The notes under the pieces were generated by a model. The model was not told where the DNA came from, searched no databases, and worked only from the letters and a program-made list of their open reading frames with translations. Shown one piece after another: positions 1 through 64,000 of a stretch of DNA of 64,000 nt. A program made the translations under genes and the position numbers. Position 1 is the first letter of the stretch. Each line of letters starts with the position of its first letter. The DNA is from Chloroflexota bacterium (GTDB lineage: Bacteria; Chloroflexota; Limnocylindria; Limnocylindrales; CSP1-4), in the NCBI GenBank assembly GCA_003141455.1, contig PLMA01000067.1, positions 163,568 to 227,567 of the forward strand, read 5' to 3'.

Positions 1-1759
1 CGGCCTCTTGCGCCACGCCATCGACCGCGTCTTGGCGAGCCTCCTCGACCGCTTCCATGGGAGTCGCCGGCCGGACAGATGGGACGAAGTCCGGGGTCGT
101 CCAAGCCGGGTCCATAGTCAGGTGCAGCAGAGCCGGACGACCGCTCTCGATCGCCCGATGCAGAGCCGGTTCGAACTCGTCGTCGGTTGACACTGACAGA
201 CCCAGCGCGCCGCAGGCGGCCGCGACGGCCGCGAAATCTATGGATCCGAGCCGCGTGCCCAGACCGGCTCCGGCAGGACGCTCCTCTTGCGCTCGCCAGA
301 TCGTCCCGTAGCGGCCGTTGTCGAACACCACGACGATGACACGGGCTCGCTCACGAACCGCGGTCTCCAGTTCGGCCATGGTCATCGCGAATCCGCCGTC
401 GCCGGCCAGGGCAACTCCCAGCCGTCCCGGCCGGGCCAGGGTCGCCCCGATTGCCGCCGGCAGGCCGTAGCCCATCGGCCCCGCGGTGGAGCCCAGGAAT
501 GTGCCCGGTCTGCGGAAGCGGTAGCCCCGCGCCGCCCACGTTCCGAAATCGCCCGCGTCCGTGCTGACGATCGCGTCGGGAGGGAGCACGCGGGCGAGCG
601 CGGCTACGATCCGGCCAGGATGCACTCCGGGGCCGGTCCACGGCACCGCGTCGACCACGGATGCAAGTTCGTACGCCTCGCGGTCGGCGGCATTGGCCGC
701 GGTCCGTTCGTCAAGGGCTGCCGCGTCGAAGGCGGCCCGGGCCAGCACGCGCTGGGCAACGCGCAGGAAGGCGGACACGTCGGTGGCCATCGAAATGTCT
801 GGGCGATGGGACGATGCCGCGAGGCCCGGCTCGAGGTCGACGTGCGCCCATTTCGTCGAGGGTCCGGGAACGCGGTATCCGTAGGTCGTGATCTCTCCGA
901 GACGAGACCCCAGGACGAGAACCGCGTCGGCTTCCTCGAGCCTGTCGAGCACGGTGTGGGGCGCGCCCAGGCCCGTCATACCGAGGTACAGCGGGTTGTC
1001 GTTGGGGAAGACATCGGCCCGTCGCCATGAGCTCATCACCGGGACGCGAATCGCCTGCGAGAAGCGAACCAGGGCGTCAGTGGAACGAGCCCGCAGCACT
1101 CCGGCTCCGGCCAGGATGAGCGGCCGGCGGGCGTCGGCGAGGAGATGCAGCACCTTGCGGACGAGCGTCGGATCCGGTTCGGGATGGTGCTCGGGATGGA
1201 CTCCCGCACGCTGGCCCGGTTCGGCGGCGGGCACGCGGACGTCGAACAGGTCCGCGGGCACCGCCAACAGCACCGGTCCGGGCCGGCCCGCGGTGGCGGT
1301 GGCGACGGCCCGTTCGATCATCGGCGCGGCATCGGCCGCGTCGCGCAGCTCCACCGCCCACTTGACGATGGGCTCGAAAGCGCGAACCACGTCCATCTCC
1401 TGGAACGCCTCGCGGCCTCTCACCTCGCGGCGGACCTGGCCAACGATGGCCACCACCGGCGCGGAGTCGGCCTGCGCGGCGTGCAACCCGATCGCCAGGT
1501 TCGATGCGCCGGGTCCTCGCGCCGCAACGCACAGAGTCGGCCGCCCGGTCAGCTGTGCTACCGCCTCTGCCATGAAGGCCGCCGACCCTTCGTGCCGCGT
1601 GGCCACCACGCGAATGTGGTTCGCCGAAAGGCCTTCCAGAAGCCCCAGTACACTCTCGCCGGGCACGGTAAAGGCGATCTTCACGCCCGCTCGGGCAAGT
1701 CCTTCGGCCAGGACAGAGCCGACCGTCGTGGTCGCGCCCTGGTCTTCAGTCATCGACAT
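1..1759 (-). CDS. ThDP-dependent acetolactate synthase-like enzyme, 3' end outside window
   Basis: Reads from ATG 1759 leftwards off the window edge, so about 586 codons are seen and the stop is missing. The edge already encodes an Ala/Glu-rich helix, so little is probably lost. It belongs to the thiamine-diphosphate enzymes of the acetolactate synthase superfamily. Glu57 in RHEGSAAFMA is the cofactor-activating Glu, AARGPGASNLAIG follows, and the C-terminal ThDP/Mg motif GDGGFAMTM lies near residue 453 with FDNGRYG about 27 residues later. The fold is clear but the substrate is not. No ilvN or ilvC lies beside it, so I do not call it ilvB; other decarboxylase or lyase relatives are possible. 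AAGGAG lies seven bases before the chosen ATG; a second ATG at 1753 is the alternative. Confidence 0.85.
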   Translation of the reverse strand, partial: MSMTEDQGATTTVGSVLAEGLARAGVKIAFTVPGESVLGLLEGLSANHIRVVATRHEGSAAFMAEAVAQLTGRPTLCVAARGPGASNLAIGLHAAQADSAPVVAIVGQVRREVRGREAFQEMDVVRAFEPIVKWAVELRDAADAAPMIERAVATATAGRPGPVLLAVPADLFDVRVPAAEPGQRAGVHPEHHPEPDPTLVRKVLHLLADARRPLILAGAGVLRARSTDALVRFSQAIRVPVMSSWRRADVFPNDNPLYLGMTGLGAPHTVLDRLEEADAVLVLGSRLGEITTYGYRVPGPSTKWAHVDLEPGLAASSHRPDISMATDVSAFLRVAQRVLARAAFDAAALDERTAANAADREAYELASVVDAVPWTGPGVHPGRIVAALARVLPPDAIVSTDAGDFGTWAARGYRFRRPGTFLGSTAGPMGYGLPAAIGATLARPGRLGVALAGDGGFAMTMAELETAVRERARVIVVVFDNGRYGTIWRAQEERPAGAGLGTRLGSIDFAAVAAACGALGLSVSTDDEFEPALHRAIESGRPALLHLTMDPAWTTPDFVPSVRPATPMEAVEEARQDAVDGVAQEA

Positions 1760-1804
1760 TGCCGCACTCCTTCGGATCGTTGCGCCGGTTTGCCCGGGCA
1801 ACGC

Positions 1805-2296
1805 TCACCGATAGTTCGTGAACTGCAATGGGACCGGTTCATCGAGCTCTTTGAGCCGGTTGATCACCCGCTGGAGGTCGTCCTTGCTCTTGCCGAAGAC
1901 GCGCAAAGCGTCGCCCTGGATTTGCGGCTTGACCTTGGGGAACTCCTCGCGCACGAGCTTGCTCAACTTGCGAGCCAGGTTCTCGTCCAGGCCCCGCCGC
2001 AGAGCTATGTGCTGGCGGACCTTGTTCCCGCCGGCCGGCTCGAGCTTTCCCCAGTCGAAGATCTTCAGGGAGAGGCTACGTCGAATCGCCTTCGATTCGA
2101 TCAGATCGCGCACCGATTTCGCCCGGAACTCGTCGTCCGTGAGCAGGACCAGCTCCGTCGGGGTCTGAGTCAGCTCGACAGTCGCGCCCTTGAAGTCATA
2201 GCGTTGCTGAACCTCGCGGCGGACCTGGTCGAGCGCATTCCGCATCTCCTGATCGTCGAAGTCGCTGACCACGTCGAACGAGGACTCTCCTGCCAT
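1805..2296 (-). CDS. yajQ: YajQ-family nucleotide-binding protein
   Basis: About 163 residues, matching the YajQ/UPF0234 family from end to end: MAGESSFDVVS at the start, RYDFKGATVEL and TDDEFRAKSVRDL in the first half, and KVKPQIQGDALRVFGKSKDDLQ in two adjoining stretches near the end. These are two RRM-like domains. Some relatives bind cyclic di-GMP or other nucleotides and act as regulators; no function is proven for this lineage. The frame is open for seven more codons upstream, but the family N-terminus and a GGAGG about ten bases before it favour ATG 2296. The ThDP enzyme follows 45 bases downstream and may be co-transcribed. Confidence 0.92.
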   Translation of the reverse strand: MAGESSFDVVSDFDDQEMRNALDQVRREVQQRYDFKGATVELTQTPTELVLLTDDEFRAKSVRDLIESKAIRRSLSLKIFDWGKLEPAGGNKVRQHIALRRGLDENLARKLSKLVREEFPKVKPQIQGDALRVFGKSKDDLQRVINRLKELDEPVPLQFTNYR

Positions 2297-2364
2297 ATGC
2301 CACCTGCCTCCCTGCATCGCGCGCTGACGATGGTCCCGGCAGTCGCGCCATGGCGGCCGAGGCC

Positions 2365-2380
2365 GCGGCGCAATCGCCGC
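2365..2380. terminator. GC-rich hairpin between murC and yajQ
   Basis: GCGGCG-CAAT-CGCCGC is a perfect six-pair stem with a four-base loop inside the 237-base gap between murC and yajQ. It is not followed by a T-run on either strand. It may slow or end murC transcription, or be the chance product of a very GC-rich gap. Nothing else in this gap looks like a gene. Confidence 0.35.
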
Positions 2381-2533
2381 GATCCGGGCACCAACTGTGC
2401 GTCGTGAGTGTGCGTCCTCCTGATTGTGCCGTACTCGCCGGATGTTCGGGATCTCTACGCGTTCGCCACGTGTGTCCCGTCCGGCCCGTTCGACCGCCGC
2501 ACGCCCAAGATCCTCTGCCCGAAAGCCGCGTCG

Positions 2534-4150
2534 TCAGGTATTCAGGGCCTGAACGAGCAGCTCCGCGATCCGATAGCTCCTGCCCCCGCCCATCACCAGG
2601 ACGGCGTCGCCGGGCCGCACCTCCCTCGCCAGCCATGCGGCCGTCGCCTCGACTGAGCCCGGCGCGACGGCTACCATGCCGGGCCGTTGCCGGGCCACGG
2701 CATCGGCCAGCGCCGCGGCGGACGTAACCGAAGTGTCCGGGTCGCGACCGGCCCAGATGTCGGCGATGGCCACGCAATCCGCCGCGGCCAGAACCTGCGC
2801 GAACTGCTCCAGCATGGCCGCGGTCCGATGGTATGTCAGCGGCTCGTAGACGGCCCAGACGCGCTTCCCCGGCTCGATCTGGCGGAGCGCCGCGAGGGTC
2901 TCTCGAATGGCGGTCGGGTGATGCCCATAGTCGTCGTAGACGATCACGCCGCTACCCCCCCCCCTTCTCTCCAGGCGCCTGCCCACGCCCGGGAAACTCG
3001 CCAGCCCCGCGACCATCGCCTCGCCCGAAACACCCAGCGCCACCGCGGCCCCGGCCACACCCAGGGCATTGGCGGCGTTGTGCCGGCCCGCCAGCCGCAG
3101 CCGTACGGTGAGCGAGCCGATCGAGATGCCGGCACCGCGAATCTCGAGAGTCGTGCCTTCTGGTCCTGCCTCGAGGATTCGCCCAGTAAGGAGGTCCGCA
3201 GGCCCTCCGCCGGTGGCGAAACGCTCCCGCAGATCGCCCTGCGCTCCGGCATCGAGAATGCCGGAGGAGTCGCCGGCCAGCACAGTAGCCAGCACCCGCC
3301 CCGGCCAGTCCCGCAGGCGCTCGACGACCGCTGCCACTCCGGGATCCGCCACGTTGGCGACCAGTAGCGGCCTGGGGACCGACAGCGCGGCACGCTCCAG
3401 CCAGGCCGTGAAGCAGGCCACGACCGCCTCCCGGTCGGCAAAGACATCGGGATGGTCCCATTCTGCCGAGGTCAAGACCGCAATCGCCGGCCGGTATGGA
3501 TCGAAGTTGCCGGCATACTCGTCCGCCTCGACGACGAAGGGCTCGCCATTTCCCCACCGGGCCGTCGCCGCCAGCCCGCCGGTCAGGCTGGCCGGCATCA
3601 AGGCTCCCACGAACGCCGACGGATCGAGATCGGCGGTGGCGAGCAGGTGGACGAGCCAGCCGGACGAGGTGCTCTTGCCGTGCGTTCCGGCGACGCCGAC
3701 GAGCAGCTTGCCGGCCGCGGCGTCGGCCACGACCTGCTGCCACGGCTCCAGAGGCACGGAGGCCGCCCGCGCCGCCTCCAGCTCGGCGTTGTAAGGATCG
3801 ACGGCAGTCAGGGCTTTGGTGACAGCGAGCCGCTCAGGCCGCTCGCCGCCGGTGACGTGCCGCGGGTCGTGACTCCACGCCAGCGCGATACCCGCGGCCT
3901 CCAACGGAGGCGTGTAGGGTGACGGCCCGCCCGGGTCGCAGCCCGTGACCGCGGCTCCGCTGAAGTGAGCGAGCAGGGCAGCCGCGCTAGCACCGGCCCC
4001 GGCCGCGCCGACGACGTGGATTCGCTCTCCCCGGCGGATCGGGCGCGCCACCCGGCCCGGCTGGAGCCCGCTTCCGACCGAGGCCGCGCCGCGGACGGCG
4101 GTCAAGCCGGCCCACCCGCCGGGGCCACCGTCTCCGCCGACGTCACGCAT
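2534..4150 (-). CDS. murC: MurC-family UDP-N-acetylmuramate--L-alanine ligase
   Basis: Cytoplasmic Mur ligase that adds L-Ala to UDP-MurNAc in peptidoglycan synthesis. It has the N-terminal Rossmann domain (RIHVVGAAGAGAS, residues 44-55), the ATP P-loop GTHGKST (155-161), VVEADEYAGNFD in the central domain, and the C-terminal domain with YDDYGHHPT. YDDYGHHPT is typical of MurC and Mpl rather than MurD/E/F. The N-terminal glycine motif is less orthodox than usual (Ala for Gly-Met), so the murein peptide ligase Mpl cannot be excluded. No other mur gene lies nearby. As drawn, the start overlaps pncC by 49 bases; TTG near 4107 or GTG near 4055 would remove most of that and is possible, because the first 40 residues look non-conserved. 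Confidence 0.82.
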   Translation of the reverse strand: MRDVGGDGGPGGWAGLTAVRGAASVGSGLQPGRVARPIRRGERIHVVGAAGAGASAAALLAHFSGAAVTGCDPGGPSPYTPPLEAAGIALAWSHDPRHVTGGERPERLAVTKALTAVDPYNAELEAARAASVPLEPWQQVVADAAAGKLLVGVAGTHGKSTSSGWLVHLLATADLDPSAFVGALMPASLTGGLAATARWGNGEPFVVEADEYAGNFDPYRPAIAVLTSAEWDHPDVFADREAVVACFTAWLERAALSVPRPLLVANVADPGVAAVVERLRDWPGRVLATVLAGDSSGILDAGAQGDLRERFATGGGPADLLTGRILEAGPEGTTLEIRGAGISIGSLTVRLRLAGRHNAANALGVAGAAVALGVSGEAMVAGLASFPGVGRRLERRGGGSGVIVYDDYGHHPTAIRETLAALRQIEPGKRVWAVYEPLTYHRTAAMLEQFAQVLAAADCVAIADIWAGRDPDTSVTSAAALADAVARQRPGMVAVAPGSVEATAAWLAREVRPGDAVLVMGGGRSYRIAELLVQALNT

Positions 4151-4623
4151 TCGAGGAGCAGTTCCAGGGCCGCACGGGCAGTAGCTTCACGGTTCGCCGA
4201 TCGATCGCCGGCCCACGCATGGCGCCGTACTTCCACGCCTCCGGCGTGAGCAACGGCCACGTAGGTCAAGCCAACGGGCTTCGCCGCGGTTCCACCCCCC
4301 GGCCCGGAGACGCCCGTGACCGCCACGGCCAGAGATGCTCCGGTCCGGGCGGTCGCGGCCTGGGCCATGGCCCGTGCCACCTGAGCGCTGACCGCGCCGT
4401 GAGCGGCCAGGAGATCGGCGGGGACACCCAGGAGCAGCTCCTTGGTCTCGTTGGCGTAGGCCACGATCCCGCCCCGGAAGTAGCCGCTGGATCCGGGCAG
4501 GTCCGTGATCAGCTTCGCGACGAGGCCACCGGTGCACGACTCGGCAGTGGCCAGGGTGAGCCTCCGCTCCAGGCACAGCGCCTGGAGTCGGGCGACCAGC
4601 TGGGCCAGCGGCTCATTCTCCAT
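4102..4623 (-). CDS. pncC: PncC/CinA C-terminal nicotinamide-nucleotide amidase
   Basis: Stand-alone CinA C-terminal domain of 173 residues. The family deamidates nicotinamide mononucleotide to nicotinate mononucleotide, recycling pyridine nucleotides made by DNA ligase. Signatures are TAESCTGGLVAKLIT near residue 25, GSSGYFRGGIVAYAN, and VAVTGVSGPGGGT with the glycine-rich loop. The N-terminal molybdopterin-like domain of full CinA is absent, as is common. It begins six bases after the rodZ stop and runs into murC, so it is one cistron of the ftsK-rodZ-pncC-murC run. Confidence 0.93.
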   Translation of the reverse strand: MENEPLAQLVARLQALCLERRLTLATAESCTGGLVAKLITDLPGSSGYFRGGIVAYANETKELLLGVPADLLAAHGAVSAQVARAMAQAATARTGASLAVAVTGVSGPGGGTAAKPVGLTYVAVAHAGGVEVRRHAWAGDRSANREATARAALELLLECVTSAETVAPAGGPA

Positions 4624-4629
4624 GGTCGG

Positions 4630-6090
4630 TCAGCAGGAGCTGACTTTCCTGGCGCCGCTGGTCGTGTCGATGTAGAGGCGCTGTCCGCCGAACTTGCTGA
4701 CGGACCCGAGCGCCGTGCCGTTGACGGTCAGGAACACGAAGTCGGGCCGGCCTGGAACGTTTATGCAGAACGACTTGTTTGCCGTGACCGTGGTCGTGGA
4801 CCCAGTTGCAGAACAGCCCCCCTTCTGCGCTCCGCCGTCGACGAAGTAGTTCGGGCACGCTCCGCCGGCGCCGTCGATCAGGATGACTATGTTCAGGCCC
4901 TTGTACGGCACGACCACCGTCCGCGATAGCGCTGCCGTTGCGTGTCCGTTCGTGTCCGAGCCCACGATCGTCAGCTGCCAGCGACCGGGGTTGAGCTGCA
5001 AGGAAACCGCGAACGTTCCGTCCGCGGCCGCCTTGACCGTCGCCGGCGTAGGAGCGGGCGACGGACTCGGCCCGGCCGAGGCGCCTGCCGAGGCGGCCGA
5101 GGCGGCCGAGCTGGCGTTCGGGCTCGACGAGACGGCCGGCGTCGGTGTAACCGTGCTGGGAGGGATCGTCGCTCCGGGTGCTGGTGGTGGGCCCAGATAG
5201 GTTGGAGTCAGGGTGACACTGGTGACCATTGAGCTCGTGCCACTCACGTTGACCGCGCCGTCCTTGACCGAGGAACCATCGGCCGGCGTAACGAACGCAA
5301 TCTCCGGTGCCGGCGGGCTGGGGGTTACCACCGGAACCGTGATGATCACCCGCAAGGTGCCGCTGGCGTGGCTCGTGTCCAGATTCATCGCCTTGATGTC
5401 GAACTGGTTGCTACCGAAGTGGAGTAGCGCCGTGTATGTCCAGTGGCCCGAGTCGTCGACCGTCACGGTGGTGGGATCCTGACCATCCCAGGAAACCAGC
5501 ACGGTGGTGCCCGCCGTGGCCGAGCCCTTCAAGACGTAGCTCGTGGTTCCCGGGGGGAGCTGGAGGTCCCGCTGTCCAGACGGATCCGAGACCGCCAGCG
5601 ACGGGTACTGCAGGAACCGCGTTACCTGGAATCCGAAGTACGACCCGACCGCGACCACGATGAGAACGACCACGAGGATGATGGCATGGCTGCGCTGGAA
5701 GACGACGCCCCGCCTGATCGTCATCGGTTGCGGACCTACGAGCCTCGGCAGGAACGGCTCCGGCTCACCGGCTTCGTGACGCCACTCGGCGACGATGTCG
5801 TCCGCGTCGAGGCCCAGATACGTGGCGTAGTTCCGCAGGAATCCGCGAGTGTAGACCTCTCCCGGAAGGTCGCCGAAATCGCCGCTCTCGAGGGCCTCCA
5901 GGTATTTGATGCGGATCTTGGTGTCGCGCTCGACGCGGTGGAGATCCACTCCCTTTGTCTCGCGGGCCCCGCGAAGTTGCTCCCCCACAGGCGAGCGGCC
6001 GTTGCCGTCCACCCCCGAGCCGCCATGACCCCCGTGTGAGCCGACGGGGCGTCGAGTTGCAGCTCGACGCGATGGGTTGCTGTTCGTCAT
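4630..6090 (-). CDS. rodZ: RodZ-like transmembrane HTH protein
   Basis: A 486-residue membrane protein with RodZ order: a cytoplasmic HTH_25 domain (about residues 36-103, LRGARETKGVDLHRVERDT), one transmembrane helix (136-155) and a long extracytoplasmic part. The outer part has an Ig/glucodextranase-like beta region (about 165-255), a Pro/Ala/Ser-rich linker (about 320-345), and a C-terminal DUF4115-like domain ending in a free Cys. RodZ links MreB to the wall machinery in rods, but no mre genes lie here. The large outer region is longer than in E. coli RodZ. Its ATG overlaps the ftsK stop by four bases (ATGA), so the two are probably translationally coupled. Confidence 0.85.
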   Translation of the reverse strand: MTNSNPSRRAATRRPVGSHGGHGGSGVDGNGRSPVGEQLRGARETKGVDLHRVERDTKIRIKYLEALESGDFGDLPGEVYTRGFLRNYATYLGLDADDIVAEWRHEAGEPEPFLPRLVGPQPMTIRRGVVFQRSHAIILVVVLIVVAVGSYFGFQVTRFLQYPSLAVSDPSGQRDLQLPPGTTSYVLKGSATAGTTVLVSWDGQDPTTVTVDDSGHWTYTALLHFGSNQFDIKAMNLDTSHASGTLRVIITVPVVTPSPPAPEIAFVTPADGSSVKDGAVNVSGTSSMVTSVTLTPTYLGPPPAPGATIPPSTVTPTPAVSSSPNASSAASAASAGASAGPSPSPAPTPATVKAAADGTFAVSLQLNPGRWQLTIVGSDTNGHATAALSRTVVVPYKGLNIVILIDGAGGACPNYFVDGGAQKGGCSATGSTTTVTANKSFCINVPGRPDFVFLTVNGTALGSVSKFGGQRLYIDTTSGARKVSSC

Positions 6091-8486
6091 TCCTCATCCT
6101 CGCCGTTTCCGAAGGCCGGATTGGACGGCGTGACATTTCGGCGCAGCACCTGCCGCGCATTCGACCCCTCGAAGGGCCCGATGTATCCGCGAGCTTCCAG
6201 CTGATCGATGATGCGGGCCGCTCGGGCGTAGCCGATCTTCAGGCGTCGCTGCAGGAGCGACGCCGATGCACGATCGTACTCCTGGATGACGCCCATGGCA
6301 TCGAGCAGGAGCCGGTCGGCCTCGTCGTCGATCGTCGGCTCGGTGTTCTCGGGCTCTTCGTCCGTTTCGATGATGCCCATGTCGTAGTGCGGCTCTGCCT
6401 CCGCTCGCCAGTGCTCACCGATGTTGGCGATCTCCTTGTCGGAGACGAAGACACCCTGCAGCCTGATCGGTCGCGGCAGGTCGGCCGGCTGGAAGAGCAT
6501 GTCACCCCGGCCGATGAGGTCTTCCGCGCCCGGCATGTCCAGGATGGTCCGCGAATCGATCTGGGACGCCATGGCAAAGGCGATCCGGCTCGGGAAGTTG
6601 GCCTTGATCAAGCCCGTGACGACGTTGACCGACGGCCGCTGAGTGGCCAGGACCAGGTGGATGCCCGTCGCTCTCGCCTTCTGGGCAAGGCGGACGATCG
6701 GCTCCTCGACGCTCTTGCCCTCGCGCATCATCAGATCCGCCAGCTCATCGATGATGACGACCAGGTACGGCATGCGGTCGGCGGGATCGGCGCGCGTCTC
6801 GTTGAACCCGGTGACGTTGCGCGAGCTCGCCCCCGCGAATCGCCTGAAGCGGTTCTCCATCTCGGACACTGCCCATTTGAGGGCCGCCTTGGCCCGCTCC
6901 GGCTCGGTGACGACCGGGACCATCAGATGCGGGAGGCCGTTGTAGGCCGAAAGCTCGACGCGCTTGAGGTCGATCAGGACCAACCTCACCTCGTCCGGGG
7001 TAGCGTTGCAGAGCAGGCTCGTGATCAGGGCATTGACCATCACGCTCTTGCCCGAGCCTGTGGCCCCGGCGATGAGAAGGTGCGGCATCCTGGCCAGGTC
7101 CGCCGCCCGAGCGTGGCCGGCCACGTCTCGACCCAGGGCGAACGTGAGCTTGGAGGCGTCCCGCAAGTCGACCTCCTCGAGGATCCGGCGCAGGGCCACG
7201 ATGTTGAAGTCCTTGTTGGGGATCTCAAGACCGACCACGCTCCTGCCGGGGATGGGGGCCTCGATCCGGATCGTGCGAGCGGCCAGAGCCATGGCCAGAT
7301 CGTCGGCGAGAGCTTCGATGCGGCTGACCTTGATCTCCGGCGAGGGCTCTACCTCGTACTGAGTCACCACCGGGCCCGCGTTCCAGACCGTCACGCGGGC
7401 GGGGATCGAGAAGCTGGCGAGCTTGCCCTCGATGATGGCGGCGTTGCGGGCGTGGTCCATCGTGCTATCGCCGTTGCTCGGGGCGATGTCCTCGAGCAGG
7501 GCCAGCGGTGGGAGATGGTACTCGCGACGCAGCGCCATGGTCGTCGTCAGTACGCCGCCACCGAGCCCGGCCGAAGATAGGTCCCCGATGGCCGGCCGTT
7601 GCCCTCGCGCCGGGACGCCGTCACGTATCGAGAGCCCTCCGCGGCCGGCGGTTTCGGAGGACGCGGCCTCGGCCGCCGTGGGGGTCTCCCTCAGCGGGCC
7701 GCCATCTCTCAGCGCGGAAGCCGGCGAGGCCTGCGGTGCGAATGTCTGCGAGGTCGGCCCGACATTCGGTGTGGCCACCGGGATCGAGGCCGTCCGCTCG
7801 TTTGAAAGCCTGCCACGCGCCTCGGACGCAGCCGACTCGCCTGACACGTTGCCCGCACGGTCCGCTCGGGCGGGCTGGGATGCCCCGCCGGGCGTTGCAG
7901 GCTTGGGCGCAGGCCGGAAAAGCCTGACGAAGGCGCGTCCGATCAGACGCGCCGGAGGCTCGACGACCGCGGGGAGCGACATGTCGACCGCCAGCAGGAA
8001 ACCTCCCACCACGAGCATCGAGAGGATCAGGCCGGCGCCCGGAGCCGTAATCAGCGGAGCCAGGAAGTCGGCGATCGCCCTGCCCACGGTACCGCCCCAC
8101 GGCTGCTTATGGTTCGCGAGGGCTGCGAGACCTACCGCCGCCGCATACGCGACCGCAGAGCCGAGCACGGTCAGCTGCCAGTCCCAGTGCTCGCCGTTGG
8201 CCCGCTCCAGGTAGTAGCCCAGCGGGATCAGGATGAACGGCAGCAGCCAGCGCATGGAACCGAAGTACGGCGCAATCTGCTTCAACTCCAGGTCGGTCAG
8301 TTGACCGCCCTTCAGGGTGAGCCCGATGAGAAGTGTCACTCCCAGGATCAGGAACAGCACACCCAGGAGCTGACGGACCAGATCCGGGGCCACATGGATC
8401 TTGCGCCGGCGCCGGCGCACCGCGGGCGGGCGCGTGCTCCGGCTGGACGAGGAGCGGCTGGAGGCAGAAGACGAGCGCGTCGCCAT
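6087..8486 (-). CDS. ftsK: DNA translocase FtsK/SpoIIIE
   Basis: A 799-residue septal DNA pump that clears chromosome termini at division. The N-terminus has a basic Ser/Arg leader then about four transmembrane helices between residues 38 and 175. A linker of about 130 residues, low in order, follows. The motor has Walker A GATGSGKS (474-481), Walker B RLVLIDLKR (501-509), and the conserved ATQRPSVNVVTG. The C-terminal winged-helix gamma domain (IGYARAARIIDQLE) reads KOPS-like polarity sites. The start directly abuts the rnj stop, and the end overlaps rodZ. Confidence 0.97.
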   Translation of the reverse strand: MATRSSSASSRSSSSRSTRPPAVRRRRRKIHVAPDLVRQLLGVLFLILGVTLLIGLTLKGGQLTDLELKQIAPYFGSMRWLLPFILIPLGYYLERANGEHWDWQLTVLGSAVAYAAAVGLAALANHKQPWGGTVGRAIADFLAPLITAPGAGLILSMLVVGGFLLAVDMSLPAVVEPPARLIGRAFVRLFRPAPKPATPGGASQPARADRAGNVSGESAASEARGRLSNERTASIPVATPNVGPTSQTFAPQASPASALRDGGPLRETPTAAEAASSETAGRGGLSIRDGVPARGQRPAIGDLSSAGLGGGVLTTTMALRREYHLPPLALLEDIAPSNGDSTMDHARNAAIIEGKLASFSIPARVTVWNAGPVVTQYEVEPSPEIKVSRIEALADDLAMALAARTIRIEAPIPGRSVVGLEIPNKDFNIVALRRILEEVDLRDASKLTFALGRDVAGHARAADLARMPHLLIAGATGSGKSVMVNALITSLLCNATPDEVRLVLIDLKRVELSAYNGLPHLMVPVVTEPERAKAALKWAVSEMENRFRRFAGASSRNVTGFNETRADPADRMPYLVVIIDELADLMMREGKSVEEPIVRLAQKARATGIHLVLATQRPSVNVVTGLIKANFPSRIAFAMASQIDSRTILDMPGAEDLIGRGDMLFQPADLPRPIRLQGVFVSDKEIANIGEHWRAEAEPHYDMGIIETDEEPENTEPTIDDEADRLLLDAMGVIQEYDRASASLLQRRLKIGYARAARIIDQLEARGYIGPFEGSNARQVLRRNVTPSNPAFGNGEDEE

Positions 8487-10154
8487 CTACACCTCCACCA
8501 CGACCGGAAAGACGAGCGGCCGCCGGCGAGTCTGCTCGTACAGGTAGCGTGAGACCTCGTCTTTGATCTGGCTCTTTAGCAGCCCGACTTCGCTCGTCCG
8601 ATCGCCCGGGCTCTCGATCGCCGCCATGATGTGCTCGACGGCGCCGTCCATGAGCGGATCCCTCTCGTTGCCGTGGACGAAGCCGCGGGTAACGATCTCC
8701 GGCCGCGCGACCACCTTGCCCGTCTGCTTGTCCACGGTGATCACTACGATGAACATGCCGTCACTGGCAAGGGCCCGCCTGTCGCGCAGGACGACCTCGC
8801 CTACGTCACCAACCGACAGGCCATCGACGAGGACGTATCCCGAGGTGACGGGGGCCGCGCGGCGCGCCGTTCCGTCGGGGTAGAACTCGACCGCCTGGCC
8901 GTTCTCGATGATGAAGACGTTTTCCGGCGCGACGCCCGTCTCGACCGCGAGACGACCGTGCTGGACCAGCATCCGGAACTCGCCGTGGATCGGGATGAAG
9001 TACTTGGGTCGCGTCAGCCCGAGCATCAGCTTGAGTTCTTCCTGGCTGGCATGACCCGAGACGTGGGCGTGCTTGACGGCGTGGTAGTAGACGTTCGCTC
9101 CCGCCTTGAACAGGTTGTCGATGGTGCGCGCCACGTACTCCTCGTTGCCGGGGATGGGGCTGGCGCTGACGATGACGGTGTCCCCGGGCTGGATCTCCAC
9201 GAAACGGTGGTCGCGGTTGGCCATGCGGGCCAGGCCTGCCATAGGCTCGCCCTGAGAGCCCGTCGTGGCGATCACGATCTGCCCGGCCGGCATGGAGCCG
9301 ATCTGGTCCTTGCCCACGACCTGCCCGGGCGGGAACTTCAGGTAGCCCAGGTCCGTGGCGATGCGGAAGTTCTGCTCCATCGACCGTCCCACGACGGCCA
9401 CCTTGCGCTCGAAGGTATTCGCCGCGTCCAGAACCTGCTGGATGCGGGCGATGTTACTCGCGAACGTGGCTACGATCACGCGGCCGTCCAGCGGCTCCAT
9501 GATCTCGCGGAAAGTCTCGCCCACGGTCCGCTCGGAAAGCGTGTAGCCGGGGTTCTCGGAGCGGGTCGAGTCGGAGAGCAGGCAGACGACCCCGTCCTCG
9601 CCGAGCCGCGACAGCATCGCGAAGTCCGACCTGCGCCCGTCCACCGGCGTGTGGTCGAACTTGAAATCGCCCGTGGTGACGACCGTGCCGATGGGCGTGT
9701 GAAGGGCGATGCCCATCGCGTCGGGGATGGAGTGGCTGATCCGGAACGGCTCTACCCGGAACGGGCCGATCTCCAGGTTGTCTCCCGGGTCGAGCGGCAG
9801 CAGCGGGTTGTGGTGGAGCTTGTGCTCCTTGATCTTGATGCCGAGCAGCCCACGGGCCAGCGTGGAGGCGTAGACCGGCACGTCTGGGAAGTACGGCAGG
9901 ACGTACGGCAGGCCGCCGACATGGTCCTCATGGGCATGGGTTATCAGAAATGCCCGCACCTTGTCGCGATTCTCCCGGAGATAGGTGACGTCCGGGATCA
10001 CGAGATCGATGCCGAACATCTCCTCATCGGGGAACATGAGCCCGCAGTCCACCACGACGATGTCGTCGCCGTACTCGAAGACGTACATGTTCTTGCCGAT
10101 CTCCCCCACGCCTCCGAGGGGGATGATGCGGAGCGGGATCTGGTTGTCAGGCAT
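8487..10154 (-). CDS. rnj: Ribonuclease J
   Basis: A 555-residue metallo-beta-lactamase ribonuclease with beta-CASP domain, acting as both endonuclease and 5'-3' exonuclease in mRNA decay and rRNA maturation. The zinc motif HAHEDH lies at residues 73-78. GEFRMLVQHGRLA and the C-terminal domain are present, and the N-terminus IIPLGGVGEIGKNM is typical. The length fits the RNase J1/J2 family. Together with PNPase, RNase III and NrnA in this window, it fits a Gram-positive type of RNA decay with no RNase E. The stop directly abuts the ftsK start. Confidence 0.97.
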   Translation of the reverse strand: MPDNQIPLRIIPLGGVGEIGKNMYVFEYGDDIVVVDCGLMFPDEEMFGIDLVIPDVTYLRENRDKVRAFLITHAHEDHVGGLPYVLPYFPDVPVYASTLARGLLGIKIKEHKLHHNPLLPLDPGDNLEIGPFRVEPFRISHSIPDAMGIALHTPIGTVVTTGDFKFDHTPVDGRRSDFAMLSRLGEDGVVCLLSDSTRSENPGYTLSERTVGETFREIMEPLDGRVIVATFASNIARIQQVLDAANTFERKVAVVGRSMEQNFRIATDLGYLKFPPGQVVGKDQIGSMPAGQIVIATTGSQGEPMAGLARMANRDHRFVEIQPGDTVIVSASPIPGNEEYVARTIDNLFKAGANVYYHAVKHAHVSGHASQEELKLMLGLTRPKYFIPIHGEFRMLVQHGRLAVETGVAPENVFIIENGQAVEFYPDGTARRAAPVTSGYVLVDGLSVGDVGEVVLRDRRALASDGMFIVVITVDKQTGKVVARPEIVTRGFVHGNERDPLMDGAVEHIMAAIESPGDRTSEVGLLKSQIKDEVSRYLYEQTRRRPLVFPVVVEV

Positions 10155-10192
10155 CGATACTCGCGTGACGGGACCGTTCGCTTGTGTTCATC

Positions 10193-10915
10193 CTAGAAGA
10201 GGGGGAGCTGCGCTGTAGGGTCGGATTCGCCGGGGTCGGCAAGGGCACCTGAGGGCTCGCTCGGCCCTTCGTCGACAGTGCCTCGAGGGTTACCGGGCTC
10301 GGTCCGCGCAGAGTCCTCGGTCCGTGTGGCTCGCGCTTCGAGCAGTGCCGCGGGCACCCCGGCCATGTCGCGGAAGAGCGTCTCCTTGAGAGATCCCTGG
10401 TGAAGCGCCGCGGCCGGGTGATACATCGCGAAAGTCATCGCGCGGGGAGCACCGCAAGCGGCATCGGCCGGTCTGAACGTGCCGTGGACCTGCCCGATGC
10501 GGGAGCCGGGGCTGAAGCGAGCCATGGAAAACCTGCCCAGGGTCACGACCAGGGCCGGATCCAGCGCCTCCAGCTGGCGAGTGAGGAATGGCGCGCACGC
10601 GGCGATCTCGTCCGGCTCCGGGTCGCGGTTCTCCGGAGGCCGGCACTTGACGACGTTCGTGATGAAGACCTCCTGGCGCGACCAGCCCACGGATGCCAGG
10701 AGCTCGGTCAGGAGAGCGCCCGCCTGGCCCACGAAGGGGCGCCCCTGCCGGTCTTCGTTGAAGCCCGGGCCCTCGCCCACGAAGATGACCTCCGTGGCTG
10801 CCGCGCCTTCTCCGGGAACGGCCAGCGTGCGGGTCTGATGCAGCCGGCAGCGGGTGCAGACCGCCACCTCCGCCCCTATGGCATCGAGCGCCGCCTTGCG
10901 CTCGGCGTCGGTCAC
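10193..10915 (-). CDS. Family 4 uracil-DNA glycosylase with Fe-S cluster
   Basis: A 240-residue DNA repair enzyme that removes uracil from DNA. Four cysteines (20, 23, 91, 107) match the 4Fe-4S ligands of family 4 UDGs. The motif GEGPGFNED (48-56) supplies the catalytic region, and MYHPAAALHQ the second active-site motif. The start is GTG 10915, whose last two bases form the asd stop (GTGA overlap) and which has AGGGGA six bases upstream. The frame is open further into asd, but that part is not UDG-like. The Pro/Glu-rich tail after about residue 200 is a non-conserved extension. Confidence 0.93.
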   Translation of the reverse strand: MTDAERKAALDAIGAEVAVCTRCRLHQTRTLAVPGEGAAATEVIFVGEGPGFNEDRQGRPFVGQAGALLTELLASVGWSRQEVFITNVVKCRPPENRDPEPDEIAACAPFLTRQLEALDPALVVTLGRFSMARFSPGSRIGQVHGTFRPADAACGAPRAMTFAMYHPAAALHQGSLKETLFRDMAGVPAALLEARATRTEDSARTEPGNPRGTVDEGPSEPSGALADPGESDPTAQLPLF

Positions 10916-11985
10916 GATGCTTCCCCTGCCCTGGTGGGCTCCGGACGCCGAGATCGGGCTTTCACCCAGTCGTGCTCCACGAGCAGCTCGGCAATCTGCA
11001 CCGCATTGGTCGCTGCGCCCTTGCGTAGGTTGTCGCTCACGACCCAGAAGGCCAGGCCTCGCTCCACAGACGGGTCTGTCCTGACTCGTCCGACGAAGAT
11101 GTCGTCCTTGCCGGCCGCCTGAATCGGCGTCGGGTACAGGTGCTCCACCGGATCGTCCATCACCACCACGCCCGGGACTGCGGCAAAGGCTCGCCGCGCC
11201 TCCTGGGGGGTCATCGGCCTGCCGGTCTCGACGTGGACCGCCTCGGAGTGGCTGACGAAGACCGGTACCCGCACAGCCGTGCACGAAATCCGCAATTCCG
11301 GCAGGTGCAGGATCTTCCGGCTCTCGGTGACGACCTTCCATTCCTCTCGGCTGTAGCCGTTTTCCAGGAAGACGTCGATCTCCGGCAGAACGTTGAAGGC
11401 GATCGGGTGCGGGTAGACGCCGGCGACCTTCGGCTCTCCGGCGATGTGAGCTCGAATCTGCGTCTCAAGCTCGGCCAGAGCTTCCGCGCCGGTACCGGAG
11501 ACGGATTGGTACGTATCGACCACCACCCGCTCGATCCCGACGCTATCGCGAAGGGCCATCAGGACCGGGACGAGCTGCATCGTGGAGCAGTTCGGGTTGG
11601 CGATGATCCCCTCGTGCCACTCGCCGTCCTCAGGATTTACCTGGCTGACGATGAGAGGCACCGCGGGATCCATCCGCCATCCATTCGAGTTGTCGATGAC
11701 GGTCGCGCCGCGAGCTGCCGCCTCGGGCGCGAGCTGGCGCGAGACGTCGCCGCCCGCCGAGAAGAGGGCGATGTCGACGCCTTCGAAGGCCTCGGGAGTC
11801 GCCTCTCCGACCGTGAGAGTCCGCCCATCGGCGCTGACGGTCGATCCGGCTGAGCGGCCGGATGCCAGCAGCCGAAGCTCGCCCACCGGAAAGCGGCGCT
11901 CGGCGAGGACCTGGATCATCGTTCGACCGACCACGCCGGTCGCACCGACGACCGCGACGGTCAGTGATTGGGGCTCTCGGGACAT
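10912..11985 (-). CDS. asd: Aspartate-semialdehyde dehydrogenase
   Basis: A 357-residue NADPH enzyme that reduces aspartyl phosphate to aspartate semialdehyde, the branch point to lysine/diaminopimelate, threonine and methionine. It shows the N-terminal GATGVVGR nucleotide loop (14-21), SAGGDVSR, the catalytic Cys133 in ANPNCST, and the substrate-binding region around SHSEAVHVETG near residue 250. The partner lysC or dapA genes are not here. An extended -10 promoter lies 40 bases upstream. It is translationally coupled to the uracil glycosylase through a GTGA overlap. Confidence 0.96.
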   Translation of the reverse strand: MSREPQSLTVAVVGATGVVGRTMIQVLAERRFPVGELRLLASGRSAGSTVSADGRTLTVGEATPEAFEGVDIALFSAGGDVSRQLAPEAAARGATVIDNSNGWRMDPAVPLIVSQVNPEDGEWHEGIIANPNCSTMQLVPVLMALRDSVGIERVVVDTYQSVSGTGAEALAELETQIRAHIAGEPKVAGVYPHPIAFNVLPEIDVFLENGYSREEWKVVTESRKILHLPELRISCTAVRVPVFVSHSEAVHVETGRPMTPQEARRAFAAVPGVVVMDDPVEHLYPTPIQAAGKDDIFVGRVRTDPSVERGLAFWVVSDNLRKGAATNAVQIAELLVEHDWVKARSRRPEPTRAGEAS

Positions 11986-12024
11986 GGCTCCACTCAGGAT
12001 GGTTCAGACAGCGGGCACCCGACA

Positions 12025-12033
12025 AGTATACCA
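12025..12033 (-). promoter_or_regulatory. Extended -10 promoter of asd
   Basis: On the minus strand the sequence reads TGG-TATACT, an extended -10 element with a near-consensus hexamer and no convincing -35 box 17 bases upstream. A start of transcription near 12018 would give a leader of about 32 bases. The rest of the 157-base gap between pnp and asd holds an imperfect inverted repeat around TGCATACG/CGCATATGCA near 12060-12085 and nothing gene-like. Confidence 0.6.
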
Positions 12034-12142
12034 GCGCCCCGCTTCGCCGCCCCCCGCGGATGCATACGGGGACGCATATGCAGCGTTCTATGCAGTCGTT
12101 GGCGAGGGCCGATCGACTACCGGCCGGCCCCCGCGATTGACG

Positions 12143-14734
12143 CTACTCGGCGTCCCCTCGCGCCAGATGCCGCTGCATGGCGGCCTTGCGCGAGAGGTTG
12201 ACCCGCCCCTGGCGGTCGATCTCCATGACGACGACCATGACCTCGTCACCAACCGAAACCACGTCTTCCACTGTGGGCACGTGGTAGTCGGCGAGCTCGC
12301 CGATCCGGACCAGGCCTTCCTTGCCGGGCAGGATTTCGACGAAGCAGCCGAAGCCCATGATCCGGGTCACTTTGCCCAGATACAGGCCCCCGACCTCGAC
12401 CTCGCGAGTCAGCGACTCGATCCACTGAACCGCCTTGCGCGAGCTGTCGCCCGACACCGCGGCGATCTGGACCGTGCCGTCGTCTTCGACGTTGATCTCG
12501 GTCCCGGTCTCCTCCTGGATCTTGCGGATCACGGAGCCGCCCTTGCCGATGATGTCGCGGATCTTCTCGGGGTTGATCTTGATGGTGATGATGCGCGGCG
12601 CGAAGCTGCTCATCTCGGACCGGCTGGTTGAGATCACGGCGTCCATCTTGTCCAGGATCGCCAGCCGGGCCTCGTGGGCCTTCTGCAAACCCTGGCGAAT
12701 GATCGCCTCATTGATGCCCTTGACCTTGATGTCCATCTGCAGGGCGGTAACGCCCTCGCGGGTACCGGTGACCTTGAAGTCCATGTCGCCGAAGGCATCC
12801 TCCTTGCCGAGGATGTCGGTCAGAACCACGAATCGGCCGTCGGACTCGCTGATGAGACCCATGGCAGCACCACCGACGGCCGCCTTGATCGGCACGCCGG
12901 CGTCCATCAGGGCCAGGCTCGAACCGCACGTCGAGGCCATCGAGGTGGAGCCGTTTGACGTCACGCACTCGCTGACCAGCCGGATGACGTAGGGGAACTC
13001 CTCTTCGGAGGGCAGGACGGGCAGAAGGGCCCGCTCGGCCAGGTGGCCGTGGCCGATCTCACGCCGGCCGGGGCCGCGCATCGGCTTGTTCTCGCCGGTG
13101 CTGTAGGGCGGCATGTTGTAGTGGTGGAGATACCGCTTCTCGGTCTCCGGGCTGATCGTGTCGATCCGCTGGACGTCGGAAGAGGGACCGAGAGTGGCCA
13201 CGGTGAGGGCCTGCGTCTGGCCTCGAGTGAAGAGTCCGGAGCCGTGGGCGCGCGGCAGAACGCCGACCTCCACGGAGATGGGCCGGATCTCGTCTACGCC
13301 GCGGCCGTCCATGCGGATCCCCTCGTCGAGGACCGTCTTGCGGACCGTCTTCTTCTGGACGAGCTGAAACAGACCCTTGCTGACGCGGACCTGGCGGCGA
13401 GCCGCTTCGAGCAGGCCGGCCGGATCCTCGCCTTCCTTGCGGTTGGCGCGGATCGAAATGGCGATCCCGTCCATCAGGTTCTGGATGCGGTTCGGGAGGT
13501 CCTCCGCGAACTTGGCCAGGATGGCGGCGGTCGTCTCGGCGTCGGCCAGGCCGCGGTGAGCGGTCTCGACGGCGATGCCGAAGAACTTGGCGATATCGCC
13601 CAGTTTGTAGGACTCGAGGTCCGGGTAGCCCTCGCGGGCGATCACTAGCGTATCGAAGTAGCCGCCCTCGATGAACTTGCCAGTCTCGCCCAGTGCCATG
13701 TCCAGGAAGCCGATGTCGAAGCCCACGCTGTGGCCAACGACCGGGGCGCCGGCGACGAAAGCGAGCAGCTTCTCGGCCGCTTCCTTTGCAACCGGGGCGT
13801 CTGCGACGTCCGCGTCCGTGATGCCGTGCATCTGGGCGCCGAAGATCGTTCGGCCCGGGCTGACGAAAGTCGAGAAACGATCCACGACCTTGCCGTCGCG
13901 GACGCGAACTGCGCCGATCTCGATCAAGTCCGCGACCTTGGGATCGCGGCCGGTCGTCTCGGTGTCGATGACGACGAACTCGGAGCCGCGTTCGCTGACC
14001 TTCTTGACGAACTCCAGGACGGAGCCGGTGCCGGGCTCGAGGTAACCCGCGACCTTGGGCTTGCCGACGGCAGCCAGCATCTCTTCCTGGATGTCGATGA
14101 GCGGCTGAAGGGCGCGGTGGCCGAAGAGGATGGCATCGGCCATGACGTCTTCGGGCACGATCGAGGCGCCGGCCTCGACCATCATGATGGCGTCGCGAGT
14201 TCCGGAAACGATGAGGTCGATGTCGGAACGCTCGAGATCGCTGATCGTAGGATTGACCACGAGCTCGCCGTCGATGCGACCGATGCGCACGGCGCCAATT
14301 GGCCCAAGGAACGGGATCGCACTGATCGTCAGAGCGCACGAGGCGGCAAACGTGCCGAGGACGTCAGTCTGGTTCTCCTGGTCCGTCGATAGGACCGTGA
14401 TCACGATCTGGATGTCGTCCTTGTAGCCCTCGGGGAAGAGCGGCCGAATCGGTCGGTCCGTCAGCCGGCATGCCAGGATGGCCTGCTCGGACGGGCGCGA
14501 CTCGCGCTTGATGAAGCCGCCCGGGATCTTTCCGGCGGCGTACATGCGCTCTTCGAACTCGACGGTGAGCGGGAAGAAGTCCAGGCCCGGTCGCGGGTCG
14601 GACCGGTTGGCGGTCCCCAGGACCATGGTGTCGCCGAAGCGGACGGTTACCGCTCCACCGGCCAGTAAGGCCATCTTGCCGGTTTCTACGGTCAGGGTGC
14701 GGCCGGCGAATTGCGTCTCGAATGTCTGAGACAC
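12143..14734 (-). CDS. pnp: Polynucleotide phosphorylase with an inserted DEDDh exonuclease domain
   Basis: An 863-residue chain; normal PNPases have about 700. Domain order is RNase PH1 (1-225), a DnaQ/RNase T-type exonuclease (about 252-412), the remainder of the helical linker (413-465), catalytic RNase PH2 (465-690), KH (about 715-780, loop GKGG 730-733) and S1 (about 783-852). PH2 keeps Asp646, Asp652 and Lys654 in the [10 protein letters not shown] context, matching the phosphorolytic site. The insert has all DEDDh residues: Asp257 and Glu259 in DTETTG, Asp340 in GHSVGFD, and His393 and Asp398 in HRGLADAE. It sits in one uninterrupted frame, replacing part of the all-alpha linker. Start is GTG 14734, ten bases after AGGAGG. 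It follows rpsO, the classical rpsO-pnp order. Confidence 0.96.
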
Positions 14735-14776
14735 GGGTTTGTTTCCTCCTGAGCTAGGAGGAAGAATGTGTCCTTG

Positions 14777-14839
14777 CCTCGCCTGGGCGAGCCGGGCGCG
14801 AGAAGTGCCTTGACGAGGCCTCAGCCTCGCGTCGAAGGC
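14777..14839 (-). promoter_or_regulatory. Two hairpins between rpsO and pnp
   Basis: The 112-base gap holds CTCGCC-TG-GGCGAG near 14778-14791 and an imperfect inverted repeat at 14807-14839 (GCCTTGACGAGGC ... GCCTCGCGTCGAAGGC). Neither is followed by a clear U-run. In several bacteria this intergenic leader is the site of PNPase autocontrol after cleavage by RNase III; a similar role here is inference from position and structure only. Confidence 0.45.
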
Positions 14840-14846
14840 AGTTGCG

Positions 14847-15116
14847 CTAGCGGCGCAGACCGAGCCGTGCGATGACGGCCCGATAGCGAGCGTTGTCCTT
14901 CTTGATCAGGTATGCAAGAAGGCGGCGTCGCTGTCCGACGAGCTTGAGGAGGCCGCGGCGGGACTGGTTGTCCTTCGGGAAGCTTCGCAGGTGCTCCGTG
15001 AGCTCCTTGATCCTTTCGGTCAAGAGCGCGATCTGCACCTCTGCTGAGCCTGTGTCGCCATCCTTGACGGCGTACTCCGAGATCACCTGTTCCTTCGTCT
15101 CCCGCGCGAGCGGCAC
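14847..15116 (-). CDS. rpsO: 30S ribosomal protein S15
   Basis: An 89-residue S15, full family length, with the 16S rRNA-binding helices ([15 protein letters not shown], then [16 protein letters not shown] and [11 protein letters not shown]-like [15 protein letters not shown]). It begins at GTG 15116 with GGAGG just upstream. It heads the rpsO-pnp transcription unit, with its own extended -10 promoter about 60 bases upstream. Confidence 0.97.
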
Positions 15117-15176
15117 ACGATCCTCCGAATAGCTCTGTGTGACTGTGGCTTCTCTAACTCTCTAAATGCCTGGCGG

Positions 15177-15185
15177 ATGGTAGCA
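15177..15185 (-). promoter_or_regulatory. Extended -10 promoter of rpsO-pnp
   Basis: The minus strand reads TGC-TACCAT with a weak TCGCAT at -35 spacing. Transcription would start near 15170, giving a leader of about 55 bases before the S15 GTG. The form matches the promoters of rpsB, rplS and rpmB in this window. Confidence 0.5.
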
Positions 15186-15264
15186 GGGTTCGCACGGCTA
15201 TGCGAGTTCAGGGCGCCCTCCAGCCCCTCCCTGGCCCGTGCCCGAAGACGGGACTCGGCGGCGC

Positions 15265-17187
15265 CTACTCTTCCAGCGTCGAGATATCGCCTTCGGGCAA
15301 GCCCTGGGCACGTGCCTTCAGCAGCCGCCGCATGATCTTGCCCGATCGCGTCTTGGGAAGTTGATCGACGAACTTCACGTCCTCCGGCTTCGCGATCGGC
15401 CCCATCTCGGTCCCGACGTGCAGGCGCAGTTCCTCGGCCAGCTCGGTCGATCCGGCGTAGCCCTCGCGCAACAGGACGTAGGCATGGATCGCCGTGCCCT
15501 TGAGCTCGTGGGGCAAGCCGATGACCGCGGCTTCCGCCACCGCCGGGTGGCTCACCAGGGCCGATTCGATCTCGGCGGTGCCAAGGCGATAGCCCGACAC
15601 TTTGATCACGTCGTCAACCCGACCGATGATCCAGTAGTACCCGTCTTTGTCGCGCTTGGCCGAGTCGCCGGTCAGATAGACGCCCGGATACTTGCTCCAG
15701 TACTGCTGGACGTACCGGTCGGGATCGCCGTAGATCGTACGCAGCATCGCCGGCCACGGTCGGGTCAGGACCAGGAAGCCCTCCTCACCGTCCTTCACCG
15801 GGTGGCCTTCATCGTCATAGATGTCGGCGCGCACCCCGAAGAACGGACGCGTGCCCGAGCCGGGCTTCAGATCCACGGACGGCGTCGGCGTGATCATGAA
15901 CATGCCCGTCTCGGTTTGCCACCACGTATCCATGATGGGGCAGCGCTCTTTCCCGATGTTGAAGTAGTACCAGCGCCACGCCTCCGGATTGATGGGTTCC
16001 CCGACCGATCCAAGGAGCCGCAGAGACGACAAGTCACGCCTGTTCGGCCACGCCTCGCCGAAGCGCATCAGGCCCCTGATCGCCGTCGGAGCGGTGTACA
16101 GGACGTTGATCCCGTATTTCTCAACCATCGCCCACCAACGGTCCGGATACGGGTACGTCGGCGCGCCCTCATACATGAAGCCGGTCGCGCCCAGGATCAA
16201 CGGTCCATAGACGATGTAGGAGTGTCCGGTGACCCAGCCCGGATCCGCCGCGCACCACCAGCGGTCGTCGTCCTTGAGGTCGAAAACGTATTTCAGCGTC
16301 GTCGCGATGCCGACCTGATAGCCGCCGTGGGTGTGGACGATAGCCTTCGGCTTGCCGGTCGTGCCGGACGTGTAGAGCATGTACAGCGGATCCTCCGCGT
16401 CGACGATCTCCGTTGCGCAGCGCCAGTCTGCGATGGGCAACGCCATCAGGTCGTGCCACCACATGTCGCGCCCCTCTTCCATCGGCACGTCGTGGCCTGT
16501 GCGCCTGAAGACAACGACATGTTCGACGATAGGGGCGCGCTTGATGGCTTCGTCGGCGATGCGCTTCAGCTCGACGACCTTGCCGTTCAGGAACGCGCCG
16601 TCGCAGGTGATGACGACTCGCGACTGCGAATCCTCGATGCGGCCGTGCAGCGCCTCGGTCGAGAAGCCGCCGTACACCACGGAATGGACGGCGCCGATCT
16701 TCGCGCACGCCAGCATCGCAATCGGGAGTTCGGGCACACGGCCCATGTAGATCGTGACGCGATCGCCCTTCTTCACGCCCAGGGCCTTCAGAACGCTGGC
16801 GAACTTGCTGACCTCACGGTTGAGCGCGTGGTACGAGAACGAGCGCTGTTCGCCGTTCTCACCTTCCCAGATGAGGGCGAGCTTGTTCCGCCGGTGGGTC
16901 TTGAGGTGTCGATCAATGGCGTTGTAGACGATGTTCGTCTTCGCGCCTACGAACCACTTGAAGAACGGCTTTGCGGACTCGTCCAGCACGGTGGTCCACG
17001 GCTCGTGCCAGTCGATCAGCTCTCGCGCCCGCTCCTCCCAGAAGCTCACCGGGTCCGAGTCGGCAGCTTTGGCCAGAGCGTCCCAGTCTCTGACATGAGC
17101 TTGTTCGACTACGGCGGCGGATGGCTTGTACCACTCCTGGTGCTGGCTTTCGGCGCCGGCTTCCGGCCCGAGCTCGGCGGTCGTCAC
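15265..17187 (-). CDS. acsA: Acetyl-CoA synthetase (acetate--CoA ligase)
   Basis: A 640-residue AMP-forming enzyme that converts acetate, ATP and CoA to acetyl-CoA. It shows the N-terminal domain starting near EWYKPS, the AMP-binding loop [10 protein letters not shown], the [13 protein letters not shown] hinge region, and the C-terminal catalytic lysine motif [10 protein letters not shown], whose Lys is acetylated in many relatives to switch activity off. Start GTG 17187 has GGGAGG nine bases upstream; the frame is open 16 codons further, but without a better ribosome site. It lies 262 bases after truB-ribF, probably as its own unit. That gap holds no gene I can recognise, only a short stem around the ribF stop (CAGGG-TGAG-CCCTG). 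Confidence 0.95.
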
Positions 17188-17449
17188 TTGCGGTGCCCTC
17201 CCATTGAGCCCGGCCGGCGAGCGACGCAGCGACACGGTTCGCGACCGGGTGCCGGCAGCCTAGTCCTCAGGCAGGGCGGCCCTGAGCCCGTGGGCCCCCA
17301 GGCCCGTCAGGCGCGACCGTGCACGCTTGACCTGCCGTCCTCCGCCAGCCAGGACTGCCCGACACCCAGTAGCCCTTCCGCTCGTGATGGCAGGCTTCTC
17401 GATCAGGATCGCCCAGAAACCGCGAATTCCCAGGCGCTCGCCGCAGGGC

Positions 17450-19342
17450 TCACCCTGGGCTGGCCTCCGCGGCTGTCCCGATCAATACGACTCGGACATC
17501 GCCGGTCTTCAGGTCGTCGCCGGTGAATTCCAGCTCGACCTTCCCATTTGCCACGGCGGCGATGGCACGGACCGACGCCGGCTCCGACCGGCGCCCGAGC
17601 TTCCACGCGGGGCCCACGATGGCCGCGTAGCGGCCCGGGGGCGGCAGCGAAACCGGCAGCTCGAACTCGATATCCACGGCCGAGTCCTTCGGCTCGCCGG
17701 TCAACCGGCCCGTGACCCCGACCGAGCGGCCAAGCAGGCTGCGCGCTCCCGCCAGGTCGCCGACCGAGATGCGGCGCCTGATCTCTGAGCTGCGGACCTG
17801 CTCGCCGTCGGAGAGGAAAGACGACACTACGGTCACCGCGAAGCCCGTCTTCTCGCCCAACGCCGTGAGCGTCGAAGGAGTGCCGCCGCGCTCGAAGCCA
17901 AAGGCTGCATCGGGGGTCATGACGAAGCCGGCGAGGTCCACCCGCTCCCGGATGGTGGCCACGAAGGCGTCGTATGGGGTGGTGCGAAGGGCATGGTCGA
18001 AGTGCTGGACGACGGTGACTTCGACGCCGGCAGCCTCGAGGCGCACGAGGCGCTCGTCCGGGTCGCACAGGAGCGGCGGCGCCATGCCCTCGATCAACTC
18101 CTCGGGATGGGCGTCGAAGGTGATCACCGCCGGGCGCGCCTCCGCGCGTTGAGCGGCGCGTCGAAGCTCGCGCAGCAGGTACTGGTGACCGCGGTGAAGG
18201 CCGTCGAAGACGCCCACCGCAAGATAGAGGCGGCCAAGCTCGGGTCCGAGGGCGTCTATGCCGGGCATAACCAGCATCCGATTGCGTCGGTCCACCACGC
18301 GCAGCCGCGGCTCCGTAGCATGAATGGCGCCGGACGGTGCTCCGCGAGCCGCCCCTTCCGCGCCGTCGGATCCGCCCTCGGTTCCACGCGGACCGGCTGT
18401 GGCGCCGGCAGGCGGCGGAGCGGCCACGAAGATCTTGTCCGGCACGAGCCTGCCGCTCTTCCACGAGCCTACGCCAATCAAGGCTCGATCCTCGGCCAGC
18501 AGCCGGACGCGAGCTCCGTCCTCGAGGCTTATCCGATGGGCCGGCTTCACTTGCTGACCGCGTGAGGCGGCAGCCACTTCGGCGTCGGTCAGCACGGCCT
18601 CCGCGATCCCCTCCAGCCCGGCGTCGATGGGAAGTGCAAGCGCGGCCAGCGCCGCGGGCCCTTCGGCGGCCGCCCCGCGGATCTCGTCGAGGGAGTACGC
18701 GGCCGCCAGGCGGAACGGCCCACTGGCCGTCCGCGTCAACGCTCCGAGGTAGGCACCGCACCCCAGCCGCTCCCCGAGGTCCCGGGCGAGCGACCGGATG
18801 TAGGTCCCGGCGCCGCACTCGACTTCCAGAACGGCCATCGGGCGGTCGGGATCGGAGGCGTCCCACTCCTCCAACTCCAGCCGGTGGATCGTCACCGCTC
18901 GCGGCGGGAGCTCCAGAGGCTTCCCCTGCCTGGCGAGTCGATAGGCTCGTCTGCCGCCGACCTTGAGGGCGCTGTACGTCGGCGGTCGCTGCTGGATGGG
19001 TCCGCGGAACTCGGCCAGCGCCGACTCGACGGCCTCGCGCGTGGGGGCGGCCCCCGAGCCGGGCACGAGCTCACCGTCGCGATCGTCTGTATCAGAGCTG
19101 GACCCGAAGCAGACCGTGGCCCGGTAGGCCTTCGTGTCGCCCATGTGGTACTCGACCAGCCGCGTCGCCAGACCCAGGAAGACCGGCAGGACGCCCGAGG
19201 CGAAGGGGTCGAGAGTCCCGCCGTGGCCCACCCGGCGCGTCCCCGTCAGGCGACGAACCAGGGCAACGACGTCGTGCGAAGTGAAACCCGGATCCTTCGC
19301 GACGACCAGGATCCCGTCCATGCCGCGCGGGCGATCCGACAC
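17450..19342 (-). CDS. truB: TruB-RibF fusion: tRNA pseudouridine-55 synthase joined to FAD synthetase
   Basis: A single 630-residue frame. Residues 8-308 are TruB, which makes pseudouridine 55 in tRNA: catalytic Asp45 in GHGGTLDPFASG, then RPPTYSALKVGG and a PUA-like end. A low-complexity linker (309-355) joins it to a RibF N-terminal domain (373-539), the FMN adenylyltransferase, with GVFDGLHRGH (377-386), ITFDAHPEE and RSSEIRRRI. The last 90 residues sit where riboflavin kinase should be but lack its GFPTAN-type motif and look degenerate. So the second half may only make FAD from FMN. It starts three bases after nrnA stops, in the usual nusA-infB-rbfA-nrnA-truB-ribF order. An internal ATG near 18277 has no good ribosome site, so I read this as a true fusion. 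Confidence 0.92.
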   Translation of the reverse strand: MSDRPRGMDGILVVAKDPGFTSHDVVALVRRLTGTRRVGHGGTLDPFASGVLPVFLGLATRLVEYHMGDTKAYRATVCFGSSSDTDDRDGELVPGSGAAPTREAVESALAEFRGPIQQRPPTYSALKVGGRRAYRLARQGKPLELPPRAVTIHRLELEEWDASDPDRPMAVLEVECGAGTYIRSLARDLGERLGCGAYLGALTRTASGPFRLAAAYSLDEIRGAAAEGPAALAALALPIDAGLEGIAEAVLTDAEVAAASRGQQVKPAHRISLEDGARVRLLAEDRALIGVGSWKSGRLVPDKIFVAAPPPAGATAGPRGTEGGSDGAEGAARGAPSGAIHATEPRLRVVDRRNRMLVMPGIDALGPELGRLYLAVGVFDGLHRGHQYLLRELRRAAQRAEARPAVITFDAHPEELIEGMAPPLLCDPDERLVRLEAAGVEVTVVQHFDHALRTTPYDAFVATIRERVDLAGFVMTPDAAFGFERGGTPSTLTALGEKTGFAVTVVSSFLSDGEQVRSSEIRRRISVGDLAGARSLLGRSVGVTGRLTGEPKDSAVDIEFELPVSLPPPGRYAAIVGPAWKLGRRSEPASVRAIAAVANGKVELEFTGDDLKTGDVRVVLIGTAAEASPG

Positions 19343-19345
19343 CGG

Positions 19346-20380
19346 CTAGCGCTCCACCGCCGCGACGAGCTCGGCCGCCCGCGCCAGAACGGCCCGGCGT
19401 GCCTCCTCGAGCGGCAGTTGCAGCGTGGCTCCGGCCGCCCGAGCGTGCCCGCCCCCGCCGAACGAGCCGGTCAGGACGGTCGCGTCCACGCCGCCGTCGC
19501 GCGTTCGGACGCTGACGCGTGTGGCGCCGTCGGCTTCCTTGAAGAGGATCGAGGCCTCAGAGGTCTCCGATTGCCCGAGCAGGTCGACGAGGCCCTCGGA
19601 TTCGGCCGGATCCGCACCGCTTGCCGCAAGATCGGCGAGCTCGAGCGTTGACCAGACGAGCCGACCGTCCAGGTCCGATTCCAGTCGTGCCAGCACGCGC
19701 CCAAAGAGGCACAGCTGTGTGTTCGGCTTGCTCCGGTAGAGGCGCCGGGCGATCTCACTAAGCGGCGCGCCGGCTTCGCGCAAAGCCGCGGCAACGACCA
19801 GAGTCCGCGGCGTCACGTTAGGGTGCTGGAAGTTGCCGGTGTCCATGACTACGCCACCGGCCAGAGCCGCGGCCAGCATCCCATCCCCAGCCGTGAGCGG
19901 CACTCCCAGGCGAAAGGCCAGCAACGTGACCATCTCGCAGGTGGCCGAGCTCGCCGGATCGACCCAATCCACCTCTCCGAAGTGCAGATTGGATATGTGG
20001 TGATCGATGTCGAGGATCGGGACGCGTCCGAACAGCTCGGCGTGGGTCTGCAGGATCGGCCCGACCCGCTCCAGCTCGCCGCAATCGCCGACGACGATCA
20101 GGTCGTACTCGATCGCCGGATCAGGCTCCTGGCGGAACCTCTCCATGCCGGCCAGAAAGGCATACATCGCCGGGACGGGATCGGCGCAAACGGGCGTCGC
20201 CACTCCCCCGCCCGCTTCGACGAGCAGGCTGATTGCCAGGACCGAGCCGAGTGCGTCCGCCTCTGGGTTCTCGTGGCAGACCGTCAGAACTCGGCGCGCG
20301 GACCGGAGCCGCTGGATCACGGCCTCGGGGACGGCCGCAGCATAGGCGGACAGGTTCACGCTCGGATCGAGCTGGCTCAA
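19346..20380 (-). CDS. nrnA: NrnA-like DHH-family nano-RNase/pAp phosphatase
   Basis: A 344-residue bifunctional oligoribonuclease and pAp phosphatase that finishes RNA decay by degrading 2-5-mers. It has the DHH motif DIDHHISNLHFGE and the DHHA1 motif GGGGHARAAGA. The first metal motif reads HENPEADALGS, with Glu where most relatives have Asp; the effect is unknown. Start is TTG 20380, overlapping the rbfA stop as TTGA, with GGAGG five bases upstream. The longer open frame inside rbfA is not conserved. The place between rbfA and truB is standard. Confidence 0.9.
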   Translation of the reverse strand: MSQLDPSVNLSAYAAAVPEAVIQRLRSARRVLTVCHENPEADALGSVLAISLLVEAGGGVATPVCADPVPAMYAFLAGMERFRQEPDPAIEYDLIVVGDCGELERVGPILQTHAELFGRVPILDIDHHISNLHFGEVDWVDPASSATCEMVTLLAFRLGVPLTAGDGMLAAALAGGVVMDTGNFQHPNVTPRTLVVAAALREAGAPLSEIARRLYRSKPNTQLCLFGRVLARLESDLDGRLVWSTLELADLAASGADPAESEGLVDLLGQSETSEASILFKEADGATRVSVRTRDGGVDATVLTGSFGGGGHARAAGATLQLPLEEARRAVLARAAELVAAVER

Positions 20381-20964
20381 CGGGGCCTCCGCGTGGACGA
20401 ACCCTTGGTCGGCCGGGCGCCCGGACCCGGGCCGCCCCTGCCTCGCTCGGGACCGCGATCTGATCCGCGCTCCTGGCCACGATCCGGCCGCCACGCTCGC
20501 TTCTTCCGAGGGGTCGGGCCGGCTTGAGGCACCGTCTCTTCAGGCTCGACGTCGCCTTCGTGGGGCAGCCTCGGAACCGGAGTAGGCAGCGACTCTCCGG
20601 TCGTGCCGACATCCTCCGGTACCCGGCCCGCCTCCAGATCGTTGATGATCTGGAGGACGCGGGTGCCACGCACCAGGGAGTCGTCCAGCCGGACATCCAG
20701 CTCGGGAATCCGGCGCAGACGGATCTTCTGGCCGAGGCCCCGGCGGATGTACGGCATGGCCCGTCGCAGCCCCGCGAGCGCCTCTTTGCGTCGCTCGTCC
20801 GAACCGATGACGCTGACCCAGACGCGGGCATGGGAAAGGTCGGGGGCGGTTTCGACCTTGGTGACGGTGACGAAACCAATACCCGGGTCGGTCACCTCAC
20901 GCTCCAGCGCCTGACCGATCTCCTGGCGCAGAAGCTCGTCGATTCTCTGCGTTCGCTGTGTCAT
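20377..20964 (-). CDS. rbfA: Ribosome-binding factor A
   Basis: A 195-residue KH-type factor for late 30S maturation and cold adaptation. The family core fills residues 1-115 (RIDELLRQEIGQALEREV, ARVWVSVIGSDERRKEALAGL in two parts, IPELDVRLDDSL). The last 80 residues are a charged Pro/Gly/Arg-rich extension not found in the core family, possibly RNA-binding. It sits 19 bases after infB and overlaps nrnA. Confidence 0.93.
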   Translation of the reverse strand: MTQRTQRIDELLRQEIGQALEREVTDPGIGFVTVTKVETAPDLSHARVWVSVIGSDERRKEALAGLRRAMPYIRRGLGQKIRLRRIPELDVRLDDSLVRGTRVLQIINDLEAGRVPEDVGTTGESLPTPVPRLPHEGDVEPEETVPQAGPTPRKKRAWRPDRGQERGSDRGPERGRGGPGPGARPTKGSSTRRPR

Positions 20965-20983
20965 CGAGGCTGGCCTCTCCGGC

Positions 20984-22891
20984 TCAACCGGCCGCCCGGC
21001 TCACCATTTGCTGGGTGAAGCACTCGATGATGTCACCTTCGATCAAGTTATTAGAACCGGCCAGGCCGATTCCGCATTCGAAGGTGGTCGCGACTTCTCG
21101 AACGTCGTCGCGGAAGCGGCGCAGGGACTCGATCCTGTCGGTCAGGACGACCTTGCCGCCCCTCCAGACGCGGGCCCCGCCGCCGCGGACGATGCGTCCA
21201 TCGGTGACGTAACAGCCGGCGATCACAGCGACCTTGCCCACCTTGAAGATCTGGCGGACTTCGGCTCGGCCTTCGACCGTCTCGACCTGCTCGGGCTCGA
21301 GCATGCCGCGGAGGGCCGCCGAGATGTCATCGGTCAGCTTGTAAATGATGTCGTACTGGCGAACGTCGACCTTCTCCGACTCGGCCGCCCGGCGGGCAGT
21401 GTCCGTGACCTTCGTGCTGAAGGCCACGACAATTGCGTCCGAAGCGGCGGCCAGCATGATGTCGTTGTCGGTGACGTCGCCCGCGGCCTCATGCAGCACG
21501 TTGATCCGGACCTCGTCCGTCGAGAGCTGCTGCAGGGCGTGGGTTATGGCGCCGAGCGAGCCCGAAACGTCCGTCTTGAGGATGATCCGGAGCTCCTTGG
21601 TCTGGCCGGCCTGGATCTGGGCGTAGAGATCCTCGAGGGTGGCTCGGCCGCTCCCTTCGGAGCGGGCAGCGGTCGCGGTACGCCGCTCCTCCACCATGGT
21701 CCGAGCGGTCTTCTCGTCCGCGACGACGCGCAGGATGTCGCCGGCCTGCGGGACGTCCGCCAGACCGAGGACCACGGCCGGGCTCGACGGACCGGCCTTG
21801 GTGATGCGCTTGCCGAGACCGTTCTCCAGGGCGCGAACCTTGCCATAGGTCTCGCCGACGACGATGACGTCGCCGACCCGCAATGTCCCCGTCGAGACCA
21901 GGGCAGTCGCCACCGGGCCGCGTCCCTTGTCCAGCTCCGCCTCGACGATCGTGCCGATAGCGGGACGCTTGGGATTGGCCTTCAGCTCCAGAAGGTCCGC
22001 TACGAGGATGATCATCTCGAGCAGCTCATCCAGGCCCGTCCGCGCTTTCGCGGAGACCGCCACCATCGGGACGTCGCCGCCGTACTCCTCGACGACGACG
22101 CCGGCCTCCGCCAGACCGTTCTTGACCCGGTCCGGGTTGGCGTCCGGCTTGTCGATCTTGTTGAGAGCGATGACGATCGGCACCTTGGCGGCGCGGGCGT
22201 GGTCGATTGCCTCGAGGGTCTGTGGCATGACGCCATCGTCCGCGGCGACGACTACCACCGCGATGTCCGTGACTTTGGCGCCGCGGGCACGCATGGCCGT
22301 GAAGGCCTCATGGCCCGGGGTATCCAGGAAGACGATATGGCGGCCGTCCTTGACCACTTCGCTCGCGCCGATGTGCTGAGTGATGCCGCCGCGCTCGCCG
22401 GCGGCGACCTTCGTCGTGCGGATGGCGTCGAGAAGCGACGTCTTGCCATGGTCGACGTGACCCATGACCGTCACGATCGGAGCGCGCGGCTGTAGGAGCG
22501 ACGGGTCGTCCTCCTCGAAGAGCTGCTCCTTGGTGGCGGCGCTGACCGGGGCCGTCTCGGCGGCCGTGCCGTCGGAACCGGCGGTCGAACCTGCTGCGAC
22601 CGCCTCCGCGACTTCGTAGCCGAGCTCCTCCGCCACGAGCGAGGCGGTCTCCCGATCTATCCCCTGGTTGATATTGGCGAAGATGCCGCTTTTGATCAGC
22701 TCGCGAATCACATCGGCAGGGTTGACGCCGAGCATGTCGGCGAGGTCCTTGACGGTGATGCTCGACGGCAGCTCGATCGCTCCGCGTTCGCGCGGATCGC
22801 CGACCGGCGCCACTCCCGGGACTCCATTGTCGCGGCGCGGTGGCTTGCGAGGTCCACGCCGGCCCCTCGTACCGCTCCTACTCTTGGCCAC
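20984..22891 (-). CDS. infB: Translation initiation factor IF-2
   Basis: A 635-residue GTPase that brings initiator tRNA to the 30S subunit. One IF2-N domain (about 42-95), then G1 GHVDHGKT (144-151), DTPGHEAF, NKIDKPD, and the C-terminal tRNA-binding domains ending EGDIIECFTQQ. The N-terminal region is short, about 140 residues, compared with E. coli IF-2. It overlaps ylxR by 14 bases. Confidence 0.98.
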   Translation of the reverse strand: MAKSRSGTRGRRGPRKPPRRDNGVPGVAPVGDPRERGAIELPSSITVKDLADMLGVNPADVIRELIKSGIFANINQGIDRETASLVAEELGYEVAEAVAAGSTAGSDGTAAETAPVSAATKEQLFEEDDPSLLQPRAPIVTVMGHVDHGKTSLLDAIRTTKVAAGERGGITQHIGASEVVKDGRHIVFLDTPGHEAFTAMRARGAKVTDIAVVVVAADDGVMPQTLEAIDHARAAKVPIVIALNKIDKPDANPDRVKNGLAEAGVVVEEYGGDVPMVAVSAKARTGLDELLEMIILVADLLELKANPKRPAIGTIVEAELDKGRGPVATALVSTGTLRVGDVIVVGETYGKVRALENGLGKRITKAGPSSPAVVLGLADVPQAGDILRVVADEKTARTMVEERRTATAARSEGSGRATLEDLYAQIQAGQTKELRIILKTDVSGSLGAITHALQQLSTDEVRINVLHEAAGDVTDNDIMLAAASDAIVVAFSTKVTDTARRAAESEKVDVRQYDIIYKLTDDISAALRGMLEPEQVETVEGRAEVRQIFKVGKVAVIAGCYVTDGRIVRGGGARVWRGGKVVLTDRIESLRRFRDDVREVATTFECGIGLAGSNNLIEGDIIECFTQQMVSRAAG

Positions 22892-23183
22892 CGCTGTCTC
22901 CTTCTTCGATCCCGCTCGCCTCCCCGGTTAGTTCGGCCCGGAGCTCGGCCGGGATGGGCACCCCAAGCGCGCGCTCCAGCGAGCCTCTGTCAAATGCCAC
23001 CCTGCGGCACTCTTCACTGTTGCATACATAGGCGCCCCGGCCGTCCATCTTGCCCGTTGGATCCACGACGACGCGGCCGTCCGGCGTCCTCACGACCCGC
23101 CGCAGGTCGCGCTTCTGCCGCGCCGTCCGACAGACGATGCAGGACCTGGTCGGAAACCGCCGCGGAGGCGCGCCCCGGGCTAC
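22878..23183 (-). CDS. ylxR: YlxR RNA-binding protein (DUF448), non-canonical start
   Basis: Small protein with the YlxR fold: RSCIVCRTARQKRDLRRVV, then VVVDPTGKMDGRGAYVC and a helix. Relatives bind RNA and, in Clostridia and Bacillus, affect RNase P. The first ATG/GTG/TTG in frame is GTG 23093, but that lies after the conserved CIVC motif. The homologous frame continues upstream without a stop, so translation must begin earlier. A GTA at 23183 overlaps the nusA stop as GTAG and has GGGGAGG seven bases before it. GTA, another rare start, or a -1 frameshift from nusA are the options. I give the GTA as the likely left boundary of the protein. The place between nusA and infB is typical. Confidence 0.75.
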   Translation of the reverse strand, partial: VARGAPPRRFPTRSCIVCRTARQKRDLRRVVRTPDGRVVVDPTGKMDGRGAYVCNSEECRRVAFDRGSLERALGVPIPAELRAELTGEASGIEEGDSGGQE

Positions 23184-24643
23184 GGGGATACCTCCCCGTC
23201 GCCGGCCGGCTCGGCCGGCACGGCCTTTCGGCGCTTGGGCTTGACCGGTGCTGCTGGTGTCGTTTCGGCAGATGGGGCAGCAGCGGGTTCGGCCTCGGCC
23301 GCGGGCTCGGGCTCGGCCGGCACGGCCTTTCGGCGCTTGGGCTTGGCCGGTGCTGCTGGTGTCGTTTCGGCAGATGGGGCAGCAGCGGGCTCGGCCTCGG
23401 CCGCGGGCTCGGGCACGGACGGCGCCGCCTTCCGCCGCTTGGGCTTGGCCGGTGCTTCCGGTGTCGCGTCAGCCGGCTGAGCGGCGACCGACTCCGACTC
23501 CGGTGCGGGAGTCGATTCTGGAGCTGCTGCCTCGGTCGTCGTCGCCTCCGCGGCATCGGCGGCCCCGGCTGTCTCGAGCAATCTACCCTCCGCCTCCGCC
23601 TTGGCCGCCTCGGCGACTGAGACGTCGCTGCGAATATCGATCCGCCAGCCGGTCAGCTTGGCCGCGAGCCGGGCATTCTGGCCTTCGCGTCCGATTGCCA
23701 GCGACAGCATTCGCTCTGGCACCACCACGTTGGCGATGCGGTGCTCCTCGTCGATCCGGACCTCGATGACCTGGGCCGGGCTCAAGGCCTTGGCCACGAA
23801 GGTCGAGGCATCCTCGGACCACTCGATCACGTCTATCTTCTCGCCGCCTAGCTCCGCGACGACGGCCTGGACGCGCGCCCCGCGCTGGCCGACTGTGGCA
23901 CCGACCGGATCGAGACCAGGCTGGCGCGACGCGACGGCCACCTTGGAGCGGCTGCCGGCTTCGCGCGCGATGGCCTTGATCTCGACCGTCCCGGCGTGAA
24001 CCTCCGGTACTTCGAGCTCGAACAGGCGGCGCAGGAAGCCCTTGTGGGTCCGGCTGACGTAGATCTGCGGTCCCTTCGCGCTGCGACGAACCTCCAGGAC
24101 ATAGGCCTTGACGTTCTGGCCGATGCGGTAGTGCTCGAGCGGCGATTGCTCGGTCGTAGCGAGGATCGCCTCGGCTTTGCCCACGTCCAGTACGATGGCC
24201 CGCGGCTCGACCCTTGAGACCGTGCCGGTGATCAGTTCGCCCTCGCGACTGGCGTACTGGTCGAAGACGACGTTTCGCTCCGCTTCGTGGAGCCGCTGCA
24301 GAACGACCTGCTTGGCGGTCTGGGCGTGAATACGACCGAAGGCTTCCTGGTCCAGCTGCTCGGTCTCGACTAGATCGCCGATCTCGGCGCCGGGCTGGTG
24401 GGCCTGGGCATCTGCAACGGTCATCTGGGTGGTGGGATCGTCGATCTCTTCCACGACCAGGCGGGCCCGAAAGACCCGGACCTTGCCCGATTCGGCGTCG
24501 ATGCGGACCTGGATATCCTCGTCGCCGGCGACGCGCCGGTAGGCGGACTGGATCGCCTCCTCCACGGTCCGAACGAGCTGCTCGCGCGAGACGCCCTTCT
24601 CAGCGTTCAGCTGAAGGAGGGCGCCGACGAAATCTCGACTCAT
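23180..24643 (-). CDS. nusA: Transcription termination/antitermination factor NusA with repeat tail
   Basis: A 487-residue RNA polymerase-binding factor. The N-terminal polymerase-binding domain (1-125), S1 (about 130-200) and two KH domains (about 230-350; [21 protein letters not shown] split across them) are intact. The acidic repeats of E. coli NusA are missing. Instead residues about 390-487 form an Ala/Pro/Glu tail with three KPKRRKA blocks 34 residues apart, encoded by a 102-base tandem repeat. It leads the nusA-ylxR-infB-rbfA-nrnA-truB/ribF operon, with a clear promoter and a leader hairpin upstream. Confidence 0.95.
23217..23468. repeat. 102-bp tandem repeat inside nusA
   Basis: Two nearly identical 102-base units (23217-23318 and 23319-23420) and a diverged partial third (23421-23468). 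The period is exactly 34 codons, so the frame is kept and each unit encodes an Ala/Pro/Glu stretch with a basic KPKRRK block. It looks like recent slippage or unequal exchange. Confidence 0.9.
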
Positions 24644-24699
24644 TGCGCGCCTCCCGTTCGTGCTTTCGGCCCTGGATCGTCCGTCCGATCACAACCGGT

Positions 24700-24728
24700 C
24701 AACAAAAGACGTGGGGGTCACCCACGTC
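24700..24728 (-). terminator. Terminator-like hairpin in the nusA leader
   Basis: Minus strand reads GACGTGGG-TGACC-CCCACGTC followed at once by TTTTGTT. The perfect eight-pair stem, short loop and U-run have the form of an intrinsic terminator, yet it lies only about 18 bases after the predicted transcription start and 65 bases before the nusA ATG. It may act as an attenuator for the nusA operon; autocontrol by NusA itself is an inference. Confidence 0.7.
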
Positions 24729-24752
24729 ACGAGCGGCCGGTAGATTACTGAG

Positions 24753-24781
24753 AGTATACACATCGCCCCCGGACCATCCAA
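24753..24781 (-). promoter_or_regulatory. Promoter of the nusA operon
   Basis: TTGGAT (24781-24776) and TATACT (24758-24753) are separated by exactly 17 bases, the best sigma-70-type promoter in the window. The start would be near 24746, giving a leader of about 100 bases that contains the hairpin at 24708-24728. Confidence 0.75.
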
Positions 24782-24870
24782 CGGTCGGTCGGGAGCGAGT
24801 AGGTGCGATCGGCCACTCCGGACCGGTGCCCCTGACCGGCCGGGAGGCTTTACTGTACTGATCGGGCGCG

Positions 24871-25449
24871 TCAGCCGCAGGGGGTCGTCTCGTCCGCCAG
24901 CACGTACCCACTGGAGCTCACGATGATGAAGTGGGCGTTCGGCGTGGAGCTGGTGACGATGTCCGGCCTCACGATCTGGCAGGCGATGCTTTCCGCCTGG
25001 CTTTCGTAGCCGGACGCCAGGTGGATCGTGAAGGTCGTCTGGCCGTTCACCCAGCTGAAATCGACGCTGCTGGCCCGCGGTCCCAGATCCTGGTCCAGCT
25101 TCACGTTCGTCTGGATGATGGGGACGAATAGAAAGGCGCAGCCGCCCACCAGCAAGACGATCAGTCCCGAGACGATCAGGGCGGCGATCAGGCAGCCGTG
25201 GCCCTTCTTCTGGGGCTGAGCAGACCAACCAGGCTGCCATCCACCCGGATACCCGGGCGGCGCTCCCCATCCGGGCTGGTTCGGCGGCGGCACGCCCCAT
25301 CCGGGCTGGGCAGGAGGTGGAGGCGCGCCCCAGCCAGGCTGATTCGGAGGCGGAGCGGCCCAGCCGGGCTGGTCCGGCGGCACCCCCGGTTGACCGGAAG
25401 ACGGCTCACCCGAGCCTTGCGGAGCGTTCGGATCTCGAGGTGACGTCAT
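24871..25449 (-). CDS. Single-pass membrane protein with Pro-Gly-Trp repeats, function unknown
   Basis: I do not recognise this 192-residue protein. The N-terminal 95 residues are Pro/Gly/Gln-rich with repeated QPGWGAPPP-like units (six or more PGW). One hydrophobic helix follows (GCLIAALIVSGLIVLLVGG), then a folded outer domain of about 75 residues with two Cys, one of them next to last. The order suggests a disordered cytoplasmic tail and a small extracellular domain. ATG 25449 has GGAGGGG a few bases upstream; the frame is open 91 codons further, but that part looks unrelated. It stands alone between the nusA promoter and the glycosyltransferase. Confidence 0.75.
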   Translation of the reverse strand: MTSPRDPNAPQGSGEPSSGQPGVPPDQPGWAAPPPNQPGWGAPPPPAQPGWGVPPPNQPGWGAPPGYPGGWQPGWSAQPQKKGHGCLIAALIVSGLIVLLVGGCAFLFVPIIQTNVKLDQDLGPRASSVDFSWVNGQTTFTIHLASGYESQAESIACQIVRPDIVTSSTPNAHFIIVSSSGYVLADETTPCG

Positions 25450-25606
25450 CGACCCCTCCAGCGACGGTGTGGGTATGCCACGAGACGGCTGGCACGAGTC
25501 TCGCCTGCCGGCTATGACGCCGTCGACCTCGAAGAGCCGCCGTCCGGCCCGGACGAGCTCGGGCGCCGCCGCCCGGACCTCGTCCCAGCGCGGTTGCTGG
25601 CTGCGC

Positions 25607-27160
25607 TCAGTGCCCTCCGCCCGGCGGCTCACCGCTCCGACTGGGTGCCGTGGTGGCGGGCGAGTAGACGTACACATCGCTATCCGGGAAGCTCGCCGCC
25701 AGCCGATAGTGCCCTCGGACATAGTCGCGCAGAGGGGTCAGGGTGTCCAGGTTGCGTAGGTCGAACCCGTAGGAACCAACGGCCCGGGGCCAGAACATCG
25801 GAACCGCGGCCGGTGCCTCCACGATCACCTGCGGGGGCGAAACCTCCCACTCGGCGAGCAAAGCCGCCGTTCGATCAGTCGACCAGTAGCCGGGCGTGAC
25901 GAGGGGGTACTGATAGACGAAGCGATCGTACGGCTCGCGGCCCGAGTAGATGTAGAGGGCAGGGTCGTCTCCCCACACGAATAGGGTGGCAGTGGCGGGT
26001 GTGTTCGCGCGTATCCAGGCAGGAGTGCCACCTGCACCGGCCTGTGCTGCGCTGGCATCGCTCGTCGTCACGGCCAGCGACTGACCGGCGACGTAGGCCG
26101 ACATCACAAGGAGACACGCGGTCACGACGGAGAGCGCGAGGGCCTGGGTTCGGAGGTTGGGATTCCCAGACGAAGCGGCGGCCCACAGCCATTGCATGCC
26201 CTTCGCCGCCAGGAAGATGAGCGGCGGCACCGCGAGAATCAGGTAGTGGAATAGAAGGCGCCCCTGATAGCCAACGTACAGTGTGGAGCCGATCGTCCAG
26301 AGAAGCGCCGACCAGTCGACGCTATCGAAGGCCCGGGGCGTGCGCACCATCCGGACAGCGGTCACGCCGGCAAGTAGCAGCAAAGGGCCAAGGAGCAGCG
26401 CCACCACGAGCAAGACCTCTATGAAGCCCGTGCCCGTCTTGGCGTAGGCCGCGTTGTATGTCACGAGCTGATCGAAGGCATCCCCCACGGCGCCCGCAGC
26501 GAGTAGCCAGCCCAGGACAGCCAACGGCAGGACAGCGCCCCCGATGACGATCGCGAAGGCGCGCCGGGCCACCTCCCAAGTCCTCCACGCTCCCTGATCG
26601 CCTATGGCTGCCACCACCGCGAGGGCCAGGGCCGGGGCCAGCGACTGCAGGGATATCAAACAGGCGACGCTCAACAAGACTCCCACGCCGGCCGCCGCGG
26701 GCAACGTTCGAGGGCGGCTGGCGATCGCCCAGAGAGCAGTCACGAGCGGCAGCAAAGCGAACGATTCGGTCAAGCCTCCGCCCTGCGCGACGGAGTACCA
26801 CGCGATCCCTACCAGACACAACAAACTCAAGAGCCACGCGGCGGCTGGTGACAGCCAGCGCCCAAGCAAGCTGCAGATGATCAGGATCGCCGCCGCTGTG
26901 AAGACGACGGTCATGAGCCAGCTGACGAGCCACGGATCGATCCACGGCAACACCGTCTGGCCGAGCGCGTTGAGCAGGTACCCTCCGGGCGGCTTGTGAT
27001 CCCAGAAGTCTCGATAGGGGACGAACCCTTCGCGAATGCGGGCGCCGGCCAGGATGAAGACGGCGGCGTCAACCCACGGCCCGAAGATCAGTCCGGGTGA
27101 GAACAGGATCCCCGTCAGCACGACCAGCGAGGCTGGCCGCGCAAATCCCCACACCCGCAT
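25607..27160 (-). CDS. GT-C (mannosyltransferase-like) integral membrane glycosyltransferase
   Basis: A 517-residue polytopic protein with about 11 hydrophobic helices. The loop PYRDFWDHKPPGGYLL (residues about 48-63) after the first helix is the hallmark of the PMT/ArnT-like GT-C glycosyltransferases that use a polyprenyl-phosphate sugar donor outside the membrane; the Asp is the expected catalytic type. The C-terminal soluble part has TLFVWGDDPALYIYSGR, as in relatives. Acceptor and sugar cannot be told. Its ATG overlaps the stop of the FAD oxidoreductase by one base (TGATG), so the two are coupled and perhaps share a cell-surface pathway. Confidence 0.85.
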   Translation of the reverse strand: MRVWGFARPASLVVLTGILFSPGLIFGPWVDAAVFILAGARIREGFVPYRDFWDHKPPGGYLLNALGQTVLPWIDPWLVSWLMTVVFTAAAILIICSLLGRWLSPAAAWLLSLLCLVGIAWYSVAQGGGLTESFALLPLVTALWAIASRPRTLPAAAGVGVLLSVACLISLQSLAPALALAVVAAIGDQGAWRTWEVARRAFAIVIGGAVLPLAVLGWLLAAGAVGDAFDQLVTYNAAYAKTGTGFIEVLLVVALLLGPLLLLAGVTAVRMVRTPRAFDSVDWSALLWTIGSTLYVGYQGRLLFHYLILAVPPLIFLAAKGMQWLWAAASSGNPNLRTQALALSVVTACLLVMSAYVAGQSLAVTTSDASAAQAGAGGTPAWIRANTPATATLFVWGDDPALYIYSGREPYDRFVYQYPLVTPGYWSTDRTAALLAEWEVSPPQVIVEAPAAVPMFWPRAVGSYGFDLRNLDTLTPLRDYVRGHYRLAASFPDSDVYVYSPATTAPSRSGEPPGGGH

Positions 27161-28590
27161 CAGACGCGGTCCTCCGATTCGGTCAGCTCCGCTTCAGCAA
27201 GCCAGGCAGTCGCGGTGGCGGCCACCCGCCGCCCCAACCCAAGGGCCAGCGATACGCCCCGGTCGTCTGGGTAGATGTGCGCGAGGCTGGCGTGGAAGAG
27301 GCCCGGCAACCCCGTTGCCAGCGGCAGGCCGGGCATGGGACCGCCCGCGAGCGGCACGGGCTGAGCCCACCGGTCACGCGATATGTGGGTAGCCACGATC
27401 CAGCTGCGTTCGAATCTGCCGTTGATCGCCCGCAGGATCTCCTCGACCGCCCCCACTATCTCGTCCGCCTCTGCGTTCCAGGCCCGGCCTTCTGGCTCGA
27501 CATAGTGCGTGAGGTATACCAAATGCCTCCCTCCGTACCGCTCGGCGGGAATGAAGTTCGTGTGCTCGATCACGGCGACGCAGGCCAGATCGGAGCGCTG
27601 CGCCAGGTTGATCCAGTAGTGGCGACTGAGTGGTCGGTCGAGCTCGAGGAGGACGCAGACGACAGCGCGGTATGGAATCCCCTCGATCGCACGCCGGTAA
27701 TCCTCCGGCAGGCGCACCAGATTCGACAGCACGTCGCCGCTTGCGGCCACGACAACCGCTCTACCGATGACCTCACGTCCATCGAAGCGGGCACGCCAGC
27801 GGCCACCCTCCCGGGTCAGGGAGTCGACCGGGGCACCGCAGGCGATGTTAACCCCACTCCTGGCGAGATCCTCGGCCAGATGCTCCGCCACGACGCCGAA
27901 GCCGCCCTGCAGATAGCCGAGCCGATCTCCTTTGCCTCCTTTCCGCGCCTGGGCACGCTGCCTGATCCTGGCCACCAGCCAGGCCGCCGCAACGTCAGGC
28001 GCCATCGATCCGAACTTCCCCTCCAGGAGCGGCCGCCACAGAGCGTCGTAGCCAGATCGACCGAACCAGAGTGGGCCGGCTTCGCCGACCCTCATGCCAG
28101 CCGCTCGGCGGCTGCGTCCATGGACGATCGCCACGGCGGCGCCCATACCCAATCGAATCCTGGCAGGGAGCGACAGGGGCGCGAACCGCAGCAGATCCAT
28201 GGGGCTGTCGAACGGATAGACGCGCCCGCTATCGAGGACCGCCGTGGATGCCCGCCGCCATTCGAAGCGGTCGGCCAGCCCCAGCCGATCGATCAGATCC
28301 CTTAGCTCACGGTCCTGGGGGAAAGCGTGGTGGTAATAAGCCTCGATACTTTCGCCCTCAACGCTGATGGATCGGGCCAGGCCGCCGACGGCGGGGGCCG
28401 TCTCGACCACCTGAACGCCTAGACCCTGCGCGACCAGGGCATCCGCGGCAGCGAGCCCGGTCATCCCGCCCCCGACGACGATGACGTCGGCCAGCTCGGC
28501 CGGTCGTCGGGTCAGTCCTGGTGTGGCGGCGCGTCGAGACCGCGTTCCTGAGACCTCGTCAGCTGTGGGATCGCGCCCCGCATGGTGCAA
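27160..28590 (-). CDS. FAD-dependent amine oxidase-like oxidoreductase
   Basis: About 476 residues. It begins with the dinucleotide motif DVIVVGGGMTGLAAADAL and the second FAD-contact stretch VVETAPAVGGLARS, and ends in the usual GLFHASLAHIYPDDRGVSLALG-type flavin motif (read in two parts). This places it in the protoporphyrinogen oxidase/amine oxidase/UDP-galactopyranose mutase-like clan; the substrate is not evident. No ATG or GTG fits between proS and the Rossmann motif; TTG 28590 has GGGGAGG nine bases upstream and lies just after the proS stop. It is coupled to a GT-C glycosyltransferase, which hints at a glycolipid or carotenoid-like substrate. Confidence 0.82.
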   Translation of the reverse strand: MHHAGRDPTADEVSGTRSRRAATPGLTRRPAELADVIVVGGGMTGLAAADALVAQGLGVQVVETAPAVGGLARSISVEGESIEAYYHHAFPQDRELRDLIDRLGLADRFEWRRASTAVLDSGRVYPFDSPMDLLRFAPLSLPARIRLGMGAAVAIVHGRSRRAAGMRVGEAGPLWFGRSGYDALWRPLLEGKFGSMAPDVAAAWLVARIRQRAQARKGGKGDRLGYLQGGFGVVAEHLAEDLARSGVNIACGAPVDSLTREGGRWRARFDGREVIGRAVVVAASGDVLSNLVRLPEDYRRAIEGIPYRAVVCVLLELDRPLSRHYWINLAQRSDLACVAVIEHTNFIPAERYGGRHLVYLTHYVEPEGRAWNAEADEIVGAVEEILRAINGRFERSWIVATHISRDRWAQPVPLAGGPMPGLPLATGLPGLFHASLAHIYPDDRGVSLALGLGRRVAATATAWLAEAELTESEDRV

Positions 28591-28616
28591 TTCGGATGAC
28601 CTCCCCTCGGCGCCGG

Positions 28617-30074
28617 CTAGTAGGCCCTGGCGAACAGCGCCCTTCGCTCCGAGGACACGCCGCAGACGATGCACTTGCCCGTCTCGTCCGGCGAATCGAA
28701 CGGGATGCAGCGGATTGTCGCGCCGGTCTCGGCGCTAACCTGCTTCTCGCACTTGCCGTCGCCGCACCAGGGCGCCAGGAAGAAGCCGCCCTCGCCGTCC
28801 AGCCCGTCTCTGAGTTCCTGGTATGTGTCCACGCGGTGAGTGTTCGCCTCGCGGAAATCGGACGCGCGCTTGAACAACTCGGCCTGGTAGTCCCGCAGGC
28901 GAGCGGGCAGCTCGGCCGCCAGTCGATCGAGTGGGACGGCCTCCTTGGAACGGTCCACGCGCTTCACGACCATGGCCTGGCCCGCGGCCACGTCTCGCGG
29001 CCCGATCTCGAGCCGGAACGGCACGCCGCGCAGCTCCCAGTGGTTGTACTTGAATCCCGGCGAATCCTCGCGCCAATCCACGTGCACGCGGACGGCCCTG
29101 CCGTCGGGCGTCTCCGCGAGGGACTCCTTGAGCCGATCGATCGCCGCGGCAACCGCGGCCCTCTCCTCTTCCTTGCGGAATATCGGCACCACAACGACTT
29201 GGACGGGCGCTACGTTGGGCGGCAGGACTAGCCCAGAGTCGTCACCGTGGGCCATGATGGTGGCCCCGACCATACGGGTCGAGAAACCCCACGATGTTCC
29301 ATAGGGGTTCTTGCGGACGTTGTCGCGGTCCAGGAACTCGATCCCGGCGGCCTTGGCAAAATTCTGGCCGAGCATGTGGCTCGTGCCGGCCTGGAGCGCC
29401 TTCTTGTCGCGCATCATGGCTTCGATGCACCAGGTCCAATCGGCACCGGGAAACTTCTCCGCGTCGGTCTTGCGGCCCTTGATGACCGGGATCGCGAGCC
29501 AGTCCTCGGACACCAGGCGGTAGCACTCGAGACCTGTCGCGACCTCGTCGGCCGCCTCTTTCTCGGTGGCGTGGAAGGTGTGGGCTTCCTGCCACAGAAA
29601 CTCTGTCGTTCGCAGGAAGAGCCTGGTTCGCAGCTCCCACCGCACGACGTTGTTCCAGAGGTTCATCAGCAGCGGCAGGTCGCGGTAGGACTGGATCCAG
29701 TCCTTCACGCTGTCGGCGATGATGGCTTCGCTGGTAGGCCGGATGGCAAGCCACTCGTCCAGAGCCTTGCCGCCGGCGTGCGTCACCCAGGCGACCTGTG
29801 GGTTGAACCCCTCGACGTGCTCCGCTTCCTTCTCCAGAAGCGACTTGGGAACGAAGAGCGGGAAGTAGACGTTGCTGTGGCCGGTCCGCTTGATGTGGCC
29901 GTCGAGCTCGGCCTGCATCGACTCCCACATGGCATAGCCGTACGGCCGGATGATCATGCAGCCGCGAACCGGGGAGTAGTCGGCCAGCTCCGCTTTCAGG
30001 ACCACGTCGTTGTACCAGCCGGGGAAATCCTCGGACTGGCGGGCGATGCTGGTGACGAAACCCTCGCTGGGCAC
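28617..30074 (-). CDS. proS: Prolyl-tRNA synthetase, type 3 (eukaryote/archaea-like)
   Basis: A 485-residue class II synthetase that charges tRNA-Pro. The start MPSEGFVTSIARQSEDFPGW, motif 2 region FLRTTEFLWQEAHT, IRPTSEAII, and the C-terminal zinc-binding domain with WCGDGKCE and CIVCG fit the ProRS type lacking the bacterial editing insertion. GTG 30074 sits right after GGAGGAGGAG and gives the family's usual length. The frame is open 111 codons further upstream, but that part is not conserved. The FAD oxidoreductase begins 26 bases after its stop. Confidence 0.95.
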   Translation of the reverse strand: MPSEGFVTSIARQSEDFPGWYNDVVLKAELADYSPVRGCMIIRPYGYAMWESMQAELDGHIKRTGHSNVYFPLFVPKSLLEKEAEHVEGFNPQVAWVTHAGGKALDEWLAIRPTSEAIIADSVKDWIQSYRDLPLLMNLWNNVVRWELRTRLFLRTTEFLWQEAHTFHATEKEAADEVATGLECYRLVSEDWLAIPVIKGRKTDAEKFPGADWTWCIEAMMRDKKALQAGTSHMLGQNFAKAAGIEFLDRDNVRKNPYGTSWGFSTRMVGATIMAHGDDSGLVLPPNVAPVQVVVVPIFRKEEERAAVAAAIDRLKESLAETPDGRAVRVHVDWREDSPGFKYNHWELRGVPFRLEIGPRDVAAGQAMVVKRVDRSKEAVPLDRLAAELPARLRDYQAELFKRASDFREANTHRVDTYQELRDGLDGEGGFFLAPWCGDGKCEKQVSAETGATIRCIPFDSPDETGKCIVCGVSSERRALFARAY

Positions 30075-30467
30075 AACTCCTCCTCCGACAGATCGAAACT
30101 CGGGCAACTTCGCGCAATCGTACCGCCTGAAGGCACCACTGCATGCGGCCGCGGCAGGCAGGGGTCCGGGGTCGCATTTATGCGTGGAGGGACTGCTATC
30201 CAAACCTCGATGCGGTTCCCGAAGCATGGTCGGGCTTCTGGCGGACGAAGTCGACGAAACCCGAGCGTGGCCGGGGCATCTGCCGCCCGCAGTGTCCGCC
30301 CTGAAGAGCGCGGACGCGGATAGCAGTCGCGTCACGAATATGTGAGCGGAGGGATCGCCGGCTCGCGTTCTGCCCCATCGCCGGCTCGCGAGTCGCGCCC
30401 GGCGCAACTCCCAGCCGTCGCCGGCCGGGGACGCGTACTACTAGTGAACCCCTTGGAGACACCCCTG
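30075..30467. other. 393-base intergenic region between proS and the small lipoprotein
   Basis: Divergent upstream region. It holds two identical 14-base direct repeats, ATCGCCGGCTCGCG, at 30356-30369 and 30379-30392, spaced 23 bases apart. I find no convincing promoter for proS: a minus-strand TGC-TATCCG near 30320 is the best candidate. A GCATTTATGC near-palindrome lies near 30174. No RNA gene is apparent. Confidence 0.5.
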
Positions 30468-30590
30468 ATGACCAAACTGAAGTCCGGGATCGCATGGGTC
30501 CGCGCCCACATCTTGTGGTTCGCCCTCGCCGCGCTGCCTCTCGTCGTGGCGGCCTGCAACAACGGCGGCAGTGGCGGCAACGGCTACTAG
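30468..30590 (+). CDS. Tiny lipoprotein of 40 residues
   Basis: One of only two plus-strand genes. The product starts MTKLKSGIAWVRAHILW, continues with a hydrophobic stretch ending in the lipobox VVAAC, and finishes CNNGGSGGNGY. After lipid attachment to Cys30 only 11 residues would remain. A Shine-Dalgarno-like GGAG lies about nine bases before the ATG. A basic N-region, hydrophobic core and lipobox in a row argue that it is real. It converges on ispG with only 21 bases between the stops. The frame is open another 42 codons upstream but without a signal. Function unknown; entericidin-like toxin or anchor roles are speculation. Confidence 0.65.
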   Translation: MTKLKSGIAWVRAHILWFALAALPLVVAACNNGGSGGNGY

Positions 30591-30611
30591 TCGCCCTGTC
30601 GCGCTCTCGCC

Positions 30612-31859
30612 CTATCGCCCGGCCAGGGCCCCCGGCGCCGGGAAACGGCGATCCACGTACGAGTCGAGGATCGCCTTGAACTCGTCGACGATGTGGTCGC
30701 CGCGCAGCGTCCGATCCAGGGCTCCGTCGATGAAGACCGGCGCAACCGGTTCCTCGAACGTCCCCGGCAGGCTGATGCCGACGTCCGCGTGCTTGGATTC
30801 ACCCGGGCCGTTCACGACGCAGCCCATCACGGCAACGCGCAACTCCTCCACGCCTGGGTGTCTCTCTCGCCAGAGGGGCATCTGCTCGCGCAGGTACGAC
30901 TGGACGTCGCGTGCCAGCTCCTGGAAGTAGACGCTCGTGGTGCGACCGCAGCCCGGGCACGACGAAACCTGCGGCATGAAGGACCGCAGGCCGAGCGACT
31001 GAAGGACCTGCTGCGCCACCGCCACCTCTTCGGTCCGGTCACCGCCCGGCTCCGGCGTAATCGAGACCCGAATCGTGTCGCCGATCCCCTCGGCCAGCAG
31101 CAACGAGAGGCCGGCCGACGAAGCCACGATCCCCTTCATCCCCATCCCCGCCTCGGTCAGTCCCAGGTGGAGCGCGTAGTCGCCGCGGGCCGCCAACCGC
31201 TGGTACACCTCCATGAGATCCCGCACGCCGGACACCTTGGCCGACAGGATAATCCGGTCGTGCCCCAGACCGGTCACTTCCGCCAGTTCGGCCGAACGCA
31301 GGGCGCTCTCGACCATCGCTTCGATCATCACGTCGCGCGCGTTCTTCGGCTGCGGCAGGCGCGCGTTCGCGTCCATCATCTCGGCCAGGACCGCCTGGTC
31401 GAGCGAGCCCCAGTTGACCCCGATCCGGACCGGCTTGCCGTTGTCGATAGCGATGCGGACGATCGCCTCGAAGTGGTCGTCGTGGTGGCGGCCTGACCCG
31501 ACGTTGCCGGGGTTGATGCGGTACTTCGCGAGGGCTCGCGCCGTCTCCGGATAGTCGGCCAGCAGCTTGTGTCCGTTGTAGTGGAAGTCACCGACGATCG
31601 GCGCGGAGACTCCCAGCCCGCGGACCTTGCGCACGATCTCCGGAACCGCGGCCGCGGCGGCCTCTGTGTTGACCGTGATGCGGACGAGCTCCGACCCGGC
31701 ATGCGCCAGCTGCGCGACCTGGAGCGCGGTGGCGTCCGCGTCCGCCGTGTCGGTGTTGGTCATCGACTGGACGACTATCGGATGGCCACCGCCGACCATC
31801 ACGCCGCCGACATTCACGGCCGCGGAGCGGCGTCGCGGCCCGAAGGCCTGCCCGCCCAT
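30612..31859 (-). CDS. ispG: 4-hydroxy-3-methylbut-2-enyl diphosphate synthase (flavodoxin)
   Basis: A 415-residue 4Fe-4S enzyme of the MEP isoprenoid pathway that converts methylerythritol cyclodiphosphate to HMBPP. N-terminal VQSMTNTDT, the TIM barrel with [10 protein letters not shown] and [10 protein letters not shown], and the C-terminal cluster motif with CPGCGRT and [10 protein letters not shown] are intact. ATG 31859 is two bases after the rseP stop; a longer frame into rseP is not conserved. With dxr two genes upstream, two MEP enzymes are made from one operon. Confidence 0.95.
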
Positions 31860-31861
31860 GA

Positions 31862-32965
31862 CTACTGGCCGGCCCGCACTATGTCGAAGAAGCTCACCCA
31901 GGCGATGAATGCCATCAGCAGACCGAATCCGATCAGATTGGTCGCGATCTCGAGCGCTCCGACGCCACGCATGCCGAAGACCCGCTTCACCACCATGATC
32001 GCGACCTTGCCGCCGTCGAGAGGCGGAAACGGCAGGACATTGATAAGGGCCAGGTTGGCCGACAGGATGCCCGCCAGCAGCAGGAGAAGCATCGGGGCAT
32101 CGTTCTGGGAGAGCAGATGGCCCACATCCGCGGCTATCCCAACCGGTCCCGCGACGCCGGACGGTCCCGCGGTCGGATTGGTGGCGATCTGATTGCCAAC
32201 CTCTCCGAGCGCAACCAGTACAAGGGTCAGGGCCTTGGCGGTGCCGCCGATCGAAGTCTGGATCGCATCGACCGGATTGCCCGGCGTGTACGCGAACGAG
32301 AAGCCCATGCTGACGCCCAGAGACCCCGTGTGCTGGGCGTCTGGAACTCGCAGATGGACCGTCAGCGAGCGCTGTTGACCCGCGCTGTTCGCTACGACCA
32401 TGGTCACAGTCTGGCCTTCGTGCGATTGAAGGTCCGATCTCCACGCCGCGAACGGATCGGACCCGAAGTCCAGGAGCGAGTGCGTCCGGCCGTTGATCGA
32501 GACCAGAGTGTCGCCCTTGTTGATGCCCGCCGCCTGCGCGGGCGTCGTCCCGTCCGCCGCAAAGTCCGCCACTACCGGCTGGACCATGGGATTGAAGATC
32601 CACGCCACCGCAAACAAGAGCAGGACCGCGGACAGGAGATTCATGGCGACGCCCGCGACCATGATCAGCAGCTGCCGCGACAGCGGCGCATTGCTCAGAG
32701 ACCGCGGATCCTCGGATTCAGTCTCCTCGCCTTCGAGGCGAACGAAGCCGCCGATAGGCAGCCAGTTGAGCGTGTACTCGGTTTCGTGATCGTGCCCCAG
32801 AACCTTCGCCTTCGGCGGAAAGCCGATGCCGAACTCCAGGACCCGAACCCCCGTCAGCCGGGCCATGATGAAATGGCCCAGCTCGTGGACCAGGACCAGC
32901 CCAACGAGGATGATCAGCAGTACGGGCACCGCCCTGGCCCAGAAGAGGATCCCGTCCAGGCTCAT
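31862..32965 (-). CDS. rseP: RseP-type site-2 membrane zinc protease
   Basis: A 367-residue intramembrane metalloprotease. HELGH at 27-31 lies in the first transmembrane helix, followed by FGIGFPPK. A single PDZ domain occupies the middle ([19 protein letters not shown], split), and the second metal motif [11 protein letters not shown] lies near the end. In this gene order (uppS-cdsA-dxr-rseP) the homologue cleaves anti-sigma factors or signal-peptide remnants. No sigma/anti-sigma pair is nearby. The ATG overlaps the dxr stop (ATGA). Confidence 0.95.
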
Positions 32966-34203
32966 CGGTAGGCCTCTGCGAAGGCGCGAACCTCGGCGTC
33001 GAGGGCGAAGAGCCCTTCCAGGGACGGCGCAGCGGCACCGGTCTGCCCGAAGCGCTCGACCGAAGCGCCGAGCAGCCGGGCGATGGCGTTGAAGTCGAGC
33101 CGACCGCCCAGGAACCGGGCCACCGCGACCTCATCGGCCGAGATGAGGGCCGCGCTCGCTCGAGGACCGGCGAGACCGGCCTCACGCGCGATCCGGAGGG
33201 CGGGAAATCGCCCCTCGTCGGGGGCCTGAAACTCCAGCCGGCCGGAGGCGATCAGGTCCACCGCAGCCGCGGGGGACGGTCGTCGCGCCGGATACGTGAG
33301 GGCATACTGGATGGGGAGTCGCATGTCGGGTGTCCCAAGCTGAGCTTTCAATGAGCCGTCCACGAACTGAACCGCCGAATGGACGACGCTCTGCCGGTGG
33401 ATGATCACTGAGATCGCCGACAGCGGAACATCGTACAGCCAGTGCGCTTCGATGACCTCCAGCCCCTTGTTGGCCAGGGTTGCGGAGTCAACAGTGATCT
33501 TCGCGCCCATCGTCCAGGTCGGGTGGCGAAGAGCTCGCTCAGGGGTCACCGTCGCGAGGTCCGCGACGGACGAGTCCAGGAATGGGCCGCCGGAGGCGGT
33601 GAGCAGCAAGCGTTCGATGGCGGCGTGGTCCTCGCCGACCAGGCACTGCCAGATGGCAGAGTGCTCCGAGTCGATGGGACGGAGCCAGCCCAACGGACTC
33701 GCCAGCGGGTCATGATCGTCTCCCGTCGCGACGGCCGACGCGGCTGCCAGGCGTCGGACGACCGGCATGACCAGATGTCCGCCCGCCACGAGCGTTTCCT
33801 TGTTCGCCGTGGCCACGATCTTGCCGGCGTCCAGCGCGGCCAGCACCGAGCGGAGCGCGACCAACCCGCCCGTCGCGACGATCACGAGGTCCACGTCAGG
33901 ACGCGTGGCGAGCTCTTGCAGTGCGTCCGGACCGCCGGCGAACGCCGTACCCGGCGGCAGATCCAAACGGGCCGCAGCTCGCGAGTCCGCCAGCGAGACG
34001 ACGGCCGGTCGGAGAAGGCGCGCTTGCTCCTCCAGCAATCGCCCTTGCGAGCCGGTGGCCAGGGCGACGACCCGGAACGAGTCCGAATGCCGGGCCAGGA
34101 CATCGACCGCCTGGCGGCCGATCGAGCCGCCCGAGCCGAGAAGCGCGACCCGCGTCACGCGATCCGGATGGCCGGCACTCCCCTGCCCCGCCCCGCCTGC
34201 CAC
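32962..34203 (-). CDS. dxr: 1-deoxy-D-xylulose 5-phosphate reductoisomerase
   Basis: A 413-residue NADPH enzyme, first committed step of the MEP pathway. It has the nucleotide loop LLGSGGSIGRQ, the metal/substrate loop DSEHSAIWQC, LLTASGGPF and NKGLEVIEAHWLY. Two features are slightly off-type: the glycine loop uses Ser/Gly in place of Thr/Gly, and a short insertion follows ATANKETLVAGG. The start abuts the cdsA stop. Confidence 0.96.
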   Translation of the reverse strand: MAGGAGQGSAGHPDRVTRVALLGSGGSIGRQAVDVLARHSDSFRVVALATGSQGRLLEEQARLLRPAVVSLADSRAAARLDLPPGTAFAGGPDALQELATRPDVDLVIVATGGLVALRSVLAALDAGKIVATANKETLVAGGHLVMPVVRRLAAASAVATGDDHDPLASPLGWLRPIDSEHSAIWQCLVGEDHAAIERLLLTASGGPFLDSSVADLATVTPERALRHPTWTMGAKITVDSATLANKGLEVIEAHWLYDVPLSAISVIIHRQSVVHSAVQFVDGSLKAQLGTPDMRLPIQYALTYPARRPSPAAAVDLIASGRLEFQAPDEGRFPALRIAREAGLAGPRASAALISADEVAVARFLGGRLDFNAIARLLGASVERFGQTGAAAPSLEGLFALDAEVRAFAEAYR

Positions 34204-35052
34204 TCAGCGCGCCAGTGCGGTGACGAATATCGCTGCGACCGGCGCCGCGAATATGAACGAGTCGACGCGATCCAGCATTCCGCCGTGCCCGGGGATGAGA
34301 CCGCCGGAGTCCTTCGCCCCGGCGGCGCGTTTGAGCATGGATTCGGCCAGGTCGCCGGCCTGCGCGGCGACCCCGACCAGCGGCCCGAGCAGGAGCCCCA
34401 TGAGTGGCGGCTGACCGAGCTGCCAGAGCCCGGCTACCGCCACGGCCGTGACCGCCACTAGTCCACCGAACATGCCCCAGTAGCTCTTCGAGGGCGAGAT
34501 GTGGACCAGGAACTTGCGCTTCCCGAGGGTGATCCCGACGCAGTAGGCGCCGGTGTCGAAGGCCCAGACGAGCAAGATGACCAGCAGGATCCAGGCGCGC
34601 TCCGCGCCGAGCTGGGCCACGGCGCTGAGCTGGCCAGACGGAGCCGACCCGGCAAACGGCGGCGCTACCTGGCCGAGTCGAACGAGCGCACCAAGCATCC
34701 CCACGTACGTCGCGACGAAAGCCGTCCCGATCCACGCCCCGAAGCCGACCCTCGTGTCCTTCTCCGCGAACGCGGCTATCCCGGTCACGACCAGCACGGC
34801 CGCCACGAGCAGGTCCGCGTAGGTGCGCAATTGCGTCGTGGCGGCCATGTCCGCGGCCACGGCAAGCGCACCGGCAACACCCAGTGCGGGGATGGCGGGG
34901 TATCCGGCCGCGCGCACGAGCCGGACCGCTTCCCAGGCCGCAACGGCAACGAAGACCGCGATCAACGCCGCGAACCAGGGCTCGCCAAGAGCAAGCACGA
35001 TCAGCAGAGGCGGCACGAAGATCGCCGCGCTCAGGGCCCGCTGGCTGATCAT
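34204..35052 (-). CDS. cdsA: Phosphatidate cytidylyltransferase
   Basis: A 282-residue integral membrane enzyme that makes CDP-diacylglycerol for phospholipid synthesis. About eight hydrophobic helices and the family signature near the C-terminus: SPSKSYWG, KDSGGLIPGHGGMLDRVDS. ATG 35052 has AGAGG seven bases upstream and starts just after the uppS stop; 14 further codons overlapping uppS are unlikely to be used. Confidence 0.95.
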   Translation of the reverse strand: MISQRALSAAIFVPPLLIVLALGEPWFAALIAVFVAVAAWEAVRLVRAAGYPAIPALGVAGALAVAADMAATTQLRTYADLLVAAVLVVTGIAAFAEKDTRVGFGAWIGTAFVATYVGMLGALVRLGQVAPPFAGSAPSGQLSAVAQLGAERAWILLVILLVWAFDTGAYCVGITLGKRKFLVHISPSKSYWGMFGGLVAVTAVAVAGLWQLGQPPLMGLLLGPLVGVAAQAGDLAESMLKRAAGAKDSGGLIPGHGGMLDRVDSFIFAAPVAAIFVTALAR

Positions 35053-35062
35053 CGGCCGGCCT

Positions 35063-35878
35063 CTAGCGGCCGAATCGGCGCTGGCGGCTCGCATATTCCA
35101 CGAGCGCGGCGTCGAAGGCCTCTGGGCCGAAGTCCGGCCAGAGAATCGGGCTGAAGTAGAACTCGGCGTAGGCGGCCTGCCAGATCAGGAAGTTGGAGAG
35201 CCGTTCGTCGCCGCCGGTTCGGATCACTATGTCCGGGTCCGGGAGGCCGGCCGTGTACAAGGCCCCGGCGACGACGTCCTCATCTATCTCCTCGGACCGC
35301 AACCCCTGTCCCACCAGGGCGCGGGCGGCGTCGACCAGCTCGGTCCGCCCCGAGTAGTTGAAGGCGATGTTGAGCTGCAGCCGCGTCCCGCCGGCGGTGG
35401 CATCGAGCGCCTCCTGAATGGAGACCCGCGTCTCGGAAGGGAGTTCCTCCATCCGACCCAACACCCGAACCCGGGCGCCCTGCCGCCGCAGCTCGTCGGT
35501 CTCGTTGCGAATCACCTTCTCGACGAGCAAGAAGAGCCCGCCGACTTCCTCGTCCGAGCGGGCCCAGTTCTCGCGACTGAAGGCGTACAGCGAAAGGACC
35601 TCGATGCCCCTGCGCACGGCGTGGCGGATGATCTCGCGGATCCCCTCCACGCCGGCCACATGGCCTTCCATCTCGTTGAGGCCGCGACTTCGAGCCCAGC
35701 GCCGGTTTCCGTCCATGATGATCGCGACGTGCCGAGGCAGTTCCTCTCGAGGAACCGAGAAGGCCTCCGTGGGGGCGGCGTCAGGAGACCCAACGACGGG
35801 GCGTGGCTCCGTCGCCCGTTCCGTCTCCCGGTGAACGAGCGCCGGAGAGTCGGTAGGGCGCGAAATCCGGCGAGCCAC
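35063..35878 (-). CDS. uppS: Undecaprenyl diphosphate synthase
   Basis: A 271-residue cis-prenyltransferase making the C55 lipid carrier for peptidoglycan and surface glycans. The catalytic Asp56 lies in IIMDGNRRWAR, and LYAFSRENWARS and the C-terminal RTGGDERLSNFL with the substrate-binding Arg/Ser are intact. The first 45 residues are a non-conserved Pro/Arg-rich leader. GTG 35878 overlaps the frr stop (TAGTG), with GGAGG four bases before the stop. Confidence 0.95.
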   Translation of the reverse strand: MARRISRPTDSPALVHRETERATEPRPVVGSPDAAPTEAFSVPREELPRHVAIIMDGNRRWARSRGLNEMEGHVAGVEGIREIIRHAVRRGIEVLSLYAFSRENWARSDEEVGGLFLLVEKVIRNETDELRRQGARVRVLGRMEELPSETRVSIQEALDATAGGTRLQLNIAFNYSGRTELVDAARALVGQGLRSEEIDEDVVAGALYTAGLPDPDIVIRTGGDERLSNFLIWQAAYAEFYFSPILWPDFGPEAFDAALVEYASRQRRFGR

Positions 35879-36435
35879 TAGACCTCCAGGATCTCCTGCT
35901 CCTTCGTGGCGCCGACGCGATCCACGTCCCCGATGTGCTTATCGGTAACGCGTTGCAGGCTCTCGTGCTCGCGGTGTCCCTCATCCGTCCCAATCGTGCC
36001 GTCGTGCTCTTCCTTCTTGAGCTGGTCGGCGGCCTCGCGGCGCAGATTGCGGATCTCGACCCGGGCCTCTTCCATGCGCTTGTGGACCTGCTTGACCAGA
36101 TCCTTGCGCCTCTCCTCGGTCAGGGGCGGTATGTTCAGTCGAACGACCGTCGAGTCGACGTTGGGGACCAGGCCGATGTCACTCTTGATGATCGCCTTCT
36201 CAATGGCGGCGACCATGCTGCGATCCCAGGGCTGGATGACGATCTGGTGAGCCTCGGGCACGTTGATTCCGGCGATCTGGTTCAGCGCCGTAGGCGTGCC
36301 GTAGTAGTCGACGAGGATCCGATCGACGATCGAGGTTGACGCGCGACCCGTTCGAATCCCCTGCAGATCGCGCTCGAGAACCTCCACCGCCCGGATCATC
36401 TTGTGCTCTGTGGAGGCCAACGTTTCGGTGCTCAT
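35878..36435 (-). CDS. frr: Ribosome recycling factor
   Basis: A 185-residue protein that splits post-termination ribosomes with EF-G. Family motifs: [31 protein letters not shown] and the C-terminal helical arm. Full length. It overlaps pyrH by four bases (ATGA), and its last base is shared with uppS. The order rpsB-tsf-pyrH-frr-uppS-cdsA is ancestral in bacteria. Confidence 0.97.
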
Positions 36436-37229
36436 GCGGCGGTCCCTCCCGTGATCAGGGTGCCTACGGATTCGCCCGTGGCGACCCGCCTGATGTTCTC
36501 GGGCTTGTTGAGGTCAAAAACGATGATGGGAGTGTCGTTTTCCATGCACAGCGACACGGCCGTCGAGTCCAGGACACCGAGCCGTTGCGCCAGCACCTGC
36601 GAGTAGGTCAACCGGTCGTAGCGCTTCGCCCCGGGATTGGTCAGGGGATCCGAGTCGTAGACGCCATCGACCTTCGTGGCCTTGAGAATGACCTCCGCCC
36701 CAATCTCGACGGCTCGAAGAGCCGCCGCGGTATCGGTCGTGAAGTAGGGATTGCCAGTTCCCGCGGCGAGGATGACGACGCGTCTCTTCTCCAGGTGCCG
36801 AACGGCGCGGCGCCGGATGTAGGGCTCGGCGACCTCGTTCATGGCGATCGCGCTCATGACCCTGGTCGGCACGCCGGCCTTCTCCAGGGCGTCCTGCAAA
36901 GCCAGGCCGTTCATAACCGTGGCCAGCATGCCCATGTAGTCGCCTGTGGCCCGGTCCATGCCTTTGGCGGCGGCTGCAAGGCCGCGGAATATGTTGCCGC
37001 CTCCGACGACGATGCCGATCTGGACGCCGAGCCGATGGACTTCAGCGACCTGGGCGGCGATGAAGGCGCAGAAATCCGGATCGACCCCGTACTGCCGCTT
37101 GCCGAGGAGCGCCTCTCCGGACAGCTTCAGCAGGATGCGGCTATAGGCCGGCTTCTTGGCGACTCCACCGGCCGGCCCGGCCTCGACCGAACCTGAGACC
37201 TCGCCTTTGGCCGCGGTGGCGTCGCTCAT
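36432..37229 (-). CDS. pyrH: Uridylate kinase
   Basis: A 265-residue UMP kinase of the amino-acid-kinase fold: [26 protein letters not shown], the [15 protein letters not shown] effector-binding region and [11 protein letters not shown]. About 25 Ala/Gly/Glu residues precede the family start, so an inner start is possible, though none is clearly better. The ATG abuts the tsf stop. Confidence 0.96.
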
Positions 37230-37823
37230 CTACTCCCCCAGCTCGAACCGAACGAAGCGTCGGACCTTCATATTCTCGCCTGTCTTGGCGATCGTTTCAG
37301 TGACCAATTCGCCAACGGTCCGGTCCTGATCGCGGAACGGCTGCTCCATGAGCACGACCTCGGCGAACCACTTCTTCAGCTGGCCCTCCACGATCTGCGC
37401 TCGAATGCCTTCCGGCTTCTTGAGCGTGTTCTCGTCGGCGAGGAGCGCCGCTCGCTTAGCCTCGAGCTCATCGGCCGGGATCGCGTCGATCGTCGTGTAG
37501 AGCGGGCGTAGGCCGGCGACCTGGACGGCAAGGTTGCGCACGAGCTTCTGGAACTCGTCCGTTCGGGCCACGAAGTCGGTTTCGCAGTTGACCTCGATCA
37601 GAACGCCGATCCTCCCACCGGGGTGGATGTAGCTGGCAACCTGCCCCTCATTGGCCTCACGCTCGGAACGCTTGGCCGCAGCGGCCTGGCCGCGTTCCCG
37701 AAGGAGCACGGCGGCCTTCTCGACGTCTCCGTCCGTCTCTTCGAGCGCGCGCTTGCACTCCATCACGCCCGCGCCGCTCAGCTCGCGGAGAGCTTTCACC
37801 ATCTCCGCAGTGATCTTCGCCAT
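37230..37823 (-). CDS. tsf: Elongation factor Ts, short form
   Basis: A 197-residue nucleotide exchange factor for EF-Tu. The UBA-like N-terminus has MVKALRELSGAGVMECKRAL and the core has IGVLIEVNCETDFVARTDEF. Like the EF-Ts of cyanobacteria and several other lineages it lacks most of the second core subdomain present in E. coli (283 residues). It lies 85 bases after rpsB. Confidence 0.97.
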   Translation of the reverse strand: MAKITAEMVKALRELSGAGVMECKRALEETDGDVEKAAVLLRERGQAAAAKRSEREANEGQVASYIHPGGRIGVLIEVNCETDFVARTDEFQKLVRNLAVQVAGLRPLYTTIDAIPADELEAKRAALLADENTLKKPEGIRAQIVEGQLKKWFAEVVLMEQPFRDQDRTVGELVTETIAKTGENMKVRRFVRFELGE

Positions 37824-37908
37824 GGTTGCTCTGTTCTCCTGTCCTCTGCGTTCGCCCTACCGACCGGCCCCCCTTCAGGCGGCCACAATCGGGCGAGTCG
37901 GGGTCGAT

Positions 37909-38811
37909 TCAGTGCGGCCGGTGCGGCTCTTCCTGTTCGCCGTCTTTGGGGTGAGTCGGAACGGCGCGCACACCCGGCAGAAGGACTTCCTCCTCCTCGA
38001 CATCCGGCTCGAACGACAGAGCTGCGCCGCCCGCCAAGGCCGCGACCAGCTCTTCGGAAGCGGCCTCCTCGATCTCCGGCTCAGCCGGCGCTTCGGGCTG
38101 CTCGGCCTCGCCGGCAACTCGGGCTCCGCGCTCGCGCTGGCCCTCGATGCACGCGTCGGCCACGAGCTGGCACAGCAGGCGGATGGCGCGGATGGCATCG
38201 TCGTTGGCCGGGATGATGTAGTCGAGCTCGTCCGGGTCCACGTTCGTGTCGCCCGTGCCGATGATCGGGATCTCGAGCTTGCGAGCCTCGGTGACGGCTA
38301 TCCGCTCGCGATGCGGGTCCACGATGAAGATCAGACCCGGCAGCCGCTTCATCTTGCGAATGCCGCCGAAAACGTCTCGCAGGTGCTCCATCTGCTCTAC
38401 GAGCTTGGCCGTCTCCTTCTTCGTCAGACGCTCGAAGTCGCCGCTCGCCTGGCGGGCCTCGAGCTGGTCGAGGAGGGCGATGCGCTTCTTGATCGTGACG
38501 AAGTTGGTGACCATGCCGCCAAGCCAGCGGCGATTGACGAAGGGCTGGCCGGCTCTGGTCGCCTCCTGCAGAACGGGCTCCTGGGCCTGCTTCTTGGTCC
38601 CGACGAACAGGACGCCGTCCCCGCGGGCAACCGTCTCGCGGGCGGCATTCAGGGCGAGGTCCAGCCGCTTCACGGTCTGGGCTAGGTCGATGATGTGGAT
38701 CCCATTTCGCTCGGCGAAGATGAACGGGCGCATCTTGGGATTCCAGCGCCGGGTCTGATGGCCGAAATGGACACCGGCCTCCAGCAGCGCTCGCATCGAG
38801 ACGGACGGCAT
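37909..38811 (-). CDS. rpsB: 30S ribosomal protein S2
   Basis: A 300-residue S2. [20 protein letters not shown] starts the family homology. [11 protein letters not shown] and [11 protein letters not shown] follow, and the last 60 residues form an acidic tail (EEEEV) longer than E. coli's. ATG 38811 has AGGAGG eight bases upstream; the frame is open 69 more codons without homology. It is the first gene of the rpsB-tsf-pyrH-frr-uppS-cdsA-dxr-rseP-ispG run. Confidence 0.97.
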
Positions 38812-39125
38812 GAAACGGACCTCCTGCGGTTGCTTCCTCCGCAGCGCTCCTGTCGGGAACCGGGAGCCGCTCTGGACGGCCCGTCCGGCACCGCCCCGAC
38901 ACGGCGGCTCTGCGTGTGATCTCCGTTCACGCCCACGTTGCGGCGGGTGCGATCGGGTGTTGTCGTCGAGATGCGACGACGGCCGTCGACATGCGGCGAC
39001 CGGCGGGGAGTGTAGCACAGCAACGGCCCCGGACCCCGGGCTCGGCCGACCCAGCTTCCACCATCGACACGCCCTCCGATGCTTGGCGCGCAGTTCAGAG
39101 CGCCTTCGGAGCGCTCATCTCGACC
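38812..39125 (-). other. Leader and upstream region of the rpsB operon
   Basis: 314 bases without a gene. They contain the extended -10 element at 39009-39017, a leader of about 190 bases, the palindrome GGACGG-C-CCGTCC at 38874-38886 and a GCGG/CCGC stem just before the S2 ribosome site. An S2-binding regulatory leader is possible by analogy with other bacteria but is not shown here. The bases from 39018 to 39125 hold nothing I recognise. Confidence 0.5.
39009..39017 (-). promoter_or_regulatory. Extended -10 promoter of the rpsB operon
   Basis: Minus strand TGC-TACACT; no good -35 hexamer (GGGGTC at 17-base spacing). Transcription would begin near 39002. Confidence 0.5.
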
Positions 39126-39548
39126 TCAATCGCCCAGGGCGTCGCGATAGAGCCGCGCCGTGGGCCTGCCGCCGACGCCGGGCTCCACCACGGCCAGATC
39201 TACGGCGATCGGCAGATGCGGCAGCTCCGAGCCATCGGGCAGATGACCCCCACCCAGGAGGCGGGCGATGCCGCGGCGTAGCCGAGCGCGCTTTGCGTGA
39301 TCAAGCGTCTCCTCAGGCAACCCGAACTCGCGCGAACGACGCCAGCGCACCTCGACGACCACGAGCCGTCTGGGCGGCCCGGGATCCACGGCGACGATGT
39401 CCAGCTCGCTCCGGCCGGCGTGGACGTTTCGAGCCAGCACTCGCCAGCCTCGAGCTGTCAGGCGTTCTGCCACCAGGCGTTCGGCCGCGTCCCCAAGCAG
39501 CTGGCGGCTGGTGCGAGTACCGGCCGGTCCGTCGGCCATTCGATCCAT
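39126..39548 (-). CDS. yraN: YraN-family endonuclease-like protein (UPF0102)
   Basis: About 140 residues of the restriction-endonuclease-like fold: GDAAERLVAERLTARGW, then RSELDIVAVD and VVVEVRWRR, giving the Glu..Asp..Glu-x-Lys-type site with Arg in place of the usual Lys (E-V-R). That change may weaken nuclease chemistry. The family is conserved next to rnhB, but its job is not settled. The frame is open 19 codons into rnhB; ATG 39548 with AGGGA upstream is preferred. Confidence 0.88.
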   Translation of the reverse strand: MDRMADGPAGTRTSRQLLGDAAERLVAERLTARGWRVLARNVHAGRSELDIVAVDPGPPRRLVVVEVRWRRSREFGLPEETLDHAKRARLRRGIARLLGGGHLPDGSELPHLPIAVDLAVVEPGVGGRPTARLYRDALGD

Positions 39549-39573
39549 CGGCGCATCCCTGCGGGCGAAACCG

Positions 39574-40410
39574 TTACTCGGCGAGTTCGGTAACCTCGAG
39601 CTCATCCGGCTCGTCGATCTCGTCGTCGGGATTCGCGTCCGCCGCGGAATCCTGCCATAGCGTCATTTGCTCCCGATCACGGCACGGGGCGAACGAGAGC
39701 CGGTGGATCGGACAGAGGCCCAGCACGGCCAGACCGGCGCGATGCTCCGGCGCGGCGTAGCCCTTGTTCCCCGCGAGGTCGTAGCCCGGATAGATCGCGT
39801 CGAACTCCACCATCAAGGCGTCACGCGCCACCTTGGCGATCACCGACGCAGCCGCCACGGACGCACACAGGCGATCCGCCGAGACGAGCACGCGCTGGTG
39901 AACGCGGACCTCCGGTAGTGCCACGGCGTCCAGCAGGAGCGCGTCGGGGCGGATCGACAGCCGGGCCGCGGCCAGAGTGCTGGCAAGGAGTGTCGCCTGA
40001 AGGATGTTGATGCGGTCGATCAGCTCCGGGCTTACGAAGGCGATCGCCCAGGCCACTGCATGACGCCTGATCTCCACGTCGAGCCGTCGCCGCTCCTCGG
40101 GCTTGAGCAGCTTGGAGTCACGCAGTCCCCGGGGTTGCCAGTCGGGCGGGAGGATGACCGCGGCCGCGGTCACGGGACCGGCGAGGCAGCCGCGGCCGAC
40201 TTCGTCGATGCCGGCAACGTGGCGATACCCGCGCGACCAGAGGATCCTCTCCTCGGCGAAGTCCGGGTCGAGGCGTGCCCTGTGCCAGGGCGCCACCTGG
40301 AGCCGCCCTGCGGCCGAACCGGGGGCCAGTACAGTAGGGCCCCGTCGTGCCTCAGAAGGCGACCGGACGGGGACCTCGATCGAACCGGCGGAGCGACGGG
40401 CGTTCGGCAT
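39574..40410 (-). CDS. rnhB: Ribonuclease HII
   Basis: A 278-residue enzyme that removes RNA-DNA hybrids and single ribonucleotides. The active-site stretch HVAGIDEVGRGCLAGPV has the Asp-Glu pair, with DALLLDAV and KVARDALMVE supplying the other acids. About 60 residues precede the family start and an acidic tail follows it. It lies 14 bases after rplS, in the rplS-rnhB-yraN order seen in many bacteria. Confidence 0.95.
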   Translation of the reverse strand: MPNARRSAGSIEVPVRSPSEARRGPTVLAPGSAAGRLQVAPWHRARLDPDFAEERILWSRGYRHVAGIDEVGRGCLAGPVTAAAVILPPDWQPRGLRDSKLLKPEERRRLDVEIRRHAVAWAIAFVSPELIDRINILQATLLASTLAAARLSIRPDALLLDAVALPEVRVHQRVLVSADRLCASVAAASVIAKVARDALMVEFDAIYPGYDLAGNKGYAAPEHRAGLAVLGLCPIHRLSFAPCRDREQMTLWQDSAADANPDDEIDEPDELEVTELAE

Positions 40411-40424
40411 GCCGCTCCAGCTCG

Positions 40425-40775
40425 CTAGCTGTTTACGCGGCGCTCGCGCAGCGTGGCAGCCTTGCCCACGCGCTTGCGCAGGAAGTACAGCTGGGCTCGT
40501 CGCGCCTGGCCGTGGCGGACGACCTCGATCTTGTCGATGCGCGGGCTGTTGATCTTGAACGTCCGCTCCACGCCCACGCCGCTGGCGATGCGACGAACCG
40601 TGATCGAGCGTTGGATCCCGCCGGACCGAAGACGCATCACGGTCCCTTCGAAGACCTGGATTCGCTCGCGGGTACCTTCGACGACGCGGGCCGAAACGCG
40701 GACGGTGTCGCCCGGGCTGAGCTCCGGAAGGTCCGTCCGGATCTGTTCCTGGGTGATCTCTTCGAGCACGCTCAC
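40425..40775 (-). CDS. rplS: 50S ribosomal protein L19
   Basis: A 116-residue L19 with [26 protein letters not shown] (read in parts), [15 protein letters not shown] and the basic end [14 protein letters not shown]. Normal length. Its start follows a leader of about 110 bases with two stem-loops and its own extended -10 promoter, so it is separated from trmD, which in many bacteria is joined to it. Confidence 0.97.
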
Positions 40776-40832
40776 GATCGGTCCCTACTCTTCGTCAAGC
40801 GCCGCGTCCGCGCTCGGTGTCTGGTGACGGCC

Positions 40833-40881
40833 CGCAGCCAGGCTGCGATGAAGACGCGCGAGAATGGCCGCCTGCGCGGCC
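40833..40881 (-). promoter_or_regulatory. Two stem-loops in the rplS leader
   Basis: GGCCGC-CTGC-GCGGCC (40866-40881) begins right at the predicted transcription start, and CGCAGC-CAG-GCTGCG (40833-40847) follows 18 bases later. Neither has a U-run. They may form an L19-responsive leader; known L19 leaders were described in Firmicutes and I cannot show homology. Confidence 0.45.
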
Positions 40882-40889
40882 GACGGCGA

Positions 40890-40898
40890 AGGATAGCA
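40890..40898 (-). promoter_or_regulatory. Extended -10 promoter of rplS-rnhB-yraN
   Basis: Minus strand TGC-TATCCT with no -35 match; predicted start near 40883. Confidence 0.55.
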
Positions 40899-40963
40899 TA
40901 ACCGCGCGGCGTCGCTCAGGGGCGCATCGTCTGAGCCAGCGTCCGGGAAGCCGGGGGCCATGA

Positions 40964-41776
40964 CTATTCAGGAGAGGGGGCGTCGGACTGGGCCTCGGCC
41001 GAGGCTTCGTCGCGAAGCTCGGCCAGCAGCCTGGCCTCTTCCTTGCTCATTTGCCGATCGGCCAGGAGCTCCGGCCGGCGCCGCGCGGTCCGCCGCAGGG
41101 ATTCCTTGAGCCGCCACTTGCGGACCGCCTCGTGATGGCCGCTGGTCAGTACATCGGGCACGGCCGTCTCACCGAAGACCGGCGGACGCGTGTACTGCGG
41201 GTATTCCAGCAATCCTCCGGTGAACGATTCCTCGGCCGTGGATTCGGAGTCGATGGCCCCGGGAAGAAGACGCAGGATCGCGTCCACCACTACCAGCGCA
41301 GGGATCTCCCCACCGGACAACACGTAGTCCCCGATCGACAGCTCCAGGTCCACCATCGACCGGATGCGCTCGTCGACGCCCTCGTAGCGGGGGCACAGGA
41401 TGATCAGGTGAGTCCTCCCGGCCAGATCGTGGGCCCGAGCCTGTGTGAAGACCTCGCCGCCTGGATCCGGAAGGATCACCGTGCTGTCGGGCCGCCGCAA
41501 CGCCTCCAGCGCGGCCGCCACCGGCTCGGGGCGAAGGACCATCCCCGCTCCCCCGCCGTACGTGTAGTCGTCAACCGATTTGTGCCGGCCCAGGCCCCAG
41601 TGGCGCATGTCGTGGACTCGGACGGAGGCCAGTCCACGAGCCTGGACCCGCCCGGGAATGCTCTCCGCCAGCGGTCCCTCGAGCATGCCGGGGAAGAGTG
41701 TCAGGATCTCGACCTCGAGCGGAGTCCGGGCCGGTGCGGACGCCGGCTTCGGCGACTCGGGCTCCTCCGCGGTCAC
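40964..41776 (-). CDS. trmD: tRNA (guanine-37-N1)-methyltransferase
   Basis: A 270-residue SPOUT methyltransferase that protects against +1 frameshifting. The knot region has LCPRYEGVDERI and DYVLSGGEIPALVVVDAI in order, with YGGGAGMVLRPEP upstream. Full length with about 20 extra residues at each end. The ATG overlaps the rimM stop (ATGA). Confidence 0.97.
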   Translation of the reverse strand: MTAEEPESPKPASAPARTPLEVEILTLFPGMLEGPLAESIPGRVQARGLASVRVHDMRHWGLGRHKSVDDYTYGGGAGMVLRPEPVAAALEALRRPDSTVILPDPGGEVFTQARAHDLAGRTHLIILCPRYEGVDERIRSMVDLELSIGDYVLSGGEIPALVVVDAILRLLPGAIDSESTAEESFTGGLLEYPQYTRPPVFGETAVPDVLTSGHHEAVRKWRLKESLRRTARRRPELLADRQMSKEEARLLAELRDEASAEAQSDAPSPE

Positions 41777-42450
41777 GATTGCACCGAGCCTTCGCCCTCG
41801 ACGGTCTCGGCTGCGGCGGCGGTCCCGACATCGGCAGTCCCCGCTTCGGCGGCAGTCTCGCCGGCAGAAGCTGTGTCGGCCGTGCCGGCTGTGTCGGCCG
41901 TGCCGGCCGTCTCCGACTCTCGGCCCGCCTCGTCGCCCGGACCGCGCAGCCCCAGAGCCTCGCCGTCCACCACGATCTCGCCCCTGGCCGGCGCGAAGAT
42001 TCGGACGACCGCCCTCACCAGCGGCACGTCGACTTCGCCGGCCGGGCCGCGAACCACCACGACTTCGGCACCGCCGGCCCGGTAGACGTCCGCGACCTTG
42101 CCGAGAGCGGTGCCGTCGACATCGGTTACCGAGGCGCCAATTACTTCGTGCCAGTAGAACTCGCCCCGCGGAAGCTGCTCCGCGGGGGCGACGATCGCCT
42201 CCAGGTAGACGTCGCGGAGCGTCTCGGCCGCGGTCCGGTCCGCCACCTCAGCGAAACGCAGTCGCCAGCCCTGCGCATCCGGCTGCGCCTCGGCTATCGT
42301 CAGGGGCGTGTCGCCGCCCTCCACGAACAGGGAGCGGCCCACCGAGAACCGCTCCTCCGCTCGGTCGGTCAGAGACTCGACGCGGACCGCGCCTCGCAGC
42401 CCGTGGAAGCCTCGAACCAGTCCGACCACCAGCCTGTCGCCGGGGCTCAC
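41773..42450 (-). CDS. rimM: 16S rRNA processing protein RimM
   Basis: A 225-residue 30S maturation factor: N-terminal domain VVGLVRGFHGLRGAVRV, PRC-barrel domain with FYWHEVIGASVTD and VDVPLVRAVVRIF. After residue about 170 comes an Ala/Thr/Glu/Asp-rich acidic tail built from short repeats. GTG 42450 is chosen because it follows the khpA stop by 10 bases and starts just before the family homology; the ribosome site is weak. Confidence 0.93.
   Translation of the reverse strand: MSPGDRLVVGLVRGFHGLRGAVRVESLTDRAEERFSVGRSLFVEGGDTPLTIAEAQPDAQGWRLRFAEVADRTAAETLRDVYLEAIVAPAEQLPRGEFYWHEVIGASVTDVDGTALGKVADVYRAGGAEVVVVRGPAGEVDVPLVRAVVRIFAPARGEIVVDGEALGLRGPGDEAGRESETAGTADTAGTADTASAGETAAEAGTADVGTAAAAETVEGEGSVQS
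41872..41907. repeat. 18-bp tandem repeat in rimM tail
   Basis: Two exact copies of an 18-base unit (TGTGTCGGCCGTGCCGGC on the plus strand) with a partial third, encoding a T-A-D-T-A-G-type hexapeptide repeat in the acidic RimM tail. In-frame slippage is the simple explanation. Confidence 0.8.
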
Positions 42451-42460
42451 AACGCGAAGC

Positions 42461-42694
42461 TCAGCCGATTTCCAGCGATACGGACTCGCCTTCTCGAGCC
42501 GACAGGACCTTGAGCAGAGTCCGCAGCGCCTTGGCCACGCTGCCATTCCGCCCGATCACCTTGCCCATGTCCTCTTCGGCGACATGAAGCTCGATGACGG
42601 TCCCGTCGGGGCCTGTGTGAACCTCGACAACAACTGCGTCGGGGTCGTCTACGAGATTCCGGGCGACGTACTCGACGAGATCCTTGGCTGCCAT
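42461..42694 (-). CDS. khpA: KhpA, KH-domain RNA-binding protein
   Basis: A 77-residue single KH domain (MAAKDLVEYVARNLVDDPD start, GKVIGRNGSVAKAL with the GxxG loop). KhpA pairs with KhpB in Gram-positives to bind many RNAs and affect cell length. The place between rpsP and rimM is the family's classical site. KhpB is not in the window. Confidence 0.95.
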   Translation of the reverse strand: MAAKDLVEYVARNLVDDPDAVVVEVHTGPDGTVIELHVAEEDMGKVIGRNGSVAKALRTLLKVLSAREGESVSLEIG

Positions 42695-42751
42695 GGGCCT
42701 CCTCGTGTTCTTGATTCGGGGTACGTAGTTCGCGCCGCCGTGCGGCCCTGG

Positions 42752-43030
42752 CTACTTGGTGGAGGGAGCGGCCTTGCGCGCTACCTTGGGCAGGACGCCC
42801 GCGTTCTGGAGGAGCCGCGAAACCGTGTCGGATGGAAGGGCGCCCTGGGCCAGCCACTTCTTGGTCTTCTCGGCATCGACGGCGAACTCGACCGGGTCGG
42901 TCCGGGGGTTGTAGTGGCCGAGCGTCTCGATGGCTCGGCTGTCGCGGGCGCCGCGACTATCCATCACCACGACGCGATAAGCAGGCTGCTTGGTGGCGCC
43001 AACGCGGGAGAGACGAATTCGAACTGCCAT
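42752..43030 (-). CDS. rpsP: 30S ribosomal protein S16
   Basis: A 92-residue S16: MAVRIRLSRVGATKQPAYRV, ETLGHYNPRTDP, KWLAQGALPSDTV. The open frame continues 400 codons upstream, but that is antisense-frame noise inside the DUF3352 gene. AGGAGG lies 13 bases before ATG 43030, somewhat far. Confidence 0.97.
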   Translation of the reverse strand: MAVRIRLSRVGATKQPAYRVVVMDSRGARDSRAIETLGHYNPRTDPVEFAVDAEKTKKWLAQGALPSDTVSRLLQNAGVLPKVARKAAPSTK

Positions 43031-43080
43031 GTGCGAGCTGGTTCCTCCTATAGGTACTGGCGGCTCATCGTCCGGCGGCG

Positions 43081-44898
43081 CTATCTGGCCGTCACGACGA
43101 ACCGAAGAATGACCGGATTGCCGTCGATCACGGAGCCGACGATGCCGCCCACGTGGTCCAGGTAGGGCTTGTAGTCGATTGAGTTCTGGGAGGAGAAGGC
43201 GGCAGTGCCGATCTGGTCCTCCAGCGCCGGTACGTTGACATAGACCGACGCCTCGTTGGCAGTGCCCGACGCACCGATTGCCGTCGAGTAGTCGGCCTGG
43301 GAAGCGAGTGAGGAAGCCGGCGTCGTGTCGAGAACGTTCTTGACGAACGCGTCGGTGTATCCGACCACGATCAGGTTGTCCTTGGCAGCGATCGCGAGCT
43401 GGAGCGGGCCGTTGCCGGCGCCGGCGGGGACGCTCACCACGGTGATCGTGTGGCCCTTGTACGTCTCTGCTCGGGTCTTCAAGCCTGTGGCGACGCCAGA
43501 CAGGCCGATCAGGTTGCCGATCATCCCCACCTTCGATTGCGCCGTGGCGGCGTCGGTTGCCTCGGCCACGATGCCGCCATCGAACATGGAGCCGTCCTTG
43601 GTGACGACGGCCGTTCCGTCGCCGATCCAGTCGACCCCACCGACGAGAGAGAGTGCGCTCTTGACGCCGTCGATGGAGCCGGCGTCCAGACCCGGCAGCG
43701 GCGCCATCGATTCGAGGGCGCCAAGGCCCGTATCCACGACTCGCCCGAGCGAATGCACCTCCACGACGCCGACGGTGTTGCCGGGGAGACTCGCGGCGAT
43801 GCGGCTGACGTGGTTGCCCAGGTTCGCGGTCGCCGTCTGTGGCATCGCCACATCGACAACCATCCTGTCGGACTCGGCTCGAACGGCGCCGGCGATCCAC
43901 GCCGGCATCGCCTTGGGGTCGAACGCCGGCGGCGGCGTTTCGCCCTTCGCCCCCATTACTCCGCACATGACCGGCTCGTACGAACCGAGCGCCTGCCGGA
44001 CGATCGCGCGTCCGTCGACGTAGAAGCGGGCCAGGCTGTCGCCGGAAAGCGACTTCATCGCCGCCTGGTAGTCGGGGTTGTCGGCGAGCGAGCCGTTGGT
44101 CCGCGTGTCGAGCGCCGCCTTCACGCCCATGACCGTACCGAGGAGAAGCTCCTGGTCGGTGAGCGCATACGCACCCTGCATGACACCAGACCCGATCGTG
44201 TAGAGCTTGCTGCCGGCATAGTCCTGCGACGTCGCCGTGAGCTTCTGCCGGCTCAGCTCGCCGGTGATCCACGTTTCGGCGCCCGCGCGATCTTTAAGGG
44301 CGAAGATCGCCACCGCGCTCGGTGCCCTCGTGAAGGACAGTCCGCCAAAGAACCCCCGGCCATTCGGATCGATCGAGGGCATGTTGCAGGCGGGCGCGCC
44401 CGCGGCGTCCAGGCTGCCCAGATCGCCGATCGCGATCGAGACCTCGCCTTCCGCCCAGGGCTTGAACGCCGACGTGTAGCGCAGGTCCGGCGAGACCTTG
44501 CCGGTGACCATGTTCAGCAGCTCATCCAGGCCGCTCTCGAACTGGGCCCGATCCTGGAACCCCGGGAAGTGGCTCATGAAGCCGGCCAGCTTGGTGCGCT
44601 GGTCGCCCGGCAGGTCGGTCCGGACCTCCATGAAGAAGATGGAGTTCCTCGGCGCGATGCCCGCGGTCAGCGACTTGGCACCGGCCGCGCCCGAAAGCAC
44701 GAAAGCGCCGGCGGTCGTGGCCAGAGCCAGGATCACGACGATCGCGCCGGCGACGGCCCAGCGGAACCGCCGAGACGGCGCCGATACGGCCACCGGATGA
44801 ACGCCGGTCGCCCATCCGTCGCCCATGGGAACCACGGTACCCTGGGGCATGGCGGCCTGTGGCTGCTCCCCGCGCACCACGTTCTTTGTCTCGTCCAT
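43081..44898 (-). CDS. DUF3352 membrane-anchored protein
   Basis: A 605-residue protein of unknown function with a cytoplasmic leader of about 45 residues, one membrane helix (AVAGAIVVILALATTAGAFVL) and an extracytoplasmic region of about 535 residues. The outer part fits the DUF3352 family (FMEVRTDLPGDQRTKLAGFM, LDELLNMVTG, PWAEGEVSIAIGD), which is found in Actinobacteria, cyanobacteria and Chloroflexota as apparently duplicated alpha/beta modules. Why it lies between ffh and rpsP is unclear; it could use the SRP route coded beside it. Few Cys and no catalytic motif are evident. Confidence 0.82.
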   Translation of the reverse strand: MDETKNVVRGEQPQAAMPQGTVVPMGDGWATGVHPVAVSAPSRRFRWAVAGAIVVILALATTAGAFVLSGAAGAKSLTAGIAPRNSIFFMEVRTDLPGDQRTKLAGFMSHFPGFQDRAQFESGLDELLNMVTGKVSPDLRYTSAFKPWAEGEVSIAIGDLGSLDAAGAPACNMPSIDPNGRGFFGGLSFTRAPSAVAIFALKDRAGAETWITGELSRQKLTATSQDYAGSKLYTIGSGVMQGAYALTDQELLLGTVMGVKAALDTRTNGSLADNPDYQAAMKSLSGDSLARFYVDGRAIVRQALGSYEPVMCGVMGAKGETPPPAFDPKAMPAWIAGAVRAESDRMVVDVAMPQTATANLGNHVSRIAASLPGNTVGVVEVHSLGRVVDTGLGALESMAPLPGLDAGSIDGVKSALSLVGGVDWIGDGTAVVTKDGSMFDGGIVAEATDAATAQSKVGMIGNLIGLSGVATGLKTRAETYKGHTITVVSVPAGAGNGPLQLAIAAKDNLIVVGYTDAFVKNVLDTTPASSLASQADYSTAIGASGTANEASVYVNVPALEDQIGTAAFSSQNSIDYKPYLDHVGGIVGSVIDGNPVILRFVVTAR

Positions 44899-44912
44899 GG
44901 AGAATTCCTCCC

Positions 44913-46244
44913 CTAGCCCTGGCCGAACATACCGGGCATCCGCCGCCCGAGCCGGCCCCCGGAGAGTTGTTTCATCATCTTCTGCACGTCGCCGAACTGC
45001 TTCAGTAGCTGGTTGACGTCCTGAAGTCGCGTCCCCGAACCGCGAGCGATGCGCCTGCGCCGCGCGCCGTTGAGGATGTTCGGATCCTGCCGTTCCTGGG
45101 CTGTCATAGATCGAATGATCGCCTCGACGCGCTTGAGGTCGCCCCGATCGACCGAGGCCTGGGCCTCCTTCGCCATCCCACCCAACCCCGGGATCATCTC
45201 GATGATCTGGCCCATTGGCCCCAGCTTCCGGACCTGCTCCATTTGCTCGAGCATGTCCTGCAGGGTGAAGCTGTTCTTGCGCAGCTTCTCGGCCATCTTG
45301 GTGGCCTGCTTCTCGTCGAAGTGCTCCTGGGCCCGCTCGACGAGGGTGAGCACATCGCCCATCCCCAGGATGCGACCGGCCAGACGATCGGCATGGAACA
45401 CTTCCAGGGCGTCCGTCTTCTCGCCCGTGCCCATGAACTTCACAGGGATACCGGTCACGGCGCTTATGGAGAGAGCTGCCCCGCCGCGAGCGTCCCCGTC
45501 GATCTTGGTCAGGATCAGCCCCGTGACCGGGACGGCGGCCGCGAAAGCCTCGGCCACGCCAACAGCCTCCTGGCCGGTCATGGCGTCGACGACGAGGAGC
45601 GTCTCGGAGGCCTTGACCGCGGCCGATAGCTCCGCGATCTCCTTCATGAGGGGCGCGTCGGCGGTGAGGCGGCCGGCGGTGTCGACGATGACGACGTCGC
45701 GAACCTGCTTGCGAGCCGCCTCCATGCCACCTCGGGCGATGGCCAGGACACTCACACCGGCCGCGGCTCGGTAGACCGGTATCTCCAGGCTCTTGCCGAG
45801 CGTCTGCAGCTGGTCGGCCGCCGCCGGGCGGTACGGGTCGGCCGCCACGAGCAACGGCCGGCGACCCTGGTGCTGGAGATGCCGCGCCAGCTTGGCCGCG
45901 GTGGTGGTCTTGCCGGAGCCTTGCAGACCGACGAGCAGCACGACGGCGGGCGAGCCGGTCAGGCGGAAGGTGCGATCGCCCGCGGACAGCAACCCGACGA
46001 GTTCTTCGTTGACGATCTTCACGACCTGCTGGCCGGCCGTCAGGCTCTCGAGGATCTCCGCCCCGGCCGCACGCTCACGAACCCGGGCGACGAAGTCCTT
46101 CACCACCTTGAAGTTGACGTCGGCCTCCAGGAGCGCCAGCCGAACCTCGCGCATGGCGGTGTCGACGTCTGCCGCGCTGACCCGACCGCGGCCCGTGAGG
46201 GCGCCGAGGGTGTTGCGCAGCCGCTCGCTCAGAGCGTCGAACAT
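44913..46244 (-). CDS. ffh: Signal recognition particle protein Ffh
   Basis: A 443-residue SRP54 GTPase with N, G and M domains. MFDALSERLRNTLGALTG starts the N domain; the G domain has VGLQGSGKTTTAAKLA, VDTAGRL, and TKIDGDARGGAAL. The Met-rich M domain (NSFTLQDMLEQMEQV, MPGMFGQG at the end) binds signal peptides and 4.5S RNA. ATG 46244 fits the family; the frame is open 33 codons upstream. The 4.5S RNA gene is not seen in the window. Confidence 0.97.
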   Translation of the reverse strand: MFDALSERLRNTLGALTGRGRVSAADVDTAMREVRLALLEADVNFKVVKDFVARVRERAAGAEILESLTAGQQVVKIVNEELVGLLSAGDRTFRLTGSPAVVLLVGLQGSGKTTTAAKLARHLQHQGRRPLLVAADPYRPAAADQLQTLGKSLEIPVYRAAAGVSVLAIARGGMEAARKQVRDVVIVDTAGRLTADAPLMKEIAELSAAVKASETLLVVDAMTGQEAVGVAEAFAAAVPVTGLILTKIDGDARGGAALSISAVTGIPVKFMGTGEKTDALEVFHADRLAGRILGMGDVLTLVERAQEHFDEKQATKMAEKLRKNSFTLQDMLEQMEQVRKLGPMGQIIEMIPGLGGMAKEAQASVDRGDLKRVEAIIRSMTAQERQDPNILNGARRRRIARGSGTRLQDVNQLLKQFGDVQKMMKQLSGGRLGRRMPGMFGQG

Positions 46245-46434
46245 GGGTGGCTCGGACTCCTGATCCGTGTCGCCGTCCCGAGGTGGGGATGGCGTTGGGC
46301 CGCGGATTCTGGCGGCACCGAAAGCGCGGGGAGTGTACCGCATCGAGGCTGGATCGAACAGGAGGCGACGTGCCGCTCGGCCGCGGCGAGAAGAGCGGAC
46401 GTGGCCCCGGCCTCGGAAGGACCGGCGGCGGGCG

Positions 46435-47493
46435 CTACGCGAAGAGAGCGGCTACGAAGGCATCGGGGTCGAAGGGCAGCAGGTCGCCCAGCTTCTCCCC
46501 CACTCCCACGAATCGCACGGGCACTTTCAGGGCATCTTCGATGGCGAAGACGATGCCGCCCTTGGCAGTGGAGTCCAGCTTCGTCAGTACGATCCCGGTG
46601 AGGCCGACGGTCTCGTGGAATACCCGGGCCTGGGCCAGACCGTTCTGGCCGGTGGTCGCGTCCAGGACGAAGAGCACTTCGGGCCTGGCGCCCGGGATCC
46701 GCCGGTCGATCACCCGGCGCATCTTGGCCAGCTCGTCCATCAGGCTCGATTTCGTGTGCAGCCGCCCGGCCGTGTCGACGATGACGATGTCTACGTGACG
46801 GGCCAGGGCGGCGTCCAGGGCGTCGTAGACGACGGCAGCGGGATCCGCGCCGGGGGCATGAGCCACGAACTGGCTGCCCGAGCGGTCCGCCCAGATTCGC
46901 AGCTGGGCTATGCCGGCAGCCCGAAACGTGTCCGCTGCAGCGAGCAGCACGGTCCTGCCCTCGGCCTGGAAGCCGTGGGCGAGCTTGCCGATGGTCGTGG
47001 TCTTGCCGGTCCCGTTGACTCCGACCACGAGGACGACCGCCGGCTGCCCCGGGGCCGCCGGTTCCATCCGCCAGCCTGGCTCCACCGGTAGGAGAAGCGC
47101 GGCGAGCTCGGCCCGAACTGCAGCCTCCGCCGTCTCCTCTGACTTCCGGCGGCGAGCCCGCTCCACGACCTCGATGGCAAGCTCGCCACCCACGTCGCCG
47201 GAGATGAGCAATTCCTCGACCGCATCCCAGTCGGCAGCGCCGGGACCGGCGCTCAGCAGCCCCCTTAGCCGCGACATGAACCCGCCGCGGCTCTTCTGCA
47301 GGCCGGCGGTCAGGTCACCAGGAGCGAGGTCTTCGGCAGACGGCTCCTCCACGGACCACGGGATTGCGGGCGGATCGCCCGGCTCCGGAGCAGGTTCGAT
47401 CCAGACCGGCGCCGGAGTCTCGTCCGCAACGACTTCAGATGCGGCGGGTTCCGCGCCGTCCTTCGGTTCTTTCGGCTTGCGACGGAGGAACAG
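46435..47493 (-). CDS. ftsY: SRP receptor FtsY, probable CTG start
   Basis: SRP receptor GTPase: VGVNGTGKTTTIGKLA, ADTFRAAGIAQL, VDTAGRLHTKSSLMDEL, TKLDSTAKGG. The first ordinary start in frame is GTG 47352 (305 residues). However the frame stays open for 47 more codons and reads LFLRRKPKEPKD, which looks like a FtsY N-terminus, up to a CTG at 47493 that has GGGAGG six bases upstream and begins 15 bases after the smc stop. Otherwise the gap would be 155 bases in a tightly packed operon. I give the CTG form (352 residues). The acidic Pro/Glu region it adds is typical for FtsY A-domains. Confidence 0.9.
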   Translation of the reverse strand: MFLRRKPKEPKDGAEPAASEVVADETPAPVWIEPAPEPGDPPAIPWSVEEPSAEDLAPGDLTAGLQKSRGGFMSRLRGLLSAGPGAADWDAVEELLISGDVGGELAIEVVERARRRKSEETAEAAVRAELAALLLPVEPGWRMEPAAPGQPAVVLVVGVNGTGKTTTIGKLAHGFQAEGRTVLLAAADTFRAAGIAQLRIWADRSGSQFVAHAPGADPAAVVYDALDAALARHVDIVIVDTAGRLHTKSSLMDELAKMRRVIDRRIPGARPEVLFVLDATTGQNGLAQARVFHETVGLTGIVLTKLDSTAKGGIVFAIEDALKVPVRFVGVGEKLGDLLPFDPDAFVAALFA

Positions 47494-47507
47494 TTGACAC
47501 CTCCCGA

Positions 47508-50500
47508 TCAGCCGGCGGCTGAAGCGGCATTCTCCGTGGTCACCTGGTCGGCCAGCTCGCGGGCTTCCTCCAGGCGCAGGCTGATCACTCGACTGACGGC
47601 ATCGTCGCCTATGGTCACGCCGTACAGCGCGTCCGCGGTCTCGATCGTTCCGCGATTGTGAGTGATCACGATGATCTGCGTCTGGTTCGCCAGGCCGCGC
47701 AGGGCTTCGGCAAAACGACCGATGTTGGCCTCGTCCAGAGCCGCGTCCACCTCGTCGAGAACGCAGAACGGCACGGGATGGACCTCGAGCATGGCGAAGA
47801 GCAGCGCCACGGCCGTAAGGGCGCGCTCTCCGCCCGAGAGCATGCTCAACGGCTGCGCCTTCTTACCGGGCGGACGGGCCACGATCTCGATCCCGGTCGC
47901 GGCCAGGTCATCCGGATCGGTCAGGCTGAGACGGGCGGAGCCGCCACCGAAGAGCTGCCGGAAGCGGGCGCCGAACGCGGTTTCCAGGGCGGAGAAGGTC
48001 AACCGGAACTGCGTGGCGATCATTGCGTTGAGTTGCTCGATCAGGGCCCGCGTCTTGGAGATCGCGTGCGTCAGGTCCGAGCGCTGCGCCTCCAGGCCAT
48101 CCAGTCGAGTCTTGATGGCTTCGTACTCCTCGGCCGCGAACGGGTTCGGCGCACCCAGTTCGTGGAAGCGGCGGCGGAACGCCGCGAGTCTCGCGGGGCC
48201 CGGCGGTTCCACAGGCGATTCCATGGACCAGCGAGCTGTCGCGTCGGCGAGAGCGGCCTCGAGCGACTCGGTCGAGATCGATTCCGACTCTTCGGACGCC
48301 CCGCCGGCCGGGGCGATCTGCCGCTCTGCGACGTCCCTGACGTCGGCATCTCCCTCGCCCTCGCTCGCGAGCAGGCGGAGCCCGAGATCGCCCAGCCCCG
48401 CCAGCTCGAGCAGCACCTGCTCCCGGATCGAATCGAGAACCAGTCGGGCCTCCATCTCGGCGACCTCGGCGGACCTCACTTCCTCCTGGCAGATGCGAAG
48501 ACGCTCCCGCGAGCGCGACGCCGCGGCCTCCACCTCGGCCAATCTGGTCCGCGCGGCAGAGGCTGCCGTCCGCAGCTCCTCGAGCTGGAGCCGCAATGCC
48601 GCCTCACGGATGACCGCCGCGGCCAGCTCCTCGCCGAGGCTTTCGCGCTCGGAGCCGATATGCCGCTCTCGTTCGGCCAGTTCGGCCATCTGGCGCTCCA
48701 GGCCGGCCATTCGATCCTGATCCAGGTTGGCGGCTGCGGATGCCCTGGCCCGCCGGGCCTCGACCTCGCGGCGATCGGCATCGAGCGTCGCCTCCTCGGC
48801 GGCCAGCTCGTCTCGTCGGGCGCGCAGCGAGGCAGCTCGAGCCTCCCACTCCCTCAGGGCGCTCGCACGATCGTCGCCCGAGTCCGCAGTGGGGAGATCT
48901 GCAGTGGCGGCTCCGGCCATGGCCGTCTCGGCATCTGGACCGGCGGCCTCACGAACGGCCGCGCGCAGCCGATCTCGCTCGGCCTCGACGCGGAGGGCCT
49001 GCGCGGAACACCATGCAGCCTCCCTGGCCACGCCCTCCAGCGCTCGAGTAGCTCGCCGTTCAGCCTCCTCCGCCTCATGCCGGTTTGCTCTCGCTCGACG
49101 CTCCGCCTCGCGGGCAGCGTCCAGCGCGACCCTCGCTCCGGCCGCGGCATCGGCAGCCTCGGTCGCCGCCGCGCCGGCCAGCGCCGCATCCGACTCCGCG
49201 TGTGCCAGCTCCTCGCCCAGCCGGTCGATCTCGGCTCGCCGCTCCAGCAGCGATTCCGCGCGGCCGACCGTCACGACCCCGAAGGAGGTGACGACGACCC
49301 CGTCACGCGTTACGGCGATCCATCCGGCCGGCAGCCGCCGTTGCACCGCCAGGGCCGCGACGATGTCCGGCACCCAGACGCTGCGAGCCAGAAGCCTGCT
49401 CGCGGCGCCGCCCGGATCCACGCGGACCGCCTCGAGCAGCCGGCCACCGCCCTGTGCGACCGCCGCGGCGGTCGCGGCTTCGCCGGCCTCCGCGACGTGG
49501 TCGCGGCCCTCCGCCCGAGATCCGCGCTGGCTGACCCCGACCGGCACCTCCGCATCGAGCACCAGCACCCCGCGCTGACCGCCGAGTCCGGCTACGGCGT
49601 CCCGTCCCACCACGTAGCCGCGCATCGCCTCGCCCAGGGCCGCCTCGACCGCTACACGGAATCCGGCCTCGACCTCAAGCCCTTCCGCCAGCGGCCGGCC
49701 GCCGACCTTCCGGGCAGCCCTGGCGATGCCGCGCGCCTCGTCTTCGGCGAGTCTGGCATTTGCGGCGTCGAGCCGGCCACGCAGTCCGGCCGCCTTGGTG
49801 GCCGTCGCCGCAGCGCGCTCAGCCGATGCCTGACGGGCGCCCTCAAGCCGATCCAGCTCCGCGCGAGCCGCCTCGCGGGCCGCCACAGCCGCTCTCTCCT
49901 CCTCGACGGCCCGCACCAGCGCCGCCCTGGGCCCGGCGCATGACGCCTCTGCCTCCTCCATCCGGCGAGCCCCTTCGTCGGCTTGCGCTCGTTCGTCCGC
50001 GGCCTGTCTCTCGGCATCCGCCAGCCTGCGACGGGCGGTCTCCAGTTCGGCCGTCCGGGCCGCCTCGACGCGCCGCAGGGCCGCCAGCGCCTCTCCCTTG
50101 ACCTGCTGCGCGGCGCGGATCGCCCCAAGCTCCCCCAGCGCCTCTGCCAGCGAACGCTCCGCGTCGGCCACTGCCGCCGAAAGAGCCACGTCGCGTGCAG
50201 GAATCGGCAAAGCAAGCCCGCGGCGCGCAAGCCCCAGATCGGCCTCGACGGCCGCGAGCTCGGCCTCCAGCCGCTGCCTGTCGCGCTCCGCCGCGCCGAC
50301 GTCGCTGACCGCACGGGCTTCGCGAAGCTGCAACTCCGTGAGCACGGCTCGGACCGCCTCGTAGGCGATCCGGCGCTCCGCCTCGGTCTCCGACCCGAAC
50401 GCCAGCTCGCGAGCCACCTCCGCCGCTCGCTCTTCGGCCTCCCGGAGAGCGCCCAGGGCGGCGTCGATCTGCAAACGGCACGAGCCCAGCTGGCGGTCCG

Positions 50501-51239
50501 CATCCCGAGCGCGTGCCGCAGCCTGGTGCCACCGAGACCTGGCCAGGGTGATGATTGCACGGCCGTACTCATGGCCCGCGGTCTGGCGAGAGGCCTGCTG
50601 CTCCGCCTGGGCACCCAGACGCCTCGCCTGCGGCCGGAGCTCCGCCAGAACGTCCTCGACGCGGGCCAAATTCGTCTCAGCTTCGGCGAGCTGGTCCTCG
50701 GCCCTCGACTTGCGCCGCTCGTGGCGGCGGACGCCGGCCACGTCCTCGAAAAGCGGGCGCCTCTCCTCGGGCCGCAGCGCCAGGGCCTGGTCCACCATCC
50801 CCTGGCCGATGAAGAGGAAGGCGTTGTCGGCCAGGTGGGCCGCGTCGAGCAGATCGATCAGGTCCTTGAGCCGGACCCGTTGCCGGTTCAGCAGGTAGTC
50901 GTTCTCGCCCGAGCGGAAAAGCCGGCGTCCCAGCTCCACCGTCTCGAAGTCGATGGGCAGCAGCCGGTCCGAGTTGCCAAAGACCAGCGTCACGTCCGCC
51001 ATGCCTACACCGGACCGCTTCTCCGACCCGGCGAAGATGACGTCTTCGGACTTGCGAAGGCGCAGGGCTCGACCCTGTTCCCCCAGGGCCCAACGAAGCG
51101 CGTCGGCCAGGTTGCTCTTGCCCGCGCCGTTGGGCCCCACGACGGCACTGATCCCCGGGCCGAATTCGACCATCGTCCGTTCCCCGAACGACTTGAAGCC
51201 CTGCAATCGAAGGGCGAGCAGGCGAGCGGGAGCTTTCAT
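47508..51239 (-). CDS. smc: Chromosome partition protein SMC
   Basis: A 1243-residue condensin ATPase: Walker A VGPNGAGKSN (34-43), two long coiled coils, a hinge around residues 510-650, then the signature LSGGERALTA and Walker B VLDEVDAALDEAN. It compacts and orients the chromosome. Slightly longer than B. subtilis SMC (1186). ScpA/ScpB are not in the window. The stop is 15 bases before the likely ftsY start. Confidence 0.97.
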   Translation of the reverse strand: MKAPARLLALRLQGFKSFGERTMVEFGPGISAVVGPNGAGKSNLADALRWALGEQGRALRLRKSEDVIFAGSEKRSGVGMADVTLVFGNSDRLLPIDFETVELGRRLFRSGENDYLLNRQRVRLKDLIDLLDAAHLADNAFLFIGQGMVDQALALRPEERRPLFEDVAGVRRHERRKSRAEDQLAEAETNLARVEDVLAELRPQARRLGAQAEQQASRQTAGHEYGRAIITLARSRWHQAAARARDADRQLGSCRLQIDAALGALREAEERAAEVARELAFGSETEAERRIAYEAVRAVLTELQLREARAVSDVGAAERDRQRLEAELAAVEADLGLARRGLALPIPARDVALSAAVADAERSLAEALGELGAIRAAQQVKGEALAALRRVEAARTAELETARRRLADAERQAADERAQADEGARRMEEAEASCAGPRAALVRAVEEERAAVAAREAARAELDRLEGARQASAERAAATATKAAGLRGRLDAANARLAEDEARGIARAARKVGGRPLAEGLEVEAGFRVAVEAALGEAMRGYVVGRDAVAGLGGQRGVLVLDAEVPVGVSQRGSRAEGRDHVAEAGEAATAAAVAQGGGRLLEAVRVDPGGAASRLLARSVWVPDIVAALAVQRRLPAGWIAVTRDGVVVTSFGVVTVGRAESLLERRAEIDRLGEELAHAESDAALAGAAATEAADAAAGARVALDAAREAERRARANRHEAEEAERRATRALEGVAREAAWCSAQALRVEAERDRLRAAVREAAGPDAETAMAGAATADLPTADSGDDRASALREWEARAASLRARRDELAAEEATLDADRREVEARRARASAAANLDQDRMAGLERQMAELAERERHIGSERESLGEELAAAVIREAALRLQLEELRTAASAARTRLAEVEAAASRSRERLRICQEEVRSAEVAEMEARLVLDSIREQVLLELAGLGDLGLRLLASEGEGDADVRDVAERQIAPAGGASEESESISTESLEAALADATARWSMESPVEPPGPARLAAFRRRFHELGAPNPFAAEEYEAIKTRLDGLEAQRSDLTHAISKTRALIEQLNAMIATQFRLTFSALETAFGARFRQLFGGGSARLSLTDPDDLAATGIEIVARPPGKKAQPLSMLSGGERALTAVALLFAMLEVHPVPFCVLDEVDAALDEANIGRFAEALRGLANQTQIIVITHNRGTIETADALYGVTIGDDAVSRVISLRLEEARELADQVTTENAASAAG

Positions 51240-51303
51240 GGGTGCCGGCGGCAGCCCCGGCCGTCACTCCTGGAGCACCGGCGTGGCTTGCGGCCCGAGT
51301 GGA

Positions 51304-52236
51304 TCACGACCGATGGTCCTCTCCGGCAGGCTGTGAGTCGGTCGGTTCGTCCGCCCCCTCGCCCTGACCTGCCTGCGGACCGACATCCAGGATGCCGACG
51401 TCCATCTCGATCCACGGTTCGGCTTCGCGCCGATCCGCCGGGGCGGCCGCCCATCGCAGACTCGGAGCGTCCTCGAAATCAGGCTCCGATTCGCCGAACT
51501 CCGCCAGCTCCGGCGCTCCCGCCTCGCCCTCGGCGAGATCGCCCGGCTGCGATCTCAGCGTTTCGATCGCCCTGGCCGCGGCCTCTGTCTCCGCCACGCG
51601 CCGAGAATGGCCCTGGCCCATGCCGATGATGCGACCCCCGACGGCGACCTCGATTCGGAACACCTTGTCGTGGTCCGGCCCGACGGCGTCGAGGAGGCGG
51701 TATTGCGGGCGCTCTCCCGAGAGGCGCTGGGTGTATTCCTGCAGTCGACTCTTGGGACTCTTCAGCGCCCCAAGAGGGCGATCGCTGGTGATCTCGGGGG
51801 CGGCGAGGGAGGTCACGAAGCCGCTGGCGGCGAGGTACCCCAGATCGAGGTAGATCGCGCCGACGAGGGCCTCGAAGGCGGACGCGAGAAGGGTCGGCCG
51901 AAGCCGGCCACCGCGCTGAGCCTCTCCCTCACCCAGCAGCAGATACTCGCCAAGACCCAAACGGCCGGCCAGACGGGCAAGGCCGGCGGTGCTGACGATC
52001 GAAGCTCGCCGAGCGGAGAGAACTCCCTCGTCATCGTCCGGATGGCGACGATACAGGACGTCCGATATGGCCAGGCTCACTACAGAGTCGCCAAGAAACT
52101 CGAGGCGCTCGTTGTGGCCCGCGGCCAGGTCTCGATGCTCGTGCAGATAGCTACTGTGAATCAGCGCCTGCTGCAGCAGGTCGAGGTCACGGACCGGGAG
52201 CCCCAGCCGCTCGGCAAGAGCGGCCGCGGGGCGCAT
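51304..52236 (-). CDS. rnc: Ribonuclease III
   Basis: A 310-residue double-strand-specific endonuclease for rRNA and mRNA processing. The signature HNERLEFLGDSVV (41-53) carries the catalytic acids, the second acid group lies near FEALVGAIYLD, and the C-terminal dsRBD has SRLQEYTQ and GQGHSRRVAETEAA. The last 75 residues are an acidic extension absent in most relatives. It stands between acpP and smc, as in many Gram-positives. Confidence 0.97.
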   Translation of the reverse strand: MRPAAALAERLGLPVRDLDLLQQALIHSSYLHEHRDLAAGHNERLEFLGDSVVSLAISDVLYRRHPDDDEGVLSARRASIVSTAGLARLAGRLGLGEYLLLGEGEAQRGGRLRPTLLASAFEALVGAIYLDLGYLAASGFVTSLAAPEITSDRPLGALKSPKSRLQEYTQRLSGERPQYRLLDAVGPDHDKVFRIEVAVGGRIIGMGQGHSRRVAETEAAARAIETLRSQPGDLAEGEAGAPELAEFGESEPDFEDAPSLRWAAAPADRREAEPWIEMDVGILDVGPQAGQGEGADEPTDSQPAGEDHRS

Positions 52237-52247
52237 CAGTCGAGCGG

Positions 52248-52484
52248 CTAGGACGCGTGCTCGTCGATGTAGTCGGCGGCGTCCTGCACGGTCCGGATCT
52301 TCTCGGCGTCTTCGTCGGAGATCTCGGTCCCAAACTCTTCCTCGAGGCTCATGATCAGCTCGACGAGATCCAGCGAGTCGGCGTTCAGGTCGTCGACGAA
52401 CGAGGCTTCCGGCTTGACCTCATCCTCGTCGACGCCGAGCTGCTCGACGACGATCTTCTTGAGTCGCTCGTAGGTAGTGGCCAC
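52248..52484 (-). CDS. acpP: Acyl carrier protein
   Basis: A 78-residue ACP with Ser37 in [13 protein letters not shown] as the phosphopantetheine site. GTG 52484 has GAGGAGGG about six bases upstream. Fatty-acid synthesis context: plsX lies three genes upstream and fab genes are not here. The stop is 11 bases before the rnc start. Confidence 0.97.
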
Positions 52485-52524
52485 TGACGCCCTCCTCGGG
52501 GTTCCTGGGCTCGAAATGGACGGG

Positions 52525-53025
52525 TCACTGCGGCCCCGGCTCCGGGGCGCGGCGCGCACCGGCGACGGAGTCGCGAGTCATCCTCCCGAGTACGCCGTTG
52601 ACCAGACGCCGGGCCGGTTCGCCACTGTACGTGCGAGCCAGCTCGACCCATTCGGCAATCGCCACCCGGGACGGCGTGCCGGAGTGTAGCACCTCGCCGA
52701 TCCCGCTACGCAGCAGAGTCCGATCCATTCGAGCCAGCTGGACGACGGGATACTGCGGGGCAAGCCGCTCTATCAAGGCGTCGATGCTATCGCGGTCCCC
52801 CACGACGCTTTCGACCAGGTCGCGGGCGAACGCGGCAGTGGCGTCGTCCGCGGCGCTCTCCGCCAGGTGGCGCTCGAGGACGGCCGACGCGGTGCGCTGC
52901 CCGAACTCAGCCTCGAAGAGAGACGCCAGGGCCAGGCGCCGAGCCATGCGATGGGCGTTAACCTCATCCGTCGCCCCCTTGTCGCGGCGCGAGCCCGATC
53001 CCGGGCCGTTCGCGGCAGGGGTCAC
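52525..53025 (-). CDS. nusB: Antitermination factor NusB
   Basis: A 166-residue all-helical protein that works with S10 in rRNA antitermination. Family traces: [36 protein letters not shown] (in two parts), [22 protein letters not shown] (in parts). About 20 extra residues at each end. It overlaps the preceding asp23 gene by four bases (ATGA). Confidence 0.92.
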
Positions 53026-53375
53026 TTTCCCCAGCCTTCCACCCCATCCACGACGACGGTCACTTCCCCCGCCTCGAGGTCCAGCAGACGCTCGATCGTG
53101 GCCCCGACTGCCTTGCGTACCTGGGCCGCAAGCGGACCCAGGGCATGGCCCGGCCGGGCCACCACCCAGACGCGGACGGAGACCCTTCCGTTCACGAGGC
53201 GAGCCCTAACGGGCGAGCCCGCAAGCCAGGCAAGGGGCCCGCCGTGGCCTACCTTCAGGACGCCCGGCACCTCGAGAGCTGCCACCCTGACCATCTCCAC
53301 GATCACGGAGTGACTCACCGTCAGCGGGTCCGCCGTTCTCGCGCGGGTCGTCCCGTCGGATCCTCGACCGTCCAT
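53022..53375 (-). CDS. Asp23/Gls24 (DUF322) family protein, first copy
   Basis: A 117-residue Asp23 protein: TVSHSVIVEMVRVAALEVPGV, VSVRVWVVARPGHALGPLAAQVR, ATIERLLDLEAGEVTVVVDGV, all read in parts. In Firmicutes the equivalent gene beside nusB (yqhY) influences acetyl-CoA carboxylase; that role here is only suggested by plsX and acpP being neighbours. Another family member lies at 61311-61808. Confidence 0.88.
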   Translation of the reverse strand: MDGRGSDGTTRARTADPLTVSHSVIVEMVRVAALEVPGVLKVGHGGPLAWLAGSPVRARLVNGRVSVRVWVVARPGHALGPLAAQVRKAVGATIERLLDLEAGEVTVVVDGVEGWGK

Positions 53376-53406
53376 CGCGCGCGCCTCCGTCTATCTCCGC
53401 TTTCGC

Positions 53407-54450
53407 CTAAGTCCGTTTCGACCCCGCTCCTGCGCCCAGAGAGTCGGCAATCAGGTCCGGTACGTGCGCCCGCGCCGCGGTGGCGCCCGCCTCGACGGCA
53501 AACTCGATCATGCGCCGTTTGGCCGAGCCGTGGGTGATCAGGACCATGCCCTTCACGCCGAGCAACGGCGAGGCGCCCAGTTTCTCGTAGTCGAACAGGT
53601 TGCGGATGCGGCCCACAGAGGGGCGCATGAAGAGGTACCCGATCTTGCCCCGGATGCCGCGCTGGAACTCCTGGCGCCACACGTTGAAGATGAAGCCGGC
53701 CAGACCCTCGAAGAACTTCATCGTCACGTTGCCGACGACGGCATCGCACACGGCCACGTCGGCCATATGCTTCACGAGATCGCGACCCTCGACGTTGCCG
53801 ATGAAGTTGAGGCTGCCATCGTCATCGAGCATCTGTGTCGCCTGCTGGATGGCGAGGTCGCCCTTGCCCTTCTCCTCGCCGATGGAGAGGAGGGCGACGC
53901 GCGGCTTCTGGACGCCCAGGACCCGTTCGGCGTAGAGCGATCCCATGTGGGCGAATTGGTACAGGTTCAGGCCGGTCGAGTCCATGTTCGCGCCGATGTC
54001 GAGCAGGACGAACGGTCCCGTCTCGGTAACCATCTGGACTGCCAGGGCCGGCCTGTCGACCCCGGGCAGACGCCCCAGGCGCAGAACGGCGGCCGCCATA
54101 CCCGCGCCGGAATGGCCTGCCGTCACCAGCGCGTCCGCTCGGCCCTGCTTGATCAGGCCCATCGCAACCATGATCGAGGAGTCCTTCTTCGTCTTGAACG
54201 CGAGGGCCGGTTCGTCCATCTCCACGACCTGGCTCGCCGGAACGATCTCGACGTTCGCCGGGATCGGTCCGCCTGCGGCTTTCTCGATGCGCTCCGGGAT
54301 GCCGACCAGAAGGATCGTGTCGCTCGGGTGCGAGAGGGCCCAGGACAACGTCCCGCGGACGATCTCGAGCGGCGCGTGATCGCCGCCCATGGCATCTACG
54401 GCGACTCGGACGGCTCCACTATCGAGCGTTCGGATCGTGGTCAGATCCAC
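53407..54450 (-). CDS. plsX: Phosphate acyltransferase PlsX
   Basis: A 347-residue enzyme that makes acyl-phosphate from acyl-ACP for phospholipid synthesis. Signatures VAVDAMGGDHAP, ALVTAGHSGAGMAAA, DIGANMDS and GNVTMKFFEG are present. It starts four bases after the rpmF stop, the classical rpmF-plsX pairing. Confidence 0.97.
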   Translation of the reverse strand: MDLTTIRTLDSGAVRVAVDAMGGDHAPLEIVRGTLSWALSHPSDTILLVGIPERIEKAAGGPIPANVEIVPASQVVEMDEPALAFKTKKDSSIMVAMGLIKQGRADALVTAGHSGAGMAAAVLRLGRLPGVDRPALAVQMVTETGPFVLLDIGANMDSTGLNLYQFAHMGSLYAERVLGVQKPRVALLSIGEEKGKGDLAIQQATQMLDDDGSLNFIGNVEGRDLVKHMADVAVCDAVVGNVTMKFFEGLAGFIFNVWRQEFQRGIRGKIGYLFMRPSVGRIRNLFDYEKLGASPLLGVKGMVLITHGSAKRRMIEFAVEAGATAARAHVPDLIADSLGAGAGSKRT

Positions 54451-54454
54451 CGGC

Positions 54455-54655
54455 TCAGGCCGTCTGCTGTGGCTTTTCCTGCTTGATCTCGAGCGTGGGC
54501 CGACCGGCGTAGTAGCCGCATTCCTTGCAGGCGTGGTGCGTCAGCTTGGGCTGGTGACAACGCGGGCACGGCTCCAGGTGAGGCACAGAAATCGCCAGGT
54601 GGGCGCGGCGATCGCCCTGTCGGGCGTGCGAGACTTTCCTCTTGGGAACACCCAT
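54455..54655 (-). CDS. rpmF: 50S ribosomal protein L32
   Basis: A 66-residue L32: MGVPKRKVSHARQGDRRAH, then a zinc ribbon with CPRC and CKEC spaced 14 residues apart. The zinc form suggests that it depends on zinc supply. AAGGAG lies about nine bases upstream. It opens the long run down to trmD. Confidence 0.97.
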   Translation of the reverse strand: MGVPKRKVSHARQGDRRAHLAISVPHLEPCPRCHQPKLTHHACKECGYYAGRPTLEIKQEKPQQTA

Positions 54656-54795
54656 TGGTGTGGTTACTCCTTATCGCTCCGGCGCGGCGACCTTTTGGCG
54701 AGGCCAGACGGCTGGGCCGGGAGAGCGCCGGGGCGCGACATCCGTTCCGTGGCGGGGCGCGATGAATCATACCCTGCGCATGGGACCGAGGCGGG

Positions 54796-54824
54796 AGTGT
54801 AGCGGTTCCTGGGGCCGCTGTCAT
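54796..54824 (-). promoter_or_regulatory. Promoter of rpmF-plsX operon
   Basis: ATGACA (54824-54819) and TACACT (54801-54796) with exactly 17 bases between. A second -10-like TATGAT lies about 30 bases downstream near 54766-54771, without a -35. The start would be near 54789, a leader of about 135 bases. The 243-base gap has no gene. Confidence 0.65.
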
Positions 54825-54898
54825 GGATTCCCGCGGGATTGGCAGGCGGGGCCACCGCTGCGGGTCGACCAGCGCGGGCCGCGGGCCGAGACGAGTAG

Positions 54899-55450
54899 CT
54901 AGCCTTCCTCGGGATCGGCCACGAAACGGCGCAGGACCTCCAGGCGGGGATCGACCTCGGTGCCGGCGTGGTCGTGCGGCCCACTGGGGAGCTCCTGTCC
55001 GCACTCGATACACAGCCCCGGACAATCCTCCCGGCACAGCGGAGCGATCGGCTCGGCCAGCCTGATCGCGTCGCCTACTTCCCGTTCCAGCTCGAGTTCG
55101 TGGTGATCGTTCAGTCGAAGGGCATCCGGTTCGGCTTCGGCATCGACCGGAAGGCCGCTCGCGAAATCGATGACGGGCAACGCCTCTTCGTCGATCTCGA
55201 TCTCGACGGGCCATTCCAATTCGCGAAGGCAGCGACTGCAGACCTGCTGGATGGCGGTCGAGAGCCGGCCGTGGACGAGCAGTCCGCGGTTCGTCTTGGT
55301 CAGGCGGAGCTCCCCTTCGACACCTGTGGTCTGCCGAAGGTCCGGGCCCAGGTCCAGCGCGGGCGCCGAGACCTCGAAGTGGCGGATGGTGCCGAGGGGC
55401 TCAGCCAGGAGCCCGGACACGTTGAAGGTGAGCGCCTCAGCTGCCGACAG
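54899..55450 (-). CDS. yceD: YceD/DUF177 protein, probable CTG start
   Basis: About 183 residues. The family's zinc-like Cys pattern is present: CSRC near the middle, then C-x-x-D-CPGLCIECG. DUF177 proteins lie before rpmF in most bacteria; in chloroplasts and bacteria a relative acts in 23S rRNA accumulation. No ATG or TTG fits the family N-terminus LTFNVSGLL. The only ordinary ATG (55528) needs a 92-base overlap with the preceding gene and adds low-order sequence. CTG 55450 has AGGAG four bases before it and overlaps the preceding stop, so I use it; GTG 55420 is the other choice but trims the conserved start. Confidence 0.8.
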   Translation of the reverse strand: MSAAEALTFNVSGLLAEPLGTIRHFEVSAPALDLGPDLRQTTGVEGELRLTKTNRGLLVHGRLSTAIQQVCSRCLRELEWPVEIEIDEEALPVIDFASGLPVDAEAEPDALRLNDHHELELEREVGDAIRLAEPIAPLCREDCPGLCIECGQELPSGPHDHAGTEVDPRLEVLRRFVADPEEG

Positions 55451-55958
55451 GCTGCTCCTGGTCCGCTTCGTCGTACTCGTCGAGGTCTCCCTTGCCGTCT
55501 TCAGTGGCAGGGGCCACTTCCACGGCACGCCGATCTTCCAGCAGCTCCAGACCGCGCTGGATGGTTTTCAGTGTCCGCATCACGTCGGTCTCCAGCCCCA
55601 GGAGAACCTCGGATGCGTAGTCGTCGGCGCCGCGACGGACCGCGTCGGCATCCACATGGGCCTGCCGCGCTATTTCCTGGCCCAACTCCTCAGCCTGCCG
55701 GGTCAGCTCACGCTCTTCGATCAGGTACGTGGCCTGTTCCTGGGCCCGGGCCAGGATCTGCTCGGCCTCCTCGCGCGCCTGTTCCAGCAGCCGTTCGACT
55801 TCTTTGTTGACGCGGCGGGCGGACTTGACCTCCTCGGGGATGGTTACCCTCAATTGGTCGATCCACTCGAGCGCTTCGGCCTGGTCGACGAGCACGCTGC
55901 TGCTGAAGGGGACTCTCCTGCCGTTCGCCACGAGCCCTTCTAGTCGCTCGATCAACAC
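55437..55958 (-). CDS. Coiled-coil protein between coaD and yceD, function unknown
   Basis: A 173-residue protein, almost wholly helical: LDQLRVTIPEEVKSAR-like start, then a long Glu/Arg/Gln coiled coil (residues about 50-140) like those of DivIVA or ATP synthase b subunits, and a short acidic tail. No membrane helix. Similar genes occur beside coaD in Chloroflexota and Actinobacteria; a polar or septal scaffold is possible by shape alone. Confidence 0.75.
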   Translation of the reverse strand: MLIERLEGLVANGRRVPFSSSVLVDQAEALEWIDQLRVTIPEEVKSARRVNKEVERLLEQAREEAEQILARAQEQATYLIEERELTRQAEELGQEIARQAHVDADAVRRGADDYASEVLLGLETDVMRTLKTIQRGLELLEDRRAVEVAPATEDGKGDLDEYDEADQEQPVGS

Positions 55959-56018
55959 GATGATGTCTATCGGACGGGCCCTCCTTGGGCAGGTCGCGAG
56001 CGCTGCCGGTTGGGGCGA

Positions 56019-56522
56019 TTATAGACTCCGTCCCCCGCCCGACAGACGCCTGTAAACGGCCGGGGGCACCATCTGAGTCACGTCTCCCCCGAAGGCCGCG
56101 ATCTCCTTGACCAGACTCGAGCTGAGGTAGCTGTGCTCGAGCGCGGTCATGAAGAAGACTGTGTCGACTTCGGGAGCCAGCTTTCGGTTCGTGTGAGCCA
56201 TCTGCAACTCGGATTCGAAGTCGGAGACGGCCCGCAGTCCGCGAACCACGAAGGTGGCCTCGCGACGGCGGCAGAAATCGACCGTGAGGCCGTCGAACGA
56301 TTCCACTTCGATGCGGGAGGCCACGTCGGGTGGACAGAATTCGGCGACCGACTCGCGGATGACGGTCAGGCGGAGGTCTGTCTCGAAGACGGGGACCGAC
56401 TTGTGCGGGTTCACCAGCACGGCGAGCACAACTCGATCGAAGACCGCGGCGGCTCGCGACGCCACGTCCAGGTGTCCATAGGTGATGGGGTCGAACGAGC
56501 CCGGGTAGACGGCGATCTTCAC
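56019..56522 (-). CDS. coaD: Phosphopantetheine adenylyltransferase
   Basis: A 167-residue enzyme for the fourth step of CoA synthesis. PGSFDPITYGHLD holds the nucleotidyltransferase T/HxGH motif, and RGLRAVSDFESELQMAHTN (in parts) and SYLSSSLVKEIA follow. GTG 56522 overlaps the rsmD stop as GTGA. The longer frame into rsmD is not conserved. Confidence 0.97.
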   Translation of the reverse strand: MKIAVYPGSFDPITYGHLDVASRAAAVFDRVVLAVLVNPHKSVPVFETDLRLTVIRESVAEFCPPDVASRIEVESFDGLTVDFCRRREATFVVRGLRAVSDFESELQMAHTNRKLAPEVDTVFFMTALEHSYLSSSLVKEIAAFGGDVTQMVPPAVYRRLSGGGRSL

Positions 56523-57133
56523 CTGGCTGTCTCCTGTGGCCTTGGTGGCGGCTCGGTAAGCGACGGGCCCACCTGGCGGTAGAACGCCAGGGCAGTCTCC
56601 CCGAAGCGCCGGGTTCTCACGGATGCTAGCAGTCCGACAGCTTGTGGTGGAGGCGTGCGCCAGAAGTGCTTGGCCACGACCCACGCCCGTGGACTCAGAA
56701 GTGCGGGCGCTGCCGCCACGCTTACCAGAGCGGCCTCCAGGAGCTGCGGCTCGGCGTAGGGCGGATCGATCAGGACGAGGTCGAATGGCCCGTCGGAGGT
56801 CGCACGCTCCCTCAGGTACTTGATGGCGTCGACGCAGACTACGGAGGCTCGCTCGGAAACGCGGGCGCGGCGCAGATTCTCGACGATGGCCTGGCATGCC
56901 CCCGGATCGCGCTCCACGAAGAAGGCGTCGGCGGCTCCGCGCGACATCGCCTCGATGCCGCCGGCTCCGGAGCCGGCGAAAAGGTCCAGAACCCTCGCGC
57001 CGTCGAGATCGGGCTCCAGGATGGCGAAGAGCGTCTCTTTGACGCGGTCCCCGAGCGGGCGAGTGCCCGTCCCCGGAGACAGGAGCCGAGTTCCGCGGGC
57101 GGAACCCGCGATGACCCTTCCCGCGTCCGTCAT
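56519..57133 (-). CDS. rsmD: 16S rRNA (guanine-966-N2)-methyltransferase RsmD
   Basis: A 204-residue Rossmann methyltransferase: RVIAGSARGTRL, VLDLFAGSGAGGIEAMSRG for SAM, and the catalytic LIDPPYAEP. Coupled to recG by an ATGA overlap and to coaD by GTGA. The rsmD-coaD pair is widely conserved. Confidence 0.96.
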   Translation of the reverse strand: MTDAGRVIAGSARGTRLLSPGTGTRPLGDRVKETLFAILEPDLDGARVLDLFAGSGAGGIEAMSRGAADAFFVERDPGACQAIVENLRRARVSERASVVCVDAIKYLRERATSDGPFDLVLIDPPYAEPQLLEAALVSVAAAPALLSPRAWVVAKHFWRTPPPQAVGLLASVRTRRFGETALAFYRQVGPSLTEPPPRPQETAR

Positions 57134-59508
57134 GGCTGCGCCTCACCCGAGTCGGCGGCGGTGGCCTCTCCGCTCGCGGCCCCGGTCTCCGCCTCCGCGA
57201 CCTCCGCCAGCACCTCCCCTGCGCCCACTCGCGCCAGCCAGCCGCGCTGCAACTCCACCGCCAGGGCCTCGCTCCCCGGCCGCAGCGCGCCGTCAGAGTC
57301 CACGAGACGCTCGGCCACCTCTCTCGCCCGTGCGGCCATCTCCCGGTCTTCCCTGTTGCGCAGCGAGGCGATGCGCAGAGTCGGCAGGCCGCTCTGGTGC
57401 AGCCCAAGGAGTTCGCCCTCGCGGCGCAGCTCCAGGTCCATCTCGGCCAGCTCGAAACCGTCCATGTGAGTAGCCAGCGCTGTCAGCCTGGCCTTCGCGG
57501 TCTCGTCCTCCGAGTCGGAGACGAGGATGCAATAGGCCTGAGCTTCTCCCCGTCCAACGCGGCCGCGAAGCTGATGGAGCTGGGCCAGACCGAAACGGTC
57601 CGCGTCGAGGATCAGCATTACCGTGGCCTCGGGGACGTCCACTCCCACTTCCAGAACGGTCGTGCCGACGAGCACATCCAGCTCGCCCAGCCGGAACCGG
57701 TCCATCGTGGCATCGCGCTTCGACGGTTTCATCTGGCCGTGCACGACTCCGATGCGCGCCGCCGGCTCTTCCGGAAGGCCCATGCGTGCGGCGGCTTCCG
57801 CAAGCTCGGCCGGCAGGGCCGCAGCGACCTCGTCGGCGGAACGGGCGGCGGTCTCCTCGTCCTCCTCGACCAGCGGGACGACGACGAATACCCGATGCCC
57901 GGCCCGGACCTCGCGCACGACCAGCGGATAGGCGCCCCGAGACGGGTCGGACGCCAGCCCCGGCAGGTCGTCCGTGCGGCGAATCCCCGTAGGAATCGGC
58001 AGCCGGCCGGCCGGCGGGGTGCGCAGGTCCGTGACGTCCAGGTCGGCGAGCATGATCTGGCCGAGCGTCCGCGGGATCGGCGTAGCTGTCATGAGCAACA
58101 CGTGGGGCGAGCGGCCCTTCGCTCCGAGGGCTTCGCGCTGGGCGACGCCGAAGCGATGTTGCTCGTCTACGACCGCCAGGGCCAGGTCCGCGAAATGGAC
58201 CGCCTCCTGCACGAGCGCATGCGTGCCCACGACGATCCGGCCACTCGTGAGGTCGTGCAGTCCCGCCCCGGCGGGCGGCGAGGCCAGCAACTCGAGAGCC
58301 GCGCGTCGCTCGGCCGCCGGCAACGAGCCGGTGAGCAGCGTGACGCCGTGGCCGAGCGGATTGAGCAGCCGGCTCAGAGCCACGGCATGCTGGCGGGCCA
58401 GCAGGTCCGTCGGTGCGAGCAGCGCGCCCTGGCGGCCCGCATCCGCCACGAAAGCCAGGGCCAGTGCCGCGACCGCCGTCTTGCCCGAACCTACGTCGCC
58501 CTGCAGCAGCCGCATCATCGGCCGGGGAAGTGCGAGATCCGCCACGATCGCGTCCACGGCGGTGACCTGGTCGGGCGTGAGGACGGCCGGCTCCGAGGCA
58601 CCTATCCGGGCGCGGATCTGATCCGTGATGGCGCCCTCCACGCCACGGATCGCCTCGGCAACTCGGGCGGGAGCCACCAATACGGGCTCGCCCACGGCCA
58701 GCCTGCGCTGTCGATCTCGAGCCACCATGCCGACCTGCAGGGCCAGGAGCTCGTCGAATCCGAGCCGGCGCAGGGCAGCGTCGCGAGAATCGAAGCTGTC
58801 CGGGTAGTGGGCGTTCTCCAGCGCAACGGAGATCGGCATCGGCGGCTCGCCGGGGCCGGCTGCCGTGGCGCCGGCCGAGGCCTCCGGCGGCAGGTACTCC
58901 GCGTAGGCGGCCCCGACGCCGTCGAGAGCTTGCCGTATGGCCCGCCGCAACGTGACGGCCGTCAATCCAGCCGTGAGCCGATAGACCGGCACGATACGGC
59001 CCGCGTGCAGCAGGGCTGATCCGTCGTCGAGCTGGAAGTCGGGATTGTCCAGGGTGGTGGTGAAGCCGCGCCGTCTCACCTTGCCGCTGATCACGATCCA
59101 CTGACCCTCGCGCAACCGCTTGTCGATGAAGCGGCGCCCAAACCAGGTCGCCTCCACCTCGCCCGTCTCGTCACCCAGGTATGCCGTGGTGCGTTCGACG
59201 CGCCGCCGGAACGTCTGCTCCTTGCGAACGCCACGCACCAGGAGACGTGCGCTGGCGGCGGCGCCTTCCTCTACCGAGGCCAGCTCGCGTGCACTGCTCA
59301 GCTCGCGGAGGTCGTCGTAACGGCGCGGCAGGTGGAATAGCAGGTCGCGCACGGTGCGGATCCCAAGACGCGGCCCCACCCGTCGCAGGACCGTCGCCCC
59401 GGCGAAACCGCTCATCCCGATCGGCGTATCGGGCCCCACGGGGCCGCGGCTACGAGGCGCCGCCGTTCCGGCGGTCCGCGTCCCTCTCCCGAACTCCCTC
59501 CCGGCCAT
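57130..59508 (-). CDS. recG: ATP-dependent DNA helicase RecG
   Basis: A 792-residue helicase that remodels stalled replication forks. N-terminal OB wedge (about 85-170, ARLLVRGVRKEQTF, GQWIVISGKV), Walker A GDVGSGKT (337-344), the DEQH box in VVDEQHRFGV, motif VLEVGVDVPEATVM, and the C-terminal TRG region with GRVGRGEAQ. Its order recG-rsmD-coaD is common in Gram-positives. Confidence 0.97.
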   Translation of the reverse strand: MAGREFGRGTRTAGTAAPRSRGPVGPDTPIGMSGFAGATVLRRVGPRLGIRTVRDLLFHLPRRYDDLRELSSARELASVEEGAAASARLLVRGVRKEQTFRRRVERTTAYLGDETGEVEATWFGRRFIDKRLREGQWIVISGKVRRRGFTTTLDNPDFQLDDGSALLHAGRIVPVYRLTAGLTAVTLRRAIRQALDGVGAAYAEYLPPEASAGATAAGPGEPPMPISVALENAHYPDSFDSRDAALRRLGFDELLALQVGMVARDRQRRLAVGEPVLVAPARVAEAIRGVEGAITDQIRARIGASEPAVLTPDQVTAVDAIVADLALPRPMMRLLQGDVGSGKTAVAALALAFVADAGRQGALLAPTDLLARQHAVALSRLLNPLGHGVTLLTGSLPAAERRAALELLASPPAGAGLHDLTSGRIVVGTHALVQEAVHFADLALAVVDEQHRFGVAQREALGAKGRSPHVLLMTATPIPRTLGQIMLADLDVTDLRTPPAGRLPIPTGIRRTDDLPGLASDPSRGAYPLVVREVRAGHRVFVVVPLVEEDEETAARSADEVAAALPAELAEAAARMGLPEEPAARIGVVHGQMKPSKRDATMDRFRLGELDVLVGTTVLEVGVDVPEATVMLILDADRFGLAQLHQLRGRVGRGEAQAYCILVSDSEDETAKARLTALATHMDGFELAEMDLELRREGELLGLHQSGLPTLRIASLRNREDREMAARAREVAERLVDSDGALRPGSEALAVELQRGWLARVGAGEVLAEVAEAETGAASGEATAADSGEAQP

Positions 59509-59512
59509 TCCG

Positions 59513-61294
59513 CTACTCGGCCGCGATGAGATACCGGTAGTAGGGCTGCCCGCCGTGGATGACCTCCACCTCCACGCCGGATCGCCACTCCCCCACTCGA
59601 CGGGCCACGGCCTCGGCCTCGGCCAGGTCCGTGCCGGCGCCGTAGTAGAGGGTCACCAGCTCGAAGCCCGGCTCGAGGGCTTTCAGAGCTTCGAGGATCG
59701 CCTTCATCCGGTCCGTATTGACGGCGAGCAGTCCGTCGTCGGGATCGAGGACGATCGTCTGACCCTTGCGTACCTTGCGCCCGCCGATGACCGCATCGCG
59801 GACCGCCTCGGTTACCTGGAGCGTCTGCACGGCCCGTCCGGCCAGCGTCATGACTTCCGCGTTGGCCGTCGCGTCGCGAGAAGGGTCCAGCGCCAGCAGG
59901 GCCGCAAATCCCTCGGCGGCGTTTCGCGTCGGCACGACTCGAACCCGGCGCGTCGTCATCTCGCTGGCCTGACGCGCGGCAAGGACCACGTTGGGGTTGT
60001 TGGGCAGCAGCAACACCTCGGTCGCATCGACCTTCTCGACGGCGTCCAGGAGCTCACCGGTCGAGGGGTTGCTGGTCTGCCCGCCGCGTACGACCGCCGC
60101 GACCCCGTACGAGTCGAAGATCCGAGCCAGGCCCTCGCCGGCGGCCACCGCTACCACGGCCAGGGCGGCCAATTCGCGCGGCGCCGTTCCGGCGCCGGAC
60201 CCATTCGAGCCGGACGAGCCGTTCGAGCCGTCGGGGCGACCGCTTTCGTCGGCCAGGTCGACTTCCGCACCGAACGTCTCGAGATCGACGTGCGGCCTGC
60301 CCTCGACGCGCGGCCCGCGAGCGTGACCGTCGTTGCGTACGCCGGCGTCAGCGGCACGACTCTCGCGGACCTCGTGCGATTGGGCATCCAGATTCTCGAC
60401 GGTGATCCGCGTCAGCGAGCCCATCGACAAGCCGAACGCGATCACCTTGTCCGGTCGGTCGTTGTGGACATGGACTTTGACTCGGCGAGGATCGCCGGCC
60501 ACGAGCACTGACTCCCCCATCGCCTCGAGCGCGGCGCGCAGCCGATCCACGTCCAGCGGGGCGCCGCCGGCCTGCAGAAGGAACATCGTCTCGTAGCCAA
60601 AGCCCTCATCGGGATGGGCCGCGATCGTCGACGCCCGTGGCACCGTCGGGGCCGCGCCGTGGCGCACGGCCGAGGTGCGGGACACGAGGTATTGCAGCGT
60701 GCCCTGCATCAATCGGTAAAGCCCTTGCCCGCCGGCATCGACGACTCCGGCGTCGCGCAGGACCGGCAGCAGCGAGGGGGTCTTGGCGACCGCCTCGCGC
60801 GCGGCCTCGACCGCCGCCGTCAGGACGTCCTCGACGTCACCGTCCTTCTCGGCCGCCACCACTGCCGCAGCCGAGGCCTCGCGGATGACCGTCAGGATCG
60901 TGCCCTCAACTGGCTTGCCCACTGCCTTGTATGCCGTGGCGGTGCCCTGGGTCAGGGCGTACGCCAGGTCAGGTCCGTTGAAGTGATGCTTGCCACCCAG
61001 TGCCTCCGCCATGCCGCGGAAGATCTGCGACGCGATCACCCCCGAGTTGCCCCGGGCTCCCATCAGCGCCCCAAAGCTGATGGCCTGGGCGATTCGATCC
61101 GCAGTTGGACTCGACACGCTTTCGGCTTGGGCCAACGCGGCCTTGACGGTCGCCAGCATGTTGGTGCCGGTGTCACCGTCCGGCACCGGGAAGACGTTGA
61201 GAGCGTTCACCTCGTCGACGTGCTGCTCGAGGTTGTCGACGGCGTGGCGGAAGGCAGCCAGCAGCCCCGCTCCATCCCCCGATCGGCGCGTCAT
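59513..61294 (-). CDS. fakA: FakA-like DAK2-domain kinase
   Basis: A 593-residue protein: DAK2 kinase domain (1-200) with NVFPVPDGDTGTNM as the metal/ADP site and MGARGNSGVI, then a middle domain, and a C-terminal domain with VRGGQTSNPSTGELLDAV and LLPNNPNVV. In Firmicutes FakA phosphorylates fatty acids bound to FakB, and the gene lies next to asp23 (yloU-yloV), as here. No fakB (DegV) gene is in the window. A Gly/Ser/Asn-rich insert (about 345-365) is unusual. Confidence 0.92.
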   Translation of the reverse strand: MTRRSGDGAGLLAAFRHAVDNLEQHVDEVNALNVFPVPDGDTGTNMLATVKAALAQAESVSSPTADRIAQAISFGALMGARGNSGVIASQIFRGMAEALGGKHHFNGPDLAYALTQGTATAYKAVGKPVEGTILTVIREASAAAVVAAEKDGDVEDVLTAAVEAAREAVAKTPSLLPVLRDAGVVDAGGQGLYRLMQGTLQYLVSRTSAVRHGAAPTVPRASTIAAHPDEGFGYETMFLLQAGGAPLDVDRLRAALEAMGESVLVAGDPRRVKVHVHNDRPDKVIAFGLSMGSLTRITVENLDAQSHEVRESRAADAGVRNDGHARGPRVEGRPHVDLETFGAEVDLADESGRPDGSNGSSGSNGSGAGTAPRELAALAVVAVAAGEGLARIFDSYGVAAVVRGGQTSNPSTGELLDAVEKVDATEVLLLPNNPNVVLAARQASEMTTRRVRVVPTRNAAEGFAALLALDPSRDATANAEVMTLAGRAVQTLQVTEAVRDAVIGGRKVRKGQTIVLDPDDGLLAVNTDRMKAILEALKALEPGFELVTLYYGAGTDLAEAEAVARRVGEWRSGVEVEVIHGGQPYYRYLIAAE

Positions 61295-61310
61295 CGATGG
61301 GCTCGCGTGG

Positions 61311-61808
61311 TCATGTTGCCTTGCGTTTCCTGGCCCTCGTTGTCCCCCTGGCCGCCGTCCCCACGGCCGGTTCGCGGTTGCTCGCTTCCACGGGCGGCTG
61401 TTCGGGCGACGAGCCCGAGACGTCGATCGATTCCGCTCGCTCGATGGCTTCGGCTCGCTCTACGGCGTTCGGCTGGTAGCGCAGCCCATCGACGTGTATC
61501 GACAGCGACGCCACTTCGGCGCCCACGTACTGGCGCAGCGAGTAGCGGACTGCCGAATCGACCTGGCGAGCGACCTCCGCGACTGGCACGCCGAACGAGA
61601 CCGTGATGAACACGTCCAGCGTGAGTCCGCCCTCGGTGGTCAGCCGGATCCCGGGTCGATCCAGGCCGATCCAGCGCAGCACGCGGCGGCCGAACGAGGG
61701 GTCGCTGAAGCCCGTCACGCCGTAGCTACCCTGCACGGCGATCCGCACGATGTCGACGATGGCGCGGCGAGTGACGATCGATCTGCCGGCCACCGAACGC
61801 TCGGGCAT
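61311..61808 (-). CDS. Asp23/Gls24 family protein, second copy
   Basis: A 165-residue Asp23 protein with a C-terminal tail of about 60 residues rich in Ala/Glu/Arg and ending KRK. Core: SIVTRRAIVDIVRIAVQGSYGV, VFITVSFGVPVAEVARQVDSAV in parts, VASLSIHVDGLRY. This position directly before fakA matches yloU. GGAGG lies 12 bases before ATG 61808, with a GTGCTAGCAC palindrome between them. Confidence 0.9.
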   Translation of the reverse strand: MPERSVAGRSIVTRRAIVDIVRIAVQGSYGVTGFSDPSFGRRVLRWIGLDRPGIRLTTEGGLTLDVFITVSFGVPVAEVARQVDSAVRYSLRQYVGAEVASLSIHVDGLRYQPNAVERAEAIERAESIDVSGSSPEQPPVEASNREPAVGTAARGTTRARKRKAT

Positions 61809-61847
61809 GTGCTAGCACGACCTCCAGCCTGAGCGGCGGAAACGGTG

Positions 61848-61856
61848 TGCTATCAT
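61848..61856 (+). promoter_or_regulatory. Extended -10 promoter of rpmB
   Basis: Plus strand TGC-TATCAT, start near 61863. On the opposite strand the same bases read TATGAT, which could serve asp23-fakA, so two divergent -10 elements may overlap. No -35 is convincing for either. Confidence 0.55.
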
Positions 61857-61868
61857 ACCGCCCCGGTT

Positions 61869-61884
61869 GGTCCCGGTCGGGACC
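61869..61884. promoter_or_regulatory. Inverted repeat GGTCCCG-GT-CGGGACC before rpmB
   Basis: Perfect seven-base arms separated by two bases, just inside the predicted rpmB transcript. It could be an operator for a dimeric repressor, such as a zinc regulator controlling a zinc-form L28, or a leader hairpin. Only the symmetry is observed. Confidence 0.45.
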
Positions 61885-61916
61885 ACGCCTTCCGAGCAAG
61901 TATTCGAGAGGACTTC

Positions 61917-62114
61917 ATGGCTCGCTCCTGCGCCATCTGCGGGAAGGTCTCAATGGACGGCTTCAACGCGCAGTCGTCCGGGATGAACCGTGTCCGCGCC
62001 CACCGCCGCTTCCACGTGAACCTTCAGCAGACGACGATTCAGCAGGGCGGCAAGTCGGTGAAGACGCTGGTCTGCACCCGCTGCCAGCGCACCATGTCGC
62101 GGGGGGTCCGCTAG
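61917..62114 (+). CDS. rpmB: 50S ribosomal protein L28, zinc form
   Basis: A 65-residue L28: MARSCAICGKVSMDGFNAQ, RVRAHRRFHVNLQ and CTRCQRTMSRGVR. The paired CAIC and CTRC cysteines make it the zinc-binding form. GAGAGG lies five bases before ATG 61917. It is the only housekeeping gene on the plus strand here and lies back-to-back with asp23-fakA, a pairing also found in Firmicutes. Confidence 0.97.
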   Translation: MARSCAICGKVSMDGFNAQSSGMNRVRAHRRFHVNLQQTTIQQGGKSVKTLVCTRCQRTMSRGVR

Positions 62115-62231
62115 CACCTCACCGGTTCGGCCGGCATCGCCCTCGATCTTCCTCGGCGTCGAGCACCCGCTCGGCGCCGATTGTGTTTCTGGTGTCTCGG
62201 CGGCGCATCCCGGCGCGTCGGGGGCCTCGTC

Positions 62232-62249
62232 GGCGAGCGGCCGCTCGCC
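62232..62249. terminator. 18-base perfect palindrome between rpmB and dtd
   Basis: GGCGAGCGGCCGCTCGCC is fully symmetric and lies in the 142-base gap between the convergent stops of rpmB and dtd. It could work as a two-way terminator stem, though no T-run flanks it. Otherwise this gap shows nothing. Confidence 0.45.
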
Positions 62250-62256
62250 GGTGGCT

Positions 62257-62727
62257 CTACTCCGAAGCGTGCGGCTCGATCCCCAGCTCGGCGCTGTCCA
62301 GCCAGACGGTGAACGGTCCGTCGTTCACCAGATCGACCTCCATGTGCGCGCCGAAGCTGCCCTGCCGCACCGGAACGCCCGTCGACGCCAGAATTTCGCA
62401 GAAGACCTCGTACAGGCGCTCGCCGACCACCGGACCGGCGGCGCCGACGAACGATGGCCGGCGACCGCGCCGCGCATCGGCATAGAGCGTGAATTGACTG
62501 ACGACCAGCGCCGCGCCCTCCACCTCCGCGAGCGAGAGATTCGTCAGCCCCTCGGCGTCGGCGAAGATGCGCATCCCGGCGACCTTGGCCGCCATCCCCG
62601 AGGCCACCCAGTCGTCGTCCGACGGCGCCACTCCCAGAAACACGAGCAGGCCGCGGTCTATCTCACCGACCGGGTGCCCGTCCACGCGAACTTGCGCCCT
62701 GGATACCCGCTGCAGCAGAGCCCGCAT
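62257..62727 (-). CDS. dtd: D-aminoacyl-tRNA deacylase
   Basis: A 156-residue DTD that removes D-amino acids from tRNA: MRALLQRVSRAQVRVDG, ALVVSQFTLYADARRGRRPSF (in parts; SQFTLYAD is the family site) and the late QGSFGAHMEVDLVNDGP motif in parts. ATG 62727 has AGGAG five bases upstream; the open frame goes 40 codons further into the PAP2 gene without homology. Confidence 0.96.
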   Translation of the reverse strand: MRALLQRVSRAQVRVDGHPVGEIDRGLLVFLGVAPSDDDWVASGMAAKVAGMRIFADAEGLTNLSLAEVEGAALVVSQFTLYADARRGRRPSFVGAAGPVVGERLYEVFCEILASTGVPVRQGSFGAHMEVDLVNDGPFTVWLDSAELGIEPHASE

Positions 62728-62740
62728 CTTCGCTCCTGTC

Positions 62741-63976
62741 TCAGCGGCTGAAGAGCCCTGCAGCGCCTCGCCACAGGCCGCCCAGAATGCCGAGCCACGG
62801 GACCAGGTACACGGCGCTCTGCGTGCCGCCCAGCCAGCCGAACGCACTCATGCCATACGCCAGGAAGACGCCGACAGCGGCAATCGCCAACCCCTGGCCC
62901 ACCAGCGCCCAGCGAACCCGCCGACCCAGCCGGCGCAAGGCCCCCACTTCGCCCTCGTCCTCAGCTTCGACGCCGGCTTCGATCTCCTCGTCGGCAATCC
63001 GCTCCATGAAGCGCCTGGCCCAGCGCGGCCCGTGCACGATCGCGAAGTAGGCCGCCAGGGCGTAGACGACTGCCCCGATGATGTCCACGACCCAGTGCTC
63101 GCCCAGATACACGATTGCGAGCCAGACGCAGGCCGTGTAGGCCAGCATGAACCAGGCCGCTCGCGGGAAGGCTCGCCGGGCAAAGAGAAAAGCCAGAAAC
63201 GGGTACGCGGCGTGCAGCGAGGGGAACGCGGCGACGTCGTTGGAGCTGATGTTGTAGAGGTTGGTGTACGAGTAGAAGTAGTTGCCGAACCCGAACAGGT
63301 GAGCCAGCCCCTGGAAGCCTGTGTCTCGCAGATGGAGCACCCCGGTCACGCACGCGCCACCGCAGTACGGCGCTGCCTTGTGCGGGTCGGCGGCCCACCA
63401 CGGCGGCGCCACGGGCAGCAGCAGGTACGTCACGAAGGCCGCCATGGAAAGCACGATCAGGGCGCCCACGTAGTCGTAGTAGATCCGCCGCTGGTGGATC
63501 CACAGCAAGAAGCCGACGGCCAGCGGCAGCGGGAAATGCAGGAAGTAGAAGATCAACGAGAGCGTGGCCAGGCCGTCCGAGGCGGTCTCGGGGCCGTGGT
63601 GGAAGAGGCCCTGGAGCCACACCGTCGGCAGCCCGCCCAGCCCGACTATCCGCTCCAGCCAGATGATGTCGGTGACGTGGATCGGCAGGCCGAACTTGTC
63701 GGCGTAGCCGCGCATCAGTTCGTAGGCGAAGAAAAGGGCCAGGAACGGGATCCAGTCGCGCAGGAAGAGCTTGCCGCGACCGAGAAGTAACGCGGCCAGG
63801 CCGAACCCGACGATCACGACGTCCGGGGTGACCGAGATGCCCCGAGCCATCATGAGGATCGAGAGCAGGACCGCGTACGACGCGACGGCGAGCAGCAGCA
63901 GCCGGTCGTTTCGCCGACCAAGGTGCGCGTGCGGCTGCCCGCCGGCGACCTCCTCGGCAGTGGCATCTCCCGGCAC
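62741..63976 (-). CDS. PAP2-family membrane phosphatase/lipid transferase
   Basis: A 411-residue polytopic protein with about nine helices. The PAP2 histidine motifs are AFPSLHAAYP and YLGEHWVVDIIGA; the preceding motif is weak. The layout, with RDWIPFLALFFAYELMRG near the start and GVLHLRDTG/GFGNYFYSY in the middle, resembles the inositolphosphotransferase (Aur1/Ipt1-like) branch. So it may make inositol or glycerol phospholipids as well as dephosphorylate lipids. The substrate cannot be told. The gene is complete, starting 25 bases from the right edge, so its promoter lies outside. Confidence 0.85.
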   Translation of the reverse strand: MPGDATAEEVAGGQPHAHLGRRNDRLLLLAVASYAVLLSILMMARGISVTPDVVIVGFGLAALLLGRGKLFLRDWIPFLALFFAYELMRGYADKFGLPIHVTDIIWLERIVGLGGLPTVWLQGLFHHGPETASDGLATLSLIFYFLHFPLPLAVGFLLWIHQRRIYYDYVGALIVLSMAAFVTYLLLPVAPPWWAADPHKAAPYCGGACVTGVLHLRDTGFQGLAHLFGFGNYFYSYTNLYNISSNDVAAFPSLHAAYPFLAFLFARRAFPRAAWFMLAYTACVWLAIVYLGEHWVVDIIGAVVYALAAYFAIVHGPRWARRFMERIADEEIEAGVEAEDEGEVGALRRLGRRVRWALVGQGLAIAAVGVFLAYGMSAFGWLGGTQSAVYLVPWLGILGGLWRGAAGLFSR

Positions 63977-64000
63977 GACGGCCCCGGGAACGGCGGGGCT

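Follow-up and report, generated by a model that had tools for sequence, protein, structure and literature searches.

A TruB-fused RibF with a degenerate riboflavin kinase module in Limnocylindrales, and a candidate FGGY-family replacement kinase in sister lineages

FMN and FAD are universal cofactors. How, then, does a cell obtain FMN when the riboflavin kinase (RFK) half of its RibF protein appears to be degenerate? This question is raised by a 64,000-nucleotide stretch of a Chloroflexota genome of the order Limnocylindrales (assembly GCA_003141455.1, contig PLMA01000067.1, positions 163,568 to 227,567; hereafter the window), in which one open reading frame on the minus strand encodes a fusion of TruB and RibF. 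Its features are as follows, with residues numbered in the fusion protein.

17450..19342, minus strand: TruB-RibF fusion open reading frame, 630 residues, GTG start
18437..19321, minus strand: TruB (tRNA pseudouridine-55 synthase) half, residues 8-302 (TIGR00431, PF01509)
17702..18232, minus strand: FMN adenylyltransferase (FAD synthetase) module, residues 371-547 (PF06574, NCBIfam RibF models, alignment)
17474..17722, minus strand: remnant riboflavin kinase barrel, residues 541-623, six predicted strands (model, fold match to 2x0k, motif counts, hhalign)
17627..17647, minus strand: LPPPGRY, the retained GxY strand of the RFK module (pattern in 47 of 49 RFK-less tails)

Both halves upstream of the tail are well supported by family models. 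The TruB half scores 225.5 bits against TIGR00431 (cut-off 151.45) and matches PF01509 with an E-value of 4.1e-49, and its C-terminal TruB domains in Pfam reach residue 302. In the RibF half, the FAD_syn domain PF06574 covers residues 371-519 (E 4.7e-32, 111.4 bits, cut-off 27), the motifs FDGLHRGH and RSSEIR are intact in an alignment with RFK-bearing relatives, and the NCBIfam RibF models end at residue 546-548. The best named relatives of the protein come from Chloroflexi metagenome-assembled genomes, at 54-58% identity over the best segment; Candidatus Limnocylindrus shows 38% identity, and on this similarity the genome is placed in Limnocylindria. Of 61 genomes, 56 have an adenylyltransferase match above cut-off. 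We rejected the idea that this half changed along with RFK loss, as an altered loop (T/S-P-D/E-x-A-F-G) is common to the RFK-bearing rows of the window's own family (f1) and to G057 of family f4.

truB and ribF share one frame (17450-19342, minus strand), joined by a linker that is low in complexity and spans about 55 residues. Scored as a stop-free frame upstream of ribF rather than as TruB presence genome by genome, the fusion extends across the genus: the frame is open for at least 223 residues in 20 of 21 genomes, and in the 21st it ends at the contig end. In three genomes of other genera (G024, G032, G034) the ribF frame begins just before the domain, so ribF is a separate gene there. Elsewhere in the window, positions 12143-14734 (minus strand) encode a polynucleotide phosphorylase of 863 residues that carries a DnaQ/RNase_T-type 3'-5' exonuclease domain (residues 254-406, Pfam) between its RNase PH repeats; by eye, a relative at locus L208 has the same insert.

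The final 91 residues of the fusion protein (540-630; 17450-17725, minus strand) are where the RFK module would be expected. An earlier note, drawn from the sequence of the window, had held that the last ~90 residues lack the RFK motifs, and this is borne out: PTxN, LExHL, RxExRF, GxRPTF and DLYG are all missing from the tail, and no Pfam family matches it at E ≤ 10 when it is scanned alone. The bifunctional NCBIfam models all score below cut-off and end at the adenylyltransferase half. We then surveyed RibF tails drawn from 52 of the 56 over-cut-off genomes (leaving aside G046, G051, G052 and G053) and from 12 further genomes of the order, giving 49 tails without RFK, among them that of the window protein, and 15 with it. 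PTxN and LExHL each occur in 0 of 49 versus 15 of 15 tails, and RxExRF in 0 of 49 versus 14 of 15; because the RFK-less tails were picked by the absence of Pfam RFK, part of this contrast is built in. Looser patterns for GxRPTF and DLYG match all 15 RFK-bearing tails and one RFK-less tail each (G034 and G006, respectively), which we read as chance matches. The GxY strand, on the other hand, is retained in 47 of the 49. Counted from the LLGR motif, the window tail spans 95 residues, against 123-177 in the 15 RFK-bearing relatives; the RFK-less tails span 73-110, save for two that extend past the usual end (G087, 337 residues; G002, 137 residues) and for G036, a near-complete deletion that leaves only 25 residues beyond the FAD_syn match.

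Loss of PTxN is seen beyond this survey as well. Two other Chloroflexota RibF proteins (L110, 3132-4004; L148, 4001-4876) are near full length and lack it, and altogether it is missing in 6 of 79 readable loci, with PTMN (L104) and PTCN (L128) counted by eye as carrying the motif; the other four are Limnocylindria by similarity. A second, partial degenerate RibF tail lies beside apparent rpsO and pnp genes at L216 (G087, contig C25, 8671-8856), perhaps on a contig of another strain.

The same earlier note had described the RFK half as a shrunken remnant, and profile comparison and structure prediction both support that description. Aligned by hhalign with intact RFK domains, 30 tails of family f1 give a probability of 97.7 and an E-value of 1.6e-12, and 50 column-shuffled controls score at most 17.2 versus 73.1 for the real tails in a rerun without G059; the f1 tail therefore derives from RFK. 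Tails of f2, the family of the same order with genomes of about 1 Mb, give a weaker probability of 84.7, with 3 of 12 tails over-trimmed; in that first comparison the intact row G059 was also trimmed too short. The AlphaFold model of the RibF half (mean pLDDT 88.8, pTM 0.87) places six strands (183-265 of the half) at the site of the RFK barrel, with pLDDT below 50 in the loop at 226-230, and this predicted model superposes on the Corynebacterium FAD synthetase 2x0k with a Z-score of 27.1 and an rmsd of 2.5 over 267 residues (Foldseek E 4.3e-23). Specifically, an RFK barrel is modelled, but it has neither the PTAN segment nor the C-terminal helices that follow the strands. Within the genus, median dN/dS is 0.47 for the tail and 0.12 for the adenylyltransferase half, about 4-fold apart (207 of 210 pairs usable); by this measure the RFK-like tail is under constraint, that is, purifying selection. 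The RibF remnant is old and maintained, and we read the tail as a module retained for folding, not catalysis.

Taken together, these findings make it highly probable, as judged from sequence and model, that the window protein is an FMN adenylyltransferase fused to TruB in which a dead RFK barrel is kept for structural reasons, so that it would convert FMN to FAD and make no FMN. It is very unlikely that the shrunken module has rebuilt its active site and still works as a riboflavin kinase. The confidently modelled barrel, the retained GxY strand, the purifying selection on the tail and the presence of lumazine synthase in seven RFK-less genomes, where some kinase should exist, would all suit such an enzyme; yet PTxN, LExHL and RxExRF are gone from all 49 tails, G036 lives without the module, and plant RibF1 and RibF2, which show the same pattern, are reported in the accessible part of PMC2972280 to have no RFK activity.

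In that part of PMC2972280, FADS-type II denotes RibF proteins with a shortened C-terminal module that has lost PTAN. Most are additional copies in genomes that also encode a bifunctional enzyme, and in 3 of 1194 genomes they are the sole type; the lack of detectable RFK activity in plant RibF1/RibF2 is given there with a citation of Sandoval et al. The window protein has the HxGH and SSxxxR adenylyltransferase motifs of this type (as FDGLHRGH and RSSEIR) and a shortened module without PTAN, and it resembles the chloroplast RibF1/RibF2 described in the same source in having a C-terminal module 40-60 residues shorter, with PTAN lost and prolines beside the kept GxY. Its predicted model shares the two-module fold of the bifunctional FADS-type I of Corynebacterium ammoniagenes (2x0k), but the tail lacks G-F/Y-P-T-x-N, GxxPT, LExH and RxExKF. 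By its sequence features, the window RibF is thus a new case of a known type, FADS-type II. It departs from the described cases in the TruB fusion of its genus, in a setting where no RFK is found in 110 of 126 genomes of the order, and in that seven RFK-less genomes carry lumazine synthase; plants, by contrast, have a separate FHy/RFK, and no RFK-fold kinase was found here. What is new relative to FADS-type II, as far as genome sequences tell, is that it is the sole form across most of an order, genomes with riboflavin synthesis included, and that sister lineages offer an FGGY-family candidate.

To our knowledge, two unrelated families of riboflavin kinase are known, one bacterial and eukaryotic and one archaeal, represented here by PF01687 and PF01982. 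The window's genome (G000) yields no PF01687 match at E ≤ 10, no PF01982 match and no match to a lineage profile built from intact RFK domains, which answers the earlier note's call for a genome-wide search for a second kinase. More broadly, PF01687 is found in 0 of 21 members of the genus, in 9 of 61 relatives and, across the order, in 16 of 126 genomes (genera g6, g7, g10, g16, g32 and g33). The archaeal, CTP-dependent family PF01982 is over its curated cut-off in 0 of 61 genomes, with sub-threshold matches in G004 (E 0.23) and G007 (E 0.51). Among 14 control genomes the PF01687 search was positive in ten and the PF01982 search in four. We also considered and rejected an RFK hidden from Pfam: the 16-domain intact-RFK profile, run at E ≤ 10 on 15 genomes, matches strongly only in three RFK-bearing ones (≤ 2.2e-64), the other matches being 0.06 (G087, its own RibF tail), 0.08 and 0.34 (G074) and 0.20 (G002, its own RibF tail). 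That RFK is missing merely through incomplete draft assemblies is scarcely credible. G000 is indeed 92% complete in 68 contigs, but RFK is missing from the whole genus, the degenerate half sits inside otherwise intact ribF genes, and only 4 of the 37 order genomes with at least 90% completeness and at most 5% contamination have RFK.

Some RFK-less relatives appear able to make riboflavin. Lumazine synthase (ribH) occurs in 9 of the 126 order genomes, seven of which are RFK-less (G030, G064, G074, G087, G101, G102 and G123). All seven have a degenerate RibF tail and yield no RFK to the intact-RFK profile, which suggests that a kinase is escaping notice. By eye, the operon order in the nine genomes is ribD, ribE, ribBA, ribH, with RibD, RibE and RibBA domains confirmed in G030. 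A replacement kinase encoded in this operon was sought and rejected, as none is present in any of the nine (open reading frames by eye, domains checked in G030). A radical-SAM/CofH-type gene resembling FO synthase follows the operon in seven of the nine (the exceptions are G064 and G074), as at L058 (4139-10510; domains scanned) and, by eye, at L193, L194, L196, L197, L198 and L199, in RFK-bearing and RFK-less genomes alike, hinting that flavin and F420 precursors are under joint control. Riboflavin uptake is also well represented: the binding protein of the RibXY importer gives a high score in 70 of the 126 genomes, ten of them RFK-bearing, and the accessible part of PMC4418817 supports riboflavin uptake by a relative in Chloroflexus. 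At L060 (6969-8912) and L285 (8441-10413), an FMN riboswitch precedes a binding protein of the SBP_bac_5 family, a system that is possibly a new flavin importer.

The surroundings of the RibXY genes point to a candidate. In 27 genomes, a gene for an FGGY-family kinase adjoins the importer at 12 of 22 RFK-less RibY loci (16 from f1 and six from f2) versus 0 of 5 RFK-bearing ones, and a thirteenth such gene was found later in G092. The genes run FGGY, ATPase, RibX, RibY on the same strand; in G021, ABC, permease and NMT1/THI5 domains were confirmed beside the kinase. When a profile of 11 of these kinases was scored against the 12 best candidates in each of the 126 genomes, 48 genomes reached at least 410 bits and all other matches listed were at or below 340 bits; G022 was added for a contig-cut piece beside ATPase-RibX-RibY, not by profile score. 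Outside the window's genus (g1), 49 of 70 RFK-less f1 genomes have a member of this strong group, with RFK-less taken as no Pfam RFK in the draft assembly and the ribF tail read in 16, versus 0 of 16 RFK-bearing f1 genomes. Among f1 genomes with RibXY it is found in 39 of 44 RFK-less versus 0 of 10 RFK-bearing, and RFK and the FGGY clade were never found together in one genome. Additionally, the clade is present in six of the seven RFK-less genomes with ribH, and one FGGY match is found in 18 of 19 f2 genomes, of which six proteins join the strong-group clade with support of 100/100 versus nine paralogues. G036, on its own branch and without an RFK module, carries an FGGY kinase too.

These counts have to be read against kinship. 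Fisher values for the co-occurrence of about 1e-7 ignore it; in the adenylyltransferase tree the RFK-less and RFK-bearing f1 rows form separate clades, so the counts reflect few evolutionary events. The RFK-less rows fall in three places in that tree, namely an f1 clade (98/100), f2, and a long branch occupied by G036 alone, which does not support a single origin of RFK loss. Nor does the clade cover every RFK-less lineage. It is found in 0 of 4 members of genus g24, the ribH-bearing G074 included, and was not found in eight of the 15 g13 genomes either; none of these genomes has a Pfam RFK. Five RFK-less genomes with RibXY (G027, G028, G063, G090 and G129) are also without it; G027 and G028 are counted as RFK-less while having no ribF over cut-off.

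In sequence, the clade stands apart from named FGGY enzymes. Four scanned strong-group proteins have FGGY_N and FGGY_C domains, and an Asp that is invariant across an 11-row FGGY alignment aligns with the Asp of xylulose kinase 2itm, as in FGGY carbohydrate kinases such as xylulokinase. Their best NCBIfam score is for xylulokinase (XylB), at 200-247 bits with a cut-off of 380, and of three f2 proteins one reaches 151 bits against the xylulokinase model and the other two match no NCBIfam model at E 1e-30; every clade protein scanned is thus under all NCBIfam equivalog cut-offs. The clade further differs from xylulokinase-like FGGY proteins in the motif G[HQ]GP[TS], present in 21 of 23 members, whereas among the nine paralogues five have GQMH[GS] and four neither motif.

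Regulatory features of the FGGY loci suggest a link with flavins. Among the 19 strong-group loci read, an FMN riboswitch occurs in eight, and in another eight a regulator gene of a single kind adjoins the kinase; the two were never found together. Neither was seen at G087 or G088, and G022 is cut. At four regulator loci, a relaxed Rfam scan finds no riboswitch at E ≤ 0.1. The one regulator scanned, from G078, combines HTH and Pfam Sugar-bind (PF04198) domains, and we take it to be of the SorC type. Regulators of this type often sense phosphorylated ligands, which would fit FMN as the ligand. In all eight riboswitch loci the kinase gene lies upstream of the riboswitch and so is not under its control. 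In G034 and G109 the kinase is just upstream of the riboswitch and an SBP_bac_5 protein comes next (domain scanned in G034), and in G078 an SBP_bac_5 relative (46%) follows the kinase beside the regulator. The kinase thus accompanies flavin-linked uptake with either RibXY or SBP_bac_5, and with either riboswitch or regulator. At G087 it lies away from RibXY and adjoins a Peripla_BP_4 protein, and G088 is similar. A BioY gene is near the kinase in five of six f2 loci (domain confirmed in G048), directly adjoining it at L268 (5033-7256), L267, L269, L270 and L272 and on the same strand in L268, L269 and L270, the loci with genes listed; BioY also lies within about 4 kb of the kinase in G024, G030, G034, G080, G088 and G109. 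The substrate of the f2 BioY neighbour may not be biotin.

The window's own genus is a different matter. Its 21 genomes have no lumazine synthase, and riboflavin is therefore probably not made by the window's cell. None of them has a RibXY binding protein at E ≤ 1e-20 or, among the 12 best candidates scored per genome, a strong match to the FGGY clade; the genus FGGY proteins that were scanned (G019 and G002) are xylulokinases at 455 and 462 bits, with a cut-off of 380. No FMN riboswitch was detected in the genus either, with at most 43 candidates per genome scored under strict filters, so that this absence is not firm. The chance that the genus manages without any riboflavin kinase, by importing FMN, FAD or a different precursor of FMN, is in our view just short of even. 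In its favour, none of the 21 members has RFK, archaeal RFK over cut-off, lumazine synthase, the RibXY binding protein or the FGGY clade, and an FMN-using enzyme is retained in the genus; an unrecognised kinase would fit these absences equally well, however, and relatives retain RibXY, for whose Chloroflexus relative the accessible part of PMC4418817 supports uptake of riboflavin.

For the sister lineages, the chief alternative is that the FGGY kinase acts on a sugar or polyol and is tied to RFK loss by accident of shared ancestry, a reading that we consider plausible while leaning somewhat against it. A regulator of the same kind adjoins the kinase in 8 of 19 loci and the scanned one has a sugar-binding domain, the best NCBIfam score is for xylulokinase, the separate clustering of the two sets of f1 rows makes the counts non-independent, and neither the G087 and G088 loci nor the f2 BioY neighbour has a flavin link. 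Against this, the four scanned proteins fall below the XylB cut-off, the gene adjoins FMN-riboswitch importers of two unrelated kinds, and the riboswitch and the regulator, at eight loci each, were never found together, as if interchangeable. Moreover, 18 of 19 genomes of about 1 Mb retain one FGGY gene, and G036, which has wholly lost the RFK module, has an FGGY kinase too. We put the chance that the FGGY-family kinase of the sister lineages is a replacement riboflavin kinase, its substrate suggested by sequence and gene context, at about one in two. Such a replacement could explain only part of the pattern, because the clade was not found in the window's genus, in g24 or in eight of the 15 g13 genomes.

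In the accessible part of PMC4418817, Clostridium ljungdahlii has a 'carbohydrate kinase' with an FMN riboswitch. A literature search on riboflavin kinase and Limnocylindria found nothing, the accessible part of PMC6169038, from the literature on Limnocylindr and riboflavin, holds nothing on RFK, and none of the titles listed by a wider search concerns an FGGY riboflavin kinase.

Returning to a replacement by an FGGY kinase, we propose the following model. In the sister lineages, riboflavin would come from uptake or from synthesis, its ribityl 5'-OH would be phosphorylated by the FGGY enzyme to give FMN, and RibF would adenylate FMN to FAD. The window protein, whose C-terminal module would be a catalytically dead RFK barrel serving as a structural part of the fold, would carry out only this last step, from FMN to FAD; the loss of RFK activity is deduced from sequence and model. 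The window's cell would take up flavin and obtain FMN by a route other than a known riboflavin kinase. In evolutionary terms, the odds seem evenly balanced that within Limnocylindrales an unrelated FGGY kinase took over from the RFK domain and that the RFK half of RibF then degenerated into an empty barrel, with the window's genus depending on a further kinase or on imported FMN or FAD.

An order in which most surveyed genomes show no bacterial-type kinase, some of them with riboflavin synthesis genes, is a clean case of a missing enzyme, and purifying a single protein would be enough to test the FGGY candidate. The presence of ribF is also an unsafe sign of FMN synthesis, since in the window protein the match to the bifunctional family models is confined to the adenylyltransferase half. 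If the proposal is true, the FGGY enzyme would add to the two known families of riboflavin kinase a third that is not homologous to them.
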